The position numbers and the translations under genes are program-made. Positions 1-64,000 of a DNA stretch of 64,000 nt are shown one piece after another. Source of the DNA: Alistipes sp. (GTDB taxonomy: Bacteria > Bacteroidota > Bacteroidia > Bacteroidales > Rikenellaceae); NCBI GenBank assembly GCA_017379015.1, contig JAFNXN010000014.1, forward strand, positions 32,779 to 96,778, in the 5' to 3' direction. The notes beneath the pieces were generated by a model. That model made no database searches. It was not told the origin of the DNA and saw nothing but the letters and a program-made list of their open reading frames with translations. Within the stretch, counting starts at the first letter, position 1; each line of letters starts with the position of its first letter.

Positions 1-241
1 AGCGTTAATCCTTACCGTCCTACTTTCGGCAAAAGCACAATCGAGGTTCCGAAATCCTGCGGACTACACCTTGGCTGCTTGAGTGCGGCTAGATATGGTT
101 GCCCGAGCGTAGCATAAATATGTTGAGGTGTGCTGCCACAGCGATTGCCCGATTGCGATTAAACCTTCGAGAACCTTACCCCTTGGGGGTGTTACTCGTG
201 GGTTGATAAAAGAGTTAAAAAAATAAAAAAAAGAGAAAACA
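1..241 (+). other. Region upstream of rpsB, possible 5' leader
   Basis: No confident coding region is visible before rpsB. Two frames are open from the window edge (to stops at 80-82 and 115-117), but neither tail is recognisable. The stretch contains small self-complementary pieces (TCCG...CGGA near 49-62, CCCC-TT-GGGG near 180-189) and ends in an A-rich run just before the rpsB ATG, which is normal for Bacteroidota translation starts. No TAnnTTTG promoter is seen, so the promoter probably lies left of the window or the stretch is an intergenic leader. An r-protein leader is possible but unproven. Confidence 0.3.
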
Positions 242-1069
242 ATGCGTACAGATTTTAATACTTTGTTGGAGGCTGGCGTACACTTCGGTCACTTGAAGCG
301 TAAGTGGAACCCTAAAATGGCTCCCTATATCTTCATGGAGAAGAACGGCATCCACATCATCGACCTTCACAAGACTGCAATTAAGCTCGACGAGGCAGCT
401 GCTGCACTTAAGCAGATCGTAAAGAGCGGTCGTCGTGTATTGTTCGTAGCAACTAAGAAGCAGGCTAAGGAGATCGTTGCCGAAAAGGTAGCAGCCGTAG
501 GTATGCCTTACGTTACAGAGCGTTGGGCAGGCGGTATGCTTACAAACTTCCCAACTATACGTAAGTCCGTTAAGAAGATGGCTACCATCGACAAGATGAC
601 CAACGACGGTACTTATGACAATTTCTCAAAGCGTGAGAAGCTTCAGATCGCTCGTCAGCGTGCTAAGCTCGAGAAGAACCTCGGCTCTATCGCTGATCTT
701 AACCGTCTTCCTGCTGCCCTCTTCGTTATCGACGTTCAGAAGGAGCAGAACGCTGTTAAGGAGGCTAAGCGTTTGAGCATCCCCGTATTTGCTATGGTAG
801 ATACTTGTTGTGATCCAACCGACATTGATTACGTTATTCCAGCAAATGACGACGCTGCAAAGTCAATCGCTACTATCCTTGATGTAGTTTGCGGTGCTAT
901 TGCAGAGGGTGCTGAGGAGCGCAAGCTTGAGAAGGAGAAGGAGGCTCAGGAGGCTGAGGTAGCTGAGAACGCAAAGCAGGCAAAGCCACGTATCAAGAAG
1001 GCAGTTAAGGCTGCTGTTGATGCTGAGGAGGCTATCGTTGCTGAGGTTGTTGCTGCTACCGAGGAGTAA
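242..1069 (+). CDS. rpsB: 30S ribosomal protein S2
   Basis: Small-subunit ribosomal protein S2, 275 aa, needed for S1 docking and 30S assembly. The S2 fold covers residues 1 to about 225, with the family N-terminus (LLEAGVHFGH) and family blocks such as RRVLFVATKKQA, ERWAGGMLTNF and DLNRLPAALFVID. Residues about 225-275 form an Ala/Glu/Lys-rich tail that makes it longer than the roughly 240-residue E. coli protein; such tails are common in Bacteroidota. It is followed by tsf, the classical rpsB-tsf pair, with a hairpin between them. The ATG follows an A-rich stretch. Confidence 0.97.
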   Translation: MRTDFNTLLEAGVHFGHLKRKWNPKMAPYIFMEKNGIHIIDLHKTAIKLDEAAAALKQIVKSGRRVLFVATKKQAKEIVAEKVAAVGMPYVTERWAGGMLTNFPTIRKSVKKMATIDKMTNDGTYDNFSKREKLQIARQRAKLEKNLGSIADLNRLPAALFVIDVQKEQNAVKEAKRLSIPVFAMVDTCCDPTDIDYVIPANDDAAKSIATILDVVCGAIAEGAEERKLEKEKEAQEAEVAENAKQAKPRIKKAVKAAVDAEEAIVAEVVAATEE

Positions 1070-1106
1070 TCCACCCCACAACTCACTGCCGCGAGGCAAA
1101 ACTTTA

Positions 1107-1149
1107 CCGAGAGCGGGTAGGCATCGTAGTCCGCTCGCCTCGGTTTTTT
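1107..1149 (+). terminator. Hairpin with T-run between rpsB and tsf
   Basis: CCGAG-AGCGG pairs with CCGCTCG-CCTCGG around a loop of about 12 nt and is followed directly by six T residues. It has the form of an intrinsic terminator. Because tsf lies only 34 bp further on without a recognisable promoter, it is more likely partial (attenuating) or an RNA-processing/stability element. Confidence 0.6.
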
Positions 1150-1182
1150 AGAATTATTTAACCGAAAAAAATATTTACAGAT

Positions 1183-2013
1183 ATGGAAATCAAAGCAGCT
1201 GATGTAATGAAGCTCCGCAAGATGACCGGCGCAGGTATGATGGATTGCAAGAAGGCTCTTCAGGAGGCAGAGGGCGATTTCGAGCGCGCTAAGGATATCA
1301 TCCGCGAGAAGGGTAAGCTCGTAGTAGCTAAGCGTTCTGATCGTACCGCTACTGAGGGTGTTGTTGTAACTAAGATCGTTGACCAGAAGGGCTATATCCT
1401 TTGCCTTGCTTGCGAGACTGACTTCGTTGCTCAGAACGTTGAGTTTGTTGCTTCTGCAGAGGCAATCCTTGCTATCGCTGTTGCTGCTGATGCAGCTGAC
1501 CGTGATGCTCTCTTGGCAGCTAAGAATGCTGAGGGTAACACAGTTGAGGAGATGGTAACTGAGAAGTCTGGTCAGACTGGTGAGAAGGTTGAGCTTGCTT
1601 ACTACGCTCGTATCGAGGCTCCTTACTGCGTATCATACGTTCACTTCAACAAGAAGCTCGGTAGCGTTCTTGGCTTCAACAAGGCTATCGACGAGGAGAC
1701 TGCTAAGAAGGTAGCTATGCAGGCAACTGCTATGGCTCCACTCTCAATCGACGAGAACGACTGCCCAGCAGAGATTGTTGAGAAGGAGAAGGCTATCCAG
1801 ATGGAGATGATGAAGCAGGATCCTAAGAACGCTAACAAGCCTGACGCTATCCTTGAGAAGATCGCTGAGGGTAAGATGCGTAAGTTCTTCGAGGAGAACA
1901 CTCTTCTTAACCAGTGCGTAGTTGGTGAGAAGGAGTCTATCCGTGAGTTCATCCAGAAGGCTGATAAGGAGGCTACTGTTGTAGCTTACAAGCGTTTTGC
2001 TCTCGAGGCATAA
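1183..2013 (+). CDS. tsf: Translation elongation factor Ts
   Basis: EF-Ts, 276 aa, the cytosolic nucleotide-exchange factor that recycles EF-Tu-GDP. The N-terminal UBA-like domain has the family signature KLRKMTGAGMMDCKKAL (about residues 10-26). The EF-Tu contact motif appears as ETDFVAQN near residue 80, followed by the dimerisation and core domains. It lies downstream of rpsB as in most bacteria. The stop codon TAA shares its last base with the left end of a nested palindromic repeat that also supplies a terminator-like hairpin. Confidence 0.97.
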   Translation: MEIKAADVMKLRKMTGAGMMDCKKALQEAEGDFERAKDIIREKGKLVVAKRSDRTATEGVVVTKIVDQKGYILCLACETDFVAQNVEFVASAEAILAIAVAADAADRDALLAAKNAEGNTVEEMVTEKSGQTGEKVELAYYARIEAPYCVSYVHFNKKLGSVLGFNKAIDEETAKKVAMQATAMAPLSIDENDCPAEIVEKEKAIQMEMMKQDPKNANKPDAILEKIAEGKMRKFFEENTLLNQCVVGEKESIREFIQKADKEATVVAYKRFALEA

Positions 2014-2128
2014 TTTCTTGTGATTAGGGGTCATCTGCGACCTCTCAATCCAAAGGGCGAATGGGAAATACGTTAAGTATGTCCCATCCGCCCTTTCTCT
2101 TTACATCTAACCCCCTCTTACAAGAAAT
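2013..2128. repeat. Nested palindromic intergenic repeat, copy A
   Basis: The outer arms are imperfect inverted repeats (ATTTCTTGTGATTAGGGG at the left; the right end reads CCCCCTCTTACAAGAAAT). Inside is a strong hairpin, AAAGGGCGAATGGGA (2052-2066) against TCCCATCCGCCCTTT (2082-2096), whose loop contains ATAC/GTAT. The left edge is the final A of the tsf stop codon. The same design is found at 56838-56963, with related versions at 29146-29391 and a partial one at 33160-33225. It probably works as a terminator for tsf. Confidence 0.75.
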
Positions 2129-2215
2129 AGGTCGAGGGGATAATGACGGTTGTGATTAGTGAGAATACGCCACTCTCCTAAAATTTTCTATACGTGATGA
2201 CGCTCTCGAGGTCCG

Positions 2216-2240
2216 AAGAGCTTAATATCTTGAAGCTCTT
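2216..2240 (-). terminator. Short hairpin downstream of the GIN-domain lipoprotein gene
   Basis: AAGAGCTT (2216-2223) pairs with AAGCTCTT (2233-2240) just beyond the end of the minus-strand lipoprotein gene at 2266. It may end that transcript. The poly-U tract is weak, so confidence is limited. Confidence 0.4.
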
Positions 2241-2265
2241 AACTCTATTAGTGCACCTTTATAGT

Positions 2266-3042
2266 TTAGTCATCTATGCCCTTGTGCTCTACGTTTGCTG
2301 CGCCTGATGAGCTAATATTCTTTGTTGCTGGGTTGCCCGCATAGTATACGTCAGCACTGCCCGAGGCCACGACAGTAAGGTTATTTGAGGCGTACACATT
2401 AACATCGGCACCTCCCGAGGCTGATACCTCCACCTGCTCGGCAACGAGCATCTTAGCATTTAGGTCTGCACCTCCCGAGGCTAATACGTATAGCTGCTGG
2501 CTTTTGCCTCTTAGCTCTACGTCCGCTCCTCCCGAGGCAGATACTTTTAGTCGCTGACTTTCACCCTCTAGCACCACGTCTGATCCTCCCGAGGCTGAGA
2601 GCTCTATGCTCTCGCTCTGGGTGGTTATCGCTACGTCGGCACCACCTGATGCGGCTATTGCGAGATCTTGTGACGTGCAGTTGTGCCACTTTAGGTCGGC
2701 ACCTCCCGATATTGCCACGTTGCTATAGTCGAATGCTGGGATTCTCACCGAGAGGGTCTCAGCTCTAAGTTCTCTGTTTTTAAGCTTGATGTTGAGGGTC
2801 GTATCATCTATGTATATCTCTACGCTCTCCATTAGGTCGCTGTGTGTAACAACTTCTATCTCATCGAGTGGCATTGTGGGATCTACCGTTACGTCAAATC
2901 CATGAGATATGGCTAGGGCTTTAGGTTCGCCACTTATTGCTAGTCTCTGCTTGATGATCTCTCCCTTTGCCATCTCTCGAACTACTACGGCGCATGATGT
3001 TAGCGATAGGGTAACAGCTAAGATTGTAATAAGTCGTTTCAT
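2266..3042 (-). CDS. GIN-domain (DUF2807) lipoprotein
   Basis: A 258-aa secreted lipoprotein. Residues 1-17 are a lipoprotein signal peptide ending in the lipobox LTSC (Cys17). Residues about 120-240 hold six to seven copies of an (A/V)SGGADV motif spaced about 19 residues apart. This is the pattern of the DUF2807 'putative auto-transporter adhesin, head GIN domain' family, which folds as a beta-helix. Despite the family name there is no translocator domain. It starts 47 bp downstream of the beta-barrel receptor gene on the same strand, so the two are probably co-transcribed. The biochemical role is unknown. Confidence 0.85.
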   Translation of the reverse strand: MKRLITILAVTLSLTSCAVVVREMAKGEIIKQRLAISGEPKALAISHGFDVTVDPTMPLDEIEVVTHSDLMESVEIYIDDTTLNIKLKNRELRAETLSVRIPAFDYSNVAISGGADLKWHNCTSQDLAIAASGGADVAITTQSESIELSASGGSDVVLEGESQRLKVSASGGADVELRGKSQQLYVLASGGADLNAKMLVAEQVEVSASGGADVNVYASNNLTVVASGSADVYYAGNPATKNISSSGAANVEHKGIDD

Positions 3043-3089
3043 ATCGTTATGGGTATTTACTTGATTAATAACAGTTTATAGTTTGTGTA

Positions 3090-5477
3090 TTAGTTGTTGC
3101 CACCAAGACGGCTGCGATCCTCCGCCGAGCCACTCTCGACGCTCTTTGCCTGGAACTTTTTACCTGAGTTGAAGTTGTACGATATTGAGAAGTTTACTGC
3201 GGGGCGCATCCATGGCTGGTCGACGGTCATTGTGCGCTTGAATGTAGGCTCCTCCATTGTTATGGTCTGCTTCACCGGTATAACGTTGTCCACACCCAGC
3301 TTTAGTGTAAGTCTCTTTCCTATGAGGTGTTTCTTTACAGAGATGTCTAGGTTTCCGAAATCCTTGATCTTGGTGTTACCCGCCACCATGCCGTGTGCAT
3401 ATCTGCCGCTAGCCTCGATGATAAAGTCCATGGGTAGGGTGAATGCCATCTGGCAATTACCAGTAGCCATAAAGTTGCGTCGCAATGGCTCTTCAGGGTA
3501 GATGCGCTGACCCATATACATTCCCGTGATATTTATGTTTGCCGACCACCACTTTGTGATCTGGAATGGTAGGTTTGCCGAGACGAAGAAGTTGTTGAGC
3601 GTAGGGTAGTTTATTGTCTGCAAGATTAGCAACTCAGGGTTCTTCTTATCCACGATTGTTGTCTGCTGGATAGCATTCTGCATTATCTGCATACCGATGG
3701 TTATGGTGTACTTATACTTTAGCACGCCAGTTAGCGATAGCGAGTTGTTGTACGAGGGCTTAAGGTTGGGGTTTCCACGCTGTATCATATACTCCGAGAT
3801 CTTTGTCTCGTTTGGCGATAGTGCCCAGAACGAGGGTCGAGATATGGTGCGTGAGTACTGCGCTATGAGTGAGTATGCTCCATCCTGGGTTAGGGCATAC
3901 GATACGTTGGCATTTGGAAATAGGTCTAGGTAGTTCTGCTTCACCTCTCCATCTGCCGAACGAAACCATGTGTACTCTCCGCGCAGACCACCCACAAGGC
4001 TTAGGCGACCCATGCGTGATGTGGCTATAATATATGCTGCAGCGATATTCTCCGTGTAGCCTATGTTGTAGCTGTTCTCCTCGTTTTTGAGCCATGACTC
4101 TCCATTTAGGTACTCGTACAATCCGTCGTTGCTGTTGGTGTTATAGGTGTACTTTGCGCCCGCTTTAAGTATTAGCTTTGGTGATATGATCTTCTCTAGG
4201 GCAAGTGTTGCAGTGCCTAGTTGGTAGTGGCTATAGGTGTTGCTACGGTAGGTCGAGTCGCGTCTAAATGGCTGCTCGATGATTGTTGTGGTGTCAAAAT
4301 AGTTGTTCCTGTTTGGCGTGCGCGAGTCTGTGTAGTCGCCGATAAACTTAATCACCGAGCCCATGTTGTCGAGCTTGTAGATGTAGTTTGCCGTGGCTGT
4401 TGTCATCTGGCTATGGTATTTGTTTGTGTAGTTGCCATCAGTACGTGTTGTCATGCCACCCATGTGGTGCTCTGTCCATGTATCTGTCTGGCTACCACCG
4501 CCATAGTAGTTGTATTGCACCTCCAGACCTACGGAGTGCTTTAAGTTGATGTCGTAGACCATGCCTATGTTAGCACCTCCCCAATGTGTCTTATCTGTCT
4601 GGTTTGAGGCTGCGTCTATCTTGGTTAGTGATGCGTAGTCGGTATGTTCGCCCATTATGTAGTCCTGATTGTTTAGTCCCGTCCACGCACGACCATAGGC
4701 ATTTAGCTTGTCGCGGTTGTAGTTGAGCGATACCGAAGGCATTAGGTGGTGGTTGCCCTTGGTTGCGCGTAATGATAGCGATGCTGAGCCCATCAGACCA
4801 GTGTCGACGCGTCGCTTAGTGGTGATCTTGATGATACCACCCGACGATGATGCGTCGTAGTCTGCACCCGATTGGGGCACTACCTCAATACGCTGAATAT
4901 CGTTTGCCGTGAGCGAGCGAAGGTATGCCATGAGCTGCGCATCGTCGAGCTTCACCTCGCGATCGTTTAGGTAGACCTTTGAGCCCGATGCACCGTTTAT
5001 CGAGATCTTATCATCCTGAATCCATACTCCTGGGGCACTCTTAAGCAGCTCCTCACCATCCTTACCCATGGCAATGGGGGAGTTGGCAACGTCGACCACG
5101 AAGCGGTCTGCCTCGCGACGTATGAGCTGAGCTGTTACCACTACCTCGTCGATCTGCTCAGAGTCGCTCTTAAGAGTGATGTCGCCGAGCGATGTGTTCT
5201 TCGTAAGTTCTAATTGCTGGGTATGTGTGGTGTAACCTATGTAGCTGATTGTTAGTGTGTACTCACCCTCTGGAGCGTAGAGAGCAAAGCCTCCACTCTC
5301 CGATGTGGCTCCACCGGCTGCCTGCCCCGCGGGTGTGGTGAGCACCACGGTTGCGTATGGGATGTTTTGCGCATTCTCGTCAATGACACGTCCTGTAAGT
5401 TCTAATTTTTGGGCCGATAGTGTGGCAACGCTCATCACTGCAACAAGTGTTGCGACTATTGTTCTTAAGTCTTTCAT
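3090..5477 (-). CDS. TonB-dependent-receptor-like outer membrane beta-barrel protein
   Basis: A 795-aa outer membrane protein. It has a signal peptide (about residues 1-22, ending LSAQ), a carboxypeptidase-regulatory-like beta-sandwich (about 25-105; GRVIDENAQNIPYATVV), a plug-type domain (about 110-220; SAPGVWIQDDKISING, then IQRIEVVPQSGADYDA) and a C-terminal barrel of the OMP_b-brl_3 type. It lacks the length of a full SusC protein and no SusD partner is adjacent. Its partner in the operon is the GIN lipoprotein. A near-perfect Bacteroidota promoter lies 46 bp upstream. The substrate cannot be told from the sequence. Confidence 0.87.
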   Translation of the reverse strand: MKDLRTIVATLVAVMSVATLSAQKLELTGRVIDENAQNIPYATVVLTTPAGQAAGGATSESGGFALYAPEGEYTLTISYIGYTTHTQQLELTKNTSLGDITLKSDSEQIDEVVVTAQLIRREADRFVVDVANSPIAMGKDGEELLKSAPGVWIQDDKISINGASGSKVYLNDREVKLDDAQLMAYLRSLTANDIQRIEVVPQSGADYDASSSGGIIKITTKRRVDTGLMGSASLSLRATKGNHHLMPSVSLNYNRDKLNAYGRAWTGLNNQDYIMGEHTDYASLTKIDAASNQTDKTHWGGANIGMVYDINLKHSVGLEVQYNYYGGGSQTDTWTEHHMGGMTTRTDGNYTNKYHSQMTTATANYIYKLDNMGSVIKFIGDYTDSRTPNRNNYFDTTTIIEQPFRRDSTYRSNTYSHYQLGTATLALEKIISPKLILKAGAKYTYNTNSNDGLYEYLNGESWLKNEENSYNIGYTENIAAAYIIATSRMGRLSLVGGLRGEYTWFRSADGEVKQNYLDLFPNANVSYALTQDGAYSLIAQYSRTISRPSFWALSPNETKISEYMIQRGNPNLKPSYNNSLSLTGVLKYKYTITIGMQIMQNAIQQTTIVDKKNPELLILQTINYPTLNNFFVSANLPFQITKWWSANINITGMYMGQRIYPEEPLRRNFMATGNCQMAFTLPMDFIIEASGRYAHGMVAGNTKIKDFGNLDISVKKHLIGKRLTLKLGVDNVIPVKQTITMEEPTFKRTMTVDQPWMRPAVNFSISYNFNSGKKFQAKSVESGSAEDRSRLGGNN

Positions 5478-5522
5478 AGCTTATCTCTGTTTTATATTCT
5501 CATGTCTTGATGTTACTGTCTA

Positions 5523-5553
5523 CAAAGTTAACACTTTCCCCCCCCCATCCAAA
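5523..5553 (-). promoter_or_regulatory. Bacteroidota-type promoter of the receptor/GIN operon
   Basis: Read on the minus strand: TTTG (-33, complement of 5550-5553), 19 bp spacer, TAACTTTG (-7, complement of 5523-5530). This fits TTTG-N19-21-TAnnTTTG exactly and predicts a 5' UTR of about 40 nt before the start at 5477. Confidence 0.8.
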
Positions 5554-5673
5554 TTTTTCACTCTCTTTTTGATGGTTAAGTATAGTTTTTTCTTTATAAG
5601 ACGTTTTTGACCTCTGTTTGTAACGTAAATCGGCTATTATATCAGCCTAGTGTATTACTTAACTAATACACTG

Positions 5674-5705
5674 CAAATGTATGCTCTTATTTTCTAAATT
5701 CCAAA
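5674..5705 (-). promoter_or_regulatory. Second upstream minus-strand promoter
   Basis: Minus strand: TTTG (complement of 5702-5705), 20 bp, TACATTTG (complement of 5674-5681). It is a full consensus match about 150 bp upstream of the first promoter, giving a tandem arrangement or a separate short transcript over 5478-5667. Confidence 0.6.
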
Positions 5706-5800
5706 TTTTAGGCTGATTATTTTAGTGAGAATTTGCAACACTTACATAATAGTTGCGCGCGCTCGCGAGTAGAAAAAATAGATTTTTTTGTTCTCTAATT

Positions 5801-5833
5801 TTTCGATTAATTTCGTAAATTTTCGTATCTTTG
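5801..5833 (+). promoter_or_regulatory. Promoter of the plsC-parE-parC operon
   Basis: A TATCTTTG -7 element at 5826-5833, with TTTC (one mismatch to TTTG) 21 bp upstream at 5801-5804. The predicted start near 5840 leaves a leader of about 30 nt before plsC. Confidence 0.65.
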
Positions 5834-5871
5834 CAAAATTGAAGATATAGTCGTTTAAAACGAAGTTTATT

Positions 5872-6606
5872 ATGTTAAGTTTACTCTATTACCTTATTGT
5901 TTTGGTTGTTGCATTGGTGCTCTATGTAGCATCTTTCGTGGCTCTTGTTGTGTGCTATCCGTTTGATCGTAAGCGTGTTGTGGTACACACATTATCAAAG
6001 TGGATCACAGATGTTATCTTTGGCTTGTCACCTCGAATGGAGCGAGTTGTTATAGGAGCTGAGAATATTGATCCATCGAAGGCATACGTCATGGTGCTCA
6101 ACCACAACTCTATGGCAGATATTATCACCATCTACAACCTGCCTCTAGTCTTTAAGTGGGTGTCGAAGAAGGAGGTATACCGCATCCCTATCGTTGGTCG
6201 TCTGTTGTTTGCCCATGGCGACATTGTGATCAACCGTGCTAGCACCAAGGAGGCTATGCATTTGGTGCATACCCGAGGCATGGAGTGGCTTAAGAAGGGT
6301 GCTTCGGTATCTATCTTCCCTGAGGGCACACGCTCGAAGGATCGTGAGATTCACAACTTCAAGGCTGGAGCATTTCTTCTTGCCAAGGATGCAGGTGTTC
6401 CGATCCTGCCTGTGGTGCTCGATGGAACCGATCGCATGATGCGTAAGGGTATCTTCATGAATTGGTCTAATAAGATAACAATCAAGATATTGCCAGAGAT
6501 CTCTAGGGAGGAGATCGAGGCTAAAGCTACTAAAGAGATTATTGCCGAGGTGCACGATATGATGGTGGATGCTTTGGCTGAGATTCGTGCAAACAATAGC
6601 AAGTAA
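5872..6606 (+). CDS. plsC: 1-acyl-sn-glycerol-3-phosphate acyltransferase
   Basis: A membrane-bound acyltransferase, 244 aa, that acylates lysophosphatidate in phospholipid synthesis. One or two hydrophobic segments occupy residues 1-30. The catalytic HX4D box is seen as NHNSMAD (His78, Asp83), and the phosphate/glycerol-binding block FPEGTRS lies near residue 150. It has the usual length for PlsC. It is the first gene of a tight plus-strand cluster, with parE starting 12 bp after its stop, and has its own promoter upstream. Confidence 0.92.
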   Translation: MLSLLYYLIVLVVALVLYVASFVALVVCYPFDRKRVVVHTLSKWITDVIFGLSPRMERVVIGAENIDPSKAYVMVLNHNSMADIITIYNLPLVFKWVSKKEVYRIPIVGRLLFAHGDIVINRASTKEAMHLVHTRGMEWLKKGASVSIFPEGTRSKDREIHNFKAGAFLLAKDAGVPILPVVLDGTDRMMRKGIFMNWSNKITIKILPEISREEIEAKATKEIIAEVHDMMVDALAEIRANNSK

Positions 6607-6618
6607 GTGAGGTAAGAT

Positions 6619-8493
6619 ATGGCTGAACAGAATTTGATGAACCAACCAGCGCAGTACGACAAGGACTCGATTAAGACGCTCTCGCCCCGAGAGCATATAC
6701 GCTTGCGCCCTGGTATGTATATCGGCAAGCTTGGTGATGGTACTCAGGCAGATGATGGTATCTACGTGCTCCTTAAGGAGGTCGTTGATAACTCTATCGA
6801 TGAGTTTATCATGGGTGCCGGTAAGCGCATCGAGATTCGCATTGAGGAGGATAGGGTGTCGGTGCGTGACTACGGACGTGGTATTCCACTTGAGGCACTC
6901 TCGGATGCGGTGAGCAAGATGAACACTGGTGGTAAGTATGGTGGCGACGCTTTCAAGAAGACCGTTGGTCTTAATGGTGTGGGTGTCAAGGCTGTAAATA
7001 TGCTGTCGAGCCACTTCCTTGCGCGCTCGGTGCGTAATGGCGAGGCTCGCACCGTGACATTCTCGCAGGGTATCGAGCTCTCGGATCGCTCGGAGAGTGG
7101 CTTGAGCGAGGCTAATGGTACGTATGTGGAGTTCGTCGTCGACCGTGAGGTGTTTGGCGAGTATAGCTACAACCTCGAGTATGTCGAGCAGATGGTCAAG
7201 AACTACACCTACCTAAACCTCGGTCTTACCGTACAGCTTAATGGTCAGTCGTACGTATCGAAGAATGGTCTGTTGGATCTTGTCAACGACAATATGTCGA
7301 GCGACCCACTCTACACCCCTATCCATATCTCGGGCGAGGATATAGAGGTGGTTATCACCCATGGTAATAGCTATGGCGAGGCGTACTACTCGTTCGTAAA
7401 TGGTCAGTATACTCCTCAGGGAGGTACCCATCAGGCGGCATTCCGTGAGGCTATAGCTAAGACTATCAAGGAGTTCTATCATAAAGATTACGAGCCAGCC
7501 GACATTCGTACCTCGATCATTGCAGCTATCTCGGTGCGTGTGAACGACCCAATATTCGAGTCGCAGACCAAGACTAAGCTCGGCTCGAAGGATAAGGAGG
7601 AGGGCGTTACGATGCGCCAGTTTGTGGGCGACTTCCTCGCTACAAACCTCGATAACTATCTGCATAAGCACCCCGAGGTGGCGCAGACTCTGCAACGTAA
7701 GATCGTTGAGAATGAGAAGGAGCGCAAGGCTATTTCGGGTGTGCAGAAGAAGGCGCGTGAGGCGGCAAAGAAGGTGTCGCTCAACAATAAGAAGCTGCGC
7801 GACTGTAAGATACACTATACCGACAAGTCGGAGCTTGCCGATAAGACTATGATATTCATCACCGAGGGTAACTCTGCTTCGGGATCTATCACCTCGAGCC
7901 GCGATCCACGTACTCAGGCGGTCTTCTCGTTGCGCGGTAAGCCTATGAATAGCCATGGACTCTCGAAGCGCGTAGTATATGAGAATGAGGAGTTTAACCT
8001 CCTTCAGGCTGCGCTCAACATCGAGGAGGATATGGATAACCTGCGTTACAACAAGGTGATCATCGCTACCGATGCCGATGTCGACGGTATGCACATTCGT
8101 CTGTTGCTGTCAACCTTCTTCTTGCAGTACTTCCCCGACCTCATTCGCTTAGGTCACCTCTACATCTTGCAGACACCACTCTTCCGTGTGCGTAACAAGA
8201 AGGAGACGCACTACTGCTATAACGACGAGGAGCGTCAGGTGGCTATTAAGAAGTGCGGTGCTCAGGCTGAGATCACCCGATTTAAGGGTCTAGGTGAGAT
8301 CTCGGCTGCCGAGTTTAAGGAGTTTATCGGCGAGGGCATGCGCCTCGATAAGGTGCGCCTTACGAAGGATGATCCGATACACGATATGTTGGAGTTCTAC
8401 ATGGGCAAGAATACGCCCGACCGTAAGGATTTCATCGTAGACAATCTGCGTGTTGAGGAGGATATTATTGAAAACCTGAAAATGCTTAACTAA
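6619..8493 (+). CDS. parE: DNA topoisomerase IV subunit B (ParE/GyrB type)
   Basis: ATPase subunit of a type IIA topoisomerase, 624 aa. A GHKL ATPase domain is shown by [18 protein letters not shown] and [11 protein letters not shown] (about residues 50-120). A transducer domain follows. The Toprim domain has [10 protein letters not shown] near 413 and DADVDGMH near 484. It has ParE length and lacks the insertion of enterobacterial GyrB. The directly following partner is a ParC-type A subunit whose ATG overlaps this stop (TAATG), so topoisomerase IV is preferred over gyrase. The complex separates replicated chromosomes. Confidence 0.92.
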
Positions 8494-11249
8494 TGGAGGA
8501 TAACAGAGATATTATGGAGAAGGAGGAGCTTGTTACGCTTGACGAAGAGGCTCAGGATGTCGACACGGCTGACGACGTGCCTAAGGGCAAGTATGGTCAG
8601 ATCACCTCGGCAGAAGATAACATGCGCCGCCTTACGGGAATGTTCAAGAACTGGTTCTTGGACTACGCCTCGTATGTTATCCTCGAGCGTGCTGTGCCCC
8701 ACTTGGAGGATGGTTTGAAGCCTGTGCAACGTCGTATTTTGCACGCCATGAAGTGTGTTGAGGATGGTCGCTACAATAAGGTGGCAAACGTCGTAGGTCA
8801 GGCTATGCAGTACCACCCACACGGCGATGCCTCGATCAAGGATGCTCTGGTGCAGCTCGGACAGAAGGGCCTGCTCATCGATATGCAGGGTAACTGGGGT
8901 AATATCCTCACGGGTGACGAGGCTGCTGCAGCACGATATATTGAGGCACGCCTCTCGAAGTTCGCACTCGAGGTGGTCTACAACAAGAAGACTACGGAGT
9001 GGATGTTGGCATACGACGGCCGTAAGGAGGAGCCTGTGACTCTGCCAGTTAAGTTCCCGTTGCTACTTGCGCAGGGTGCCGATGGTATCGCTGTGGGTCT
9101 TGCATCTAAGATCCTACCTCACAACTTTGTAGAGCTTATCAACGCCTCGATAGCCTATCTTCGTGGCGAGGAGTTCCAACTATTGCCCGACTTCCAGACT
9201 GGTGGTGTGATGGATGCCAGCAACTATAACGATGGTCTGCGTGGTGGCTCGGTGCGTGTGCGTGCCCGCATCTCGAAGATCGACAAGCGTACGTTGGCAA
9301 TTACCGAGATACCATTTACCACAACCTCGGAGAGCATCAAGGACTCCATCATCAAGGCCAACGACAAGGGTAAGATAAAGATTAAGAAGGTCGATGATAA
9401 CACTGCCGAGAAGGTGGAGATCATCATTCAGGTGGCTGCCGATGAGTCGTCGGATAAGACCATCGACGCGCTATATGCCTTTACCGATTGCGAGGTGTCA
9501 ATATCGCCAAACTCATGTGTCATTGTCGACAACAAGCCTGTGTTTATGGGCGTAAGCGACATCCTTCGCTACTCGACAGATCATACACGAGGGCTGCTGG
9601 GCAAGGAGCTTCAAATTAGACTCGACGAGCTTAATGAGGCTTGGCACGCAGCATCGCTCGAGCGCATCTTCATCGAGAATAAGCTCTATCAGCTAATCGA
9701 GGGTTGCCGTACGCGCGAGGCGGCCTACGAGGCTGTGGATAAGGGTCTTGAGCCATTCAAGAAGCAACTACGACGCGAGGTTACGTTGGAGGATGTGCAG
9801 CGTCTTACGGAGCTTAAGTTCATCCGTATCTCGCGCTATGACTCCGAGAAGGCCGATAACGAGATTAAGCAGATCGAGAAGGATATCAAGCAGACTAAGT
9901 ATGACCTTGAGCACCTTACCGACTACACCATTGCCTACTTCGAGCGCATCTTGCAGAAGTATGGCGAGGGGCGTGAGCGTCGCACCGAGATCCGTGAGTT
10001 CGACACTATCGAGGCGTGGAAGGTTGCCTCGTCGAATGCTAAACTCTATGTTGACCGCGAGGAGGGCTTCTTCGGCTATGGCAAGAGCATGAAGGACTCG
10101 GAGTTTGTCTGCGACTGCTCGAACCTCGACGATGTGATAATCATCCTCAAGGATGGTCGTTATAAGATCACCAAGATCTCGGATAAGGCATTCTTCGACA
10201 AGGGTATCTACTATATTGGCATCTACAAGCGTAATGACGAGCGCACGATCTATAATATGCTCTATCGCGATGGTCGTGGTGGCGCAATCATGATGAAGCG
10301 TTGTGCTATTAAGTCGGTTACGCGCGACAAGGAGTACGACCTTACGAAGGGTACGCCCAAGAGCGAGCTCTTGTATCTGTCGGTAAATCCCAATGGCGAG
10401 GCAGAGGTGCTTAAGATCTACCTACGCCCACGTGCCCGTCTTAAGAAGTGCATCATCGACCTCGACCTCTCGACGCTTGCCATCAAGGGTCGTCAGAGTG
10501 TGGGTAACCTCGTTACGCGCTACTCGATAAACAAGATTGTCCTTAAGGAGCGTGGTGCTTCGACACTTGGAGGGCAGAATATATGGTACGACGACGATGT
10601 GCGTAGGCTCAATGCCGATGGTCGTGGTCAGCTACTCGGTGAGTTCAAGGGTGACGATAAGATTGTGGTGTGGACCTCGAAGAACCAGTACTACATTACG
10701 GGTTACGACCTCCAGCAACACTTCCCCGACGATACCATCCGTGTGGAGCGTTATCGCGAGGATCGCATATATGCCTTGTGCTACTACGATGGTGAGCAGG
10801 AGTACTACTATCTGAAACGTTTCCAGCTCGAGAAGGGCGACAAGACGCAATACTTCCTCGACGAGGGTGCTCCGATGCGCTTTGTGGCTATAACCGATAG
10901 GGCGGGAGCAAAGCTTGCCGTTGAGTTTGGTGGTCAGCATGAGCAACGACCACTCGAGCTTATTGATGTTGATGAGTTTATCGGTCTTAAGAGCCATCGT
11001 GCTAAGGGTAAGCGTATTACAACTTACGAGGTGGCTAAGCTAACCTTTATAGAGCCTGAAGAGCCTGAGCTAGAGGAGGATGTTGAGGCTGGACTTATGG
11101 AGGACGATATGGTGGATGAGGGTGAGGAGCTCTCGATTGATGCTCAGGAGCTCATGGGCGATGACATCAAGGCTGATCCCAATGTCAACTATCGCGCTAA
11201 GAGCGAGATAGATGATGATGCAATGGTTGCGCAGTTGGACCTCTTTTAA
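8493..11249 (+). CDS. parC: DNA topoisomerase IV subunit A (ParC type)
   Basis: DNA breakage-reunion subunit, 918 aa. The winged-helix active site contains the catalytic tyrosine in AARYIEARL (Tyr149). A tower/coiled-coil region (residues about 370-510, with charged heptads) and a C-terminal beta-pinwheel-like region follow. It ends in a long acidic tail rich in Glu/Asp (about residues 850-900). The start ATG overlaps the parE stop, consistent with translational coupling. A Met at residue 9 is a possible alternative start. Confidence 0.92.
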   Translation: MEDNRDIMEKEELVTLDEEAQDVDTADDVPKGKYGQITSAEDNMRRLTGMFKNWFLDYASYVILERAVPHLEDGLKPVQRRILHAMKCVEDGRYNKVANVVGQAMQYHPHGDASIKDALVQLGQKGLLIDMQGNWGNILTGDEAAAARYIEARLSKFALEVVYNKKTTEWMLAYDGRKEEPVTLPVKFPLLLAQGADGIAVGLASKILPHNFVELINASIAYLRGEEFQLLPDFQTGGVMDASNYNDGLRGGSVRVRARISKIDKRTLAITEIPFTTTSESIKDSIIKANDKGKIKIKKVDDNTAEKVEIIIQVAADESSDKTIDALYAFTDCEVSISPNSCVIVDNKPVFMGVSDILRYSTDHTRGLLGKELQIRLDELNEAWHAASLERIFIENKLYQLIEGCRTREAAYEAVDKGLEPFKKQLRREVTLEDVQRLTELKFIRISRYDSEKADNEIKQIEKDIKQTKYDLEHLTDYTIAYFERILQKYGEGRERRTEIREFDTIEAWKVASSNAKLYVDREEGFFGYGKSMKDSEFVCDCSNLDDVIIILKDGRYKITKISDKAFFDKGIYYIGIYKRNDERTIYNMLYRDGRGGAIMMKRCAIKSVTRDKEYDLTKGTPKSELLYLSVNPNGEAEVLKIYLRPRARLKKCIIDLDLSTLAIKGRQSVGNLVTRYSINKIVLKERGASTLGGQNIWYDDDVRRLNADGRGQLLGEFKGDDKIVVWTSKNQYYITGYDLQQHFPDDTIRVERYREDRIYALCYYDGEQEYYYLKRFQLEKGDKTQYFLDEGAPMRFVAITDRAGAKLAVEFGGQHEQRPLELIDVDEFIGLKSHRAKGKRITTYEVAKLTFIEPEEPELEEDVEAGLMEDDMVDEGEELSIDAQELMGDDIKADPNVNYRAKSEIDDDAMVAQLDLF

Positions 11250-11258
11250 TCGGTTGTT

Positions 11259-11777
11259 ATGCGACTCTTTATCATAGGATATGCTGGCTCGGGCAAGAGC
11301 ACTATAGCGCGTCGTCTTACGCATGATACGGGTATTCGATCGGTAGATACCGATAAGCTCGTCGAGCAGCGTGTTGGGGCCTCCATTGCCGACATCTTTC
11401 TCTATGAGAGTGAGGAGTATTTCCGCGAAGCAGAGCGCAGCGCAATTGAGAGTATTACTGCCGAGGGTGACGTTATCGTTGCTACGGGTGGAGGACTACC
11501 CACGTGGCGCGATAATATGGAGTGGATGAATGACGAGGGTGTGACGATATATCTTCGACGAACGGCAGAGCAGATACTTAAGCGTCTGTCGGATTATGGT
11601 CGGCAGAAGCGTCCCATGTTTCGTGGCAAGAGCGACGAGGAGTTGCTTGAGTTTATGACTCAGCAGATGGTAGATAGGGAGCGTTACTATGCTAAGGCTC
11701 AGTATATTATTGATTGTTCGGTGATGTCGGACGACGATATTGTTAATTACATTAGACAACTTATAACTAGACTCTAA
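11259..11777 (+). CDS. aroK: Shikimate kinase
   Basis: ATP-dependent shikimate 3-phosphorylation in chorismate synthesis, 172 aa, the normal family length. The Walker A loop GYAGSGKST lies at residues 7-15, the shikimate-binding Asp in DTDKL (Asp30/Asp32) and the glycine-rich substrate loop ATGGGLP near 76. A lid region contains RPMFRG. The stop codon overlaps the murI start (TAATG), and the gene starts 9 bp after parC. Confidence 0.93.
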   Translation: MRLFIIGYAGSGKSTIARRLTHDTGIRSVDTDKLVEQRVGASIADIFLYESEEYFREAERSAIESITAEGDVIVATGGGLPTWRDNMEWMNDEGVTIYLRRTAEQILKRLSDYGRQKRPMFRGKSDEELLEFMTQQMVDRERYYAKAQYIIDCSVMSDDDIVNYIRQLITRL

Positions 11778-12583
11778 TGAGTGGTGCGAAGATAGGTGTT
11801 TACGATTCAGGTTTTGGAGGGTTGTCGGTGTGGCGTGAGCTGCGTCGACTGCTCCCTAGTGAGTCGCTTATCTATCTGGGTGATGGCAAGAACTGCCCCT
11901 ATGGTGGTCGCTCGCGCGAGGAGATCACGCGCTTTGCCGAGGAGGCTGTTGAGCGTCTTGTTGCTGAGGGTGTTAAGATGGTTGTTGTAGGTTGTAACAC
12001 AGCGACTACGGCTGCTATCGAACATCTTAGGGCTAGGTGGACGAGCTTGCCTATTGTGGGTCTTGAGCCAGCTGTTAAGCCAGCATGTCTTACTACGCAG
12101 ACACGTCGTATAGCGGTGCTTGCCACGGAGCATAGCCTGCGTAGCGACATGTTTCTGCGTACGGCAAATCGATATGCCTCTGATGTCGAGGTTGTTAAGG
12201 TCGTAGGGCGCGATTTTGTGGAGATTGTTGAGGCTAACGAGGAGCATACCGAGCGCGGCATGAGGGCTGTGCGAAGTGTTGTTGAGCCTCTTGTTCGACA
12301 GCGTGTTGATAAGATAGTCTTGGGGTGTACCCATTACCCCTTCCTACGTCACTTGATTGAGGAGGTTGTGGCGGGTTATGGCATCGAGGTTATCGACTCG
12401 GGCGAGGCTGTGGCACGTAGGGTGAAGTGGCTCTTAGAGCGTTACGATATAGCTGCCAAAGAGGGTGCAGTGCCCGAATTTAGCTTTATCACGTTTGCCG
12501 ATGAAGAGTATCGCAGACGATTGGAACTTAAGGCATTGGCTATCGAGGAGGAGCTGCAAAGAGAGAGTGTGCATCAAATATAG
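11777..12583 (+). CDS. murI: Glutamate racemase
   Basis: Converts L- to D-glutamate for peptidoglycan, 268 aa, cytosolic. Both catalytic cysteines are present in their family contexts: Cys73 in GCNTATTA and Cys184 in LGCTHYPFL. The N-terminal DSGFGGLSV (Asp10, Ser11) is also diagnostic. It is translationally coupled to aroK by a one-base overlap and lies 12 bp upstream of the chosen ftsK start. Placement beside division and chromosome-segregation genes fits a growth/division operon. Confidence 0.95.
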   Translation: MSGAKIGVYDSGFGGLSVWRELRRLLPSESLIYLGDGKNCPYGGRSREEITRFAEEAVERLVAEGVKMVVVGCNTATTAAIEHLRARWTSLPIVGLEPAVKPACLTTQTRRIAVLATEHSLRSDMFLRTANRYASDVEVVKVVGRDFVEIVEANEEHTERGMRAVRSVVEPLVRQRVDKIVLGCTHYPFLRHLIEEVVAGYGIEVIDSGEAVARRVKWLLERYDIAAKEGAVPEFSFITFADEEYRRRLELKALAIEEELQRESVHQI

Positions 12584-12595
12584 TGACATTTGATT

Positions 12596-15271
12596 ATGAC
12601 AAAGAAAACTACTAAAAAGAGTGCAAAGGTAACTACTGAGGCTAGTGCTCAGATAGCTACTCGACGTGAAAATATACGCTGGATGTCGGGCTTTATGGTC
12701 CTCGTTATGGGACTCTTCATGGTCTGCTCCATAGTCTCGTTCTTCTTCTACTGGCGCGAAGATATGAGTGCTATGGACTTCAGCAGTAATCCGCAGTATA
12801 ACCCCATCTACAACAACGTATGCGGCTATCTCGGTGCTAAGGTGTCAATGCTCATGGTGGGTCGTGGCTTTGGTGTTTTCGCACTCATCATCCCGCTCTA
12901 TCTGCTTATCATCGGCTGGCGTCTGTTTCGTAGCCATAGGTTGCGTCTAGTCTATATCACCGTGAGCTCAAGCCTGATACTGATCCTCGGCTCGTTGACC
13001 CTTGCCTACATCTTCGATACACGTTGGGAGCTCTATGGCTCGGGACTCGGTGGTGGCTTTGGCTTGGAGCTCTGTCACTACCTTGAGGGACTTATTGGTA
13101 GTATAGGTACACTGTTGAGTATCATTGCCTTATGGATACTCACAGGACTCTTCATCAACCGTAACTTCTTGCGCGCTGTCGATAGTGCTGGCGAGCATGT
13201 GGCTGGTGGCATCACGGGTGCTGCCTCGTGGGTTTGGGGCAAGGTGCGTCGTGAGAGGGTAGTGGGTGAGGAGCCTGAGCTAGATGAGAGGGTTGAGAGT
13301 AGCCCCCTTGTGGAGACTTCGGATCTGCATAATGGTGCTCCCCAGCAGCCTGTAACTCCTGTTGAGCAACCTCTTGTTAGCCCTGCCAGCCCCTTTGCAG
13401 CTGTGGAGCGCACGGCGAAGGTTGAGGTTGACGCTGAGGGCAATGTGCGTCTTGCGGGCAATCAACCATCACAACCAGCCAACGACGCAAGGGTCGATGA
13501 CTACCCATTTAAGGAGCCTACAGCACCTATCGAGGAGCCTAGTGCTATGGGCTATGTCCAGCCTAATGAGCCTCAGAGTGAGCCTAGCGAGGAGCTTGAT
13601 CCTCAGAATACTAGCGTATTCACTACCGTGCCACTTACACCGCAGCCTAGCGAGCCAAAGGAGGAGTTTAAGGATGAGGGTATCATAATCACCGTTGAGC
13701 AGCCTAAGCCCAAGATTATCGACGATGAGAAGATCGAGATTGAGCTTTACGATCCGTTGCGCGACCTCTATAGCTACGAGCCTCCCATGCCTTCGCTGCT
13801 TAAGGAGTACAAGAACGTTGAGTCTAACAACGAGCACGAGATATTCGAGAATAAGGAGCGCATCCGCGAGACGTTGCTCAACTTCGGTATTCCTATTCGC
13901 AGTATGCACGCTACGGTAGGTCCTACCGTGACCCTCTATGAGATTGTGCAGGAGCAGGGCGTTAAGATCTCTAAGATCCAAAATCTTGAGAATGATATTG
14001 CTCAGAGCCTTAAGGCTTTAGGTATTCGTATCATAGCCCCTATACCTGGTCGCGGTACTATCGGTATCGAGGTGCCCAACATCACCAAGCAGACCGTGTC
14101 GATGCACTCGGCAATCTGTTCGCGTGAGTTCCAGGAGTCTAAGGCGCAGCTTCCGGTGGTCATCGGACGCACAATCCAAAATCAGAACTACACCTTCGAC
14201 CTTGCCAAGATGCCGCACTTGCTCGTTGCCGGTGCTACGGGACAGGGTAAGTCGGTGGGTCTTAATGCGATCATCACCTCGTTGCTCTATCGTAAGCATC
14301 CTGCCGAGCTTAAGTTTGTGCTTATCGACCCTAAGATGGTGGAGTTCTCGCTCTTTAACAAGCTTGAGAAGCACTTCTTGGCTAAGATGGAGTCCGAGGA
14401 TGAGGCTATTGTGACTGATCCACGCAAGGCGGTATATACGCTCAACTCGTTGTGTGCCGAGATGGAGAACCGTCTGGAGCTCTGCAAGCAGGCGCATGCT
14501 CGTAATATTGTCGAGTACAACGATAAGTTCACGCAGCGTAGCCTTAACCCCGAGCACGGACATCGCTTCATGCCATATATCGTTGTTGTAATCGACGAGT
14601 TTGCCGACCTCATCATGACCGCTAAGGAGGTAGAGGCACCCGTTATGCGTCTTGCACAGAAGGCACGTGCCGTAGGTATCCACCTCATTGTGGCTACGCA
14701 GCGTCCCGATGTGCGAGTGATCACGGGAGGTATCAAGGCCAACTTCCCAGCACGTATCGCCTTCCGCGTGATGCAGATGACCGACTCGCGTACGATTATC
14801 GACCAGCCAGGAGCTAACCAGCTCATTGGTCGTGGTGATATGCTGCTCTCGAACGGTGGCGAGCTAACACGTATCCAATGTGCCTTTGTCGACACCCCCG
14901 AGGTGGAGCGCATCGTCGACCATATTGGTCGCCAGCAGGGCTATCCCGCAGCATACGCACTTCCCGACTATACCCCTGAGCAGGGTGCGGGCGAGGCATC
15001 TGTGTCGTTTGGCTCGGAGGAGAGTGGCGCACCGCAGAAGTACGACCCTAAGTTTGGTGAGATTGCCCGCGAGGCAGTTACTAGCGGCGTGATCTCTACG
15101 TCGATGATACAGCGTAACTTCGAGGTGGGCTTCAACCGTGCGGGTCGCATCATGTTGCAGCTCGAGAGGGCTGGCATCGTAGGACCTCAGATAGGCTCGA
15201 AGCCACGCGAGATAAAGTACTACGATCTGCAAAGTCTTGAGGCTCGCCTACAAGAATTGGGCATCTTCTAG
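12596..15271 (+). CDS. ftsK: DNA translocase FtsK
   Basis: Septal DNA pump, 891 aa. The N-terminus has about four membrane segments between residues 30 and 200, followed by a Pro/Glu-rich linker (about 210-380). The motor domain has Walker A GATGQGKSVG near 545 and Walker B VVVIDEFADL near 662. The C-terminal gamma winged helix (AGRIMLQLERAGIVG) reads FtsK orienting sequences. I chose the ATG at 12596; a TTG two codons upstream (12590) is in frame but unnecessary. A LolA-like gene follows, the same ftsK-lolA order as in E. coli. Confidence 0.95.
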   Translation: MTKKTTKKSAKVTTEASAQIATRRENIRWMSGFMVLVMGLFMVCSIVSFFFYWREDMSAMDFSSNPQYNPIYNNVCGYLGAKVSMLMVGRGFGVFALIIPLYLLIIGWRLFRSHRLRLVYITVSSSLILILGSLTLAYIFDTRWELYGSGLGGGFGLELCHYLEGLIGSIGTLLSIIALWILTGLFINRNFLRAVDSAGEHVAGGITGAASWVWGKVRRERVVGEEPELDERVESSPLVETSDLHNGAPQQPVTPVEQPLVSPASPFAAVERTAKVEVDAEGNVRLAGNQPSQPANDARVDDYPFKEPTAPIEEPSAMGYVQPNEPQSEPSEELDPQNTSVFTTVPLTPQPSEPKEEFKDEGIIITVEQPKPKIIDDEKIEIELYDPLRDLYSYEPPMPSLLKEYKNVESNNEHEIFENKERIRETLLNFGIPIRSMHATVGPTVTLYEIVQEQGVKISKIQNLENDIAQSLKALGIRIIAPIPGRGTIGIEVPNITKQTVSMHSAICSREFQESKAQLPVVIGRTIQNQNYTFDLAKMPHLLVAGATGQGKSVGLNAIITSLLYRKHPAELKFVLIDPKMVEFSLFNKLEKHFLAKMESEDEAIVTDPRKAVYTLNSLCAEMENRLELCKQAHARNIVEYNDKFTQRSLNPEHGHRFMPYIVVVIDEFADLIMTAKEVEAPVMRLAQKARAVGIHLIVATQRPDVRVITGGIKANFPARIAFRVMQMTDSRTIIDQPGANQLIGRGDMLLSNGGELTRIQCAFVDTPEVERIVDHIGRQQGYPAAYALPDYTPEQGAGEASVSFGSEESGAPQKYDPKFGEIAREAVTSGVISTSMIQRNFEVGFNRAGRIMLQLERAGIVGPQIGSKPREIKYYDLQSLEARLQELGIF

Positions 15272-15294
15272 CGTTAGTATAAAAACGAAGAACT

Positions 15295-15897
15295 ATGAAA
15301 TATCTAGTATCACTACTCTTTAGCCTGCTCCTCACCGTGTCGAGTCTCTCGGCACAGAGCACGGCAACTGGCTGGCTCTCGGCTCTTAACGCGTCGCTCG
15401 GAAGTCGCTATGCGTTGGACTTTTCGGTAGCTGTTGACGGAGAGCAGCTTTCGGGCTACTATATGGTTGATGGCGATGGTTACTACATGTCGCTAGGTGT
15501 GATGGAGGTATATAGCGATGGCAAGCTGCGTTACGAGATCAACAACGAGCGTCGCGAGGTCACCGAGGACCGTGTAAACCTTAAGGCGCAGGACCTGTTG
15601 ACAAACCCTACGCGTGCCTTCTATTTCGTTGAGAGTGAGTATGAGGTTAGCATCGTAAGTGAGAGTGCTTCGGATGTGGTGCTCAGCCTTGTTCCTCGTG
15701 GCTCTGAGCTCGACTTTAGCCATATTGTCCTTACGCTGGGGCGTAGCAACGCTCGGGTGTTGCCCCGTAAGATTGTCTATAGCTACGAGGGCGATACGAT
15801 GACTATTGTGCTCCTTGAGCGAGCAACTGCTGGCGCGAAGCTTCCACGCTGGGATAAGACGAAGTATGGTGATTATGATATTGTGTCATTTTTGTAA
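15295..15897 (+). CDS. LolA-like outer-membrane lipoprotein chaperone
   Basis: A 200-aa periplasmic protein with a signal peptide (about 1-20, ending LSAQ) and one beta-rich domain resembling the Bacteroidota LolA-like family: GYYMVDGDGYYMSL, a DGKLRYEINNERREV strand pair, and later FYFVESEYEV. By family it would carry lipoproteins across the periplasm. The position right after ftsK supports the assignment, since ftsK-lolA is a widely kept order. Sequence identity to classical LolA looks low, so the call rests on pattern and context. Confidence 0.75.
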   Translation: MKYLVSLLFSLLLTVSSLSAQSTATGWLSALNASLGSRYALDFSVAVDGEQLSGYYMVDGDGYYMSLGVMEVYSDGKLRYEINNERREVTEDRVNLKAQDLLTNPTRAFYFVESEYEVSIVSESASDVVLSLVPRGSELDFSHIVLTLGRSNARVLPRKIVYSYEGDTMTIVLLERATAGAKLPRWDKTKYGDYDIVSFL

Positions 15898-15916
15898 CTT
15901 GTTAAATATTAAGTAG

Positions 15917-16609
15917 ATGAAGAAAATTATTGTGCTGTTGGCTATTTTGACCTTCGTTGCTTGTGGCAAGGAGTGGGTCGACGATGTTAAGCCTCGTCTA
16001 TATGTTGAGAGCTTTGAGCAGCCTATCGATGAAGACTTTCAGTATGGATATGAGAGCGACCACTTCCGTTTTGAACACTTTTATAACGAGGAGTTTGGCT
16101 ACTGGGGTGGCTTTGCATGGACGAAAATGTTTGATAACGATGCTACGCATGGACTCTACGAGAATCAGTTTGCAGTATATAATGAGACGGCATCTCATGG
16201 CAGTGGGGCACTAGTCTACTACTACGATAGCTATAATGCACCTTGCGACATCCGTCTTATGCGCGATGTTACGCTTGTTAGCGTGCGCCTTAACCTAACC
16301 ACATACACCTACGCCTCTATCACTGATGAGGAGATCAACTCCTTTGCTCGTAAGTTTGAGGATGGCGACTACTTTAAGGTGGTCTTTACCTCGCTTCAAG
16401 GCGATAAGGAGGTTGGCAAGGTGGAGTGCTACGTTGTCGACTATCGCGATGGCAAACGCCTTATGGCTACCCACTGGGATCTCTTCGATCTCACAGCCCT
16501 TGGTAAAGATTACCAGCGTGTTAGGGTTACTATCGAGACTACCGATGTGGGCGATTGGGGTGCTAACACACCTCTCTACATCGCCCTCGATGAGTTGTCG
16601 TTTATGTAG
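15917..16609 (+). CDS. DUF4465 domain lipoprotein
   Basis: A 230-aa exported lipoprotein with lipobox FVAC (Cys16). The body matches the DUF4465 pattern: an early WGGFAWTKM segment, YENQFAVYNE, a strand block LVSVRLNLTTYTY, and the C-terminal WDLFDLTALG...PLYIALDEL. Such proteins are found on the surface of Bacteroidota and are suspected of carbohydrate or ligand binding, but no activity is established. It lies 19 bp after the LolA-like gene and ends the cluster; a strong terminator hairpin follows. Confidence 0.75.
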   Translation: MKKIIVLLAILTFVACGKEWVDDVKPRLYVESFEQPIDEDFQYGYESDHFRFEHFYNEEFGYWGGFAWTKMFDNDATHGLYENQFAVYNETASHGSGALVYYYDSYNAPCDIRLMRDVTLVSVRLNLTTYTYASITDEEINSFARKFEDGDYFKVVFTSLQGDKEVGKVECYVVDYRDGKRLMATHWDLFDLTALGKDYQRVRVTIETTDVGDWGANTPLYIALDELSFM

Positions 16610-16655
16610 TGTGTGAAATCAGAGCGAAGATAGATCATAGATAACAGATAATAGA

Positions 16656-16714
16656 GCGACGGCGCGGACAAAAGACTGGGTAGTACTAGTCAATGATGTC
16701 CGCGTCGTCGTTTT
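16656..16714 (+). terminator. Terminator after the ftsK-lolA-DUF4465 cluster
   Basis: GCGACGGCGCGGACA (16656-16670) pairs with TGTCCGCGTCGTCGT (16697-16711), 13 of 15 bases as Watson-Crick pairs, followed by TTTTGT. It is a strong intrinsic-type hairpin with a loop of about 26 nt. Confidence 0.75.
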
Positions 16715-16795
16715 GTCATAATGTGACTGTGTCGCTCTCTTAGCTCTCATCACTATCCTTTATAATCTAAAATTGTGCCGTTTGGTTGAAATGTT

Positions 16796-16826
16796 TTTGA
16801 GGTCAAGGAAAAAGAGATTACTTTTG
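16796..16826 (+). promoter_or_regulatory. Promoter of the peptide/fimbrillin-like lipoprotein locus
   Basis: TTTG (16796-16799), 19 bp, TACTTTTG (16819-16826): an exact match to TTTG-N19-TAnnTTTG. The predicted start near 16833 gives a GC-rich leader of about 95 nt before the 43-codon ORF. Confidence 0.8.
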
Positions 16827-16927
16827 CCGCACCTCTTCCCCCTTCATGCGCGTGCGCGTAATGTGCGCTCGCGAGTTGTGGTGTCGAGAATAACCCTTGA
16901 AAAATTAATACTAAATAATACCAAAAG

Positions 16928-17059
16928 ATGAAAAAGAATTTTTATGTTTCCCCCGAGATTGAGGTGGTGGAGTTTGCTGTTGAGGCGGGTTTCTCGCTCA
17001 GCGGTATTGTAGGTGGTGAGGACTATGGCGATGGTGGCGAAGGCTCCGAGATGGATTAA
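16928..17059 (+). CDS. Short conserved peptide upstream of a surface lipoprotein
   Basis: A 43-codon ORF with ATG, below the usual size cutoff. It lacks a signal peptide and is acidic. Its core Y-V-S-P-E-I-E-V-V-E-F-A-V-E-A-G-F-S is matched by the 42-codon ORF at 43532-43660 (Y-L-A-P-E-L-E-V-L-K-V-T-V-E-Q-G-F-S), a similarity in protein but not DNA sequence that indicates coding. The tail is Gly/Asp/Glu-rich. It lies between a canonical promoter and the lipoprotein start 22 nt downstream. The function is unknown; a leader or partner peptide is inference. Confidence 0.75.
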   Translation: MKKNFYVSPEIEVVEFAVEAGFSLSGIVGGEDYGDGGEGSEMD

Positions 17060-17081
17060 TCACTTAAAACAATTCACAGTT

Positions 17082-18602
17082 ATGAGAAAGATTTTTATTG
17101 CTTTGGCAGCTATTGCTGCTGCGGTGGGTTGTTCTAAGGAGAATGCCCCTATGGAGGTTGTCGAGCACGATAGCTTTATGATGAATGCCTCAATCGTGCT
17201 TGACGACACACGTGTTACGGTTGAGGGTGAGAAGTTTACCGATGTTAAGTGGGTCAAGGGTGACAACGTAGCTCTTAGCTCAGCGGCTGGTGCTTCAGCA
17301 ACCCTTGTTGCTGAGGCTGCGGGCGACACATCTGTTCGCTTTGTGGGCGAGGGTGTTGCTGTGGCTGATGCAGATACCTACTTTGCGATCTATCCTAAGA
17401 TGGAGATCGTTGATGGCATTGCCATGGTTGACCTTATGGCGCAGTCGGGCGATGATGCAGCTGTGCTAGTCTCTAAGGCTCAGGGTAATAGAGGCGAGGC
17501 TATCGATATGACATTCCGTCCAGCTAATGCGCTGTTGCACGTTGCGGTAAGTGGTGTGGAGTCGCTTGCTAAGGCTGAGTTCATGGCCTTTAACGAGGCG
17601 TCACTCCCTCAGGGCTTTGCCTACCTGTTCGAGTCGGAAATGACTCAGAGCTATGGCGAGGTAGCATCATACACTATCGAAAACCCATCTCTCGATGGTT
17701 TCTTCTTCTCGTTGCCTGCCGACCTCGATATGTCAGCTGGTTACGTAGTGCGCCTTACTGATGCTCAGGGCAACATCTGCTCAAAGGCATATAACGGAAA
17801 GATCTTCACAAAGGCTACAACCACACGCGTAGCTATCGAGTGGTCGACCCCATCGGTAACTCTCGGCGCAAAGACTTCGTATAGCTACTATCTGCTTAAC
17901 CAGCCAGCGACGGCTAATAGCTCGGCAAATGACGTTATCTACTTCTCGGGTGACTGCGCCTCTAGCTATGCAGGTATTCAGAATGCCTATATCTCGGAGG
18001 TTGGCTTCAAGGTAGATGGCACAACATATAGCTCAGCAAGTGGCAATGTTACGTGGAATAAGTCTGAGAAGAGCTTCTCGATGGACAATCTAGCTGTGTC
18101 GGAGAAGCGTGGCTACGCTGTTGAAGCATACATCGTAACCAAGGAGCACGGCACAATCACATCTTCTAATACTCTCTATATCACTGGCTTGCCATATACA
18201 CTTAATACGTCAGCAAATGACGGTACTTGGACCGAGAAGGAAAATGTAGCTTGGAACGGCAATTCTGGTGTGAAATTGGGATCTTATCAGTGGGGTGGTG
18301 AAGCCTCTATTCAAAAGTCGGACTTTGTTTTGCCTGCTAACGTAAATATTCAGCTTGTGGGTAGTGGTAAAGTAAACGGAACGGGTTCATGGATTAAGGT
18401 TAAAAATACCGCATCGTATATTGTGTCTGGTAGCACATTGTTTAGCAAGACGGCTAATGGTAATAGTCCTCAGTCGTACAATATCAATGTAACAGGTACT
18501 ATGAGCACATCTAATCCATCAGTAAAGATTAATAGCTCATACAATCTTGAGCAGGCATATGTTATTACCTATTCGTTGAGTATTAACTATAGCAGCAGAT
18601 AA
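17082..18602 (+). CDS. Fimbrillin-like surface lipoprotein
   Basis: A 506-aa lipoprotein. The ATG at 17082 gives a clean signal peptide with lipobox AVGC (Cys17). An in-frame GTG 23 codons upstream would overlap the short peptide gene and spoil the signal, so it was not used. Residues about 25-270 follow the fimbrillin/Mfa-like pattern of Bacteroidales (TRVTVEGEKFTDVKWVKGD, then Ala-rich strands, TYFAIYPKM). Residues about 290-380 and 395-506 are further beta-rich segments rich in Ser/Thr/Asn that I do not recognise. Probable outer-surface adhesin or minor pilus-type component. Confidence 0.75.
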   Translation: MRKIFIALAAIAAAVGCSKENAPMEVVEHDSFMMNASIVLDDTRVTVEGEKFTDVKWVKGDNVALSSAAGASATLVAEAAGDTSVRFVGEGVAVADADTYFAIYPKMEIVDGIAMVDLMAQSGDDAAVLVSKAQGNRGEAIDMTFRPANALLHVAVSGVESLAKAEFMAFNEASLPQGFAYLFESEMTQSYGEVASYTIENPSLDGFFFSLPADLDMSAGYVVRLTDAQGNICSKAYNGKIFTKATTTRVAIEWSTPSVTLGAKTSYSYYLLNQPATANSSANDVIYFSGDCASSYAGIQNAYISEVGFKVDGTTYSSASGNVTWNKSEKSFSMDNLAVSEKRGYAVEAYIVTKEHGTITSSNTLYITGLPYTLNTSANDGTWTEKENVAWNGNSGVKLGSYQWGGEASIQKSDFVLPANVNIQLVGSGKVNGTGSWIKVKNTASYIVSGSTLFSKTANGNSPQSYNINVTGTMSTSNPSVKINSSYNLEQAYVITYSLSINYSSR

Positions 18603-18626
18603 TTGTTTGCAAACGATTTCTTTTCT

Positions 18627-18659
18627 ACTGCTCGGCTCTTGAGAGTCGGGCAGTTTTTG
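18627..18659 (+). terminator. Terminator of the fimbrillin-like lipoprotein gene
   Basis: ACTGC-TCGGCTCT pairs with AGAGTCGG-GCAGT (18627-18654) around a tiny loop and is followed by TTTTTG. It is a compact intrinsic terminator 25 bp after the stop codon. Confidence 0.75.
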
Positions 18660-18669
18660 TTTATAATAT

Positions 18670-18701
18670 TTTGCGGTTTACATAATTTTTTCTTACCTTT
18701 G
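18670..18701 (+). promoter_or_regulatory. Promoter of the rsmI-to-LytTR gene cluster
   Basis: TTTG (18670-18673), 20 bp, TACCTTTG (18694-18701) is an exact consensus match 35 bp upstream of the hypothetical gene at 18736. It is the only clear promoter before the tightly packed plus-strand run to 25557. Confidence 0.8.
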
Positions 18702-18735
18702 ATACGTTGTATATATATCTATATCGGTCAAAAGT

Positions 18736-19656
18736 ATGATTAAGCACATTGAGGATAGAGTATCGCGTCTTTCGGCTCTTGTGAAGGGCTGGAAGCAACT
18801 AGCCAACGTACCACGCATCGAGCGTGATCTGGCTCTTGACGAGCTTCGCAAAATATATGATGCTCTGCTTACTATCGAGTCGGGCAACGCCCCAACGAAG
18901 AGCGTCGATGAGGTTAAGCCACGAGAGCGTGCAGTTGAGAGGCGTGAGACAGAAGAGCTTAAGGCAAAGCCTGCGAAGGCGTTGCCCAAGGAGCATGTTG
19001 AGGAGCGCGTTGCCGACCCTATGGCTGACTTCGATGATGCTCTCGACATTGATGCTCTACTAGGCATTACAGATGAAGATGCCGAGCCTCAGGTGCTGTC
19101 TACGCAGGAGCCGATAGCCCCTTCAGAGCCAGAGGCAGAGGTGACACCCGCAGCTGGAGGTGGCCTCTTTGCCATCGAGGATATTCCTGTGCGAGGCAAG
19201 ACGGGTCGCAAGATGATCAACCTCTACAACTCGCAGCAGGGTGTCTCTGAGCCTAAGGTGCAAGAGCCTGTGTCAGCAGCAGCTCAACCCTCTATGCCTA
19301 CTGCGCCTCAGGCGACACATGCCGTGGCCGATGTCCCAGCACCTCAGCGTCTGGGCGATGTGCTTGGTAGCGGTGTGAAGGTTGTGGGCGATGTAGATCC
19401 TCAGGAGGGTGTGCCCATAGCACCGATGAACAAGATCGACGATATACGCAAGGCGATAGGACTAAACGATAAGTTCCTACTCTTGCGCGACCTCTTTGCT
19501 GGCGACGTGGCACTCTACGAGCGTACGATAGATCGACTCAATAGCTTCGAGGATCTCGACGAGTGTATGATATATATAGTGGAGAATTTCCGCTGGAACC
19601 CCGACTCTGAGGGCGCGCGAATGCTCGTGTCGCTCATCGAGCGTAAGTTGGCTTAA
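18736..19656 (+). CDS. Conserved hypothetical protein, coiled-coil N-terminus
   Basis: 306 aa, no signal peptide or membrane segment. Residues 1-50 form a charged helix (RVSRLSALVKGWKQLANV). Residues about 55-215 are a low-complexity Glu/Pro/Ala linker. Residues about 230-306 form a compact helical domain (IGLNDKFLLLRDLFAGD, ENFRWNPDSEGARMLV) that looks like the conserved functional part. I recognise the pattern as one seen next to rsmI in Bacteroidota but know no function. It lies 10 bp upstream of rsmI. A cytosolic scaffold or regulatory role would be a guess. Confidence 0.7.
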   Translation: MIKHIEDRVSRLSALVKGWKQLANVPRIERDLALDELRKIYDALLTIESGNAPTKSVDEVKPRERAVERRETEELKAKPAKALPKEHVEERVADPMADFDDALDIDALLGITDEDAEPQVLSTQEPIAPSEPEAEVTPAAGGGLFAIEDIPVRGKTGRKMINLYNSQQGVSEPKVQEPVSAAAQPSMPTAPQATHAVADVPAPQRLGDVLGSGVKVVGDVDPQEGVPIAPMNKIDDIRKAIGLNDKFLLLRDLFAGDVALYERTIDRLNSFEDLDECMIYIVENFRWNPDSEGARMLVSLIERKLA

Positions 19657-19666
19657 TCTTGTAATC

Positions 19667-20386
19667 ATGGCAAAGCTCTATATTGTCCCAACCCCCATTG
19701 GCAACCTCGAGGACATAACACTTCGAGCGATCAATACGTTGCGCGATGTCGACTTTATCCTCGCCGAGGATACTCGCACAACATCGCACCTCTTGCGACA
19801 CTTGGGCATCGACAAGCCTATGTACTCGCACCATAAGTTCAACGAGCACGCCACCGTAGGTCGTGTGGCAGAGGCTATTGCGGCGGGTCGCGATGTGGCG
19901 TTAGTCTCCGATGCTGGTACTCCAGGTATCTCAGACCCTGGCTTCCTCCTTGTGCGTAAGTGTGTCGAGGAGGGTATCGACGTGGTGACACTTCCAGGTG
20001 CTACGGCACTTATCCCTGCAGTAGTGCAGAGTGGCTTCCCTTGCGATAAGTTCTGCTTCGAGGGCTTCCTGCCCCAGAAGAAGGGTCGCCAGAAGCGTAT
20101 TGCGGAGCTTAGCTCGGAGCCTCGTACCATAATCCTCTATGAGTCGCCCTACCGTGTGGTGAAGTGTCTTGAGCAGCTTGCCGAGGCATTTGGCGCGGAG
20201 CGTCGTGTGGCTGTGGTGCGCGAGATCACCAAGAAGTTCGAGGAGACGGTGCGTGGAACACTCGCTGAGGCGATAGCCCACTTCAAGGCTCACGAGCCTA
20301 AGGGCGAGTTTGTGATTGTTGTGGCGGGCTACGATGCTAAGGCTGAGCGTGCCACAGAGGAGGAAGAGGAGGATAACGACGAGTAG
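19667..20386 (+). CDS. rsmI: 16S rRNA (cytidine-1402-2'-O)-methyltransferase
   Basis: SAM-dependent tetrapyrrole-methylase-fold enzyme, 239 aa, that 2'-O-methylates C1402 of 16S rRNA at the P site. Signatures: VPTPIGNLEDITLRA at the N-terminus, LAEDTRTTSHLL, the SAM-site loop VSDAGTPGISDPG and GFLPQKKGRQ. The C-terminus ends in a short acidic run (EEEEEDNDE), and the gene is somewhat shorter than the roughly 285-residue E. coli enzyme. The glycosyltransferase ATG follows after one base. Confidence 0.94.
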   Translation: MAKLYIVPTPIGNLEDITLRAINTLRDVDFILAEDTRTTSHLLRHLGIDKPMYSHHKFNEHATVGRVAEAIAAGRDVALVSDAGTPGISDPGFLLVRKCVEEGIDVVTLPGATALIPAVVQSGFPCDKFCFEGFLPQKKGRQKRIAELSSEPRTIILYESPYRVVKCLEQLAEAFGAERRVAVVREITKKFEETVRGTLAEAIAHFKAHEPKGEFVIVVAGYDAKAERATEEEEEDNDE

Positions 20387-20387
20387 C

Positions 20388-21389
20388 ATGGCACGACTGA
20401 GCGTAGTCATACTCAACTGGAATGGTCGTCGCCACCTCGAGCGATACCTGCCAAGTGTCGTTGCGCACACCTCGGGCGATGCTGAGCTTATCGTTGCCGA
20501 CAATGGATCTACGGATGACTCGCTCGAGTATCTGCGCTTAAACTATCCCGATATTCGTGTTATACGCCTTGACCGAAACTATGGCTTTGCCGAGGGGTAT
20601 AACCGTGCACTTAGCGAGGTAGAGTCGGAATATGTGCTACTGCTCAACTCCGATGTGGAGGTTACCGAAGGGTGGTGGCAACCCCTTGTTGAGGTGCTCG
20701 ATACTCAGAGCGATGTTGCTGCCGTAGCTCCTAAGCTCCTTGCCGCAAGTGAGCGCGATAGGTTTGAGTATGCCGGGGCGTCGGGAGGCTTTATCGACTA
20801 CCTAGGCTACCCCTTCTGCCGTGGTCGCATACTCTCCACGGTTGAGCGTGATGAGGGTCAGTATGACGATCGTAGAGATATATTTTGGGCGAGTGGTGCT
20901 GCGCTGTGCTGCCGTCGTAAGCTCTTTGTTGAGCTGGGAGGCTTCGATACCGACTTCTTTGCCCACATGGAGGAGATCGACCTTCAGTGGCGCATGCAGC
21001 TTGCTGGGTGGCGTATCGTCGTTGAGCCTTGCTCGCATGTCTACCACCTCGGTGGTGGCACACTTCCCGCCTCGTCACGCAAGCTCTTTCTCAACCATCG
21101 CAACAACCTTGCGATGTTGTATAAGTGCTCCTCTACTCACCAGCGCATTGTTGTTGCTGTGGTTCGCCCCTTTACCGACCTAGCTGAGGCGTTGGCTTAC
21201 CTAGTTACGTTGCACCCACATCGTGCGTGGGCTGTGGTGCGTGCCTGGGGCGAGTTTATCGCGTGGCATGCGAGGCTTAGTGCTAAGCGTAAGGCTATAG
21301 TACGACGCAAGGAGGTGCGTAATATATACCATTTCTCGATCATCGTGCGTTACCTCTTTGGAGGTCGCAAGTTTAATAATATGATGTGA
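20388..21389 (+). CDS. Glycosyltransferase family 2, WbbL/rhamnosyltransferase-like
   Basis: Cytosolic or membrane-associated GT-A sugar transferase, 333 aa. The nucleotide-sugar site begins with VVILNWNGRRHLERYLPSV. NSDVEV is the DXD-like metal motif near residue 88, and AHMEEIDLQWRM near 195 carries the catalytic-base ED-type motif of this subgroup. I used the ATG at 20388, right after rsmI; an upstream in-frame start at 20316 lies inside rsmI. Its stop overlaps the next glycosyltransferase start (TGATG). It probably adds a sugar to a surface glycan or lipid; acceptor unknown. Confidence 0.87.
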   Translation: MARLSVVILNWNGRRHLERYLPSVVAHTSGDAELIVADNGSTDDSLEYLRLNYPDIRVIRLDRNYGFAEGYNRALSEVESEYVLLLNSDVEVTEGWWQPLVEVLDTQSDVAAVAPKLLAASERDRFEYAGASGGFIDYLGYPFCRGRILSTVERDEGQYDDRRDIFWASGAALCCRRKLFVELGGFDTDFFAHMEEIDLQWRMQLAGWRIVVEPCSHVYHLGGGTLPASSRKLFLNHRNNLAMLYKCSSTHQRIVVAVVRPFTDLAEALAYLVTLHPHRAWAVVRAWGEFIAWHARLSAKRKAIVRRKEVRNIYHFSIIVRYLFGGRKFNNMM

Positions 21390-22102
21390 TGAAACGACTG
21401 ATTATCATACCTACATACAACGAACGTGAGAATGTCGTGCGTATGATCCGTCGCCTTATGGCTATGGACGAGTGCTTCGACCTGCTCATTGTCGACGATG
21501 GGTCGCCCGATGGCACTGCTGAGCTGGTGCGTGGCGAGCAGCAGCACTATGCCCAGCGTCTGCATCTTATCGAACGTGAGGGAAAGCTCGGTCTTGGCAC
21601 CGCCTATATCTGCGGCTTTAAGTTCGCCCTGGAGCGTGGCTACGACAGAGTCTTCGAGATGGACTGCGACTTCTCGCACAACCCCGATGACCTAAGTCGC
21701 CTCGATGCTATGCTCTCAGATAGGGATGTGGCTATAGGCTCGCGCTATTCGCAGGGGGTGAATGTTGTCAACTGGCCAATGGGTAGACTGCTCATGTCTT
21801 ACTTTGCATCGAAGTATGTGCGTATAGTGACACGTATGCCTGTGTGTGATGCTACGGCGGGCTTTGTTGCCTATCGCCGCGAGGTGCTCGAAGCTATCGA
21901 CTTCGATCGTGTGAAGATGAATGGCTATGGCTTCCAGATCGAGATGAAGTACACCGCGTGGCGTCTTGGCTTTAAGCTGGGCGAGGTGTCGATAATCTTT
22001 ATAGATAGGGTAGAGGGCACGTCTAAGATGTCGTCGGGAATCTTCGGCGAGGCATTCTTTGGAGTCATGCAACTACCATTTAGAAGTATAAAACGTAAAT
22101 AA
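21389..22102 (+). CDS. Polyprenol-phosphate mannosyl/glycosyltransferase (DPM1-like)
   Basis: GT2 enzyme, 237 aa, that typically transfers mannose or glucose from a nucleotide sugar to polyprenyl phosphate at the inner face of the membrane. Motifs: IPTYNERENV, VDDGSPDGTAELV, the DXD-like EMDCDFSHNP near residue 90, and YGFQIEMKYTAWR near 185. It lacks the C-terminal membrane domain of longer homologues, so it resembles the soluble DPM1 type. I chose the ATG at 21389 over the GTG one codon earlier. It is coupled to the upstream glycosyltransferase. Confidence 0.88.
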   Translation: MKRLIIIPTYNERENVVRMIRRLMAMDECFDLLIVDDGSPDGTAELVRGEQQHYAQRLHLIEREGKLGLGTAYICGFKFALERGYDRVFEMDCDFSHNPDDLSRLDAMLSDRDVAIGSRYSQGVNVVNWPMGRLLMSYFASKYVRIVTRMPVCDATAGFVAYRREVLEAIDFDRVKMNGYGFQIEMKYTAWRLGFKLGEVSIIFIDRVEGTSKMSSGIFGEAFFGVMQLPFRSIKRK

Positions 22103-22110
22103 ATATATAT

Positions 22111-22890
22111 ATGGAGAGAAGAGAGGCAGAGATGGCAACAACACGTCTGCTAGATGTGATGGATAAGCTCCGTGCGGAGTGCCCCTGGGACCGTGAGCAG
22201 ACATTCGACTCACTGCGAAATAATACTATTGAGGAGACCTATGAGCTTGCCGATGCCATCACCGATAAGAATATGGAGGGCATCAAGGAGGAGCTTGGCG
22301 ACTTGCTACTCCACGTGGTGTTCTACTCGAAGCTGGGTGATGAGGCTGGTGCATTTAACTTTACCGACGTGGCTAATGGCGTGTGCGACAAGCTAATATA
22401 TCGCCATCCACATGTGTATGGCGACATTCATGCCGACACCCCCGAGGAGGTTAAGCAGAACTGGGAGGCACTAAAGCTGCGTAAGAAGAAGCGCAAGAGT
22501 GGCACGCTGGGAGGTGTTCCTGTGTCGCTTCCCGCTATGGTCAAGGCCTATCGTATTGGCGAGAAGGCTGCGGCTACGGGCTTCGACTGGCAGAGGCGCG
22601 AGGATGTATGGGGCAAGGTGCGCGAGGAGCTTAAGGAGGTAGATGCCGAGCTTGAGGCTAAGGACCACGAGCGACTCACCGACGAGATGGGCGACCTCTT
22701 CTTTGCGCTCATCAACGCCTGTCGCCTCTATGGTATCGACCCTGAGGGCGCGTTGGAGCGTACCAACAAGAAGTTTATCCGCCGTTTTAACCATCTCGAG
22801 AGCCGTGCCGAGGAGCAGGGACGCTCGCTGCACGATATGACACTCGAGGAGATGGACGGCTACTGGGATGAGGCAAAAAGACTTGAATAA
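22111..22890 (+). CDS. mazG: Nucleoside triphosphate pyrophosphohydrolase MazG
   Basis: House-cleaning NTP pyrophosphatase, 259 aa, with two MazG repeats. The N-terminal one shows CPWDREQTFDSLRNN and the metal-binding EETYELADAI with EELGDLLLHVVFYS (about 28-75). The C-terminal one shows REELKEVDAELEAK and DEMGDLFFALINACR (about 170-210). It has full family length and hydrolyses NTPs to NMP plus PPi, limiting aberrant nucleotides. It lies 8 bp after the DPM1-like gene in the same operon. Confidence 0.94.
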   Translation: MERREAEMATTRLLDVMDKLRAECPWDREQTFDSLRNNTIEETYELADAITDKNMEGIKEELGDLLLHVVFYSKLGDEAGAFNFTDVANGVCDKLIYRHPHVYGDIHADTPEEVKQNWEALKLRKKKRKSGTLGGVPVSLPAMVKAYRIGEKAAATGFDWQRREDVWGKVREELKEVDAELEAKDHERLTDEMGDLFFALINACRLYGIDPEGALERTNKKFIRRFNHLESRAEEQGRSLHDMTLEEMDGYWDEAKRLE

Positions 22891-22908
22891 CAAAAACTTA
22901 ATACGTAT

Positions 22909-23439
22909 ATGGCATTGATTAGAAGTGTTCGTGGCCACGAGCCCGAGATTGGTAATGATACATGGTTGGCTGAGAATGCCACCATCATCGGTAATGTTAA
23001 GATTGGCGAGAACTGCTCGATATGGTATAACGCTGTGTTGCGTGGCGATGTGAATGCTATCACCATCGGTAACAACTCGAACATCCAGGATGGCGTGGTT
23101 ATCCACACCCTCTTCGATGGCTCGAAGCACCCCTCACAGACACACATCGGCGACTATGTGTCGGTAGGACATAATGCTGTGATCCACGGTGCTGTCATCG
23201 AGAACGACTGCCTTATTGGCATGGGAGCTACCATTCTCGACAACGCTGTGGTGGGCACTGGATGTATCGTTGCAGCCAACGCCCTTGTGCTCTCTAACCA
23301 GAAGCTCGAGCCCTACTCGGTCTATGCTGGTGTGCCAGCCAAGAAGGTTAAGGATGTAACCCCCGAGCAGCGCGACGAGATCATTAAGCGTACGGCACGC
23401 GACTATCGTATGTATGCGTCGTGGTACGAGCAAGAGTAG
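22909..23439 (+). CDS. Gamma-carbonic anhydrase family protein
   Basis: 176-aa left-handed beta-helix protein built of hexapeptide repeats (VKIGEN, ITIGNN, THIGDY, CLIGMG). The three metal-ligand histidines of gamma-class enzymes are in place: His66 (GVVIHTLF), His88 (VGHNA) and His93 (VIHG). It has YrdA/PaaY-type length without the acidic loop of archaeal Cam, so enzymatic activity is not assured; the family includes inactive or differently acting members. It lies 18 bp after mazG and 6 bp before the histidine kinase. Confidence 0.88.
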   Translation: MALIRSVRGHEPEIGNDTWLAENATIIGNVKIGENCSIWYNAVLRGDVNAITIGNNSNIQDGVVIHTLFDGSKHPSQTHIGDYVSVGHNAVIHGAVIENDCLIGMGATILDNAVVGTGCIVAANALVLSNQKLEPYSVYAGVPAKKVKDVTPEQRDEIIKRTARDYRMYASWYEQE

Positions 23440-23445
23440 TTAAAA

Positions 23446-24780
23446 ATGAAGAAGTTTAAGTCAAGCATAGGAGTACATCTGATTGTCGCTGTGGCACTTA
23501 GCCTCGTGATCAATTTCTCGTATCTGCTCGTGCCGATAATCACCGATCAGGGTGTGCGTCAGCGTGGTACGCATCAGGACGAGAGTGAGCACAGCGTTGG
23601 TGTGTTGCACATATCGCCCGACTTGCATGGCTACATCATCTGCGAGTGCGAGCAGCGCGATAGTACCTATGTCTCGGGGTGGCAGGTGCGCACCTTCAAG
23701 CTTCAGGAGGGCGACACACTTAAGTTTACCACCAAGCAGCCGCAGATGAATGCTGGTAGTGGGCTTCGCGGAGTCCATCCTCGACTCGATGATGTGGTGA
23801 TGCGCAATGGCGAGAAGTTTAGCCTAGATGTGATATACGACAGCCCTAGCCGCACGGTGGAGTTTATCTGGCAGATAGCCTACTACGCCGTGATCGCCTT
23901 TGTGCTGATCTATATCTTTATCTCGGGACGTCGTCGCGAGGGTGTATCTATCTGGGTATCACTAATGTATCTCCTTGTTGCCGTTGGCGTAGCTTCTCTT
24001 GCACTCTACTGCGCTCCTGTTGTCGCATTTAAGGATGGCATGATGCGCATTGTCTTCTTCTTCGAGAGCCAGCCACATGATAATGTCTACTTTGTGGTGC
24101 TTACGAAGATACTATTTATGCTCGTGGTGTCGGCTCTATACGCCTTTGTCTACACACTTATGCAGCAGCGACAGAGGTTTGTGCTTGAGAACGAACGACT
24201 CAAGAACGAGAACCTATCGACGCGCTACAACATGCTTATGGGTCAGATAAATCCGCACTTCTTCTTCAACTCGCTCAACTCCTTGGCGATGCTCATTCGC
24301 GAGAAGGATGATGAGCGTGCGTTGGAGTATATCGACCAGCTATCGTACACCTTCCGCTACATCATTCAGAATGGTCAGAGCGAGGTGACAACGCTAAAGA
24401 GCGAGCTTGAGTTTGCCGAGGCATACGCCTATCTCTTTAAGATTAGATATGCCGACAAGCTCTTCTTCGATTTCGATATTGAGCCGAGATACCATAAGTG
24501 GACCTTGCCCGCTTTGTCGCTTCAGCCACTCATTGGCAATGCCGTGAAGCACAATAGCATAACCACGAAGAATCCCCTGCACGTCTCAATTCGTGTTCGT
24601 GAGGGTGTGCTCGAGATTGAGAATCCGAAGCATCCGAAGCTCGATGTTGAGCCCTCGACAGGAATTGGACTTGTCAACCTTAGCAGTCGCTGGGAGATTA
24701 TCACCGGACGTAAGATCGAGGTTGTCGATGAAGACGACCGCTTTATTGTGCGTCTACCCCTAGAACAGCCTAAAGCATAA
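23446..24780 (+). CDS. LytS/YehU-type sensor histidine kinase
   Basis: A 444-aa inner-membrane kinase. A TM segment at about 10-30 is followed by a beta-rich extracytoplasmic domain (about 35-145), then three TM segments between about 146 and 238. A short coiled linker follows (QQRQRFVLENERLKNE). The His_kinase domain has GQINPHFFFNSLN with phospho-acceptor His271, and an HATPase region shows LQPLIGNAVKHN and GIGLVNLSSR. The LytTR response regulator follows after 6 bp and is the clear partner. The signal is unknown. Confidence 0.92.
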   Translation: MKKFKSSIGVHLIVAVALSLVINFSYLLVPIITDQGVRQRGTHQDESEHSVGVLHISPDLHGYIICECEQRDSTYVSGWQVRTFKLQEGDTLKFTTKQPQMNAGSGLRGVHPRLDDVVMRNGEKFSLDVIYDSPSRTVEFIWQIAYYAVIAFVLIYIFISGRRREGVSIWVSLMYLLVAVGVASLALYCAPVVAFKDGMMRIVFFFESQPHDNVYFVVLTKILFMLVVSALYAFVYTLMQQRQRFVLENERLKNENLSTRYNMLMGQINPHFFFNSLNSLAMLIREKDDERALEYIDQLSYTFRYIIQNGQSEVTTLKSELEFAEAYAYLFKIRYADKLFFDFDIEPRYHKWTLPALSLQPLIGNAVKHNSITTKNPLHVSIRVREGVLEIENPKHPKLDVEPSTGIGLVNLSSRWEIITGRKIEVVDEDDRFIVRLPLEQPKA

Positions 24781-24786
24781 CAGAGT

Positions 24787-25557
24787 ATGAGGAGAGTTAT
24801 AATTGTTGAGGATGAGACGGCAGCTGCCGTAAACCTGCGTAATATGCTTAAGACCATAGCCCCCGACCTAGAGGTTGTCGAGGTGCTTGAGTCTGTCGAG
24901 GAGTCTGTTGAGTTCTTCTCCAATGAGGTGGATGCCGACGTGGTGTTCATGGATATTCACTTGGCAGATGGCGACTCGTTTCGCATATTTCGCAGCGTAG
25001 ATATTAACTTGCCTATAATCTTCACTACGGCGTATGACGAGTATGCCCTTGAGGCATTTAAGGTCAATAGCATCGACTATCTGCTCAAGCCATTCAAGGA
25101 GGAGGATCTACGTCGTGCCCTCGATAAGCTGCACCGCCTTACCGCCTCGGAGCGCAACGTGGAGCGTGAGCGTCGCGAGAGCTTTGTGGAGAGTGTTGCG
25201 AGTGAGACCATGCATACGCTGCTTGTGCGCTATAAGGATAAGATCATCCCGGTGAAAAATGATGAGGTGGCATTCTTCTACACCTCCGATGATCATGTGG
25301 CACTCACCACGCTTGATGGTCGTAGCTACCCCTTCGAGAAGACCCTCGAGGCTCTGACGCAGCAGCTACCCTCGGATAGGTTCTACCGCGCAAATCGTCA
25401 GTTTATTGTGTCGCGTAGTGCCGTGAAGGATATTGCTGTATGGTTCGGAAGCCGTCTTGCGCTCAACCTTACGGTCGATACCCCCGAGCGAATAATCATC
25501 TCCAAGGCTCGAGTCCCCGATTTCAAGCAGTGGCTACAGTCGGTTCACCTCGTCTAA
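24787..25557 (+). CDS. LytTR-family response regulator
   Basis: 256-aa DNA-binding regulator. The receiver domain (1-120) has IIVEDETAAA, the phosphorylated Asp56 in VFMDIHLADG, the Thr/Ala switch IFTTAYDEYA and Lys in YLLKPF. The C-terminal LytTR domain (about 150-250) shows LLVRYKDKIIPV, RSYPFEKTLE and FYRANRQFIVS. It pairs with the LytS-like kinase just upstream. Likely targets are not shown, but the adjacent locus at 25679 is a candidate by position. Confidence 0.93.
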   Translation: MRRVIIVEDETAAAVNLRNMLKTIAPDLEVVEVLESVEESVEFFSNEVDADVVFMDIHLADGDSFRIFRSVDINLPIIFTTAYDEYALEAFKVNSIDYLLKPFKEEDLRRALDKLHRLTASERNVERERRESFVESVASETMHTLLVRYKDKIIPVKNDEVAFFYTSDDHVALTTLDGRSYPFEKTLEALTQQLPSDRFYRANRQFIVSRSAVKDIAVWFGSRLALNLTVDTPERIIISKARVPDFKQWLQSVHLV

Positions 25558-25617
25558 TGGGTGGTTGGGCGTTGCGATTGGACGTTTGACCACGTCGTGA
25601 GGTCGAAATAGTGGTTT

Positions 25618-25663
25618 AGGGTTGTAATTTTGTTCCAAGAGAAGTGAACAAATTTTCAACCCT
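25618..25663. promoter_or_regulatory. Long inverted repeat between LytTR gene and basic protein gene
   Basis: 18-base arms, 25618-25635 (AGGGTTGTAATTTTGTTC) and 25646-25663 (GAACAAATTTTCAACCCT), pair at 16 of 18 positions around a 10-nt loop. The 3' arm ends 15 nt before the ATG at 25679. It may be an operator, a translational hairpin or a terminator of the two-component operon. TAATTTTG inside the left arm resembles a -7 element but lacks a good -33 partner. Confidence 0.6.
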
Positions 25664-25678
25664 TAAATTTTTACTACT

Positions 25679-26038
25679 ATGAAAAAGATGCTATTTTTGA
25701 CCCTCGTGCTATCGGCGATGGCTGTGGGTAGTGCAAGTGCAACTAACCTCTCATCGTGCGAGGAGCGTGGCCCAAAGAGGGTGGACGTAAATATCGTGGT
25801 GCCATCACCTCTAACTCCATGCTATGGTCCTGTGGCAGCCCATCCGCACCATAGACATATATGCTCGAAGCCACACCCTGCAAAGCGTCATGGCTCGGCG
25901 TTTAGCCACAAGCCTACACGCAAGCCAGAACATGGTGATACGAGCTATCGTCCAGGGCGTAAGCCTCATAAGTCGCCAGCCTCAAGGGGTGATTTTAGGG
26001 GTGAGCGTGGCAAGCGTAGAGGTGCAGATCGTAGGTAA
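25679..26038 (+). CDS. Small basic His/Pro/Arg-rich secreted protein
   Basis: 119 aa, not recognised. A signal peptide (about 1-21, ending SASA) is clear. The mature part is rich in Arg, Lys, His and Pro, with HPHHRH near residue 56 and repeated K-P-x-[RK]-K-P-like turns (SHKPTRKPEHG, RPGRKPHKSP), and ends in an Arg/Gly/Lys-rich tail. Two Cys are present. The His cluster could bind metal; the positive charge could bind polyanions. Both are inference. It follows the two-component pair after a hairpin and has its own terminator. Confidence 0.6.
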   Translation: MKKMLFLTLVLSAMAVGSASATNLSSCEERGPKRVDVNIVVPSPLTPCYGPVAAHPHHRHICSKPHPAKRHGSAFSHKPTRKPEHGDTSYRPGRKPHKSPASRGDFRGERGKRRGADRR

Positions 26039-26053
26039 AAGCACTAAAAACGT

Positions 26054-26083
26054 GGGGTGATCAGGCGACTGACACCCCTTTTT
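26054..26083 (+). terminator. Terminator after the basic secreted protein gene
   Basis: GGGGTG (26054-26059) pairs with CACCCC (26073-26078), followed by TTTTT. Compact intrinsic type, 15 bp after the stop. Confidence 0.7.
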
Positions 26084-26105
26084 GGGCGTTTCGCCTATTT
26101 TGGGG

Positions 26106-26135
26106 TTGATAATTGCAAAAAAAATATTACTTTCG
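26106..26135 (+). promoter_or_regulatory. Probable promoter of the second receptor gene
   Basis: TACTTTCG (26128-26135, one mismatch to TAnnTTTG) with TTG 19 bp upstream (26106-26108). It lies 71 bp before the chosen ATG. It is weaker than the other promoters listed, so moderate confidence only. Confidence 0.45.
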
Positions 26136-26206
26136 CGATGCGAAAGGTTGTGAACGATAACGCAATTAGTCGTGCTAATTCAGAAAATAATAACTAAAGA
26201 TTGATA

Positions 26207-29146
26207 ATGAAGAGGTTTTTAACACTTGTTTTGATGTTGTGCGTGGCACTGCCAGCCATGGCGCAGTCGGGGCGTGTCGTGGCAAAGGTCATCGATATGG
26301 AGACTAAGGATGGTATCATCGGTGCTATTGTGGAGGTTACGTCAAAGAAGAATGCTAACTATCGTAAGCACAATACCACGGGTGCTGGTGGTAGTGTTAC
26401 CATTTCGGGTCTTCCCGCTGGCGACTACACTATGACGATCTCATTTATCGGATACACTTCGATTAATAGAGACGTAACAGTGTCGGGTACCACAGACCTT
26501 GGTACTATTGAGCTGGCTCCGGGTGTGGCAATCGAGGCGGTCGTAAAGGAGGTTCAGGCGTTGCGTACCTCGCAGAATGGCGATACGCTGGCCTATAACG
26601 CTGCGGCGTTTAAGGTGGCTGCCGATGCCGATGTCGAGGGCCTTCTAAAGAAGATGCCCGGTATCACCATTACAAATGGATCGGTAGAGGCTCAGGGTGA
26701 GCAGGTTAAGAAGATCTTCGTCGATGGCAAGGAGTTCTTCGGTGAGGATGTCTCTACGGCACTCAACTCGCTACCAGCGCAGGCTGTCGAGCGCATCGAG
26801 GTCTTCAATAAACTCTCAGATAATGCTGAGTTCTCGGGTATGGACGATGGCGAGGGCTACAAGGCTATCAACATCATCACTCGCTCAAATATGCGTCAGG
26901 GTGTCTTCGGTAAGCTCTATGCTGGTTATGGCTATCAGCCAGACATCGATGGTGGTGCGCCTACCGATATGGAGTTTCAAAATGGAGCGATATACATCCC
27001 TGTAGTAGGTGATGTTACATCGCACCACAAGTATAATCTAGGTGGTAATGTAAATATCTTCCATGGCAATCACCGAGTATCTGTCATCGGACTTCTCAAC
27101 AACGTCAACCAGCAAAACTTCTCGTTCGAGGATATCATCGGTGTCTCTGGTGGCGGCGGTGGAGGTCATCGTGGCCGTGGCGTAGGTCAGTATATGGTGC
27201 GTCCACAGAGTGGTGTTGCAAACGTTGGGTCTATCGGTACTCAGTACACTGGTACGTGGGGTGAGAAGGATGCTATAAAGCTCAATGGCTCATACTTCTT
27301 CAACGACACTCGCACACGCAACAAGAGCCTTGTGAAGAAGTGGTATGAGATCCCATCGCCCGATGACGACCTCGTGCAGGAGGGCGAGTCTGAGTCGCAT
27401 AACTTTAACCACCGTTTCAATGTTCGTTTCGACTGGAATATCAACGAGAATATGTCGCTCATGTCACGCACGAACTTTAGCTTGCAGGGCAATGACTCAT
27501 ATAGCCAGCAGTATGGCGAGCTCACGGGCGAGACTCCTCAGAGCAAGGGTCTGCCCTACGAGACTCTACATAATGGTTCAGATGGTCTGTCGCGTGCCTT
27601 CCGCTTCTCGGAGTTCTTGCAGTATCGCCTCAAGCTTGGTAAGCCTGGTCGTACAATCACTCTCGATGGCCGCTACTCGGTGCGTAACACACCACGCTCA
27701 TGGACTCATAGCTACTCTACGCTATCTACACTCTACGATGCCGAGAGCGCAATGTGTCTCCCTGATTTGCGCTATGTGTCGTCGCTAGCACCTCAGGGCG
27801 AGACCGACATTCGTGCAAACTTCACCTATACTGAGCCCGTCTCGAAAAATTCGCAGGTTAGCTTCCAGTATCGCTTCGACTATGAGGATCAGTTTATCGA
27901 GAAGAGTGCCTATGTTACTGGTAACGACTACAATATCACGGGTCTTGTTCCCGATCCAGACCTATCGTCGTTCACCAATAGCCTCAGCATGGAGCACCGC
28001 GTAGGTCCTGGCTTCCGCTATGCTAAGGGACGTAACACCTTTATTACCAATATCTACTACCAGTACTCTACGCTCAATGGTATGATTAATGGCAAGGATG
28101 TGAAGCGCGACTTTAACGATCTAACGTACTTTGTGATGGGTAACGTGGCGTTCAACCCACAGAACTCTATCCGTGTGTTTATCAACTCATACACTCACAA
28201 CCCAGATGTGCGTAACCTTCAGGATATCTACGATGTGTCGAACGCACAGTATATCTCAAAGGGTAATCCAGAGCTTAGATCGTCGTATAACCACCGCATC
28301 AACTTCCACTACGTGCGCTCAAATATCGAGAAGGGTCGCACCTTCATGTGGATGTTCTCGGGACAGATTACTCAGCGATATATCGGTCAGAAGATAACCT
28401 ATAACCCTGAGAGCATCACAGTAGGTGATAAGGTCTATAACCCATTGCAGTTTACCGAGTACGCAAATATGAATGGCTCAAGCTCGTTGCGTACACACCT
28501 TAGCTACGGCTTCCCTATTGCGCCTATCAAGTGTAACCTCAATGTAATGGTTGGCTATAACTGGAATCGCACCCCATCTATGATCAACGATGAGCTTAAC
28601 ATTACAAGCAACATGGGTTACGATGCCACCGTGTCGCTGGGTAGTAACATCTCGGAGAATATAGACTTTACACTGCAGTGGAACGGTGCTTACAACAACG
28701 CTACGCAGTCATTGGCTCAGCGCAACGGTCGTAACGAGTACTTCAACCACACCGCATCGGGAACGTTGAAGTGGGTATTCTGGAGGGGCTTCACATTCAC
28801 AGCTGCCGTAACCTACAACCAGTATATTGGCTTTACCAACGACTATAACGAGGATTACCTCCTCTGTAATGTCTATCTCGGCAAGAAGCTCTTCAAGAAT
28901 AAGCAGGGCGAGCTACTTATCGGCGTGAACGACCTCCTAAACCAGAACACAGCCTTTGCTCGTACCGTGGGTAGTGGCTTTACTCAGAACTCATGGAATA
29001 GTGTTATAGGTCGTTACTTCACCGTCCAGTTCAACTACAACCTCCGTTACTTTGGTAAGCGAGGCTCAACCAACATTGATGACTACGAGGGAATGGGTGG
29101 ATCAGGTGGTAAGCGTCCTGCCTTTGGGCCTCCTATGCACCACTAA
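26207..29146 (+). CDS. TonB-dependent-receptor-like outer membrane beta-barrel protein
   Basis: 979-aa outer membrane protein. I used the ATG at 26207; a TTG two codons upstream is unnecessary. It has a signal peptide (about 1-20, ending PAMAQ), a carboxypeptidase-regulatory-like domain (about 22-105), a plug with LKKMPGITITNGSVEAQG and KIFVDGKEFFGED (about 145-175) plus ERIEVFNKLSDNAEFSG, and a barrel to the end. A Gly-rich loop (GVSGGGGGGHRGRG) occurs near residue 318. No SusD homologue is adjacent. Substrate unknown. The stop codon is the left edge of an intergenic palindromic repeat. Confidence 0.87.
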   Translation: MKRFLTLVLMLCVALPAMAQSGRVVAKVIDMETKDGIIGAIVEVTSKKNANYRKHNTTGAGGSVTISGLPAGDYTMTISFIGYTSINRDVTVSGTTDLGTIELAPGVAIEAVVKEVQALRTSQNGDTLAYNAAAFKVAADADVEGLLKKMPGITITNGSVEAQGEQVKKIFVDGKEFFGEDVSTALNSLPAQAVERIEVFNKLSDNAEFSGMDDGEGYKAINIITRSNMRQGVFGKLYAGYGYQPDIDGGAPTDMEFQNGAIYIPVVGDVTSHHKYNLGGNVNIFHGNHRVSVIGLLNNVNQQNFSFEDIIGVSGGGGGGHRGRGVGQYMVRPQSGVANVGSIGTQYTGTWGEKDAIKLNGSYFFNDTRTRNKSLVKKWYEIPSPDDDLVQEGESESHNFNHRFNVRFDWNINENMSLMSRTNFSLQGNDSYSQQYGELTGETPQSKGLPYETLHNGSDGLSRAFRFSEFLQYRLKLGKPGRTITLDGRYSVRNTPRSWTHSYSTLSTLYDAESAMCLPDLRYVSSLAPQGETDIRANFTYTEPVSKNSQVSFQYRFDYEDQFIEKSAYVTGNDYNITGLVPDPDLSSFTNSLSMEHRVGPGFRYAKGRNTFITNIYYQYSTLNGMINGKDVKRDFNDLTYFVMGNVAFNPQNSIRVFINSYTHNPDVRNLQDIYDVSNAQYISKGNPELRSSYNHRINFHYVRSNIEKGRTFMWMFSGQITQRYIGQKITYNPESITVGDKVYNPLQFTEYANMNGSSSLRTHLSYGFPIAPIKCNLNVMVGYNWNRTPSMINDELNITSNMGYDATVSLGSNISENIDFTLQWNGAYNNATQSLAQRNGRNEYFNHTASGTLKWVFWRGFTFTAAVTYNQYIGFTNDYNEDYLLCNVYLGKKLFKNKQGELLIGVNDLLNQNTAFARTVGSGFTQNSWNSVIGRYFTVQFNYNLRYFGKRGSTNIDDYEGMGGSGGKRPAFGPPMHH

Positions 29147-29274
29147 TTTTTGATGATAAGGCCGCATCTGTGGCACATCCCAAAAAGTAAGAGACCTCGG
29201 GCTGTACGTCTTGTACTATCCCGAGGCATCTTCTTTTGCGATGCACCACATCTACGACCCTCTAATCAAAAATT
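29146..29274. repeat. Nested palindromic intergenic repeat, copy B1
   Basis: The outer arms are related inverted repeats (left AATTTTTGATGATAAGGC, right GACCCTCTAATCAAAAATT). An inner hairpin, CCTCGGG-CTGTAC with GTAC-TAT-CCCGAGG, lies near 29194-29226. The left end is the last A of the receptor stop codon. It belongs to the family at 2013-2128 and 56838-56963. Confidence 0.7.
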
Positions 29275-29391
29275 TTCGATGATAAGGTCGCATCTGCTTT
29301 CCTCTTAAAAATTGGGCTGAATGGGATATAGATGTGCCCCATTCAGCCCAATGGTTGAGAGTCCGAGAATGACCCCTTATCGCAAGAATTT
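29271..29391. repeat. Nested palindromic intergenic repeat, copy B2
   Basis: Outer arms AATTTTCGATGATAAGGTC and GACCCCTTATCGCAAGAATT enclose an inner perfect hairpin ATTGGGCTGAATGGG / CCCATTCAGCCCAAT. Its right end runs into the stop codon (complement of 29390-29392) of the minus-strand dipeptidase gene, so the two tail-to-tail genes are separated by two adjoining repeat units that probably terminate both. Confidence 0.7.
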
Positions 29392-30754
29392 ACTCGGCGA
29401 AGTACTTGTAGAAGTAAGGCAAAGTCTCCAAGCCCTTGTCGAACTGATCAAGACCATAGCTCTCATTAGGCGAGTGGATAGCATCCTTCGAGAGACCGAA
29501 GCCTAGCAAGATAGACTTGATGCCGAGGATGTTCTCGAAGCCCGAGATGATTGGAATCGAACCGCCCGAGTAGAATGGTAGTGGCTTGATGCCGAATGTT
29601 GTCTCAACGGCCTTCTCGGCAGCCTTGTATGCTGGTAGGTCGGTAGGCGATACGTATGGAGCACCACCGTGCAAGAATTCAACCTTAACCTTTACGCTCT
29701 TAGGTGCGATGCGGCGGAAGTGCTTCTCGAAGAGCTTTGCGATCTTCTTGAAGTCCTGGTTAGGAACAAGTCGCATAGAGATCTTTGCTGAGGCCTTTGA
29801 TGGGATCACAGTCTTAGTACCCTCGCCAGTGTAGCCACTCCAGATGCCATTTACGTCAAGCGATGGACGGATACCTGTGCGCTCCATTGTGGTATAGTCA
29901 ATCTCGCCAGCTACGTCGCCAAGGTCGAGAGCCTTCTTGTACTCATCGAGTGAGAAAGGAGCCTTGTTCAGTGCCTTGCGCTCTGCCTCGCTGAGGATGC
30001 GAACGTCATCGTAGAAGCCAGGGATGGTAACGCGACCAAACTCGTCGGTGAGCGATGCTACGAGCTTTGCAAGCACGTTTGCTGGGTTAGCCACAGCACC
30101 ACCGAACAAGCCTGAGTGAAGATCCTTGTCAGGACCTGTTACCTCCACCTGCATGTAGGTAAGACCACGCAAGCCAGCAGTGATAGTAGGGCAGTCGAGG
30201 CCAATCATCGAGGTGTCCGACACAAGGATAATATCGGCCTTGAGCATCTTCTTATTATCGGCACAGAACTTATAGAGGCTTGGCGAGCCAATCTCCTCCT
30301 CGCCCTCAAGCATAAACTTAACGTTGCAAGGGAGGGTGTTGGTAGCCACCATTGCCTCGAATGCCTTGGCGTGCATGAAGAGCTGACCCTTGTCGTCGTC
30401 AGCACCACGACACCAGATGCGACCATCCTTGATCTCTGGCTCAAATGGATTTGTCTTCCACTCGTCGATAGGATCCTCTGGCATCACGTCGTAGTGGCCA
30501 TATACCAATACTGTCTTAGCCTTAGGGTCGATGATCTTCTCGGCATATACCACTGGGTTACCCTCGGTTGGCATCACCTCGGCACGGTCGGCACCAGCCT
30601 TAACGAGCGATTGAGCAAGCCACTCGGCACAACGCACCATATCCTGCTTGTGAAGCGATGGCTGTGCGCTGATCGATGGAATGCGAAGAAGGTCGAAAAG
30701 CTCCTCTAGGAAACGCTCTCTGTTTTGCTTGATGTACTCTGTTGCAAGTTTCAT
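29390..30754 (-). CDS. M20 family dipeptidase
   Basis: Zinc aminoacyl-dipeptidase, 454 aa, probably cytosolic (no signal peptide). Metal-ligand motifs: VYGHYDVMP (His87, Asp89), RGADDDKGQ near 117 and the catalytic/ligand acids in EGEEEIGSP near 152. The dimerisation (lid) domain has DLHSGLFGGAV, and the terminal metal-site histidine is in KDAIHSPNE. It fits the M20 subfamily often annotated simply as 'dipeptidase'. It starts 24 bp after the phosphohexomutase gene, likely co-transcribed with it. Confidence 0.92.
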   Translation of the reverse strand: MKLATEYIKQNRERFLEELFDLLRIPSISAQPSLHKQDMVRCAEWLAQSLVKAGADRAEVMPTEGNPVVYAEKIIDPKAKTVLVYGHYDVMPEDPIDEWKTNPFEPEIKDGRIWCRGADDDKGQLFMHAKAFEAMVATNTLPCNVKFMLEGEEEIGSPSLYKFCADNKKMLKADIILVSDTSMIGLDCPTITAGLRGLTYMQVEVTGPDKDLHSGLFGGAVANPANVLAKLVASLTDEFGRVTIPGFYDDVRILSEAERKALNKAPFSLDEYKKALDLGDVAGEIDYTTMERTGIRPSLDVNGIWSGYTGEGTKTVIPSKASAKISMRLVPNQDFKKIAKLFEKHFRRIAPKSVKVKVEFLHGGAPYVSPTDLPAYKAAEKAVETTFGIKPLPFYSGGSIPIISGFENILGIKSILLGFGLSKDAIHSPNESYGLDQFDKGLETLPYFYKYFAE

Positions 30755-30778
30755 AATAGTATAGTTTTAAGGTAAAAT

Positions 30779-32170
30779 TTACTCTTTGCAAATTTGTTCT
30801 ATTTCGGAAATAAATCGCTTTGCCAATGTGTCGGCCTCAGCCTTTGTCTTTGCCTCTGTATAGATGCGGATAATAGGCTCGGTATTCGACTTGCGAAGGT
30901 GTACCCAGTTCTCGGCAAAGTCGATCTTGACACCGTCAATATCGTTAATCCTTTCGCCTGAGTATCTTTGCTTTATGGTTGCAAGAATCTTGTCAACGTC
31001 GATCTCGGGCGTAAGCTCGATCTTGTTCTTCGAGGCGTAGTATGCTGGATATGTCTTGCGAAGCTCCGACATGGTCATATTGAGTCCTGCAAAATAGGTC
31101 AAAAACAGACCTACGCCAACAAGCGCATCGCGACCGTAGTGGAGCTCTGGGTAGATCACTCCGCCGTTACCCTCGCCACCGATTACTGCACCCGTCTCCT
31201 TCATCTTTTTGACCACATTAACCTCGCCTACAGCAGCTGCCGAGTATGAGCAATCTGCGTAGCGTGACGTAACGTCGCTAAGTGCTCGTGACGATGATAG
31301 GTTAGATACGGTGTTACCCTTGGTATGACGAAGCACATAGTCGGCAACAGCCACCAGTGTGTACTCCTCGACAAACATCTCGCCATTCTCCATCACAAAT
31401 GCCAGACGATCAACATCTGGGTCAACAACGATGCCAAGGTCGGCACCCTCTTTGCGTATAACCTCCGAGATCTCGGTAAGGTTCTCGGGCAGAGGCTCGG
31501 GGTTGTGGGCGAACTCTCCTGTGGGCTCGCAGTTAAGCTCCGTAACCTCGCAGCCGAGCTGGCGAAGAAGCTCAGGGATAACCACGCCACCGACAGAGTT
31601 TACGGCATCTACCACAACCTTAAACTTGCGCTTGCGTACTGCCTCAGTATCGACAAGAGGGAGTGCGAGTACCTGCTCGATATGTTTTTTATTGAACTCC
31701 TCGCGAAGGATGACCTTGCCAATATTGTCGATTGTGGGGTAGTCGTACTCGCCATCCTCAGCCATTGCTAGCACCTGCTTGCCCTCGTCGTCATCCAAGA
31801 ACTCGCCACGCTCGTTGAGGAGTTTGAGGGCGTTCCACTGCTTTGGGTTGTGCGAGGCGGTGATGATGATACCACCGTCTGCCTTGTGAGTGATCACTGC
31901 CATCTCCGTGCCAGGTGTTGTGCAGAGTCCCACGTTGATGACATCAACGCCGCAGCCAAGCAGTGTGCCCTCGACCAGAGAGTCGACCATCGAGCCTGAG
32001 ATGCGGGCGTCGCGACCAACCACGACGGTGATGCGCTTACCTGGATTCTTATCTTTGATAAGACGTGAGTAGGCGGTGGTGAACTTGACTACATCGATAG
32101 GTGTGAGGTTATCTGCGGGGCGACCTCCGATGGTGCCACGAATACCTGAGATAGATTTTATAAGTGTCAT
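30779..32170 (-). CDS. glmM: Phosphoglucosamine mutase-type phosphohexomutase
   Basis: Alpha-D-phosphohexomutase, 463 aa. Phosphoserine active site TASHNP (Ser106), metal loop VDPDVDRLAF near 245, sugar-binding GGEGNGGVIYPE near 325 and the phosphate-binding C-terminal RKSNTEPIIRI. By family it interconverts glucosamine-6-P and -1-P for UDP-GlcNAc. The N-terminus SISGIRGTIGG resembles the Bacteroidota/archaeal subgroup, so substrate preference (glucosamine versus mannose/glucose phosphate) is not fully settled. First gene of a two-gene minus-strand unit. Confidence 0.85.
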   Translation of the reverse strand: MTLIKSISGIRGTIGGRPADNLTPIDVVKFTTAYSRLIKDKNPGKRITVVVGRDARISGSMVDSLVEGTLLGCGVDVINVGLCTTPGTEMAVITHKADGGIIITASHNPKQWNALKLLNERGEFLDDDEGKQVLAMAEDGEYDYPTIDNIGKVILREEFNKKHIEQVLALPLVDTEAVRKRKFKVVVDAVNSVGGVVIPELLRQLGCEVTELNCEPTGEFAHNPEPLPENLTEISEVIRKEGADLGIVVDPDVDRLAFVMENGEMFVEEYTLVAVADYVLRHTKGNTVSNLSSSRALSDVTSRYADCSYSAAAVGEVNVVKKMKETGAVIGGEGNGGVIYPELHYGRDALVGVGLFLTYFAGLNMTMSELRKTYPAYYASKNKIELTPEIDVDKILATIKQRYSGERINDIDGVKIDFAENWVHLRKSNTEPIIRIYTEAKTKAEADTLAKRFISEIEQICKE

Positions 32171-32217
32171 AAGTCAAACTGTAATTGTCCAAATGTTCAA
32201 AAAAAAGGTTAAAAGAT

Positions 32218-32248
32218 TTTGCTATTTCTCACAAAATTATTAATTTTA
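32218..32248 (+). promoter_or_regulatory. Promoter of the nucleoside phosphorylase gene
   Basis: TTTG (32218-32221), 19 bp, TAATTTTA (32241-32248, one mismatch at the last base) in an AT-rich region 43 bp before the ATG. Confidence 0.5.
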
Positions 32249-32290
32249 CGCAAATATTAAAAATAAAAAGAGTAAATTTTATTTCGATAT

Positions 32291-33166
32291 ATGAGAACTA
32301 TCCCCTCTTCTGAGCTGATAATCAATGCAGATGGCTCTATTTTTCATCTGCATCTGAAGCCCGAGCAACTTGCCGATGTTGTTATCCTGGTGGGTGATCC
32401 TGGTCGTGTAGCTATGATTGCCGACTATTTCGATAGCAAGGAGTGCGAGGTCTCTAATCGTGAATTTCTAACCGTCACTGGAACATATAAGGGTAAGCGA
32501 ATGACCGTGATGTCTACAGGTATTGGCATCGGTAATATCGACATCTGTGTGACGGAGCTCGATGCCCTTGCCAATATCGACTTCGCAACGCGCCAAGTGA
32601 AGGAGTCGTTCCGTCAGCTTACGCTTGTTCGTCTTGGCACTTCGGGAGCTATTCAGCCTGATATTGAGGTGGGTGAGGTGGTCTTCTCGCGTACGTCACT
32701 CGGCTTCGATGGTCTTTTGTCGTACTACGAGGGTCGTGACTCGGTGTGTGACCTTGAGCTTGAGCGCGCCTTTGAGGAGCATACGGGGTGGTATAAGAAG
32801 CTTCCTGCGCCATACTTTGTTGATGCCCATGCCGACCTCTTCGAGCTATTCAAGGACTCAACGCGTGAGGGTATCACCATCGCTGCACCGGGATTTTATG
32901 CCCCACAGGGTCGCTGGGTGCGCCTAGCCCCACACGATAAGGAGCTCAATGCCAAGATTGAGTCGTTCCGCTTTGGCGAGCGTCGCATCACCAACTTCGA
33001 GATGGAGGGTTCGGCACTTGCGGGTCTTGGTGCGCTGCTTGGTCATCGTGCAGCGACAATATGTACGATCATAGCTCAGCGTGTGGCGAAGGATGCTTGC
33101 ACCGACTACAAACCCTTTGTGCGTCGCATGATCGAGATGGCTCTCGACAAACTTGCAACGTTGTGA
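32291..33166 (+). CDS. Nucleoside phosphorylase (uridine phosphorylase-like)
   Basis: PNP/UDP phosphorylase superfamily, 291 aa, cytosolic. Phosphate-site VGDPGRVAMIADYFD near the N-terminus, LVRLGTSGAIQPD in the middle and the ribose/metal-site NFEMEGSALAGLGALLGH near 237. It splits a nucleoside into base and ribose-1-phosphate for salvage. The length and GDPGRV motif favour the uridine-phosphorylase side, but base specificity is inferred. The stop codon TGA lies inside the first bases (TTGTGATAAGGG) of a partial intergenic repeat. Confidence 0.88.
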   Translation: MRTIPSSELIINADGSIFHLHLKPEQLADVVILVGDPGRVAMIADYFDSKECEVSNREFLTVTGTYKGKRMTVMSTGIGIGNIDICVTELDALANIDFATRQVKESFRQLTLVRLGTSGAIQPDIEVGEVVFSRTSLGFDGLLSYYEGRDSVCDLELERAFEEHTGWYKKLPAPYFVDAHADLFELFKDSTREGITIAAPGFYAPQGRWVRLAPHDKELNAKIESFRFGERRITNFEMEGSALAGLGALLGHRAATICTIIAQRVAKDACTDYKPFVRRMIEMALDKLATL

Positions 33167-33225
33167 TAAGGGAGCATCTTTGACCTCTCAATCGCTATGC
33201 TGAATGGGAAATACAAAACTGAAAA
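33160..33225 (+). repeat. Partial copy of the nested palindromic repeat family
   Basis: TTGTGATAAGGGAGCATCT followed by GACCTCTCAATC and GCTGAATGGGAAATAC matches the left halves of the copies at 2013 and 29271, then stops with no right arm. The element supplies the TGA stop of the phosphorylase gene. A decayed or truncated copy. Confidence 0.6.
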
Positions 33226-33253
33226 ATAAGATAACAAAAATAAACTACAAACT

Positions 33254-34381
33254 ATGAAATTTACAGTATCAAGCTCAGCGCTTCTATCGCTGCTCGCAAC
33301 AACAGGTAAGGTTATCAGCAACAAGAATACCTTGCCTATTCTCGACTACTTCCTCCTCGAGCTTAAGGATGAGGAGCTTACAGTGACTACATCGGATCTC
33401 GAGACTACGCTCATTGGTCATCTTAAGGTGGATAATGTTGAGCGTGAGGGTGTCATTGCAGCTCCTGCAAAGCTTATGCTCGACTCACTTAAGGAGTTCC
33501 CTGAGATGCCTCTTGAGTTTGATGTTAACGATACAACATGGGAGATTAAGGTGAAGTGGGCTAGTGGCTCGCTATCAATCCCTGGTGCTAGTGCTGTGAG
33601 CTACCCAGCTATGCAGGGCGTAGGTGCCGAGCACAAGGAGATACTTATGGATGTTGACATGCTTATCGCAGGTATCAACAAGACGATCTTTGCTACTGCT
33701 GACGATGAGCTACGTCCGGTGATGAATGGTGTCTACTTTAACTTCGAGGAGGGTAAGGTGACATTCGTGGCTACTGATGCACATAAGCTCGTGCGCTCTA
33801 TGGCTGAGTGTGTTGATTCTGATTTCAATGCCTCGTTCATCCTCCCTAAGAAGCCTGCAAACCTGCTTAAGGGTATGCTTGTCAAGGAGAGCGAGCCAGT
33901 GCGAGTAATGTTCGATGCTAAGAACGTTATCTTCCAGCTCTCTCACCACAAGCTTGTGTGCCGCCTTATTGAGGGTAACTATCCTAACTACAACGCTGTA
34001 ATTCCTACGGCTAACCCAAACAAGGTGTTGGTAGACCGTGTTGAGTTCGTAAACGGTATCAAGCGTGTGGCGGTATGTTCTAACCCAACAACCAACCTTA
34101 TCCGCATGGATATTGGCAACAATAAGATTAGCCTAGCAGCTCAGGATATCGACTTCTCGGTATCGGCAAACGAGACCATCTCTTGTAGCTACGAGGGTCA
34201 GAGTGTAACCATTGGCTTCAAGTCTACGTTCCTTGTTGAGATCCTCTCAAACATCGATACACCTACAGTTGTTATCGAGCTTGCAGACTCAACACGTGCT
34301 GGCGTATTTAAGCCTGTGTACGACGATAAGCGTGCTAGCGAGGTGTTGATGTTGTTGATGCCGATGATGATCAATGCATAG
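33254..34381 (+). CDS. dnaN: DNA polymerase III beta subunit (sliding clamp)
   Basis: Ring-shaped processivity clamp, 375 aa, the usual length, with three clamp domains. It begins MKFTVSSSALLSLLATTGKV and has the typical NTLPILDYFLLEL, then VDRVEFVNGIKRVAV in the second half. It ends in the family-like YDDKRASEVLMLLMPMMINA, where the MPM/R hinge of other clamps is kept. It is not beside dnaA here; an exonuclease related to polymerase proofreading subunits follows after a terminator. Confidence 0.95.
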   Translation: MKFTVSSSALLSLLATTGKVISNKNTLPILDYFLLELKDEELTVTTSDLETTLIGHLKVDNVEREGVIAAPAKLMLDSLKEFPEMPLEFDVNDTTWEIKVKWASGSLSIPGASAVSYPAMQGVGAEHKEILMDVDMLIAGINKTIFATADDELRPVMNGVYFNFEEGKVTFVATDAHKLVRSMAECVDSDFNASFILPKKPANLLKGMLVKESEPVRVMFDAKNVIFQLSHHKLVCRLIEGNYPNYNAVIPTANPNKVLVDRVEFVNGIKRVAVCSNPTTNLIRMDIGNNKISLAAQDIDFSVSANETISCSYEGQSVTIGFKSTFLVEILSNIDTPTVVIELADSTRAGVFKPVYDDKRASEVLMLLMPMMINA

Positions 34382-34388
34382 TTTGGCG

Positions 34389-34424
34389 TTTGAAGGCATC
34401 AGCTCTAAGGATGATGCCTTCAAA
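34389..34424 (+). terminator. Hairpin after dnaN
   Basis: TTTGAAGGCATCA (34389-34401) pairs perfectly with TGATGCCTTCAAA (34412-34424), 8 bp after the dnaN stop. The T-tract is weak, so it is a terminator or 3' stabiliser. Confidence 0.65.
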
Positions 34425-34531
34425 TGCTATTGTTGAGTGCTCTGAGCTAGTTTTATAGAGCTTGGCGATATGGTTGCTGTTGATCCCGACAGAGCGTGTG
34501 GCGAGGCTTCTTAAGCAAAAAATAATCGACT

Positions 34532-35299
34532 ATGAATTTACAACTTAAGCGTCCAATAATATTTTTTGATCTTGAGACCACGGGCGTGGATATTTCTCGC
34601 GATCGTATTGTCGAGATCTCGATGGTCAAGATTGGTGTTGATGGCGAGAAACAGGTGAAGACACGTCGTGTAAATCCTGAAATGCCAATACCTGCTGAGG
34701 CTACAGCCGTGCATGGCATAACTGATGACGATGTGAAGGATGAGCCTACATTTAAGCAGATAGCACGCTCGATGGCTCAGTTTATCGAGGGTTGCGACTT
34801 CGGAGGCTTCAACTCTAATCGTTTCGACCTTCCGCTTCTTGTTGAGGAGTTTATGCGTGTAGGTGTCGATGTCGACTTCAAGCGTCGTAAGTATATCGAT
34901 GTGCAAAACATCTTTCACAAGAAGGAGCAGCGCACGCTTGTGGCAGCCTACAAGTTCTACTGCGACAAGGACCTTGAGGGTGCTCACTCGGCTGAGGCTG
35001 ACACGCTTGCAACATACGAGGTGCTTGAGGCGCAGATTGCTCGCTATGGCGACATAGGAGCTACGGTAGAGGAGCTCGCTCAGTTCTCGACGCATGGCGA
35101 GGTTGTGGACTTTGCTGGTCGCATAGCCCTCAACGACAAGGGTGAGGAGGTATTCACCTTTGGTAAGTACAAGGGACGCAGCGTGGCTGAGATATTTCGT
35201 GTCGAGCCAAGCTACTATGCGTGGCTTATAAATGGCGACTTCCCTCAGTACACCAAAAAGATATTCACCGAGATACGACTCCGCGAAACTAAGCGTTAG
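34532..35299 (+). CDS. DEDDh 3'-5' exonuclease (DnaQ/epsilon-like)
   Basis: 255-aa exonuclease. ExoI FFDLETTGVDISRDRIVEI (Asp and Glu ligands), ExoII GFNSNRFDLPLL and the DEDDh-type HSAEADTLATYEVL (His, Asp) near 150. A separate C-terminal domain (about 200-255; TFGKYKGRSVAEI...YYAWLING) resembles the DUF3820-type module also found fused to exonuclease X-like proteins. Roles in proofreading or DNA repair are plausible; it need not be the main polymerase epsilon subunit. It lies downstream of dnaN as a probable separate transcript. Confidence 0.88.
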   Translation: MNLQLKRPIIFFDLETTGVDISRDRIVEISMVKIGVDGEKQVKTRRVNPEMPIPAEATAVHGITDDDVKDEPTFKQIARSMAQFIEGCDFGGFNSNRFDLPLLVEEFMRVGVDVDFKRRKYIDVQNIFHKKEQRTLVAAYKFYCDKDLEGAHSAEADTLATYEVLEAQIARYGDIGATVEELAQFSTHGEVVDFAGRIALNDKGEEVFTFGKYKGRSVAEIFRVEPSYYAWLINGDFPQYTKKIFTEIRLRETKR

Positions 35300-35310
35300 T
35301 TTCAAGCGTA

Positions 35311-35411
35311 GAGGTGCAAGATGTGAGTGTGGAGATGTGAGATGAGAGTGGAGAGGTGCAAGATGTGTGTGGAGATGTGAGTGTGGAGATGTGGGGTGAG
35401 AGTGAGGTGAT
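35311..35411. repeat. Imperfect G/A/T-rich tandem repeat
   Basis: Low-complexity stretch made of GAGATGTGAGTGTG-like units. Two longer copies starting GAGGTGCAAGATGTG lie 42 bp apart (35311 and 35353). It is purine-rich on the plus strand, with almost no C. Located between the exonuclease and the LysM/PBP1-like gene. Confidence 0.7.
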
Positions 35412-35452
35412 GAAAAGTCTAAATTGTTGAAAATTAGTTAATATTAAGGAAG

Positions 35453-37126
35453 ATGATGCGATTTGTTCGTATGCTCTTAGCTATTGTGCTCCTTGTGTCG
35501 GTGCTCTCTGCTCAGGCTCAGGAGGTGGTTGTTGTCTCTGGTAAGAGGTGCATTGTGCACACCATTTCAGAGGATGATACGCTGCCTAGGTTGGCAGATC
35601 AGTATGGCGTAACTATCAGGCAGATTAGTGACGTTAATGGCTATATCGATGCCACAGAGATGGAGGTCGGTATGCGTATCTACATCCCCTGTGACGATAA
35701 TGATCAGAAGAGAAGATGTGCTAAGCATGGAAACAACCCCAAAGAGGTGGTGCAGCATACTGTAGCACAGGGCGATACGCTATTCTCACTAGCACGTATG
35801 TATGACACCTCGGAGCAGATGATCATGGCACTGAATGGCTTTGAGTCTGAGTCCGATCTGCTTGCTGGTATGACCATCGTGGTGCGTGGCGAGCTTACCT
35901 CTGAGGGTCTTGATGCAGCGCAAATGGGTGCTGATACGTTGGCTTGTGGCTGTGTGGATTTGCTCGAAGGTGTTATTGTTGATAGTCTGCTAACAGCGGT
36001 AGATAGCATCGAGATGGCTAACAACATTCGTATCCCGACGTTTCGTCGCTTCGAGAGAGGCGATACGCTCAACGTGTCGCTCCTGCTACCTATGCACCGT
36101 AAGGGTAAGCCAGCAAATGCGTGGGTAGACTACTATCGTGGTACTCTCCTAGCTCTTGAAGATCTCAAGCGTCAGGGTTACTCGATTAATCTTGCGGTGA
36201 TGGACACTGAGCGTTCGGCAGCCAAGCTTAGCGGCATTGCTGCAAGTGAGCCATTTACAAAGTCTGATCTAATCATCGGCCCAGTATATGCCGAAGAGCT
36301 ACAGCACGTCTTGCCATTTGCCGAGGAGAATAACATTCCGATTGTCAACCCTTTGTCGGATATCGATGCTAGTCAGGTGTCTAGCCCTGTGTTGTTCCAG
36401 ATGCAGGCAGATGCTAAGTATAAGTATGCGAAGTATGCCCACATCTTCGATGGTAGCTGCGAGATAAACATCGTATATGCTGCATCGAACGACAAGGACT
36501 ACGTTGCCGATGTTGAGGCTGTAACAGATAGCTTGCCAGTGCGCCGTCTTAACATGGAGATGGGAATGCATGGTGCAGAGTTCTTCTTGCGCAATGCCGA
36601 TGGTAGCCGAGGTGCTGCCGTGTCAGCAGAGGAGTTGGTGCTTTCGCCAAAGCGTAAGGCGATAATCATCGTGGCTAACCATGATTATCATATCGAGAAG
36701 GCACTCGCTGCCATTGGTGCAGTCTGCGAGAAACGCAAGCCCGAGGCAGGCAACGAGTGCTACGTGATAGGTAATCGTAAGTGGGATGCTCTCCCCTATG
36801 TCGACCGTACGGGATTCTTCCTCTCTGAGGTGTCGATGCTTGCGCCATATAACTCTAAGAACACCAACAACGAGGCGATAAAGCTCTTCGAGTCGCGCTT
36901 CCTGGCTATGTATGGAGTGTTGCCTACGCCCTATGCTTGCCGAGGCTACGATGCGGCGATGCTATTCTGCACAAAGATGTTCACTGGACTAGATAAGTAT
37001 ATCCTGCTTGAGACACTTACGCCTCTGGCAACCCCATATAAGTTCAAATTTGAGGATGGCATGTTTGTAAACTCAGAGTGGGTGAATATCCAGTATAAGT
37101 CGAACTTCACGGTGGTTTACGAGTAG
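35453..37126 (+). CDS. LysM and PBP1-like (substrate-binding fold) protein
   Basis: 557-aa exported protein. Signal peptide about 1-22 (VLSAQAQ). Two LysM domains at about 34-80 (HTISEDDTLPRLADQYG) and 100-146 (HTVAQGDTLFSLARMY) should bind peptidoglycan. Residues about 200-557 form a type-1 periplasmic-binding-protein fold (SLLLPMHRKGKPANAW, IIGPVYAEELQHVLPFAEE, YACRGYDAAMLFCTKM). This fusion is typical of Bacteroidota; the ligand is unknown, and no ABC transporter genes are adjacent. rex starts one base after the stop. Confidence 0.87.
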   Translation: MMRFVRMLLAIVLLVSVLSAQAQEVVVVSGKRCIVHTISEDDTLPRLADQYGVTIRQISDVNGYIDATEMEVGMRIYIPCDDNDQKRRCAKHGNNPKEVVQHTVAQGDTLFSLARMYDTSEQMIMALNGFESESDLLAGMTIVVRGELTSEGLDAAQMGADTLACGCVDLLEGVIVDSLLTAVDSIEMANNIRIPTFRRFERGDTLNVSLLLPMHRKGKPANAWVDYYRGTLLALEDLKRQGYSINLAVMDTERSAAKLSGIAASEPFTKSDLIIGPVYAEELQHVLPFAEENNIPIVNPLSDIDASQVSSPVLFQMQADAKYKYAKYAHIFDGSCEINIVYAASNDKDYVADVEAVTDSLPVRRLNMEMGMHGAEFFLRNADGSRGAAVSAEELVLSPKRKAIIIVANHDYHIEKALAAIGAVCEKRKPEAGNECYVIGNRKWDALPYVDRTGFFLSEVSMLAPYNSKNTNNEAIKLFESRFLAMYGVLPTPYACRGYDAAMLFCTKMFTGLDKYILLETLTPLATPYKFKFEDGMFVNSEWVNIQYKSNFTVVYE

Positions 37127-37127
37127 T

Positions 37128-37775
37128 ATGGCAAATGTTTCGTCGCAGATTCCGGAGAAGACCATAGAGCGTCTTAGCGAGTATCGTCGCACGCTGCTTA
37201 AGTGTCATGCGCAGGGCATCACCCACATATTCTCTCATGTGTTGGCGGGCATGCATGGCATCACCGCAGTGCAGGTGCGTCGCGACCTGATGCTCATCGG
37301 CTTTTCGAGTGATACTAAGAAGGGTTACGATGTGAAGGTGCTCATCGACTTTATCGATGGCATACTCTACAGCGAGCAGCCGATGAACATGGCAGTTATC
37401 GGCATGGGTCATCTGGGTCAGGCCGTCACACGCTACTTCAATGGCAAGGGACTAAAGTTGCGCATCACGGCGGCATTCGATGTCGACGATCGTAAGGTGG
37501 GTACTACCATCGACAACATCCCATGTTACCATATTGATGAGTTTGAGGATAGGGTTGAGGAGCTTGATATAAGCATCGTTATTGTCTCGTCGCCAACCTC
37601 TGTGGCATCCACACTCGTCATCCCAATCATCAACGCCGGCATCAAGGGCGTTCTAAACTTTACCTCAGCGCCGCTTAACTTCCCACAGGGTATTGTTGTT
37701 GAGAACTACGATATCACCACTCTTCTGGAGAAGGTGGCATACTTTGTTAAGGTGGCTGAGGAGAGTAATAACTAA
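37128..37775 (+). CDS. rex: Redox-sensing transcriptional repressor Rex
   Basis: 215-aa repressor whose DNA binding responds to the NADH/NAD+ ratio. The N-terminal winged helix (about 1-80) has the family segment LSEYRRTLLK and QVRRDLMLIGFS. The Rossmann domain shows VIGMGHLGQAVTRYF (GxGxxG) near 89 and DVDDRKVGTTIDNIPCY. A C-terminal helix mediates domain swapping. It normally controls fermentation and respiration genes. No Rex operator was identified here. Confidence 0.94.
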   Translation: MANVSSQIPEKTIERLSEYRRTLLKCHAQGITHIFSHVLAGMHGITAVQVRRDLMLIGFSSDTKKGYDVKVLIDFIDGILYSEQPMNMAVIGMGHLGQAVTRYFNGKGLKLRITAAFDVDDRKVGTTIDNIPCYHIDEFEDRVEELDISIVIVSSPTSVASTLVIPIINAGIKGVLNFTSAPLNFPQGIVVENYDITTLLEKVAYFVKVAEESNN

Positions 37776-37795
37776 GCGAACTTCACTTTTTTGAG

Positions 37796-38533
37796 ATGAC
37801 CCTCCACTACGGCTTTGATACTCTCCCCGCTGAATTGCGCACGGTAGTCTCTGTGGGCTCGTTCGATGGTGTGCATGTGGGACATCGTGTGCTCCTTGGT
37901 CGCCTTGTCGATATGGCTGCGAGGCTCGAAGCGGAGAGTGTTGTGGTCACGTTTGACCCTCATCCTCGTATTGCGATGGGGCGTGCCGAGGGTATGCACC
38001 TCTTGACTACTGTCGAGGAGCGCGCCCTGCTACTGGGTCGCGAGGGCATCGATCATGTTGTTGTTGCCCATTTTGACGATAGGTTTCGCTCACAATCCTA
38101 CGAGGAGTTTGTTCGTCAGAGCCTCATAGCGAAGCTCGGCATGGTAGGCATGGTTGTTGGCTATAACCATCGCTTTGGTCGTGGCAACGAGGGGACTTTC
38201 GAGAGCCTGCGTCCGCTGGGTGACTCACTTGGTTTCTGCGTGGAGCGTGTTGAGCAGCATCTCGACAGAGGCGATAAGGTTAGCTCTACGGTGTTGCGCG
38301 GTCTGCTTGAACGAGGTGATGTGGAGCGTGCCGAGCAGATTATGGGACATAAGTATATCATCATGGGTCAGGCGAAGGATGGTAGACTACAAATTAAGGA
38401 TAATTATAAGTTGATTCCCTCGGCGGGCAGCTATCGCGCTTTGGTCGATGGTGTGTTGAGAGATATTCATGTCCGAGGACGTGAGATTATAGTTGATGGT
38501 GTTGTTAACAAGGATATTGTAATTGAACTATGA
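37796..38533 (+). CDS. FAD synthetase-like protein with reduced riboflavin-kinase domain
   Basis: 245 aa, shorter than bifunctional RibF (about 310). The N-terminal nucleotidyl-transferase half is intact: SVGSFDGVHVGHRVLL (HxGH-type), VVTFDPHPRI, VVGYNHRFGRGNEGT and SSTVLRGLLERGDV. The C-terminal half begins like a flavokinase linker (AEQIMGHKYIIMGQAK) but lacks the expected G-x-PTAN nucleotide/flavin motif and ends early. It may therefore make FAD but not FMN, or have another role. The stop overlaps the thioesterase start (ATGA). Confidence 0.72.
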   Translation: MTLHYGFDTLPAELRTVVSVGSFDGVHVGHRVLLGRLVDMAARLEAESVVVTFDPHPRIAMGRAEGMHLLTTVEERALLLGREGIDHVVVAHFDDRFRSQSYEEFVRQSLIAKLGMVGMVVGYNHRFGRGNEGTFESLRPLGDSLGFCVERVEQHLDRGDKVSSTVLRGLLERGDVERAEQIMGHKYIIMGQAKDGRLQIKDNYKLIPSAGSYRALVDGVLRDIHVRGREIIVDGVVNKDIVIEL

Positions 38534-38931
38534 AGAGTTTTGAGACCAAGATACGTGTAGAGTATCATCATACCGATCAGATGGGTATTGTTCACCACTC
38601 AAATTATGTCAAGTTCTTCGAGGTGGCACGTACCGAGTGGCTTCGTGCGATGGGTCTTACCTATGCCGAGATGGAGCGTCGTGGTGTTATGATGCCTATT
38701 GTTGAGGTAAATGTTAAGTATCGTCAGCCAGCCTACTACGATGAGCTAATCTCGGTCACAGCTATAGTTGAGGAGCTACCTATGGCGCGTATGATATTCA
38801 AGTATGAGATACGTGGCGAGGATGGTCGAGATATTGCCTCTGGCTCTACGACACTAGGCTTCATCGACAAGACGACGCGTCGTCCGCAGCGTGCTCCAAT
38901 CTGGCTTATGGAGGTGTTGCAGAGATTGTAA
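38530..38931 (+). CDS. YbgC/FadM-type acyl-CoA thioesterase (hot-dog fold)
   Basis: 133-aa 4HBT-superfamily thioesterase. The catalytic-loop pattern HHTDQMGIVHHSNYVKFFEVAR (shown here only as a pattern; Asp16 is the likely catalytic Asp) is that of YbgC/4-hydroxybenzoyl-CoA thioesterases. The rest, with VNVKYRQPAYYDEL and ASGSTTLGFID, gives one complete hot-dog domain. It hydrolyses short or medium acyl-CoA or acyl-ACP; the physiological substrate is unknown. Translationally coupled to the RibF-like gene. Confidence 0.88.
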   Translation: MKSFETKIRVEYHHTDQMGIVHHSNYVKFFEVARTEWLRAMGLTYAEMERRGVMMPIVEVNVKYRQPAYYDELISVTAIVEELPMARMIFKYEIRGEDGRDIASGSTTLGFIDKTTRRPQRAPIWLMEVLQRL

Positions 38932-38955
38932 CCTGCTGGCTTAGATATTTTTGCG

Positions 38956-40188
38956 ATGAAACGCATAGGTGCTTTTATTCTCTCCTTATCTCTTGTTGCT
39001 GCGCTGATCCTTAGTTGTGGTGTGCTCTATGCTCGCTACGTAGCCACTCCTACGGAGGAGCCTTCGCGAGTTGTACTTGATAGCCTGGATGTTGACCCTC
39101 AGCTCGTAAGAGATATATTTGCCAATCTTCCCACTTCGCGCGAGCTGGTATATCGCAACTATCTGCGCGACTCGTTGGCGGAGCTTGAGCGACGCAAGAA
39201 TAGGGTGTTTACCATCGCCTGTGTGGGCGATATGGTGCTCGGTGTCAACTATCCTGACAATGCTCCACTCCTTCCTGTGCACGATGGCGCACACCTCTTT
39301 GATGATGTCCGCAGCTACCTTGTAGACGCCGATATTGCGGCTGGAAATCTCGAGGGGTTGCTACTTGATCGTGGTGGCGAGGTGCGCATAGTACACGATC
39401 CTAAGTATGCCTACTTCTTTCGCATGCCTGAGCGATATATAAAACACTTTATAGATGCTGGCTTTGACTTTCTCTCTGTGGCAAATAACCACCTTCGCGA
39501 CTTTGGCGAGGAGGGTGTGCGCAGGACGCTTGATATACTTGAGGGGTCGGGCATTGCCTATGCCGGTCTTCAAGGTCGTTGCGAGACGGCTGTTGTCGAG
39601 AGAGATGGAGTGCGATTTGGCTTTGCGGCATTTGCGCCCTTTATTGATATGTGCGACATCTACGACTTTGAGCTTGTTGACGAGCTTATATCGAGGCTTC
39701 GCAACGAGCAGAAGTGCGATGTTGTGATTGTTACGCATCACGGGGGTGCTGAGGGCAGTGCTGCCTACCGCGTGACGCGCCAGGGCGAGTTCTATGGTGG
39801 CGTTCATCGTGGTAATGTCTATGAGTTTTCGCACCGATGTGTCGATGCTGGTGCCGACCTTGTCTTTGGACATGGACCACATGTTGTTCGTGGCATGGAG
39901 CTATATCGGGATAAGCTTATAGCCTACTCGCTGGGAAACTTCTGCACCCCATATATGGTCAATATCCGTGGCCGCAATGGCTATGCTCCCATCTTGCTTG
40001 TCGAGCTGCGTGCTGATGGCACATTTATGGGTGGTCGAGTGATCTCGGCACGCCAGACTACACGCACAGGACCTAAGCGTGATGCCGAGAAGGTAGTGAT
40101 TAAAGAGCTACAAGCCATCTCTAAGCTCGACTTCCCAGAGTCAAATCTCGTGATTACGGACGACGGCGAACTAAGCATCAAGGAATAA
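38956..40188 (+). CDS. CapA/PgsA-like metallophosphatase-fold protein
   Basis: 410-aa exported protein, possibly a lipoprotein (LILSC, Cys21). The PGA_cap/CapA domain is seen from about 85: CVGDMVLGVNYPD, DADIAAGNLEGLLLD, LSVANNHLRDFGEEGV, VVIVTHHGGAEGS, VFGHGPHVVRGMELY and LIAYSLGNF. These Asp/Asn/His motifs form a dinuclear metal site in the family. CapA proteins take part in poly-gamma-glutamate capsule anchoring in bacilli, but no capBC genes are adjacent and the role here is uncertain. Follows the thioesterase by 24 bp. Confidence 0.85.
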   Translation: MKRIGAFILSLSLVAALILSCGVLYARYVATPTEEPSRVVLDSLDVDPQLVRDIFANLPTSRELVYRNYLRDSLAELERRKNRVFTIACVGDMVLGVNYPDNAPLLPVHDGAHLFDDVRSYLVDADIAAGNLEGLLLDRGGEVRIVHDPKYAYFFRMPERYIKHFIDAGFDFLSVANNHLRDFGEEGVRRTLDILEGSGIAYAGLQGRCETAVVERDGVRFGFAAFAPFIDMCDIYDFELVDELISRLRNEQKCDVVIVTHHGGAEGSAAYRVTRQGEFYGGVHRGNVYEFSHRCVDAGADLVFGHGPHVVRGMELYRDKLIAYSLGNFCTPYMVNIRGRNGYAPILLVELRADGTFMGGRVISARQTTRTGPKRDAEKVVIKELQAISKLDFPESNLVITDDGELSIKE

Positions 40189-40246
40189 AAATAGGGAATT
40201 ATCTACTTTTTAGTTAAGTATCCCTTCTTCCCAAAGGAGCTTTAGC

Positions 40247-40317
40247 GAGCGTGTGAATCTCATGTTTAGCGCATTAACGATGAGATTGCCACGCTCATTT
40301 CATTCGCCTGCAATGAC
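40247..40317. repeat. Palindromic repeat of the GTCATTG...GCAATCTCAT type
   Basis: Inverted arms GAGCGTGTGAATCTCAT (40247-40263) and ATGAGATTGCCACGCTC (40280-40296) differ at two positions, and CAATGAC follows at 40311. On the minus strand this reads GTCATTG...GAGCGTGGCAATCTCAT. It resembles the widespread bacterial intergenic repeats of that form. No function is evident here. Confidence 0.6.
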
Positions 40318-40360
40318 CCGTTGATGCGGCTACACCCTCCCAAGTGGATAATCCAGTAAT

Positions 40361-40393
40361 GATATAGCCTGACCATTGTGGTCAGGCTATATC
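40361..40393. terminator. Bidirectional terminator between capA-like and LRR genes
   Basis: GATATAGCCTGACC (40361-40374) pairs perfectly with GGTCAGGCTATATC (40380-40393) around a 5-nt loop. It lies between convergent genes and could stop transcription from both sides. Confidence 0.75.
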
Positions 40394-40421
40394 TTAAACT
40401 ACTTTATTCCAATTGTTCTCT

Positions 40422-43400
40422 CTAGAAGTCGTAGCCGACAATTTTACTTTTATAACTAACCCAATATGGTGCACTCTTATATGTACTCACCGAATTTGTA
40501 GGCACATAGATCTTTAAGTCAGATACGTAGGGGGAGAACATGTAGGATCCTCCTACAGTTGGTGGAGTTGTTGACTTGCAGTATACACTTGTCAAATTAC
40601 TGCAATAGAATGCGTAAGTTCCAATAAAGGTGACACTCTCTGGAATGGTTACACTTGTTAGGCTACTGTAGCAACTGAAACTATACGATTTAATCTCAGT
40701 TATATCGCTTGTTATAACAAGTTCTGTTACCAATTCATTATTAAGGTAGAGATTTTCGGCGTAATATAGAGGGTTTGAATTCATCTCCTTAAAGTCTATT
40801 TTACACCAAGCTGGTAGATCAGTAATATTTACACTTGTTAGACCACTGCAACCTGAGAATGCAGACTCATCAATCGAAGTTACGCCATTGCCCATAGTTA
40901 CACTTGTTAGGCTACTACATCCGTTGAATGCCCACCCTCCAATCAATGTCACGTTATCGGGAATGGTTACGCTTGTCAGACTACTGCAACCTGAAAATGC
41001 AGACTTTCCAATCGTTGTTACGCTATCAGAAATAGTTACATTTGTTATGCTGCTACATCCATAGAATGCAGACTTTCCAATCGTTGTTACGCCTTCTCCG
41101 ATAGTCACAGATGTAAATTTAGAACTGGCAAATACACCAGACGAAGAATCAACAGATGGAATGTTGCAGTTAACAATCAACTCACCTGTGCAATCACTGA
41201 ATGCAGAATATCCAATCGCTTTTACGCCTTTACCAATAGTTATACTTGTTAGGCTACTGCAACCATAGAATGCACTCTCACCAATGCTCGTTACACTATC
41301 AGGAATAGTGATACTTGTTAGTGTGCTGCATCTGTTGAATGCACTAGACCCAATCGAAGTAACGCTATCTGGGATAGTGATGCTTGTTATACTGCACTCT
41401 CTAAATGCACTATTACCAATAGTAGTCACGTCATTGTCAAACTGTATTACCCAACACTCTTTATCTGAATCATATAGGTTTGAAACTATGTTTGCACCAA
41501 ATGCATCGGTTTTATATGGTTTTGTTGATTTAGTTGTACTACCATTAGTATACCAAATCTGAGTGTTTGTAGATTCTGACGTTTCTGGCACTACCTCGCC
41601 CTTTTCAAAGTCATAGGCTACAATAATAACATTAATATCTGCACAATCTTTCCAATATGACGCACTCCTGTATGCGCTAATCGACTCTGCTGGCACATAA
41701 ACAGTAATAACTGATGTATTATTATTTGAAAATATACCACTAACCGTTGGAGGTGTTTTAGCCTTACAATATACACTTGTCAAACTACTACAATCAACGA
41801 ATGCCCAACTATTAATGCTTGTTACGCTATCTGGGATAGTGATGCTTGTTAGGCTACTGCAACCACGAAATGCCTCAGATCCAATGCTCGTTACACTATC
41901 AGGAATAGTGATATTTGTTAGGTTACTGCAATCACGGAATACTCTTTCTCCAATATAGGTCACGCTATCTGGGATAGTGATGTCTGTTAGATTTCTGCAA
42001 CCTTCGAATGTGTTATATTTAATTCCTGTTACACCTTTTCCAATAGTTACACTTGTTAAACCACTGCAACCTTCGAATGCTCTTCCCCCAATCGTAGTTA
42101 TACTATCAGGAATTGTAATGCTTGTCAAAGTTTTGAAATAAGAGAATGCAAGTTCTCCTATTGAAGTAACGCTATCAGGAATTATAACACTTGTCACACT
42201 ACTACAAGAACCGAATGCACACTCTCCAATCGTAGTTACGCTATCGGGGATAGTATATTCGGTTAATTCTGCAGAAGCAAATGCAATGAGTGTTCCGTCA
42301 TCAATTAGGCATCTACCATCTTGAGATGCAAATTTACTGCTAAATGATTTTAAACTATTGCATCCTTCGAATGCACCTTTTTCAATCCATCTAATACTAT
42401 CTGGAATAGTTATACTTGTTAGGCTGTCGCAACAACAGAATGCACACTCACCAATGTAAGTTACATCACTATCAAATGTGATAACCCAACACTCCTTCTT
42501 AGCATCGTATACGTTTGATACGATTTTTGCACCAAATACAGCAGTTTCCCAAGGCGTTGTAGGCTCTGTTGTGCTACCATTAGTATAGAATATCTCATTA
42601 CTTGCAGGTTTATATACTATCTTAACGAACTCAGCTTCTAAGCTAGCCATAGGCTGAATTACATTACGTTCGATAACAAGCTCGTTAGTTGTTGAGAGAG
42701 TCAATATCTCGTAGCCATCACTTTCGATATCTACTGTAAAACCATTAGCAAAGGTCTGAGGTGGTAGCGAGAGGTAGAAGTTTGTAACCTCTTCGCCAAG
42801 TGTTACGCCCTCGCCGCAGTCAAGAGTCAGCTCTGTAAGAATAGTGTCGTCGAAGACAAGGTTGCCGCCAGCATTGTTGTCGTCAGCGTCGCCCATCTCT
42901 GATGCGAGTGTTGCCTCAGCAGTGGCTGTGTCTACATGGATAAGACCAGCAACCTGCTCCTCGTTGTTACCACGAAACTTAATGCTCTTAACAACCTCAC
43001 CATTACCTGTAAGTTGCAACTTCAGCCAACCGCAAACGCTCTTTAGCGAGAACTGAGTAAACTCACTTTGTGACACCATCAGGTTACTACCAACGCCGTA
43101 GCTATCCTTAGCATAACTCTGTGTTGCAGAAAGCGTTGCCTCGATATTGCCAGTGGTTGTTGAAATTGCATAGTCTGCACTATATGGATATGCCATGACT
43201 ACATAATCCATGTCACGACTTGCTGTGCCGGCATCAACGCGATAAAGTTCTGCTACTTGCTCGCCAGTCTCGCCGCGGTACTCCCACTTCTGATTAGCAT
43301 TGCTCTTATAAAATACTGATACCAAGTCGTTCTTGGTCCAAACGGTTTTTCGCGCCTCGTTAAGCTGAATGCGTGTCTGATCTCCATCCTCGAAGCCTAC

Positions 43401-43511
43401 GGTAAGAGTCTCAGGGGTATCAACATTGACGCCCTGCTGCTCCTCGATAATAATCTGTGTACACGCTGCAAAGGCAAATATAGCGCATACAAAAAATAGT
43501 AGTTTTTTCAT
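40422..43511 (-). CDS. BspA-like leucine-rich-repeat surface lipoprotein
   Basis: 1029-aa lipoprotein (lipobox FAAC, Cys17). The start is the ATG at 43511; an in-frame TTG ten codons upstream overlaps the short peptide gene. Residues about 25-310 are a fimbrillin-like domain. Two similar modules follow, each with a cap (IWYTNGSTT or IFYTNGSTT, then KECWVI-FD-DVT-IG), an LRR_5 array (ITIPDSVTSIG-AF-CSSLTS repeats of about 23 residues) and an end cap (VYCK-TPPTV...YVP...YW). BspA-type LRRs often bind host or bacterial surfaces. The DNA is visibly more AT-rich than the neighbours. Confidence 0.87.
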   Translation of the reverse strand: MKKLLFFVCAIFAFAACTQIIIEEQQGVNVDTPETLTVGFEDGDQTRIQLNEARKTVWTKNDLVSVFYKSNANQKWEYRGETGEQVAELYRVDAGTASRDMDYVVMAYPYSADYAISTTTGNIEATLSATQSYAKDSYGVGSNLMVSQSEFTQFSLKSVCGWLKLQLTGNGEVVKSIKFRGNNEEQVAGLIHVDTATAEATLASEMGDADDNNAGGNLVFDDTILTELTLDCGEGVTLGEEVTNFYLSLPPQTFANGFTVDIESDGYEILTLSTTNELVIERNVIQPMASLEAEFVKIVYKPASNEIFYTNGSTTEPTTPWETAVFGAKIVSNVYDAKKECWVITFDSDVTYIGECAFCCCDSLTSITIPDSIRWIEKGAFEGCNSLKSFSSKFASQDGRCLIDDGTLIAFASAELTEYTIPDSVTTIGECAFGSCSSVTSVIIPDSVTSIGELAFSYFKTLTSITIPDSITTIGGRAFEGCSGLTSVTIGKGVTGIKYNTFEGCRNLTDITIPDSVTYIGERVFRDCSNLTNITIPDSVTSIGSEAFRGCSSLTSITIPDSVTSINSWAFVDCSSLTSVYCKAKTPPTVSGIFSNNNTSVITVYVPAESISAYRSASYWKDCADINVIIVAYDFEKGEVVPETSESTNTQIWYTNGSTTKSTKPYKTDAFGANIVSNLYDSDKECWVIQFDNDVTTIGNSAFRECSITSITIPDSVTSIGSSAFNRCSTLTSITIPDSVTSIGESAFYGCSSLTSITIGKGVKAIGYSAFSDCTGELIVNCNIPSVDSSSGVFASSKFTSVTIGEGVTTIGKSAFYGCSSITNVTISDSVTTIGKSAFSGCSSLTSVTIPDNVTLIGGWAFNGCSSLTSVTMGNGVTSIDESAFSGCSGLTSVNITDLPAWCKIDFKEMNSNPLYYAENLYLNNELVTELVITSDITEIKSYSFSCYSSLTSVTIPESVTFIGTYAFYCSNLTSVYCKSTTPPTVGGSYMFSPYVSDLKIYVPTNSVSTYKSAPYWVSYKSKIVGYDF

Positions 43512-43531
43512 AAAGTACAAAAAATTTTGTT

Positions 43532-43660
43532 TTATTTCCAATCCTGCTCAGGGTTCTCTACTGGGTCTTCAAGAGTTGACTGAGAAAATCCTTGCTCTAC
43601 AGTGACTTTCAATACCTCTAATTCGGGGGCGAGGTAGCCCTCTAGATTTGTTTTTTGCAT
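43532..43660 (-). CDS. Short conserved peptide upstream of the LRR lipoprotein
   Basis: A 42-codon ORF, below the usual size cutoff, ending 20 nt before the LRR lipoprotein ATG. Its core Y-L-A-P-E-L-E-V-L-K-V-T-V-E-Q-G-F-S-Q-S matches that of the peptide at 16928-17059 at 11 of 20 positions, although the DNA differs. The tail is acidic (EDPVENPEQDW). It has no signal peptide. The shared arrangement (promoter, peptide, about 20 nt, fimbrillin-type lipoprotein) argues for a coupled function such as translational leader, chaperone or signalling peptide; unproven. Confidence 0.72.
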   Translation of the reverse strand: MQKTNLEGYLAPELEVLKVTVEQGFSQSTLEDPVENPEQDWK

Positions 43661-43982
43661 AGAATGTTATGTTTTGAGTTAATTAATTATTGCTCAAAAC
43701 CATACAACTCCTATATGGTGGGGTATATATAAAAAAGAAAGTGTGGAGTTGATTCCGTTTATCTCTAAGAAGGCTCTGACAAAACCCAAGCAAAAACAAA
43801 CGATACAATGCCCCACACTTGGATAGTATGGGGTGTATGCACAAAGAGGTGCATAGCCACACATAGCTATACAAGAAATGAGTGCTGTTCGTTATCCTTT
43901 TGCTTTTTGAAAACTGTCAGATTTTCTTAGAAGGACTGCGAAAACACTTTCAATATGTCACTATTCTATCTGAATAGTGTTA

Positions 43983-44014
43983 CAAATATAGAAAATATTT
44001 CCGAACCGAGCAAC
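43983..44014 (-). promoter_or_regulatory. Promoter of the peptide/LRR lipoprotein locus
   Basis: Minus strand: GTTG (complement of 44011-44014, one mismatch), 20 bp, TATATTTG (complement of 43983-43990). It predicts an unusually long 5' UTR of about 315 nt. Confidence 0.6.
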
Positions 44015-44050
44015 ACTCTGTGGGACATTGTCAGAAAGAATATATAAAAA

Positions 44051-44076
44051 TCGCCTCAAGTAAAGACCTGAGGCGA
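44051..44076 (-). terminator. Terminator of htpG
   Basis: TCGCCTCA (44051-44058) pairs with TGAGGCGA (44069-44076). On the minus strand the hairpin is followed by TTTTTATAT. Classical intrinsic terminator 32 bp after the htpG stop. Confidence 0.8.
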
Positions 44077-44107
44077 GAAAATATATCTATATTATATAAG
44101 GTATCTC

Positions 44108-46165
44108 TTACTCAATGAGCGAGATGCTTCGCTGGATAAACTCCGTGAGGTTCTTGCCCTTGAGTAGTCCGTTCGAGAGTAGTGCTAGGTCGATAATCTG
44201 GCGCACCTTGCGGTTTGAGCGACCTATCTCCTCGAGGCGTGTGTTGCGCTCTGTGCGTAGATCAACGATGCGCTTCGATAGTGTCTCGCGCATCTCGCGC
44301 TCCTCGGCCGTAAGCTCCTCATCCTTCTTGCCCTTGATGGTCTCCTCGAAGCGGTTCTCCTCCTGCTCGGCAGCCGTAATCTTCTTACATATAGTGCGTA
44401 GCTTGTCGCCATACTCGCTCTCCACCTCAGTGAGAATGTCGAGGACGATAGGGTGGTTGCCATTCACGGCGATGGTGAAGTTATCGGGCATCTCTGCGTA
44501 GAAGCGGCTCATCTCGCCTCCCGACGTAGCAGCCATATCCTTCATGCGGCGCATAAACTCGTTTTGTGTGATCACCACAGGTGCAGCATCGGGGGTCATA
44601 GCCTCGAACGCTACGTGGTAGTGTATCTTCTCGTCGGTAGGCATCTGGCTCTCAAAGACTGGACGCATGATCTCCTGCTGATCCGAGCTTAGCGACATTG
44701 CCATCTGCTCCTCCTTGCGGATAAGGTTGTCCACGACGTCTGAGTCGACGCGCACAAAGCGAATCTTCTCGTTCTTCGACTCGAAATACTGGATGTAGTG
44801 GCTATCGAGCTGACCATTTAGCTCTAGGATGTCGTAGCCCTTAGCCTTGGCTGCCTCGACGAATGAGTCCTTGCCCACAACATCGTCGACATAGAGCAGG
44901 ATTGTGAAGCCATCCTTGTCGGTCTGCATGTCACGCACCTTGTCGATATACTCTGTCGAGGTGTAGTACTTGCCCTCGATAGACTTCCAGAGCATAAAGT
45001 TCTGTGCCTTCTCGGCAAACTTCTCGTCGGTGAGCATACCATACTGGATGAAAATCTTGAGGTCGTCCCACTTTGCCTCGTAGTCGGGACGTAGGGTGTT
45101 GAATAGCTCCTGAAGACGGTCAGCAACCTTACGGGTGATATATCCCGAGATCTTCTTCACGTTAGAGTCGCTCTGTAGGTAGCTTCGCGATACGTTGAGT
45201 GGAATGTCGGGAGAGTCGATCACGCCGTGGAGCAGTGTCAGATACTCTGGAACGATGCCACGCACCTCATCGGTGACAAACACCTGGTTTGAGTAGAGTT
45301 GAATCTTGTTCTTCTGAATCTCAAAGTTAGAACGAATCTTTGGGAAGTAGAGTACTCCTGTGAGGTTGAATGGATAGTCGATGTTGAGATGGATGTAGAA
45401 TAGGGGCTCCTCGCTACCTGGGTATAGGTCGGCGTAGAACTCCTTGTACTCTGCCTCGGTGATCTCCGAGGGCTTGCGTGTCCAGAGTGGTGTAGTGTTA
45501 TTGATGATGTTATCCTCCTCGGTGTCGTGATACTTACCATCCTTCCACTCCTGCTTCTTGCCAAAGGCGATAGGAATAGGTAGGAAGTGGCAGTACTTGC
45601 GAAGAAGCGCACCTACCTGGCTACGCTGCGCATACTCCGAGCACTCCTCTGAGAGATGTAGCACGATACGTGTACCGCGGTCGAGCTTCTCGTCGAGGCT
45701 CTCCATCTCGAACTCTGGCGCGCCGTTACAGCTCCAGTGTACGCTCTTCTCCTCTTTGCGATATGACTGTGTGAAGATCTCCACCTTGTCCGATACCATG
45801 AACGATGAGTAGAAGCCAAGACCAAAGTGGCCAATGATAGCCTGATCCTTATACTTTGCAACGAACTCCTCAGCACCCGAGAAGGCAATCTGGTTGATGT
45901 ATCTATCTACCTCCTCCATCGACATACCAATACCTCGATCGGTGATGGTTAGTGTCTTAGCCTCCTCATCTACTGCAATGTGAATAGTTATATCGCCAAG
46001 CTCGCCCTCAGCCTCGCCCTTTGACGATAGTGTGCGGATCTTCTGTGTAGCATCTACAGCATTAGATACCAACTCTCTCAAGAATATCTCGTGGTCCGAG
46101 TATAGAAACTTTTTGATTACAGGGAATATATTCTCTGTTGTTACCCCAATTTTTCCGTTTGTCAT
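44108..46165 (-). CDS. htpG: Molecular chaperone HtpG (Hsp90)
   Basis: ATP-dependent cytosolic Hsp90 dimer, 685 aa. The N-terminal GHKL ATPase shows IFLRELVSNAVDATQK, ITDRGIGMSMEEVD and IGHFGLGFYSSFMV. The middle domain has GVLYFPKIRSNFEI and GVIDSPDIPLNVSRSYLQ. The C-terminal region carries dimerisation helices and ends in LIE rather than the eukaryotic MEEVD. It is longer than the 624-residue E. coli protein, with a charged insert near 620-640, as in other Bacteroidota. Single-gene unit with its own terminator. Confidence 0.95.
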   Translation of the reverse strand: MTNGKIGVTTENIFPVIKKFLYSDHEIFLRELVSNAVDATQKIRTLSSKGEAEGELGDITIHIAVDEEAKTLTITDRGIGMSMEEVDRYINQIAFSGAEEFVAKYKDQAIIGHFGLGFYSSFMVSDKVEIFTQSYRKEEKSVHWSCNGAPEFEMESLDEKLDRGTRIVLHLSEECSEYAQRSQVGALLRKYCHFLPIPIAFGKKQEWKDGKYHDTEEDNIINNTTPLWTRKPSEITEAEYKEFYADLYPGSEEPLFYIHLNIDYPFNLTGVLYFPKIRSNFEIQKNKIQLYSNQVFVTDEVRGIVPEYLTLLHGVIDSPDIPLNVSRSYLQSDSNVKKISGYITRKVADRLQELFNTLRPDYEAKWDDLKIFIQYGMLTDEKFAEKAQNFMLWKSIEGKYYTSTEYIDKVRDMQTDKDGFTILLYVDDVVGKDSFVEAAKAKGYDILELNGQLDSHYIQYFESKNEKIRFVRVDSDVVDNLIRKEEQMAMSLSSDQQEIMRPVFESQMPTDEKIHYHVAFEAMTPDAAPVVITQNEFMRRMKDMAATSGGEMSRFYAEMPDNFTIAVNGNHPIVLDILTEVESEYGDKLRTICKKITAAEQEENRFEETIKGKKDEELTAEEREMRETLSKRIVDLRTERNTRLEEIGRSNRKVRQIIDLALLSNGLLKGKNLTEFIQRSISLIE

Positions 46166-46203
46166 ATTATCCTTATTTTGTTTTTTTATGTTTGTCGTGA
46201 TAA

Positions 46204-46560
46204 GGGCGCATCTGTGGCATTGTGCTTGTCTGCCAAATGCTCACATACGCTTCAGTATGCTGCGCTTTGTCAGCCTGCGACCCACTACCACATCTGCAAC
46301 CCTTCTGACGACAAACCCCTCTTTCCAACGTATAGGAGCTCTATCTACGGGCGCATCTGCGGCATTGTGCTTGTCTGCCAAATGCTCACATACGCTACAG
46401 TATGCTGCGCTTTGTCAGCCTGCGACCCACTACCACATCTGCAACCCGTCTGACGACAAACCCCTCTCTTCAACGTGTAGGAGCTCTATCTAAGGGAGCA
46501 TCTGTGGCATTGTGCTTGTCTGCCAAATGCTCACATACGCTTCAGTATGCTGCGCTTTGC
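46204..46560. repeat. 145-bp tandem repeat, two full and one truncated unit
   Basis: Units begin at 46204, 46349 and 46494, exactly 145 bp apart. The first two are nearly identical; the third stops after about 67 bp. Each starts with GGG(C/A)GCATCTG(T/C)GGCATTG and contains CATACGCT(T/A)CAGTATG and a right arm ACCACATCTGCAACCC. The arms resemble the nested palindromic family elsewhere in the window (GATAAGGGCGCATCTGTGG), so this is an expanded version. Confidence 0.85.
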
Positions 46561-46648
46561 AATAATCCTTTTCAGCTCTTCCCTACGGCAAATGGTGTGC
46601 CAATCATAGATAACTGACATTTTGGCAGTTGGTAGTGACAAAAAATGA

Positions 46649-46672
46649 GGCTACCCCTCAGAAGGAGTAGCC
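46649..46672 (-). terminator. Terminator of pheT
   Basis: GGCTAC (46649-46654) and GTAGCC (46667-46672) form a hairpin. On the minus strand it is followed by TCATTTTTTG, a good U-tract. Confidence 0.7.
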
Positions 46673-46694
46673 CCTGTAAGTAATGCCCTGATCG

Positions 46695-49160
46695 TTACTT
46701 ACGTACCTCGGCACCAGCCTTCTGCTCGAGTTGAGCCTGAAGGTTAGCCATTGTGCGCTCGATCTGTTTGTCTGTGAGTGTCTGGTTCTTATCCTCAAGT
46801 ACGAAGCTTAGAGCATACGACTTCTTGCCCTCAGGAAGCTTGTCGCCCTCGTACACGTCGAATAGCGATACCGACTTAAGAAGCTTCTTCTCTGTTGCAA
46901 ATGCTATTGAGCGAAGTGCAGAGAACGATACGCTCTTGTCAACCAGAAGTGCCAAGTCGCGCTTAACCTCTGGGAACTTAGATAGCTCCTTGAACTGCAC
47001 CTTTGTCTTCTTAGTCATCTTAATGAGCTGGTCGAAGTCGATCTCTGCGAAGTAAACCTCCTGCTTGATATCAAACTTCTTGCGTATGATTGGCGATACA
47101 ACACCCATGCGCAAAACCTCCTTAGGTCCCTGCTTAAACACGATGGCATCGGCATAAAGATCGCACTCTAGCGACTCGCACTGTAGCGAGTATAGGTCAA
47201 CACCAAAACGCTTCATAAGACGCTCAACGGCACCACGTAGTGTGAAGAATGATGAGCTCTCTGCCTTAGAGTTCCACGCAAGCTGCGTAGCAAGACCTGT
47301 AACGGTGATGCCAATGCGGTAGCTCTCCTCGTACTTTGCCAAGACGTTCTCCTCCGATGACTTCTCCGCGGCAAAGGCGTAGCAGTTGCCCACCTCGTAC
47401 ATCTTAAGGTTTGCGTTGCGACGGTTAACGTTAAGCTCAACGGCCTCCAAGGCGTTGAACATCAGCGTCTGACGCATAACGTTGAGATCCTGTGATAGAG
47501 GATTGAGGATCTTCACGCAACGCTCTGCAGGGTAAGACTGCGAACCCTCGTAGTACGATGCCTTAGTCAGCGAGTTAGACATGATCTCGGTGTAGCCGTT
47601 CGATGTTAGGAAGTCCGAAGCAAGATTCTGCAAACGTGCCTTATCTGGCTTTGGAGCATACGAGAGTGTCGAGTTCACATGCTCCGAGATCTCGATATTG
47701 TTGTAGCCATAGACGCGCAACACATCCTCAACGAGGTCTGCCTCGCGCTGCACATCTACGCGATATGGTGGCACAGCAACCTGTAGCACCTGACCCTCGC
47801 GACCGCGTACCTCGACGTCGAGTGCCGAGAGGATGGTCATAAAGGTCTCCTCTGGAATATCCTTGCCGATAAGCTTGCGAGCGCGCTCCAACGAGAACTC
47901 AAACTCGAAGTGGCGAGCTGGCGTAGGGTTGATGTCGATGATCTCAGATGTGATGCGACCACCAGCCAACTCCTTCATAAGCATTGCAGCACGCTTCAAG
48001 GCGTATACCTGGATATTAGGGTCGATGCCTCGCTCAAAGCGGAACGACGCATCGGTGTTAAGACCAAAACGCTTAGCGGTCTTACGTACCCATACGGGGT
48101 GGAAATATGCACTCTCGATAAATACGTTTACCGTAGAGTCTGAGATGCCAGAGTCCTGACCGCCATAGACACCCGCGATACACATTGGACGCTCAGCCGA
48201 ACAGATCATAAGGTCGTTGGCTGTCAGGGTGCGCTCTACGCCATCAAGCGTCACGAACTTCTCGCCCTCGGCAGCTGAACGAACGACAACCTTGCCACCC
48301 TCGATCTTATCTAGGTCGAAGGCATGGAGTGGCTGACCAAGCTCGAAGAGTACGTAGTTGGTGATATCCACAAGGTTGTTTTTAGGGTTGATGCCAGCAG
48401 CACGCAACTCATTCTGCATCCACTCTGGTGATGGGGCAATCTTACAGTCGCTCACGGTGATACCTGCGTAGCGAGGTGCTGCCTCTGAGTTGATTACCTC
48501 CACCTCGATGGTGCGTGAGGTGTCGTCAACCTTGAAATCATCGACCGAAGGGAGTGTAAACTCCACCGCCTCGCCGCGGCTCTTGAGATATGCTGCAAGG
48601 TCGCGTGCCACGCCGATGTGCGATGCTGCATCTACGCGGTTAGGTGTAAGGCCAATGCCAATGAGGTAGTCGTCAGCGATGTTTAGGTACTCCTTAGCAG
48701 GTGTGCCCACCACAGCCTCTGCGGGAAGCTCCATGATGCCCTCGTGGTTGCGGCCAATGCCCAACTCGTCCTCAGCGCAGAGCATACCGAGCGACTCAAC
48801 GCCACGAATCTTGCTACGCTTAATCTTGAACTCCTCCTCCGAGTCGATAGGGTAGAGCACTGCACCTACGGTTGCGCACATCACCTTAAGACCCTTGCGG
48901 CAGTTAGCTGCACCGCATACAATCTGGAGGGGTGCCTCAGCTCCAACATCTACAGTGGTGATGTGGAGGTGGTCAGAGTCTGGGTGATCTTCACAAGTGA
49001 GTACCTCGCCCACAACAACGCCCTTGAGTCCTCCCTTGATGGTCTCAATCTTCTCGAACTCCTCGACCTCGAGACCAAGCTCGGTAAGTATTTCGGCAAT
49101 GCGCTCAGCCGAAATGTCGGTCTTAAGATAGCGCTTTAGCCAGTTGTAAGATACGTTCAT
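46695..49160 (-). CDS. pheT: Phenylalanyl-tRNA synthetase beta subunit
   Basis: Beta chain of the heterotetrameric Phe-tRNA ligase, 821 aa. An N-terminal OB-fold tRNA-binding domain (about 40-150; VVGEVLTCEDHPDSDHL), the B3/B4 editing domain (about 210-400), the B5 domain (about 405-480) and a C-terminal FDX-ACB domain (about 725-821; FPEVKRDLALLVDK). Full family length. pheS is not adjacent, so the subunits are encoded apart, as is common in Bacteroidota. A consensus promoter lies 57 bp upstream. Confidence 0.95.
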   Translation of the reverse strand: MNVSYNWLKRYLKTDISAERIAEILTELGLEVEEFEKIETIKGGLKGVVVGEVLTCEDHPDSDHLHITTVDVGAEAPLQIVCGAANCRKGLKVMCATVGAVLYPIDSEEEFKIKRSKIRGVESLGMLCAEDELGIGRNHEGIMELPAEAVVGTPAKEYLNIADDYLIGIGLTPNRVDAASHIGVARDLAAYLKSRGEAVEFTLPSVDDFKVDDTSRTIEVEVINSEAAPRYAGITVSDCKIAPSPEWMQNELRAAGINPKNNLVDITNYVLFELGQPLHAFDLDKIEGGKVVVRSAAEGEKFVTLDGVERTLTANDLMICSAERPMCIAGVYGGQDSGISDSTVNVFIESAYFHPVWVRKTAKRFGLNTDASFRFERGIDPNIQVYALKRAAMLMKELAGGRITSEIIDINPTPARHFEFEFSLERARKLIGKDIPEETFMTILSALDVEVRGREGQVLQVAVPPYRVDVQREADLVEDVLRVYGYNNIEISEHVNSTLSYAPKPDKARLQNLASDFLTSNGYTEIMSNSLTKASYYEGSQSYPAERCVKILNPLSQDLNVMRQTLMFNALEAVELNVNRRNANLKMYEVGNCYAFAAEKSSEENVLAKYEESYRIGITVTGLATQLAWNSKAESSSFFTLRGAVERLMKRFGVDLYSLQCESLECDLYADAIVFKQGPKEVLRMGVVSPIIRKKFDIKQEVYFAEIDFDQLIKMTKKTKVQFKELSKFPEVKRDLALLVDKSVSFSALRSIAFATEKKLLKSVSLFDVYEGDKLPEGKKSYALSFVLEDKNQTLTDKQIERTMANLQAQLEQKAGAEVRK

Positions 49161-49216
49161 ACTATATTTTGTTTATTGTTTTTTAGCTATTTACGACTCG
49201 AAAGCCTATAATCGCA

Positions 49217-49247
49217 CAAAGATAGAAAAAAAATGGTAAAGCGCAAA
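49217..49247 (-). promoter_or_regulatory. Promoter of pheT
   Basis: Minus strand: TTTG (complement of 49244-49247), 19 bp, TATCTTTG (complement of 49217-49224). Exact consensus, predicted 5' UTR about 50 nt. Confidence 0.8.
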
Positions 49248-49295
49248 GGATAAGGGGAATTTAGTCTGGTAGATGAGACTGATAAATGTTTCAAA

Positions 49296-49336
49296 GCTAG
49301 AGAGGATAGCGGTTACTCTCCACTATCCTCTCTAGC
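49296..49336 (-). terminator. Terminator of the S9 peptidase gene
   Basis: GCTAGAGAGGATAG (49296-49309) pairs perfectly with CTATCCTCTCTAGC (49323-49336), 35 bp beyond the stop of the minus-strand peptidase. Downstream sequence on that strand begins TTTGAAAC. Confidence 0.7.
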
Positions 49337-49370
49337 TTCTTTACAACTGTTTAGTATGTTGTCGCTCGAA

Positions 49371-51509
49371 TTACAAGTTCTCCAAGCAATATTCAACCAT
49401 CTTTGTGCGAACGTTGGTCATGTCGTGTGGGCGCATAGAGTGGTTCTGGTCGGGATATACCATCATGTCGTACTGCTTGCCTGCGCGGTTAAGGGCGCGA
49501 CACATCTCCATAGCGTTCTGGAAGTGTACGTTGTCGTCTGCCGTGCCGTGGATGATGAGTAGCTGAGTCTTATCGCTAAGGCGTGCAGCGTGAGTAATTG
49601 GCGAGTTATCGTCATAACCGCGTGGGTTGTCCTGAGGTAGGCCGTTGTAGATCTCAGTGTAGATGGTGTCGTAGTAACGCCATGAGGTCACTGGAGCTAC
49701 GGCAATAGCCATCTTAAAGAGGCCGTCGCCCTTAAGTGCGCAGTTAAGAGCCATGAAGCCACCAAACGACCAGCCATAGATGCCGATGCGTGAGCTGTCG
49801 ATGAACTCCTGCTTAGCTAGGTAGTTTGCAAATGAGAGCTGATCCTCCACCTCGCAACGACCAAGGTCTGCGTATGTCACCTTCTTGAACTCCTCACCAC
49901 GGAATCCGGTGCCACGACCGTCGCAGCATGCTACGATATAGCCGTTGTGTGCCAATGTCTCCTCCCAGTCGAATGTCCAGCGATTGGCAATCTGCTGTGA
50001 GCCAGGACCTGAGTATTGTGTAAGCAGCACAGGATACTTCTTCGCTGGGTCGAAATCCTCGGGGTAGATGAGGAAGTATGTTAGCTCGTCGCCACGCTCG
50101 GTGGTGAACTTAGCATACTGACGCTGATACTTTGGCTCTGTGGTTGCTGCTGCATCGATCATAAGCGAGCATACCTCGCGACCCTTTGTGTCGTACACAG
50201 CGGCTGTAGGATAGGCATTTGTTGCTGAGTGCTCAGCAGCAAAGTAGTTCATGTCGGCAGATGGATAGACTCTCCAGTAGCCAGGTGTCGATAGCAAGCA
50301 ACGCTTGTTGCGGCCATTGACGCCAATAGAGTATAGGTGACGCTCTTCGGGTGACTGCTCGGTAGACATATAGTATATTGTCTTCTTATTTGGCGAGATG
50401 CCAACGATGCTTGTCACCTCCCACTCGCCAGTGGTGATTGGTGCTATGCGACCCTTCTCGATAGAGTGGAGGTAGAGGTGGAACCAACCTGCTGAGGTCT
50501 CCTCGCGCACGATGAAGCGATCGTCGTCGATGAATGTTATGTTCGACTCGTTAGGACGCTCCACATATCGCTCGTCGATCTCCTCGTAGATCTTCTTCTG
50601 TGTGCCGTCGCGCTCCACCATGATCACCTCAAAGTGGTTCTGAAGACGATTGACGCGGTAGTAGAAGAGGTTGCCGGCAGGTGTGTAGTCGATACGTGGG
50701 ATGTATTGATCTGTCTGATCGCCAGTATAGATCTGGCGAGTCTCTTGAGTCTCAAGGTTGTAGACGTGGAGTGTAACGACAGAGTTCTTGTCGCCAGCCT
50801 TTGGATATTTGAAACTGTATGCCTCGTTGTATAGCTCGCCGTCGAAGCGCATCATCTCGAACTCAGGCACCTCGCTCTCGTCGAACTTGAGGTAGGCAAG
50901 CTCCTTGCCGTCGGGCGAGAATGCGTAGGCGCGTGTGAAGCCATACTCCTCCTCGTAAACCCAGTCTGTGGTACCATTAATCGTGTGGTTCCACTCGCCA
51001 TCATCGGTGATGTTGTAGATCTCGTTGGTTGTGAGGTCGTAGATGAAGATGTCGTTGTTATACGACATGGCGAGATGGTTGTTGTCGGGCGAGAATGTTA
51101 TGTCGCGTACGTCATCAATCTTTATTGTCGAGCCATCTGGGCAAGCGATGTAGTAGATAGATGTGTATGAGTGGCGATAGATCTCCTTGCGAGGGTTGCC
51201 GTTGTCATATACCTCGTATATCGCCATCTTGCCATCGGGAGATTTGCTGAAAGAGAGTATCTCATGATTGGGGTTTGGCGAGCTAAATACGACCTCACGC
51301 TCGTGAGGGTTTGTGTAGCTGTGTATGAAGACCTTGTTGCCGTCAAAGCTGGTGAACTTATCTGTGCCAGCAAGTGGTGTCAGCGAGCCTGGGGCAATGT
51401 ATGATGGTGCTGAACGGAATGCCTCAGTGACCATCTCGGTGTAGCTCACCTGTGCCATAGATAGCGTGGTCACAAGGAGCAATGAAAGGGTTGTAAATAG
51501 TCGTTTCAT
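49371..51509 (-). CDS. Dipeptidyl peptidase IV-like S9 family peptidase
   Basis: 712-aa exported serine peptidase. Signal peptide about 1-19 (LSMAQ). Residues about 30-460 form the DPP-IV beta-propeller (VYEEEYGFTRAYAFSPDG). The alpha/beta hydrolase has the nucleophile in GWSFGGFMAL near 578, then Asp in HGTADDNVHF and His in YPDQNHSM. It removes X-Pro dipeptides or, as in the Porphyromonas PTP-A relatives, tripeptides from peptides in the periplasm. It fits the other peptide-use genes here (OPT, pepT, M20). It lies 29 bp after the hypothetical gene at 51539. Confidence 0.92.
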   Translation of the reverse strand: MKRLFTTLSLLLVTTLSMAQVSYTEMVTEAFRSAPSYIAPGSLTPLAGTDKFTSFDGNKVFIHSYTNPHEREVVFSSPNPNHEILSFSKSPDGKMAIYEVYDNGNPRKEIYRHSYTSIYYIACPDGSTIKIDDVRDITFSPDNNHLAMSYNNDIFIYDLTTNEIYNITDDGEWNHTINGTTDWVYEEEYGFTRAYAFSPDGKELAYLKFDESEVPEFEMMRFDGELYNEAYSFKYPKAGDKNSVVTLHVYNLETQETRQIYTGDQTDQYIPRIDYTPAGNLFYYRVNRLQNHFEVIMVERDGTQKKIYEEIDERYVERPNESNITFIDDDRFIVREETSAGWFHLYLHSIEKGRIAPITTGEWEVTSIVGISPNKKTIYYMSTEQSPEERHLYSIGVNGRNKRCLLSTPGYWRVYPSADMNYFAAEHSATNAYPTAAVYDTKGREVCSLMIDAAATTEPKYQRQYAKFTTERGDELTYFLIYPEDFDPAKKYPVLLTQYSGPGSQQIANRWTFDWEETLAHNGYIVACCDGRGTGFRGEEFKKVTYADLGRCEVEDQLSFANYLAKQEFIDSSRIGIYGWSFGGFMALNCALKGDGLFKMAIAVAPVTSWRYYDTIYTEIYNGLPQDNPRGYDDNSPITHAARLSDKTQLLIIHGTADDNVHFQNAMEMCRALNRAGKQYDMMVYPDQNHSMRPHDMTNVRTKMVEYCLENL

Positions 51510-51538
51510 ATCTCTAGTAGTTTTAATCGGTTGTAATT

Positions 51539-52219
51539 TTAGATGTCGTCAATCGAGAAGTCGTAGCTTAGGCGTTTTCCTGTTGTGAACTTCGAGTTGT
51601 CAAGCTTCGTGTTGAACTGATCCACGCTCACGCGTATATTCTCCTCGTAGGGTGGCATCAGAAGGTCGAAGTTGAGCGAGTAGTTGATAGCGGTCTCGAT
51701 GATTGCCACCAGTGCCTCGCGGTCGATCTTACGGCTGCCAAATGCCATGGGACGTACTAATGTCTGACGCTTACCCTCTACCCAGAAACACTTCTCGCGG
51801 TTTATGAAGATGCGTCCGATGAGGTATCCCTCGTCAGCACTACGATTGTACTTCAATGAGTCGGAGAGGAAGTTGTAGATGTTTATCACGCCGATGTACG
51901 AGTTGTCGCGATCCTGCTGCAGATAGCTATTTTGCCAGATTATGTGGTTTGAATCGAACTCGAAGATGTCGGTGTGCATCTGGAAGATAAGAATATCGCT
52001 TGCCACCTGTAGCTGCGCCTCGAATTTGCCACGATCACGATACTCGATACGTACGCGACGGTCGAGCTTGCCGTCGAGTTCGTCGTCGATCTCGGATGCC
52101 ATCTCAAAGAGTGTCTCCTTGAGGTCGTTGAAGGTGGAGAAGGTGTTGTCGAAGATCTGTTGCTTGAGGGTCGATTTCTTGACTATCGATTCAAGTATCT
52201 TCTCGCGTAATGTACTCAT
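51539..52219 (-). CDS. Conserved hypothetical protein (unrecognised family)
   Basis: 226 aa, cytosolic by sequence (no signal peptide, no membrane segment). An N-terminal helix (LREKILESIVKKSTLKQQIF), a charged middle with RRVRIEYRDRGKFEAQLQV, then an alternating beta/alpha pattern (ILIFQMHTDIFEF, GYLIGRIFINREKCFWVEG) and a conserved-looking tail (RLSYDFSIDDI). No catalytic motif is evident. It is flanked on the same strand by the glucosaminidase-LysM gene (30 bp upstream) and the S9 peptidase (29 bp downstream), suggesting a shared transcript. Function unknown. Confidence 0.7.
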   Translation of the reverse strand: MSTLREKILESIVKKSTLKQQIFDNTFSTFNDLKETLFEMASEIDDELDGKLDRRVRIEYRDRGKFEAQLQVASDILIFQMHTDIFEFDSNHIIWQNSYLQQDRDNSYIGVINIYNFLSDSLKYNRSADEGYLIGRIFINREKCFWVEGKRQTLVRPMAFGSRKIDREALVAIIETAINYSLNFDLLMPPYEENIRVSVDQFNTKLDNSKFTTGKRLSYDFSIDDI

Positions 52220-52249
52220 ATACTATCCCTATTTATTATTATTTCTTAC

Positions 52250-53287
52250 CTATCTTAAGCGGACGTTGAAGTCGTCGCTTAGTACCGTATTCTTTTCCAA
52301 ATTATTTAGCTTGCAGAGGGTCTTGAGTCTTACTCCATAGGTTTGCGAAATCGCTCTAAGTGTCTCGCCCTCCGAAGCGTGGTGGAGGAAGTTTTCGCCA
52401 TGCCACTCGAGTGCTTTGCGCTCGATGTAGACAATCTCGCCAGCCACGGGCTCAACACCCTTTGGCGCATCGTTAATCTTGCGAAGCAAATAGTGTGGAA
52501 TGCCAAATAGTCTGCCTATCGACTTGTACGTATCGCCCTCATTAGCAATGATATAGTTGGTGTCGTTTATCAGGTAGACATTATACCCCTCGTGCGAGTT
52601 TATCGTTATGCGGAAGTTGTTTGGGTCTGTGCCTGCATCGGCAAAAGCTGCTTGACGATCTTTAAGCAACTCGCCCTCGGTAAGGGTTATCTCCTGCTCC
52701 TTGTGTTTGTCAACGTCATACTTCTTTGCGAGATATTCGTTAAAGTGTTGACGGCCATGGCGACGGTCTAGGAGGTATAGACCCTCACTCTCGATTATCT
52801 CGATAAGCTTCTCGGCATAGGTTGGTGAGGTGGCATAGCCAGCCTCCTTTAGGCCCTTTGCCCAGTTTACATAGTCGTCGCTCTCGTATGTGTTGAATAG
52901 AAATTCGTAGCGTTTGCGCGTGTGAAGAAACTCAGCATGGTCGGCAAAAGACTCCTCTGCCGAAGAGTAGCTGCGGAAACACTCGCCCACAGCATCGTCA
53001 TCATGGTGTATCACTTCGCCCTCCCAGTTATTACCGCACTTGATTCCGAAGTGGTTGTTTGCTAGGCGTGCCAAGCGACTATTTCCTGATCCAGACTCGA
53101 GGATCGCCTGCGCCATGGTGATGCTTGCAGGGATGCCATACACCTCCATGTGCTCAATGGCAACATCAGCCCACCTGTCTATGTACTCAGCGCGTGTTGT
53201 ATTCTCTTGAGCCTGTGTAACGGTGGTGCTCAGCAGGGCAGCTAAAGCGATAATTATTGACTTCGACATTATATGAGGAGTAGTCAT
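52250..53287 (-). CDS. Glucosaminidase-domain LysM protein (cell-wall hydrolase)
   Basis: 345-aa exported peptidoglycan hydrolase. Signal peptide to about residue 26 (TVTQAQ); an internal ATG at 53269 is an equally good start. The glucosaminidase domain (about 32-180) has the catalytic Glu64 in AQAILESGSGNS, then NHFGIKCG and AGYATSPTYAEKLI. Two LysM-like domains follow (about 228-280 and 295-345; EGDTYKSIGRLFGIP, EGETLRAISQTYG). It cleaves the glycan backbone, as FlgJ/AcmA-type enzymes do. A consensus promoter precedes it. Confidence 0.9.
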   Translation of the reverse strand: MTTPHIMSKSIIIALAALLSTTVTQAQENTTRAEYIDRWADVAIEHMEVYGIPASITMAQAILESGSGNSRLARLANNHFGIKCGNNWEGEVIHHDDDAVGECFRSYSSAEESFADHAEFLHTRKRYEFLFNTYESDDYVNWAKGLKEAGYATSPTYAEKLIEIIESEGLYLLDRRHGRQHFNEYLAKKYDVDKHKEQEITLTEGELLKDRQAAFADAGTDPNNFRITINSHEGYNVYLINDTNYIIANEGDTYKSIGRLFGIPHYLLRKINDAPKGVEPVAGEIVYIERKALEWHGENFLHHASEGETLRAISQTYGVRLKTLCKLNNLEKNTVLSDDFNVRLR

Positions 53288-53314
53288 AATAGTTGTGTTA
53301 TTTTAAGTAATAGG

Positions 53315-53346
53315 CAAAGATACAATTTTAATTGCTTAAATACAAA
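53315..53346 (-). promoter_or_regulatory. Promoter of the glucosaminidase operon
   Basis: Minus strand: TTTG (complement of 53343-53346), 20 bp, TATCTTTG (complement of 53315-53322). Exact consensus about 30 bp before the start codon. Confidence 0.8.
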
Positions 53347-53391
53347 ATTTTAAGAATATAATATTGAGATAAATGGTGGCGACAAGTATGA

Positions 53392-53427
53392 AGAGAGGGG
53401 CGTTCGCTCGATTGAACACCCCTCTCT
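53392..53427 (-). terminator. Terminator of lemA
   Basis: AGAGAGGGG (53392-53400) pairs perfectly with CCCCTCTCT (53419-53427), extended inside by GTTC/GAAC. It lies 27 bp beyond the lemA stop. Confidence 0.75.
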
Positions 53428-53453
53428 TTGGTTATGTGTCGTTCCCCTTTAGA

Positions 53454-54038
53454 CTAAAATTCTACTACTGGGGCAATCTCGCTGCCCTCCTGAGCCTTGA
53501 ACATCTCGCGACGCTCAAAGCCAAAGAGCGATGCAAGAATGTTTGTTGGGAAGCGACGAATCTTCACGTTGTACTCCTTTACGGTCTCGTTGTAGCGATC
53601 GCGCTCAGTCTTGATGCGGTTCTCAGTGCCCTCGAGTTGTGTCTGGAGGTCACGGAAGTTCTCGTTTGCTTTGAGGTTGGGGTACGACTCAGATACTGCT
53701 ATGAGGCGACCAAGTGCCGAGCCTACCTCCTGCTGAGCCTTAGCCCATGCCTCAAACTCCTCGGGTGTAGCTGTTGAGGCATCAATGTTGATTGATGTGG
53801 CATTGGCGCGTGCATCAGTAACAGCCTGAAGCGTTGCACTCTCGTGCTCGGCATACCCCTTGACTGTGTTTACAAGGTTGGGAATGAGGTCCGAGCGACG
53901 CTGATACGCACTCTCAACATTTGCCCATGCCTTATCCACACTCTCCTCATAACCTACCAAGCCGTTGTAGCTCGATACTGCCCATACTGCAACCACGGCA
54001 ACGATGCCAAGGATGATCCATAAACTCTTGTTCTTCAT
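53454..54038 (-). CDS. lemA: LemA family membrane protein
   Basis: 194 aa with an N-terminal membrane anchor (about 5-24) and a helical LemA domain (about 28-180): VDKAWANVESAYQRRSDLIPNLV and EYNVKIRRFPTNILASLFGF are family signatures. LemA proteins are membrane-bound with an unclear cellular role and are often encoded beside TPM-domain proteins, as here (49 bp downstream of one). The pair may act together in the envelope. Confidence 0.93.
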   Translation of the reverse strand: MKNKSLWIILGIVAVVAVWAVSSYNGLVGYEESVDKAWANVESAYQRRSDLIPNLVNTVKGYAEHESATLQAVTDARANATSINIDASTATPEEFEAWAKAQQEVGSALGRLIAVSESYPNLKANENFRDLQTQLEGTENRIKTERDRYNETVKEYNVKIRRFPTNILASLFGFERREMFKAQEGSEIAPVVEF

Positions 54039-54087
54039 ATTCTTATTTTTTTTTGTTTGTTATCTTGCTATTTTTTATCTGCGGGCT

Positions 54088-54999
54088 CTACCAGCGTGAG
54101 CCGCCGCCACCGCCACCGAACGAACCGCCACCAAAGCCGCCGCCAAACGAGCCGCCGCCGAAGCTGCCGCCACTGCCGAAGCCTCCACCACCGAAGATTA
54201 TTGGGCCTCCGCCGCCAGTGTGTCGATCCTCATGTTTTGTGCGCTTATGTTCCGAGCCGCAGTAGCTGCACACTAGATGCTCTACAGTAGTGCGCTCGAG
54301 CGGTGTATTCTTCGTTACGATGCGCTGTTTTACCTTAAGACCGTGCTTGCCACAGTTGGGGCACTTTGTGATCTGACGCTCGTGGATGATGAATAGTACT
54401 AAGGGTAGTACCACTAGGAGGATTGTCAAAACCAAGGCAAGAAGTGCATCGTCGCCCGCCTCACCTACATCATCCCTCAATCCTTGGTCAAGCTCGCCTC
54501 CGGTGAGTAGAGAGTCTACTGCTCGTAGACCTTCGACCATGCCTGTGGAGTAGTCGCCCTCGCGGAAGTGGGGTAGCATATAGTTGCGCTGTATGCGCGT
54601 ACACATGATGTCGGGAAGTGCCGACTCGATGCCATAGCCCGTCACGAAGCGTATCTCGCGAAGGTCCTCAACTAGCAGGATACCAAGGCCATTATCGCGC
54701 TCCTTGTTGCCTACGCCCCACCTCTCGAATAGCTCCATCGCAAAGGCGTGTGGGTCGTTCGGCTCGATCTCTTTGACGGCAACGATGGCAACCTGAGCGA
54801 TGCCTCTAGTGCGCAGTGAGTAGCATAGCGAATCGAGGGTCTTGACGGCCTCGGCTGAGAGTATTCCGTCGGGGTTTGTGACGAAACGCTCTCTATTCTC
54901 TATCTGGACGTTCTCGATCTCCTCTACTCGGTATTCGCGAGCATAGACCGTCGAGATAAGGCTGATCGCAAGACATAGTATTGTAAGAGTGGTTCTCAT
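54088..54999 (-). CDS. TPM-domain (YgcG-like) membrane protein
   Basis: 303 aa. Signal peptide about 1-20, TPM domain about 35-165 (FVTNPDGILSAEAVKTLDSLCYSL, VAIVAVKEIEPNDPHAFAMELFERWGVG, RNYMLPHFREGDYSTG), one transmembrane segment near 190-212, then a short Cys4 zinc-ribbon-like segment (CPNCGKHG, CSYCGSEH) and a Gly-rich tail. The Gly-rich C-terminus is typical of this family. It starts a two-gene unit with lemA; the two are commonly paired. TPM domains have been tied to phosphatase activity in plants and to photosystem repair, but the bacterial role is unclear. Confidence 0.88.
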   Translation of the reverse strand: MRTTLTILCLAISLISTVYAREYRVEEIENVQIENRERFVTNPDGILSAEAVKTLDSLCYSLRTRGIAQVAIVAVKEIEPNDPHAFAMELFERWGVGNKERDNGLGILLVEDLREIRFVTGYGIESALPDIMCTRIQRNYMLPHFREGDYSTGMVEGLRAVDSLLTGGELDQGLRDDVGEAGDDALLALVLTILLVVLPLVLFIIHERQITKCPNCGKHGLKVKQRIVTKNTPLERTTVEHLVCSYCGSEHKRTKHEDRHTGGGGPIIFGGGGFGSGGSFGGGSFGGGFGGGSFGGGGGGSRW

Positions 55000-55017
55000 A
55001 TCTATATATATAACTCA

Positions 55018-55049
55018 AGCGAGTCGCACTTATTGTGTTTCGACTCGCT
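55018..55049 (-). terminator. Terminator of adk
   Basis: AGCGAGTCG (55018-55026) pairs perfectly with CGACTCGCT (55041-55049) shortly after the adk stop. It is followed on the minus strand by TTGAGTTAT, a weak U-tract. Confidence 0.6.
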
Positions 55050-55071
55050 CAATGAACCTATTTCGTATCTA

Positions 55072-55644
55072 TTATCGCTTTTGGTCGATAACGTTGCAAA
55101 GACGCTCAAATACCTCGTCCATAGTTCCAAGACCGTTGATCTCAGAGTATTTGCCCTGCTTTGTGTAGTGATCTGCAACTATGGCTGTCTGCTGGCGATA
55201 TACCTCGATGCGGTTGCGGATAACATCCTCCGATGCATCGTCCTTGCGACCAGAGTCCTTGCCGCGTAGCAAGATGCGCTTCACGAGCTCCTCCTCGGGA
55301 ACATCCATAAAGATCATGGCATCTACCTCAGAGTTAATCTCGGCAAGCATCTTATCGAAGATCTCTGCCTGAGCAGTGGTGCGAGGGAAGCCGTCAAAGA
55401 TGCAACCCTTGTCGGCGTGAGTGCGCATGTAGTCGCGAACCATCTCGACAACAATCGAGTCGGGGGCGAGCTCGCCACGAGAGATGTAACCCTCCATGCT
55501 GCGTCCAAGCTCTGTGCCGCGAGCGATCTCCGAGCGAATAACCTCTCCTGTAGAGATGTGATACAAGTCGTAGTGCTCTGCAAGGCGTGCAGCCTGTGTA
55601 CCCTTACCGCAACCTGGAGCACCGAAAAGTATTATGTTAAGCAT
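55072..55644 (-). CDS. adk: Adenylate kinase
   Basis: Interconverts ATP + AMP and 2 ADP, 190 aa, cytosolic. P-loop LFGAPGCGKGTQA near residue 7, AMP-site YHISTGEVIRSEIARGTELG, FDGFPRTTAQAEIFD near 80 and the LID region RKDDASEDVIRNRIEVY near 137. It is the short-LID form without zinc cysteines. Divergent from thiL with overlapping promoters. Confidence 0.95.
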   Translation of the reverse strand: MLNIILFGAPGCGKGTQAARLAEHYDLYHISTGEVIRSEIARGTELGRSMEGYISRGELAPDSIVVEMVRDYMRTHADKGCIFDGFPRTTAQAEIFDKMLAEINSEVDAMIFMDVPEEELVKRILLRGKDSGRKDDASEDVIRNRIEVYRQQTAIVADHYTKQGKYSEINGLGTMDEVFERLCNVIDQKR

Positions 55645-55731
55645 AATTACGTTTGTTTAATAATTATTTAACTTAGGCGTATTGTTCTCTTTAGTGGGTA
55701 AGAGTCTCAATACCCCTGAAAAAATTTGAGG

Positions 55732-55763
55732 CAAAGTTATGTTTTTTTTTGCAACTTTCCAAT
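55732..55763 (-). promoter_or_regulatory. Promoter of adk (overlaps the thiL promoter)
   Basis: Minus strand: ATTG (complement of 55760-55763, one mismatch), 20 bp, TAACTTTG (complement of 55732-55739). It occupies the same DNA as the plus-strand thiL promoter. Confidence 0.65.
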
Positions 55764-55779
55764 CTTAAAAGTAATTTTG
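55748..55779 (+). promoter_or_regulatory. Promoter of thiL
   Basis: TTTG (55748-55751), 20 bp, TAATTTTG (55772-55779): exact consensus, start predicted near 55786, about 24 nt before the ATG at 55810. This is what decides the thiL start. Confidence 0.8.
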
Positions 55780-55809
55780 CAAAAAAATTATAATATAACA
55801 CTCTCTTTT

Positions 55810-56838
55810 ATGAATGCTAAAAAGGGTACTGAGATAGCAGCTCTGGGCGAGTTTGCGCTGATCGATAGACTCACAAGACCTCTTTCGCGACGAAATGGCT
55901 CGACGCTGATGGGTGCGGGCGATGATGCGGCAGTTATCGATTTGGGTGACTCTGTGATGCTGCTCACCACCGACATGCTTACCGAGGGCATCGACTTCGA
56001 CCTTAGCTACTTTCCACTCAAACACCTTGGCTATAAGGCTGTGGTGCGCTGTGTGAACGATATTGTTGCGATGAATGGTCGTGCAGAGCAGATTGTTGTT
56101 GCGCTGGGCGTCTCGGCAAAGATTACGGTGGAGGCTCTTGATGAGCTCTACGTGGGTATGGAGGCGGCTTGTAAGGAGCTAGGCGTTGACCTTGTTGGTG
56201 GCGATACCACTGCCTCGATGAATGGTCTTGTGATCACTATGTCGGCTGTGGGTCGTGCGGCAAAGGAGGATGTGGTATATCGTTCGGGTGCTAAGGAGCA
56301 CGATCTAATCTGTATCACCTCAAATCTTGGTGCTGCATATATGGGTCTGCATCTGCTCGAGCGCGAGAAGCGCGTGTTGAAGGATATAGCTAATCCCGAG
56401 CCTCAGTTTGCAGGCTACGAATACCTCCTTGAACGCTACCTTAAGCCACGTGCGAGAGTCAATGTCATCAGTGCGTTGGCTGAGGCAGGAATACGTCCTA
56501 CGTCGATGATCGACCTCTCGGATGGCCTTGCTTCGGACTTGCGTCAAATATGCCTTGCATCGCAGTGTGGCGCACGTATCTACCTTGAGCGCATACCTAT
56601 TGCGCGCCAAACTACAGAGCTTGCTGAGCAGATGCATATCGACCCTGTAGTAGCCGCTTTGAATGGTGGCGAGGATCATGAGCTATTGTTCACCGTGCCA
56701 CTTGCCATGCAGGAGAAAATTATGGCTTTAGGTCTTGTCGATATAATAGGTCACATCACTCGCGAGGAGGCTGGTGTTGTGCTTGTTACACCCGATGGCG
56801 AGGGTATAGCTCTTAAGGCACAAGCCTTCGATAGGTAA
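55810..56838 (+). CDS. thiL: Thiamine-monophosphate kinase
   Basis: ATP-dependent phosphorylation of thiamine monophosphate to the diphosphate, 342 aa. N-terminal AIRS-type nucleotide/metal site GAGDDAAVIDLG and TTDMLTEGIDF, VGGDTTASMNGL near 140, DLSDGLASDLRQIC near 236 and GGEDHELLFTVP near 283. The start is the ATG at 55810, just after the promoter; an earlier in-frame start at 55726 would lie upstream of it. The stop codon shares its last base with an intergenic repeat. Confidence 0.93.
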   Translation: MNAKKGTEIAALGEFALIDRLTRPLSRRNGSTLMGAGDDAAVIDLGDSVMLLTTDMLTEGIDFDLSYFPLKHLGYKAVVRCVNDIVAMNGRAEQIVVALGVSAKITVEALDELYVGMEAACKELGVDLVGGDTTASMNGLVITMSAVGRAAKEDVVYRSGAKEHDLICITSNLGAAYMGLHLLEREKRVLKDIANPEPQFAGYEYLLERYLKPRARVNVISALAEAGIRPTSMIDLSDGLASDLRQICLASQCGARIYLERIPIARQTTELAEQMHIDPVVAALNGGEDHELLFTVPLAMQEKIMALGLVDIIGHITREEAGVVLVTPDGEGIALKAQAFDR

Positions 56839-56963
56839 TTTCTTGTGATAGTGGCGCTACTTCGCCACCTCAATCATTGGGCTGAAAGGGAAATACGCTT
56901 AGTATGTCCCTTCCAGCCCAAGTTCTTAATCGGCGGCAAATTAGCACCACTCTAACAAGAAAT
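56838..56963. repeat. Nested palindromic intergenic repeat, copy C
   Basis: Outer inverted arms ATTTCTTGTGATAGTGG and CACCACTCTAACAAGAAAT. The inner hairpin GGGCTGAAAGGGA / TCCCTTCCAGCCC has a loop carrying ATAC-GCTTA-GTAT. Almost the same design as the copy at 2013-2128 and also starting on the last base of a TAA stop. Probably the thiL terminator. Confidence 0.75.
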
Positions 56964-56974
56964 ATTCGTGGGGA

Positions 56975-57029
56975 GTTCAGGGAAAGTTCAGTGAGGATTC
57001 AGAGATAGTTCAGGGAGTGTTCAGAGTGG
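56975..57029. repeat. Five tandem 11-bp direct repeats (GTTCAGNGANN-like)
   Basis: Consecutive units start at 56975, 56986, 56997, 57008 and 57019: GTTCAGGGAAA, GTTCAGTGAGG, ATTCAGAGATA, GTTCAGGGAGT, GTTCAGAGTGG. A degenerate sixth (ATTCGTGGGGA) precedes them. The spacing is about one helical turn. It ends 67 bp before the -33 element of the OPT promoter, so it could be an array of regulator sites. Confidence 0.75.
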
Positions 57030-57096
57030 ATATTACTCTTTTTGTCTGGATTCTTTTCGATTTCTTGTTGAACTCTCCTTAAAAATTCCCTTACAC

Positions 57097-57128
57097 TTTG
57101 TGTAATATCGATATTTTTGTTATCTTTG
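57097..57128 (+). promoter_or_regulatory. Promoter of the OPT transporter gene
   Basis: TTTG (57097-57100), 20 bp, TATCTTTG (57121-57128): exact consensus. Predicted start near 57135, giving a leader of about 33 nt. Confidence 0.85.
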
Positions 57129-57167
57129 TACGATTGTATATGTACAAAATTTTAAAAACTATATCGT

Positions 57168-59153
57168 ATGACACAAGAACAACCCAAAACATCACTGCCT
57201 GAGAACGCCTATCGCGAACTTAGACAAGGTGAAGAGTATCAGCCTATTATGGCGGCAAACACTACTCCAACAGAGGTAACCCCTTATTCGGTTACAGTAG
57301 GTATCATCATGGCTGTAATATTCTCGGCAGCAGCGGCTTACCTTGGTCTTAAGGTGGGTCAGGTCTTCGAGGCTGCAATCCCTATTGCTATCATCGCAGT
57401 AGGTCTTGGACAGCTTCGTGGCAAGAAGAACATGCTTGGCCAGAACGTCATCATTCAGTCTATCGGTGCTTCGTCGGGCGTGATTGTCGCTGGTGCTATC
57501 TTCACTCTCCCAGCGCTCTACATCCTCGGTCTTGATGCACAGTTCTATCAGGTATTCCTCTCGTCGTTGCTCGGAGGTATTCTTGGTATCGTGCTGATGA
57601 TCCCATTCCGTAAGTACTTCGTTAAGGAGATGCATGGTAAGTATCCTTTCCCCGAGGCAACAGCAACCACCGAGGTGCTCGTATCGGGCGAGAAGGGTGG
57701 ATCGCAGGCTAAGATCCTCGTGGCAGCAGGACTTATCGGTGGTCTTTACGACTTTATAGTATCGACATTTGGTGCTTGGGTATCATCGATCTCAACACAG
57801 ATGTGGGGTTGGGGTAAGGCTCTTGCGGCAAATGCTAAGCTTACGCTCGGCCTAAATACCTCGGCTGCGGTGCTCGGTCTTGGCTATATCATCGGTTTGA
57901 AGTATGCGTTGATCATCGCTGGTGGTTCAGCACTTGTGTGGTTCGTGGTTATTCCATTGGTTAACCCTCTACTCTCGTTGTTCGATGCAGCAACAATCGG
58001 CGATACGCTCACTGGCATGGGTATCAACCCAGCAGAGCTTAACACCCCTGAGGGTATCTTCCGTGAGATAGGTCGTCCACTAGGTATCGGTGGTATCGCA
58101 ATGGCAGGTCTTATCGGTATCATCCGTCAGGCAGGCATCATCAAGAGTGCCCTCTCGCTAGCTAAAAACGAGCTTGGTGGTAAGAAGAGCGCAGTGGCAG
58201 AGCCACGTACTCAGCGCGACATCTCGATGAAGGTTATCATGACCGTGATCATCGCTACGCTTGTCGCTACATTGTTCTTCTTCCAGTTTGGTGTATTGAA
58301 TAACTGGTTCCAGACAATTGTTGCCCTACTCATCGTCTTTGTTATAGCATTCTTGTTCACAACCGTAGCGGCAAATGCTATCGCCATTGTGGGCTCAAAC
58401 CCTGTGTCGGGCATGACTCTAATGACGTTGATTCTATCGTCGTTGGTGCTTGTGTCAATCGGTCTTGAGGGTCAAAGTGGTATGATCGCTGCCTTGGTTA
58501 TCGGTGGTGTGGTATGTACAGCCCTCTCGATGGCGGGCGGCTTTATCACCGACCTTAAGATTGGCTACTGGCTAGGTACATCACCACGCAAGCAGGAGAC
58601 TTGGAAGTTTGTCGGCACAGCAGTATCGGCAGCTACCGTAGCTGGTGTGATGATCATCATGAATAAGACCTATGGCTTTGTTGGCGAGGATGCCTTGGTA
58701 GCTCCTCAGGCTAACGCCATGGCAGCTGTTATCAAGCCTTTGATGACTGGTGGTGCAACACCATGGTTGCTCTATGGCATTGGTGCGCTTATCGCCCTTG
58801 TGCTCACATTCATCAAGCTTCCAGCATTGCCATTTGCACTTGGTATGTTTATCCCTATGGAGCTTAACGCGCCACTTGTAGTGGGTGGTCTTGTTGCATG
58901 GGCTGTAAATCGTCACAAGAGTACTGAGCAGGCTAAGGCTAACAACAACCGTGGTACGCTCATCGCCTCGGGCTTCATCGCTGGTGGTGCGTTGATGGGT
59001 GTGGTGAGTGCCATCCTTGCATTCGCTGGTCTTGACCTAGAGCTCACAGGCTGGGCTGGCAGCACAGGTGCCGAGTATCTTGGCATCGTGATGTATGTGG
59101 CTATCATCGCCTACTTCATCTGGCATTCACGTCGTGCAAAGATCGGTGAGTAA
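57168..59153 (+). CDS. OPT family oligopeptide transporter
   Basis: 661-aa inner-membrane protein with roughly 14-16 hydrophobic segments. The N-terminal cytosolic stretch (NAYRELRQGEEYQPIM) is followed by the OPT pattern VTPYSVTVGIIMAVIFSAAAAYLG (shown as a pattern), GKYPFPEATATTEVLVSGE near 150 and SNPVSGMTLMTL near 415. OPT proteins take up oligopeptides or metal chelates by proton coupling. The next gene encodes a tripeptidase, which favours peptides. It has its own promoter and an upstream 11-bp repeat array. Confidence 0.92.
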   Translation: MTQEQPKTSLPENAYRELRQGEEYQPIMAANTTPTEVTPYSVTVGIIMAVIFSAAAAYLGLKVGQVFEAAIPIAIIAVGLGQLRGKKNMLGQNVIIQSIGASSGVIVAGAIFTLPALYILGLDAQFYQVFLSSLLGGILGIVLMIPFRKYFVKEMHGKYPFPEATATTEVLVSGEKGGSQAKILVAAGLIGGLYDFIVSTFGAWVSSISTQMWGWGKALAANAKLTLGLNTSAAVLGLGYIIGLKYALIIAGGSALVWFVVIPLVNPLLSLFDAATIGDTLTGMGINPAELNTPEGIFREIGRPLGIGGIAMAGLIGIIRQAGIIKSALSLAKNELGGKKSAVAEPRTQRDISMKVIMTVIIATLVATLFFFQFGVLNNWFQTIVALLIVFVIAFLFTTVAANAIAIVGSNPVSGMTLMTLILSSLVLVSIGLEGQSGMIAALVIGGVVCTALSMAGGFITDLKIGYWLGTSPRKQETWKFVGTAVSAATVAGVMIIMNKTYGFVGEDALVAPQANAMAAVIKPLMTGGATPWLLYGIGALIALVLTFIKLPALPFALGMFIPMELNAPLVVGGLVAWAVNRHKSTEQAKANNNRGTLIASGFIAGGALMGVVSAILAFAGLDLELTGWAGSTGAEYLGIVMYVAIIAYFIWHSRRAKIGE

Positions 59154-59205
59154 TCCTCAACCATGACTAATTTAACATTGCTAATTACTAATTGAACAAC
59201 ATACT

Positions 59206-60423
59206 ATGGATCTAAAAGAGAGATTTTTAAAGTACGTATCATTCGATACTCAGTCGGATGACAACTCAACAACATACCCTTCGACCGATAAGCAGCTTGT
59301 CTTGCTTCGTCACCTCAAGGAGGAGCTTGAGACTATCGGTCTTACTGAGGTTACGATGGATGAGCATGGCTATGTTATGGCTACGCTACCAGCAACTAAG
59401 GGCTCAGAGAATGTGCCTGTTATTGGCTTTATCTCGCATGTTGATACTGCTCCTGATATGAGTGGAGCTAATGTTAAGCCTCATGTTGTTGAGAACTACG
59501 ATGGTCGCGACATCAGACTTGGTGGCGATGTGTGGTTGCGCGTTGAGGAGTTCCCCGAGCTATCCTTCTTCAAGGGTCACACCCTCATCCACACCGATGG
59601 TACTACACTTCTTGGTGCTGACGATAAGGCGGGTGTTGCTGAGATCGTTACAGCTATGGAGTGGCTTGTGGCACACCCTGAGGTGGCTCATGGCAAGATC
59701 CGTGTAGGCTTCACGCCTGATGAGGAGATTGGTCGTGGTGTCGACTACTTCGATGTTAAGAAGTTTGCTGCCGACTTCGCATATACGATGGATGGTGGTA
59801 TGGAGGGCGAGCTCGAGTACGAGAACTTCAATGCCGCAGGTGCTAAGATCGCCATCTCTGGACGTAACGTACACCCAGGTATGGCAAAGAATAAGATGAT
59901 CAATGCCATTGACATCGCTTGCGAGCTCAACGGCTTGCTCCCAGCATCGGAGCGTCCTCAGTTCACTGAGCACTATGAGGGCTTCTTCCACTGCATCGGT
60001 ATCAAGGGTTCGGTTGAGGAGGCTGAGATTAGCTACATCATCCGCGACCACGACTCAGAGAAGTTTGAGCAGAAGAAGCAGCTTATGTGGGATGTTGTCA
60101 ACTTCCTCCAGCGCAAGTATGGCGAGAAGGTGCTCACCCTAACGCTCAAGGATCAGTACTACAACATGCGCAAGATGGTCGAGCCACATCCACAGGTTAT
60201 CGAGAAGGCTAAGCGTGCAATGATCGAGTCGGGTGTTAAGCCTCAGGTGAAGCCTATCCGTGGTGGTACAGATGGCTCGCGCCTCTCGTTCATGGGTCTG
60301 CCATGTCCTAATATCTTCACTGGTGGCATGAACTTCCATGGTCGTTACGAGTATGCATCGCTCACCACCATGCAGCGTGCGATGAATACTATTATTAACC
60401 TTGCTCGTATCTGGGCAGAGTAG
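59206..60423 (+). CDS. pepT: Peptidase T (tripeptide aminopeptidase)
   Basis: Cytosolic M20B di-zinc peptidase, 405 aa, that removes the N-terminal residue of tripeptides. Zinc motifs: FISHVDTAPD (His78, Asp80), LGADDKAGVAE near 140, FTPDEEIGRG near 173 and Asp in YTMDGG near 195. C-terminal RGGTDGSRLSFMGLPCPNIFTGG. Full family length. It lies 52 bp after the OPT gene without its own promoter, so transport and cleavage of peptides are probably co-expressed. Confidence 0.95.
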   Translation: MDLKERFLKYVSFDTQSDDNSTTYPSTDKQLVLLRHLKEELETIGLTEVTMDEHGYVMATLPATKGSENVPVIGFISHVDTAPDMSGANVKPHVVENYDGRDIRLGGDVWLRVEEFPELSFFKGHTLIHTDGTTLLGADDKAGVAEIVTAMEWLVAHPEVAHGKIRVGFTPDEEIGRGVDYFDVKKFAADFAYTMDGGMEGELEYENFNAAGAKIAISGRNVHPGMAKNKMINAIDIACELNGLLPASERPQFTEHYEGFFHCIGIKGSVEEAEISYIIRDHDSEKFEQKKQLMWDVVNFLQRKYGEKVLTLTLKDQYYNMRKMVEPHPQVIEKAKRAMIESGVKPQVKPIRGGTDGSRLSFMGLPCPNIFTGGMNFHGRYEYASLTTMQRAMNTIINLARIWAE

Positions 60424-60471
60424 TTTGTTTAGGTAAGGTGTTAGCTGCATCTACTCTTTAAAACATGTTGT

Positions 60472-60503
60472 CGATGGGCTGTGCGCTCACGTGCGGCCCA
60501 TCG
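60472..60503 (+). terminator. Hairpin after pepT
   Basis: CGATGGGC (60472-60479) pairs with GCCCATCG (60496-60503), about 50 bp after the pepT stop. The T-tract is poor. Confidence 0.45.
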
Positions 60504-60584
60504 CCTCTAGTTCATAGAGTGTTGCCTTTGATACCTTAATAACAATGAGATTTCTAATTACTCATTTCTAAGTGTAAGAGTAAT

Positions 60585-62528
60585 ATGAACAACCAATATG
60601 GATATATGAGAGTTGCGGCGGCTGTACCACGAGTACACATTGCCGATGCCCATCGTAATGCCGAGGGAGCTCTCAAAATAATGCACGATGCCTTCAAGGA
60701 GGGTGTCGAGATTGTGGTTATGCCCGAGCTATCGTTGGTGGGTTACACCTGTGGCGATATGGTGCTTCAGAAGAAGTTGTTGCGCGACTCGGAGCAGGCC
60801 CTAGCCTGGCTTATGGCTGAGACTGCCGACATTCCTACAATAGGTATCGTTGGTCTTCCTGTGGTATATGCCGACCGACTCTATAACTGCGCAGCGGTGT
60901 TTGGTCAGGGTGTGTTGTGGGGTATTGTGCCTAAGTCCTATATTCCTAACTATGGCGAGTTCTCGGAGCTTCGCTGGTGGGTATCGGGCTTTGGTATTCG
61001 TGACCGTGTGATACGTTTTGCAGGTCAGGAGTGCCCATTTGGTGCTGATCTTATGTTTGATATCCACGATGTGGAGTTTGGCGTCGAGATCTGTGAGGAT
61101 ATGTGGGTGCCTGTGCCACCATCATCTATGCAGGCGGTGCAGGGTGCAAAGCTTCTGTTCAACCTCTCGGCATCGCCCGAGTCGGTATGTAAGCACGACT
61201 ACCTAATCTCGCTTATCGCCGAGCAGTCATCGCGTACTATGGCGGCTTATGTCTACGCTTCGTCGGGTCATGGCGAGTCATCGTCGGACCTTGTCTTTGC
61301 GGGTAATGCCGTTATCGCTGAGCTTGGACGTGTCTTGGGTGTGAGCGAGCGTTTTGTGCGTAACGACCGTATGGTGATCGCCGATATTGATGTAGAGTAT
61401 ATCTCTACACGTCGTACGGCACGTAATACCTTCTACTATCCCGATGCTCCAGAGATGCGTGTGGTGGAGATCGATGTTGATGAGATATGCTATCAGGGTG
61501 ATGTGCGCCGCCATATCGAGCCTCTCTATTTTGTGCCAGAGGACGAGGCAGCACGTGCTATCCACTGTCGCGAGGTGTTTGCTATCCAGAGTGCTGGTCT
61601 TGCTCAGCGTCTTGAGCACACTGGGTGCAAGACGGCTGTTATCGGCATCTCGGGAGGCCTTGACTCTACGTTGGCACTCTTGGCTGTGTGCGATACGTTC
61701 GACCTCTTGGGTCTTGATCGCAAGGGTATCATAGGTGTCACCATGCCAGGCTTTGGTACTACCGACCGTACATATCAGAATGCCCTCACGATGGTGCGTG
61801 AGCTAGGCTGCACACTACGTGAGATACCTATTCGTGAGGCTTGCGAGCAGCACTTTAAGGATATAGGCATCAGTGCTGAGGAGCGTTCTGTGGCTTATGA
61901 GAACTCTCAGGCGCGCGAGCGTACGCAGATCCTTATGGATGTAGCCAATATCTGTGGCGGCATGGTAATAGGCACTGGCGATATGAGCGAGCTAGCACTT
62001 GGTTGGGCAACATATAATGGCGATCAGATGTCTATGTATGGCATCAACGCCTCGGTGCCTAAGACCCTAGTGCGCTACATGGTGGAGTGGTATGCTGAGA
62101 ATCGTGCCGATGGTGTGCTTCGCAAGGCACTTAAAGATGTTGTGGCAACGCCTGTTAGCCCCGAGCTACTACCAGCCGATGGCGAGAAAATTGTGCAGTG
62201 TACCGAGGATATTGTTGGTCCATACGACCTTCACGACTTCTTCCTCTACTGTGCGTTGCGCCGTCGCTATGCGCCATCGAAGATCGCTATGCTGGCATCT
62301 ATCGCCTTCGAGGGTACTTACGACAAGCCTACCATCGTGAAGTGGCTTAAGGTCTTCTTCCACCGCTTCTTCACTCAGCAGTTCAAGCGTTCGGCAATGC
62401 CCGATGGACCAAAGGTTGGTGCTGTGGGTCTATCGCCACGTGGCGACCTTCACATGCCTTCAGATGCTCAGGAGCGTGCATGGTTGGCAGAGGTTGATGA
62501 TATTGAGCGTGAGCTAAGTGAGTTATAG
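60585..62528 (+). CDS. nadE: Glutamine-dependent NAD+ synthetase
   Basis: 647-aa two-domain enzyme. The N-terminal nitrilase-type amidase (about 8-280) has Glu in MPELSLVGYT, Lys in VPKSYIPNYGEF and Cys in FGVEICEDMW, freeing ammonia from glutamine. The C-terminal NAD synthase (about 330-640) has the ATP P-loop GISGGLDSTLAL near 355 and GTGDMSELALGWATY. It makes NAD+ from deamido-NAD+. Full family length. Single-gene unit ended by a strong hairpin. Confidence 0.95.
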   Translation: MNNQYGYMRVAAAVPRVHIADAHRNAEGALKIMHDAFKEGVEIVVMPELSLVGYTCGDMVLQKKLLRDSEQALAWLMAETADIPTIGIVGLPVVYADRLYNCAAVFGQGVLWGIVPKSYIPNYGEFSELRWWVSGFGIRDRVIRFAGQECPFGADLMFDIHDVEFGVEICEDMWVPVPPSSMQAVQGAKLLFNLSASPESVCKHDYLISLIAEQSSRTMAAYVYASSGHGESSSDLVFAGNAVIAELGRVLGVSERFVRNDRMVIADIDVEYISTRRTARNTFYYPDAPEMRVVEIDVDEICYQGDVRRHIEPLYFVPEDEAARAIHCREVFAIQSAGLAQRLEHTGCKTAVIGISGGLDSTLALLAVCDTFDLLGLDRKGIIGVTMPGFGTTDRTYQNALTMVRELGCTLREIPIREACEQHFKDIGISAEERSVAYENSQARERTQILMDVANICGGMVIGTGDMSELALGWATYNGDQMSMYGINASVPKTLVRYMVEWYAENRADGVLRKALKDVVATPVSPELLPADGEKIVQCTEDIVGPYDLHDFFLYCALRRRYAPSKIAMLASIAFEGTYDKPTIVKWLKVFFHRFFTQQFKRSAMPDGPKVGAVGLSPRGDLHMPSDAQERAWLAEVDDIERELSEL

Positions 62529-62530
62529 TA

Positions 62531-62562
62531 GTTTTGGAGGGCAACAATTTGCCCTCTAAAAC
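62531..62562 (+). terminator. Terminator of nadE
   Basis: GTTTTGGAGGGCAA (62531-62544) pairs with TTGCCCTCTAAAAC (62549-62562) with one mismatch around a 4-nt loop, right after the nadE stop. The A/T flanks make it usable in both directions. Confidence 0.75.
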
Positions 62563-62588
62563 GTTAAAAATATGTAATTGAGATTTAT

Positions 62589-63182
62589 ATGAAGAGAATA
62601 TTATTGGTTGTGGTAGCTCTTTTTGCCGTAGTATCAACCACCTCGGCGCAGAGCCTTGGTGATCTGCTTAAGTCGGGAGCAACACAACTCATTGATAAGG
62701 TTACAGGTGGCAAGGCTACTGAGTTTCTCCTTGCTGGAACTTGGACCTATGCTGAACCAGCCATCCATCTAGATGGCGAACAAGAGCTTGCAAATATTGC
62801 TGGTAATGCCCTCTCGCAGTCGCTCTCGACTAAGATGCAGAAGGCATACGACTATGTCGGCATCAAGCCAGGTAGCTGCTCGTTTAGTTTTAATGAGGAT
62901 AAGAGCTTTAGTGCTGTTATAGGCAAGCGTACCCTCTCGGGAACATACCTCTTTGATCCTGAGACGCACGCTATCGAGCTTCACTTCTCGACGCTTATCG
63001 ATCTTGGTGCAATGAAGGGCTATGCCTTTGTTGAGGGTGAGACGCTCAAGCTAGTCTTCAACTGCACGCGTCTTACCACTTTTGTTAAGACTCTTGGTGC
63101 AAAGATCTCGTTGCTTAACGGCATCACCACCATGCTTAACAACTATGATAATGTGATGCTTGGTTTTGGCTTTAAAAGGTAA
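62589..63182 (+). CDS. DUF4923-like secreted protein (first of pair)
   Basis: 197 aa with signal peptide (about 1-20, TTSAQ). The body has LLAGTWTYAEPAIHL, then LANIAGNALSQSLSTKMQKAYDYVGI, SFSFNEDKSFSAVIG and LSGTYLFDPE, a lipocalin-like strand series I associate with DUF4923 of Bacteroidota. Function unknown; probably periplasmic. The stop overlaps the ATG of a paralogue (TAATG), so the two are coupled. Confidence 0.72.
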   Translation: MKRILLVVVALFAVVSTTSAQSLGDLLKSGATQLIDKVTGGKATEFLLAGTWTYAEPAIHLDGEQELANIAGNALSQSLSTKMQKAYDYVGIKPGSCSFSFNEDKSFSAVIGKRTLSGTYLFDPETHAIELHFSTLIDLGAMKGYAFVEGETLKLVFNCTRLTTFVKTLGAKISLLNGITTMLNNYDNVMLGFGFKR

Positions 63183-63838
63183 TGATTATGCGTAGGTTAC
63201 TATCATTTTTTGCTCTATGTGTGATGCTTGTGGCTATGCCTATGAGTGCATCGGCGCAGTTCGACCTCTCTAAGGCGATGGGTCTGATTCTTGGTGGTGC
63301 GACAAAGGGGCAGACGCAAACACCGGCACAGCAAGCACCTGATCCCTATCAGAAGCTTGCCGATGCAGCACCCTCGCAGTCTACGCTCAACGGTACGTGG
63401 GTCTACGACTCGGCATCGTTTACATACGTCGGAAGTAATCCTCTTGCAAGCATGGCGATCGCTCAGCTTGACCCTGTTCTTGCGAATCTCCTCACTCAGC
63501 TAGGTGTGACACGAGGCTCAGCAGAGCTAAGTCTTAAAACTGGTGAGGGTGTTATAACCCACAAGGGTCGCTCCCTGGAGGGTACTTATAGCTATCGTCG
63601 CTCTAAAGCCTCGATTGTTGCAAAGAGTACCATTGGGGGTAAGAGCGTAAGTGCCTCTGGATATGTTAAGTATGCGTCAGGAAAGCTCGCTGTATTGCTC
63701 GATGTGAAGGAGGTGCTTAACTCAATTAAGCAGGTATATCCCGAGTATGCCGTTGATCCTAATGTAGTACTTGTGGAGACGGTACTTAAGGATATAGGCG
63801 ATGTATTTGTTGTAGGGCAGTTTGTTGCCAAGAGATAG
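63182..63838 (+). CDS. DUF4923-like secreted protein (second of pair)
   Basis: 218 aa, signal peptide about 1-25 (SASAQ). The same layout as the upstream gene: LNGTWVYDSASFTYVGSNPL, a helix ANLLTQLGVTRGSAEL, ELSLKTGEGVITHKGR and LEGTYSYRRSK. An added Gln/Pro-rich spacer (about 38-55) precedes the domain. The pair probably arose by tandem duplication and then diverged. A second ATG two codons in is an alternative start. Role unknown. Confidence 0.72.
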   Translation: MIMRRLLSFFALCVMLVAMPMSASAQFDLSKAMGLILGGATKGQTQTPAQQAPDPYQKLADAAPSQSTLNGTWVYDSASFTYVGSNPLASMAIAQLDPVLANLLTQLGVTRGSAELSLKTGEGVITHKGRSLEGTYSYRRSKASIVAKSTIGGKSVSASGYVKYASGKLAVLLDVKEVLNSIKQVYPEYAVDPNVVLVETVLKDIGDVFVVGQFVAKR

Positions 63839-63854
63839 CATACAAATGAAAAAT

Positions 63855-63890
63855 GGGGATGACTAAAAAGTAAATTAGTCATCCCCTTAT
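63855..63890 (+). terminator. Terminator of the DUF4923-like pair
   Basis: GGGGATGACTAA (63855-63866) pairs perfectly with TTAGTCATCCCC (63875-63886), followed by TTATTGTTT. Flanking A-run upstream makes it possibly bidirectional. Confidence 0.8.
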
Positions 63891-64000
63891 TGTTTAGAAG
63901 TTGAAGAAAAAGATGTAGTTTTAGGCATGCGAAGCCCGAAAAACCGGAGTTTACTAGGCGTAAATGAGGATTTTGAGGGCAAGCATAACGACAAAATACA
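63891..64000. other. Unassigned sequence at the right window edge
   Basis: The last 110 bp carry no convincing start or gene. A plus-strand frame from 63899 is open to the edge (beginning EVEEKDVVLGMRS), but nothing upstream supports translation. GCATGC and CCG-AAAAA-CCGG suggest some secondary structure. The element continues outside the window and cannot be named. Confidence 0.3.

What the first reader, a model, noticed from the sequence alone, without database searches (positions are those of the whole stretch)
16928..17059. A family of about 42-residue peptides encoded just upstream of fimbrillin-type lipoproteins
The ORFs at 16928-17059 (+) and 43532-43660 (-) encode 43- and 42-residue peptides sharing Y-x-[SA]-P-E-[IL]-E-V-[VL]-x-[FV]-x-V-E-x-G-F-S-x-S, while their DNA and tails differ. 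Each lies 20-22 nt before a lipoprotein with a fimbrillin-like N-terminus, downstream of a Bacteroidota promoter. Two independent occurrences with the same order, spacing and motif are hard to explain by chance and suggest a real class of leader or partner peptides that gene callers often miss. The function is open: translational coupling, chaperone, or a secreted signal without classical export.
Basis: partly seen in the sequence, partly recalled or inferred. Interest (0 to 1): 0.72.

Follow-up and report, generated by a model that had tools for sequence, protein, structure and literature searches.

The report
Small precursor peptides before surface lipoproteins
Gut bacteria related to Alistipes carry many tiny genes, most of them sitting just before a surface-protein gene, that look like raw material for exported, phosphate-tagged peptides, and the variable end of each peptide tends to match the protein encoded beside it.

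Summary
The two window peptides belong to a family under purifying selection in a genus of ruminant-gut Rikenellaceae/"Alistipes": 33 of 37 genomes, up to 21 copies. Of 117 loci examined, 111 are followed by a lipoprotein, median gap 22 nt; background 15 of 944 small ORFs.

The constant half is a RiPP-type leader: Y-x-x-P to an invariant Ser, exactly 20 residues in 117 of 117. The peptides co-occur with a PqqD-type leader-binding protein, an HprK-like kinase, a SipW-like peptidase and an MsbA-like exporter. The kinase (strong hits) is in 31 of 35 peptide-bearing and 0 of 26 peptide-lacking relatives. This is the gene set of "linear polyphosphorylated peptides" (LPPs), reported in 2026 as restricted to Bacillota, role unknown.

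Best reading: Bacteroidales LPP-like precursors, dispersed, matured in trans, each paired with a fimbrillin-type lipoprotein. The core tracks the lipoprotein's N-domain; the leader hardly does.

Against: the window's own genome (78% complete) shows PqqD but no kinase, peptidase or exporter; the kinase is named on weak similarity; no chemistry was tested.

The parts
16928..17059 (+). precursor peptide 1 (43 aa); proposed leader residues 1-22 (..YVSPEIEVVEFAVEAGF), proposed core residues 23-43 (SLSGIVGGEDYGDGGEGSEMD); invariant Ser = S25
   Evidence: family alignment A2; leader/core boundary inferred from LppA in PMC13381572
17082..18602 (+). cognate lipoprotein 1 (506 aa), signal peptide ending AAAVGC, N-domain of the fimbrillin-like family (TR..W..GD)
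   Evidence: aligned in A8; matched by profile A8, which includes it, as G000:C25:49860; no Pfam family above its cut-off
16819..16826 (+). TAnnTTTG-type promoter box (TACTTTTG) upstream of peptide 1
   Evidence: read; box type recalled, not tested
43532..43660 (-). precursor peptide 2 (42 aa); proposed leader residues 1-25 (..YLAPELEVLKVTVEQGF), proposed core residues 26-42 (SQSTLEDPVENPEQDWK); invariant Ser = S28
40422..43511 (-). cognate lipoprotein 2 (1029 aa): lipobox ..FAFAAC, fimbrillin-like N-domain, BspA-type LRR_5 repeats
   Evidence: N-domain profile hit G000:C25:75819; LRR_5 E=5e-137
43665..43823 (-). 159-nt structured 5' leader element with mutually exclusive pairings (attenuator-like); shared with 20 of 117 peptide loci (one of them, L081, in its 3' half only) but also found before other genes, so not specific to the peptide

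Best explanation
The peptides are precursors of a RiPP-like system, a Bacteroidales counterpart of the linear polyphosphorylated peptides (LPPs). Shown here: the family is real and protein-coding; the leader is constant and the C-terminal part variable; it co-occurs with a discrete PqqD/RRE, a kinase-like P-loop protein, an archaeal-type (SipW-like) signal peptidase and an MsbA-like exporter; in the genus nearly every precursor examined sits before a surface lipoprotein whose N-domain tracks its core. Inferred: PqqD binds Y-x-x-P-x-[ILV] of the leader; the kinase phosphorylates the invariant Ser (core residue 3); the peptidase cuts after G-F (G-F | [A/S]-x-S); the exporter moves the acidic core out of the cytoplasm; the core then works with, or on, its cognate surface lipoprotein (in some other families perhaps a T9SS-secreted protein). 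One maturation set serves many precursors in trans.
For: Family: 33 of 37 same-genus genomes (own included), up to 21 copies. Lipoprotein next door in 111 of 117 loci (109 of 117 within 100 nt), median gap 22 nt; 35 of 37 in a named-genome scan, partly the same loci; 11 of 12 in G044 of another family, the twelfth cut by a contig end. Background within 100 nt: 15 of 944 small ORFs, 14 of 415 large ones. Coding: dN/dS 0.17-0.27 leader, 0.06-0.14 tail. Leader: Y to Ser exactly 20 residues in 117 of 117; YxxP is the RRE motif of lasso and LPP leaders. Machinery among 61 relatives: kinase strong (E<1e-60) in 31 of 35 peptide+ and 0 of 26 peptide-, at the call's own limit 31 of 35 and 2 of 26; peptidase 31 of 35 and 1 of 26; PqqD 34 of 35 and 13 of 26, missing from all 4 peptide-free members of the genus. 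An ABC exporter next to kinase and peptidase in 11 of 12 genus loci fetched, unresolved in the twelfth (three exporters and one peptidase checked in Pfam). Kinase, peptidase, PqqD, NTP transferase and exporter directly after a precursor in G055. Ser/His/Asp motifs of the peptidase in 8 of 8 aligned. In P. alginolyticus LppA the core begins A-Q-S and S3 is the phosphosite; 14 of 117 precursors here have G-F-A-Q-S. Pairing: with similar lipoprotein N-domains and dissimilar leaders, mean core similarity 0.62 (50 pairs); with similar leaders and dissimilar N-domains, 0.10 (127 pairs).
Against: The window's own genome gave no kinase, peptidase or close exporter, only PqqD; at 78% completeness one missing region could explain it, but that was not shown. 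G032, G033 and G036 are also peptide+ without the kinase (G033 has the peptidase; G036 lacks PqqD too); G010 has the kinase but no peptidase. The kinase is called HprK-like on weak similarity: HprK_rel_A 19 of 200 bits in G055, PEPCK families in G044, no Pfam family above cut-off. In the order sample only 6 of 10 peptide+ genomes have a strong kinase, 1 a weak one, 3 none, and 11 of 284 peptide- genomes have a strong one. The cuts (1e-60, 1e-30) were set after seeing the values. G048 (peptide-) has weak kinase and peptidase hits beside a PqqD on one contig. The four peptide-free genus members may be one clade. The leader differs from the Bacillota LPP motif (no HQ, GF in place of FET, 20 instead of 19 residues from Y to S). 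In the genus PqqD lies apart from the kinase operon, and no NTP transferase was recognised there. No expression, phosphorylation, cleavage or export was observed.
Confidence: 0.74

Rival explanations
1. Same LPP-like maturation, but the released peptide is an independent secreted product (bacteriocin or signal), and the lipoprotein next door is its immunity protein, receptor or decoy rather than its working partner.
For: Cores are diverse and go with one lipoprotein subfamily each; RiPP operons often hold immunity lipoproteins (general knowledge); the LPP paper reports patchy, conflict-like phyletic patterns.
Against: The part after the Ser is short, very acidic (median net charge -5) and without Cys, unlike typical killing peptides (general knowledge); complete partners are 271-1113 aa, many with LRR_5, some with CBM26 or Big_2 domains; up to 21 per genome.
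Confidence: 0.18
2. The ORF is a regulatory or coupling leader: its translation sets the level of the downstream lipoprotein, and the peptide itself does little.
For: Tight spacing, 9-49 nt in 100 of 109 scored loci; 5' of the lipoprotein in the genus with few exceptions (L019 lies 3' of one).
Against: Purifying selection on amino acids over both halves; spacing Y to Ser without a single indel in 117; co-occurrence with a peptide-processing gene set; in other families some peptides lie 3' of a secreted protein.
Confidence: 0.04
3. The peptide is an unprocessed cytoplasmic partner (chaperone or targeting factor) of the lipoprotein, and the link to PqqD, kinase and peptidase is shared descent, not function.
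For: C-terminal part tracks the lipoprotein N-domain; the four peptide-free genus members might be one clade (not tested).
Against: The kinase recurs with peptides in other families or genera (G044, G055, G149, G244, G249, G294), the peptidase in G044 and G055; in G055 a precursor lies 38 nt ahead of the kinase-peptidase-PqqD-NTase-ABC run; leader grammar close to LPP.
Confidence: 0.04

Closest known systems
Linear polyphosphorylated peptides (LPP), Paenibacillus alginolyticus lpp cluster (PMC13381572, Nat Commun 2026)
   Same: Discrete RRE, HprK-like kinase, archaeal-type/SipW-like peptidase with Ser-His-Asp, MsbA-like exporter, NTP transferase (Pfam-tested in G055; by sequence in G114, G218); short precursors with constant YxxP leader and variable C-terminus; conserved Ser three residues into the proposed core.
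   Different: Here in Bacteroidales (the paper says LPPs are restricted to Bacillota); precursors dispersed, up to 21 per genome, beside the enzymes only in G055; leader ends G-F instead of F-E-T, 20 not 19 residues from Y to Ser; proposed cores median 18 aa (3-27), against 45 in LppA, very acidic; paired with a surface lipoprotein that the core tracks.
Paeninodin-type lasso peptides (NF033524)
   Same: [YW]xxPx[LIV] leader, PqqD/B1, HprK-like kinase, NTP transferase, ABC exporter.
   Different: No transglutaminase-type B2 or lasso cyclase recognised by eye in the neighbourhoods read (not searched genome-wide); HMM matches weak (6 of 60, best E 0.019); conserved Ser/leader end different.
Fimbrillin-type lipoproteins of Bacteroidales (Pfam Mfa_like_1 and relatives)
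   Same: Partner lipoproteins share signal peptide + Cys and TR..W..GD N-domain; 9 of 65 hit Mfa_like_1.
   Different: 56 of 65 do not reach Mfa_like_1 at E 0.001; 19 carry BspA-type LRR_5 and a few CBM26 or Ig-like domains, i.e. many are not simple pilins.
Bacteroidales RiPPs with GG leaders and C39 exporters (PMC10352776) and bacteroidetocins
   Same: Short ribosomal precursors exported by ABC transporters in the same order.
   Different: No GG motif; different exporter and peptidase; the passages of PMC10352776 that I saw do not describe this set.

Membership tests
LPP (linear polyphosphorylated peptide) RiPPs | Precursor of 35-200 aa with conserved N-terminal region holding YxxP and variable C-terminus | tested here: met
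   36-55 aa after start refinement, plus one tail-less copy of 28 aa; Y, P, E, G, S invariant in 60 of 60
LPP (linear polyphosphorylated peptide) RiPPs | Exact consensus YxxPxVLxHQxIxFETxxS | tested here: not met
   Here YxxP(E)x(E)V..x.VExGF[AS]xS, 20 residues instead of 19
LPP (linear polyphosphorylated peptide) RiPPs | Discrete RRE (PqqD-like) gene in the genome | tested here: met
   34 of 35 peptide+ genomes incl. own; Asn of [LF]N and the later Asp present in all 16 PqqD sequences aligned, equivalence to LppB N33/D70 inferred
LPP (linear polyphosphorylated peptide) RiPPs | HprK-like kinase | tested here: met
   Found by a profile of the G044, G055 and G034 proteins in 31 of 35 peptide+; 0 of 26 peptide- strong, 2 of 26 at any E<=0.001; identity as HprK-like rests on a P-loop and weak HMM scores; own genome: not found
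LPP (linear polyphosphorylated peptide) RiPPs | SpI/SipW-like leader peptidase with catalytic Ser, His, Asp | tested here: met
   31 of 35 peptide+, 1 of 26 peptide-; triad motifs in 8 of 8 aligned; sigpep_I_arch 44.2 of 51.85 bits; Peptidase_S24 just above cut-off for L322; own genome: not found
LPP (linear polyphosphorylated peptide) RiPPs | MsbA-like exporter | tested here: met
   565-573 aa ABC exporter next to the kinase in 11 of 12 genus loci (three checked in Pfam) and in G044, G055; own genome: only a 28%-identical exporter
LPP (linear polyphosphorylated peptide) RiPPs | NTP transferase | tested here: inconclusive
   Present in G055 (PF14907) and, by sequence, G114, G218; not recognised in the genus kinase operons; not searched genome-wide
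LPP (linear polyphosphorylated peptide) RiPPs | Precursor and enzymes in one gene cluster | tested here: not met
   In the genus precursors are dispersed; among loci read only G055 has a family precursor beside the enzymes
LPP (linear polyphosphorylated peptide) RiPPs | Ser at core position 3 polyphosphorylated; cleavage by the SpI-like peptidase | not testable with these tools
   needs mass spectrometry
Paeninodin-type lasso peptides | Significant match to HMM NF033524 | tested here: inconclusive
   6 of 60 members match weakly, best E 0.019; the cut-off was not printed for this family
Paeninodin-type lasso peptides | B2 protease and lasso cyclase | tested here: inconclusive
   none recognised by eye among the proteins beside PqqD or the kinase; not searched genome-wide
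Fimbrillin-type lipoproteins (partner) | Pfam fimbrillin family match | tested here: inconclusive
   Mfa_like_1 in 9 and Mfa_like_2 in 1 of 65; window lipoprotein 1 matches no Pfam above cut-off

The most novel reading that the evidence does not exclude
A surface-labelling system: one maturation and export set turns a repertoire of up to ~20 precursors per genome into phosphorylated acidic peptides, each of which binds or is fixed to the N-domain of its own surface lipoprotein (or T9SS cargo), completing, capping or tuning that adhesin. This would give LPP-type RiPPs their first biological role: a paired, co-evolving subunit of surface proteins rather than a free natural product.
Probability: 0.4. 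Interest if true: 0.92.

Novelty: new variant of a known kind. Interest (0 to 1): 0.78.

Why it matters
LPP-type RiPPs were described in 2026 as Bacillota-only with unknown role. A Bacteroidales version with up to about twenty dispersed precursors per genome, most tied to a surface protein whose N-domain tracks the peptide core, would widen the family to another phylum, turn round the usual one-cluster-one-product layout of RiPPs, and offer a direct handle on function: the partner is known from the genome. It also explains a class of tiny genes that curated libraries do not name (over 60 members no significant match: best Pfam E 0.04, best NCBIfam E 0.019).

Tried and rejected
Rejected: chance ORFs (0 of 200 shuffles); phage origin (no match in phages; in viral contigs 84 pattern stretches but none confirmed); lasso peptide membership (weak HMM, no cyclase recognised beside the genes); a specific role of the upstream RNA element for the peptides (20 of 117 peptide loci only, and it precedes other genes); my own first idea that the cut lies after the invariant Ser by the (-3,-1) rule, replaced by G-F | [A/S]-x-S after reading sections 7 and 11 of PMC13381572.

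Led nowhere: Rfam (no match in the window at gathering; six matches in five loci at E<=5, the best E 0.74, none credible); PDB sequence searches (kinase weakly like ABC and PEPCK P-loops, PqqD weakly like TrkA, PqqC/D and TfuB1, peptidase weakly like SEC11A; all at E above 0.005); literature searches on small proteins upstream of fimbrillins and StsA. Searches for this system in print: (one paper, the LPP paper), whose listings showed no other paper on it by title and abstract start; absence from print is claimed for those searches only.

Rows dropped or judged by eye: 2 duplicate ORFs and 1 weak HMM hit; L121 and L092 scored lipoprotein by eye; L035 dropped as a chance match to the RNA element; in the coevolution test 94 of 117 loci kept (lipoprotein within 100 nt, at least 330 aa read, motif and lipobox found); weak kinase hits in G038 and G048 left out of the strong count but given; a misframed row in A13 not used. 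The 117 loci are top-ranked matches (whose printed list was cut) plus the seven of the own genome, not a random sample.

Full report
OBSERVATION. The motif is found in these two window ORFs and in none of 200 shuffles.

FAMILY SIZE. A search of the window's own genome (1.71 Mb, 78% complete) with the first peptide gave six matches, with a profile seven; all seven are followed by a lipoprotein, at 13-34 nt by the starts used. Across 61 relatives 35 have matches at E<=0.01: 33 of 37 genomes of the genus (own included) and 2 of 24 from other families, with up to 21 copies in one genome. Named homologues are mostly ruminant-gut MAGs labelled Alistipes sp., others Rikenellaceae, Bacteroides sp. or Bacteroidales bacterium, one labelled Lachnospira. 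In 295 genomes sampled over the order 11 (own included) have matches at E<=0.001, spread over nine families.

LIPOPROTEIN NEXT DOOR. The set read locally was 36 loci (six, one, 29) and 80 more taken roughly in rank order. A local HMM found 119 family ORFs (one further weak hit not counted), 117 after removing two duplicates. The script scored 109 as followed by a lipoprotein within 200 nt, 107 of them within 100 nt; two more (L121, L092, at 17 and 12 nt) are lipoproteins by eye, giving 111 of 117 (109 of 117 within 100 nt), median gap 22 nt among the 109. The six others: L054 is cut by the contig end 29 nt on; L019, L036, L039, L076, L110 have no lipoprotein after them. In the named-genome scan, partly the same loci, 35 of 37 are followed by a lipoprotein. 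Two copies that end exactly at the invariant Ser and so have no tail, L110 and L201, have no lipoprotein. Within 100 nt, 15 of 944 small ORFs and 14 of 415 ORFs of at least 150 aa in 473 kb are followed by a lipoprotein (this stretch includes the window and so the two peptides themselves). In reverse, of the 30 best hits of the lipoprotein N-domain profile in four genomes, 23 have the peptide upstream (7 of 7 own, 4 of 8, 6 of 8, 6 of 7); the profile was made from peptide-linked lipoproteins, so this share is biased upwards and the weaker hits were not read. In G044, another family, 11 of 12 peptides are followed by a lipoprotein and the twelfth is cut. Elsewhere the rule is looser: followed in 2 of 3 (G244), 2 of 2 (G149), 4 of 5 read of 7 (G249), 1 of 1 (G294, G074), overlapping in G202, 0 of 3 (G055), 0 of 3 (G275), 0 of 1 (G329). 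Several exceptions lie just after a gene ending in a T9SS sorting domain: Pfam Por_Secre_tail above cut-off for the gene upstream of L124 and, further off, L148; below cut-off for L127, L159 and L167; not found for L149, L164 and L153.

CODING AND ANATOMY. Over 86 pairs of related peptides dN/dS is 0.17 (leader) and 0.14 (tail) with high dS (those pairs were chosen by peptide similarity, which biases it down). With pairs chosen instead by lipoprotein N-domain similarity it is 0.25-0.27 for the leader and 0.06-0.10 for the tail, saturated for the tail at one of three thresholds. The distance from Y to the invariant Ser is exactly 20 residues in 117 of 117; the residue two before it is A in 69, S in 21, T in 7, E in 10. 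The part after the Ser is 0-24 aa, median 15, rich in E, G, D, P, N and W, almost free of K/R (25 in all), without Cys; median net charge -5.

THE TAIL TRACKS THE LIPOPROTEIN. On 94 loci tail similarity correlates with similarity of the lipoprotein N-domain (Spearman 0.18, 0 of 999 permutations) and signal peptide (0.15, 0 of 999); the leader hardly does (0.08, 37 of 999; 0.03, 256 of 999). Given the N-domain, little is left for the region further on (partial 0.04). In 50 pairs with similar N-domains and dissimilar leaders (mean identity 0.57) core similarity averages 0.62; in 127 pairs with similar leaders (0.81) and dissimilar N-domains it averages 0.10 (pairs are not independent). Synonymous sites of the tail are at least as diverged as those of the leader, so recent joint conversion does not explain it. 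Linkage plus selection on each gene alone remains possible.

MACHINERY. Y-x-x-P is the motif bound by RREs of lasso peptides (PMC12710340, passages). Six of 60 members match the paeninodin HMM weakly. I therefore searched PqqD (PF05402): in the genus it is missing from G007, G009, G012, G013 and G036; peptides are missing from exactly the first four. In G055 a precursor lies 38 nt before a run kinase, peptidase, PqqD, NTP_transf_5, ABC exporter; G044 has PqqD, ABC exporter, kinase, peptidase. A profile from G044, G055 and G034 proteins found the kinase at E below 1e-60 in 31 of 35 peptide+ and 0 of 26 peptide- relatives; at the call's own limit (0.001) G048 and G038 add weak hits, 2 of 26. The peptidase is in 31 of 35 and 1 of 26 (G048; some genus hits are no stronger). 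PqqD is in 34 of 35 and 13 of 26 (Fisher p 1e-10, 6e-12 and 2e-5 at the calls' limits, genomes not independent). In the 12 genus loci fetched, exporter, kinase and peptidase lie in a row; in L321 exporter and peptidase frames and in L325 the kinase frame are hidden by longer overlapping ORFs in my listing, so the exporter was seen in 11 of 12; one kinase was Pfam-negative, three exporters and one peptidase Pfam-positive. Upstream is a recB-like gene in 10 of 12; downstream tsf in 7, ispF in 3, other genes in 2 (names by eye, one of each confirmed). Of the five genus PqqD loci of the main type printed, four lie beside recQ. G274 has a YxxP-type 72-aa ORF between PqqD and kinase.

COMPARISON WITH WHAT IS KNOWN. 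PMC13381572 (abstract, sections 6, 7, 11, 12 and passages seen) describes LPPs: discrete RRE LppB, HprK-like LppK, SipW-like LppS with Ser/His/Asp, NTP transferase LppN, MsbA-like LppD, precursors with YxxPxVLxHQxIxFETxxS and variable C-termini; cleavage after F-E-T, core A-Q-S.., S3 polyphosphorylated, S3T not; Y at -16; role unknown; "restricted to the Bacillota". Here the same parts and a like grammar occur with differences: G-F before [A/S]-x-S, one residue more between Y and Ser, dispersed precursors, and a lipoprotein partner. In G044 two cores have Thr for the Ser, which LppK would not phosphorylate. The peptidase motifs are conserved in 8 of 8, the RRE Asn and Asp in 16 of 16; their equivalence to LppS and LppB residues is inferred, as I did not hold those sequences.

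MECHANISM, shown and inferred. Shown: gene family, selection, pairing, co-occurrence, conserved motifs. Inferred: RRE binding, phosphorylation, cleavage, export, and action on the lipoprotein. The weakest link is the last: a paired core could equally be sensed by, or neutralised by, the lipoprotein.

LIMITS. The window's genome shows PqqD but not kinase, peptidase or a close exporter. The kinase's name rests on a P-loop and weak HMM scores. The genus genomes are fragmented, most below 95% complete. Phylogenetic dependence was not modelled. On re-checking, the weak kinase identity and the peptide-negative hits in G048 and G038 were written in, and the odds for the best reading were lowered from 0.76 to 0.74.

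Noticed in passing
window 43665-43823 (-): A 159-nt structured 5' leader (fold z -3.9 for a 173-nt stretch), no Rfam 15 match in the window at gathering. CM copies in 42 of 61 genomes, up to 30 per genome. In 18 of 20 non-peptide loci read its 3' end lies within 34 nt of a start codon, and 14 of those genes look exported by eye. Three mutually exclusive pairings (1:2, 2:3 followed by a U-run, 3:4) look like a transcription attenuator. Pair counts on 34 copies: 93.8% of cells paired, 11 pairs changed on both sides, 0 of 500 shuffles as high (alignment fitted to the structure). Possibly a new cis-regulatory RNA regulon of this genus.
   Followed up: partly
L101 (G020:C7:360231 onward): Two precursor peptides in tandem followed by two N-domain lipoproteins in tandem: copy numbers of peptide and lipoprotein match in one run of genes.
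   Followed up: no
L124, L127 (G055), L159, L167 (G275), L148 (G202): Peptides lying 3' of genes that end in a T9SS sorting domain (Por_Secre_tail above cut-off in L124 and L148 only), suggesting that the partner need not be a lipoprotein.
   Followed up: partly
L038 (G018:C73): A family peptide followed at once by a second small ORF, MKKIYIKPICVEMHIDTMQMLAMSGNAPDSDDSEFG.., with a different leader but a very similar tail; may link the family to a wider set of Bacteroidales KxYxxP small ORFs.
   Followed up: no
L348 (G274): 72-aa ORF MKTKIQNKKIYSKPLLEVIDVD.. between PqqD and the HprK-like kinase: an in-cluster YxxP precursor of a more distant type.
   Followed up: no
L273 7843-8569 (G000:C28): In the own genome the PqqD gene is followed by a His-rich 145-aa protein, a TonB-dependent receptor-like protein and an HMA-type protein (names by eye); whether PqqD is co-regulated with metal genes is open.
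   Followed up: no
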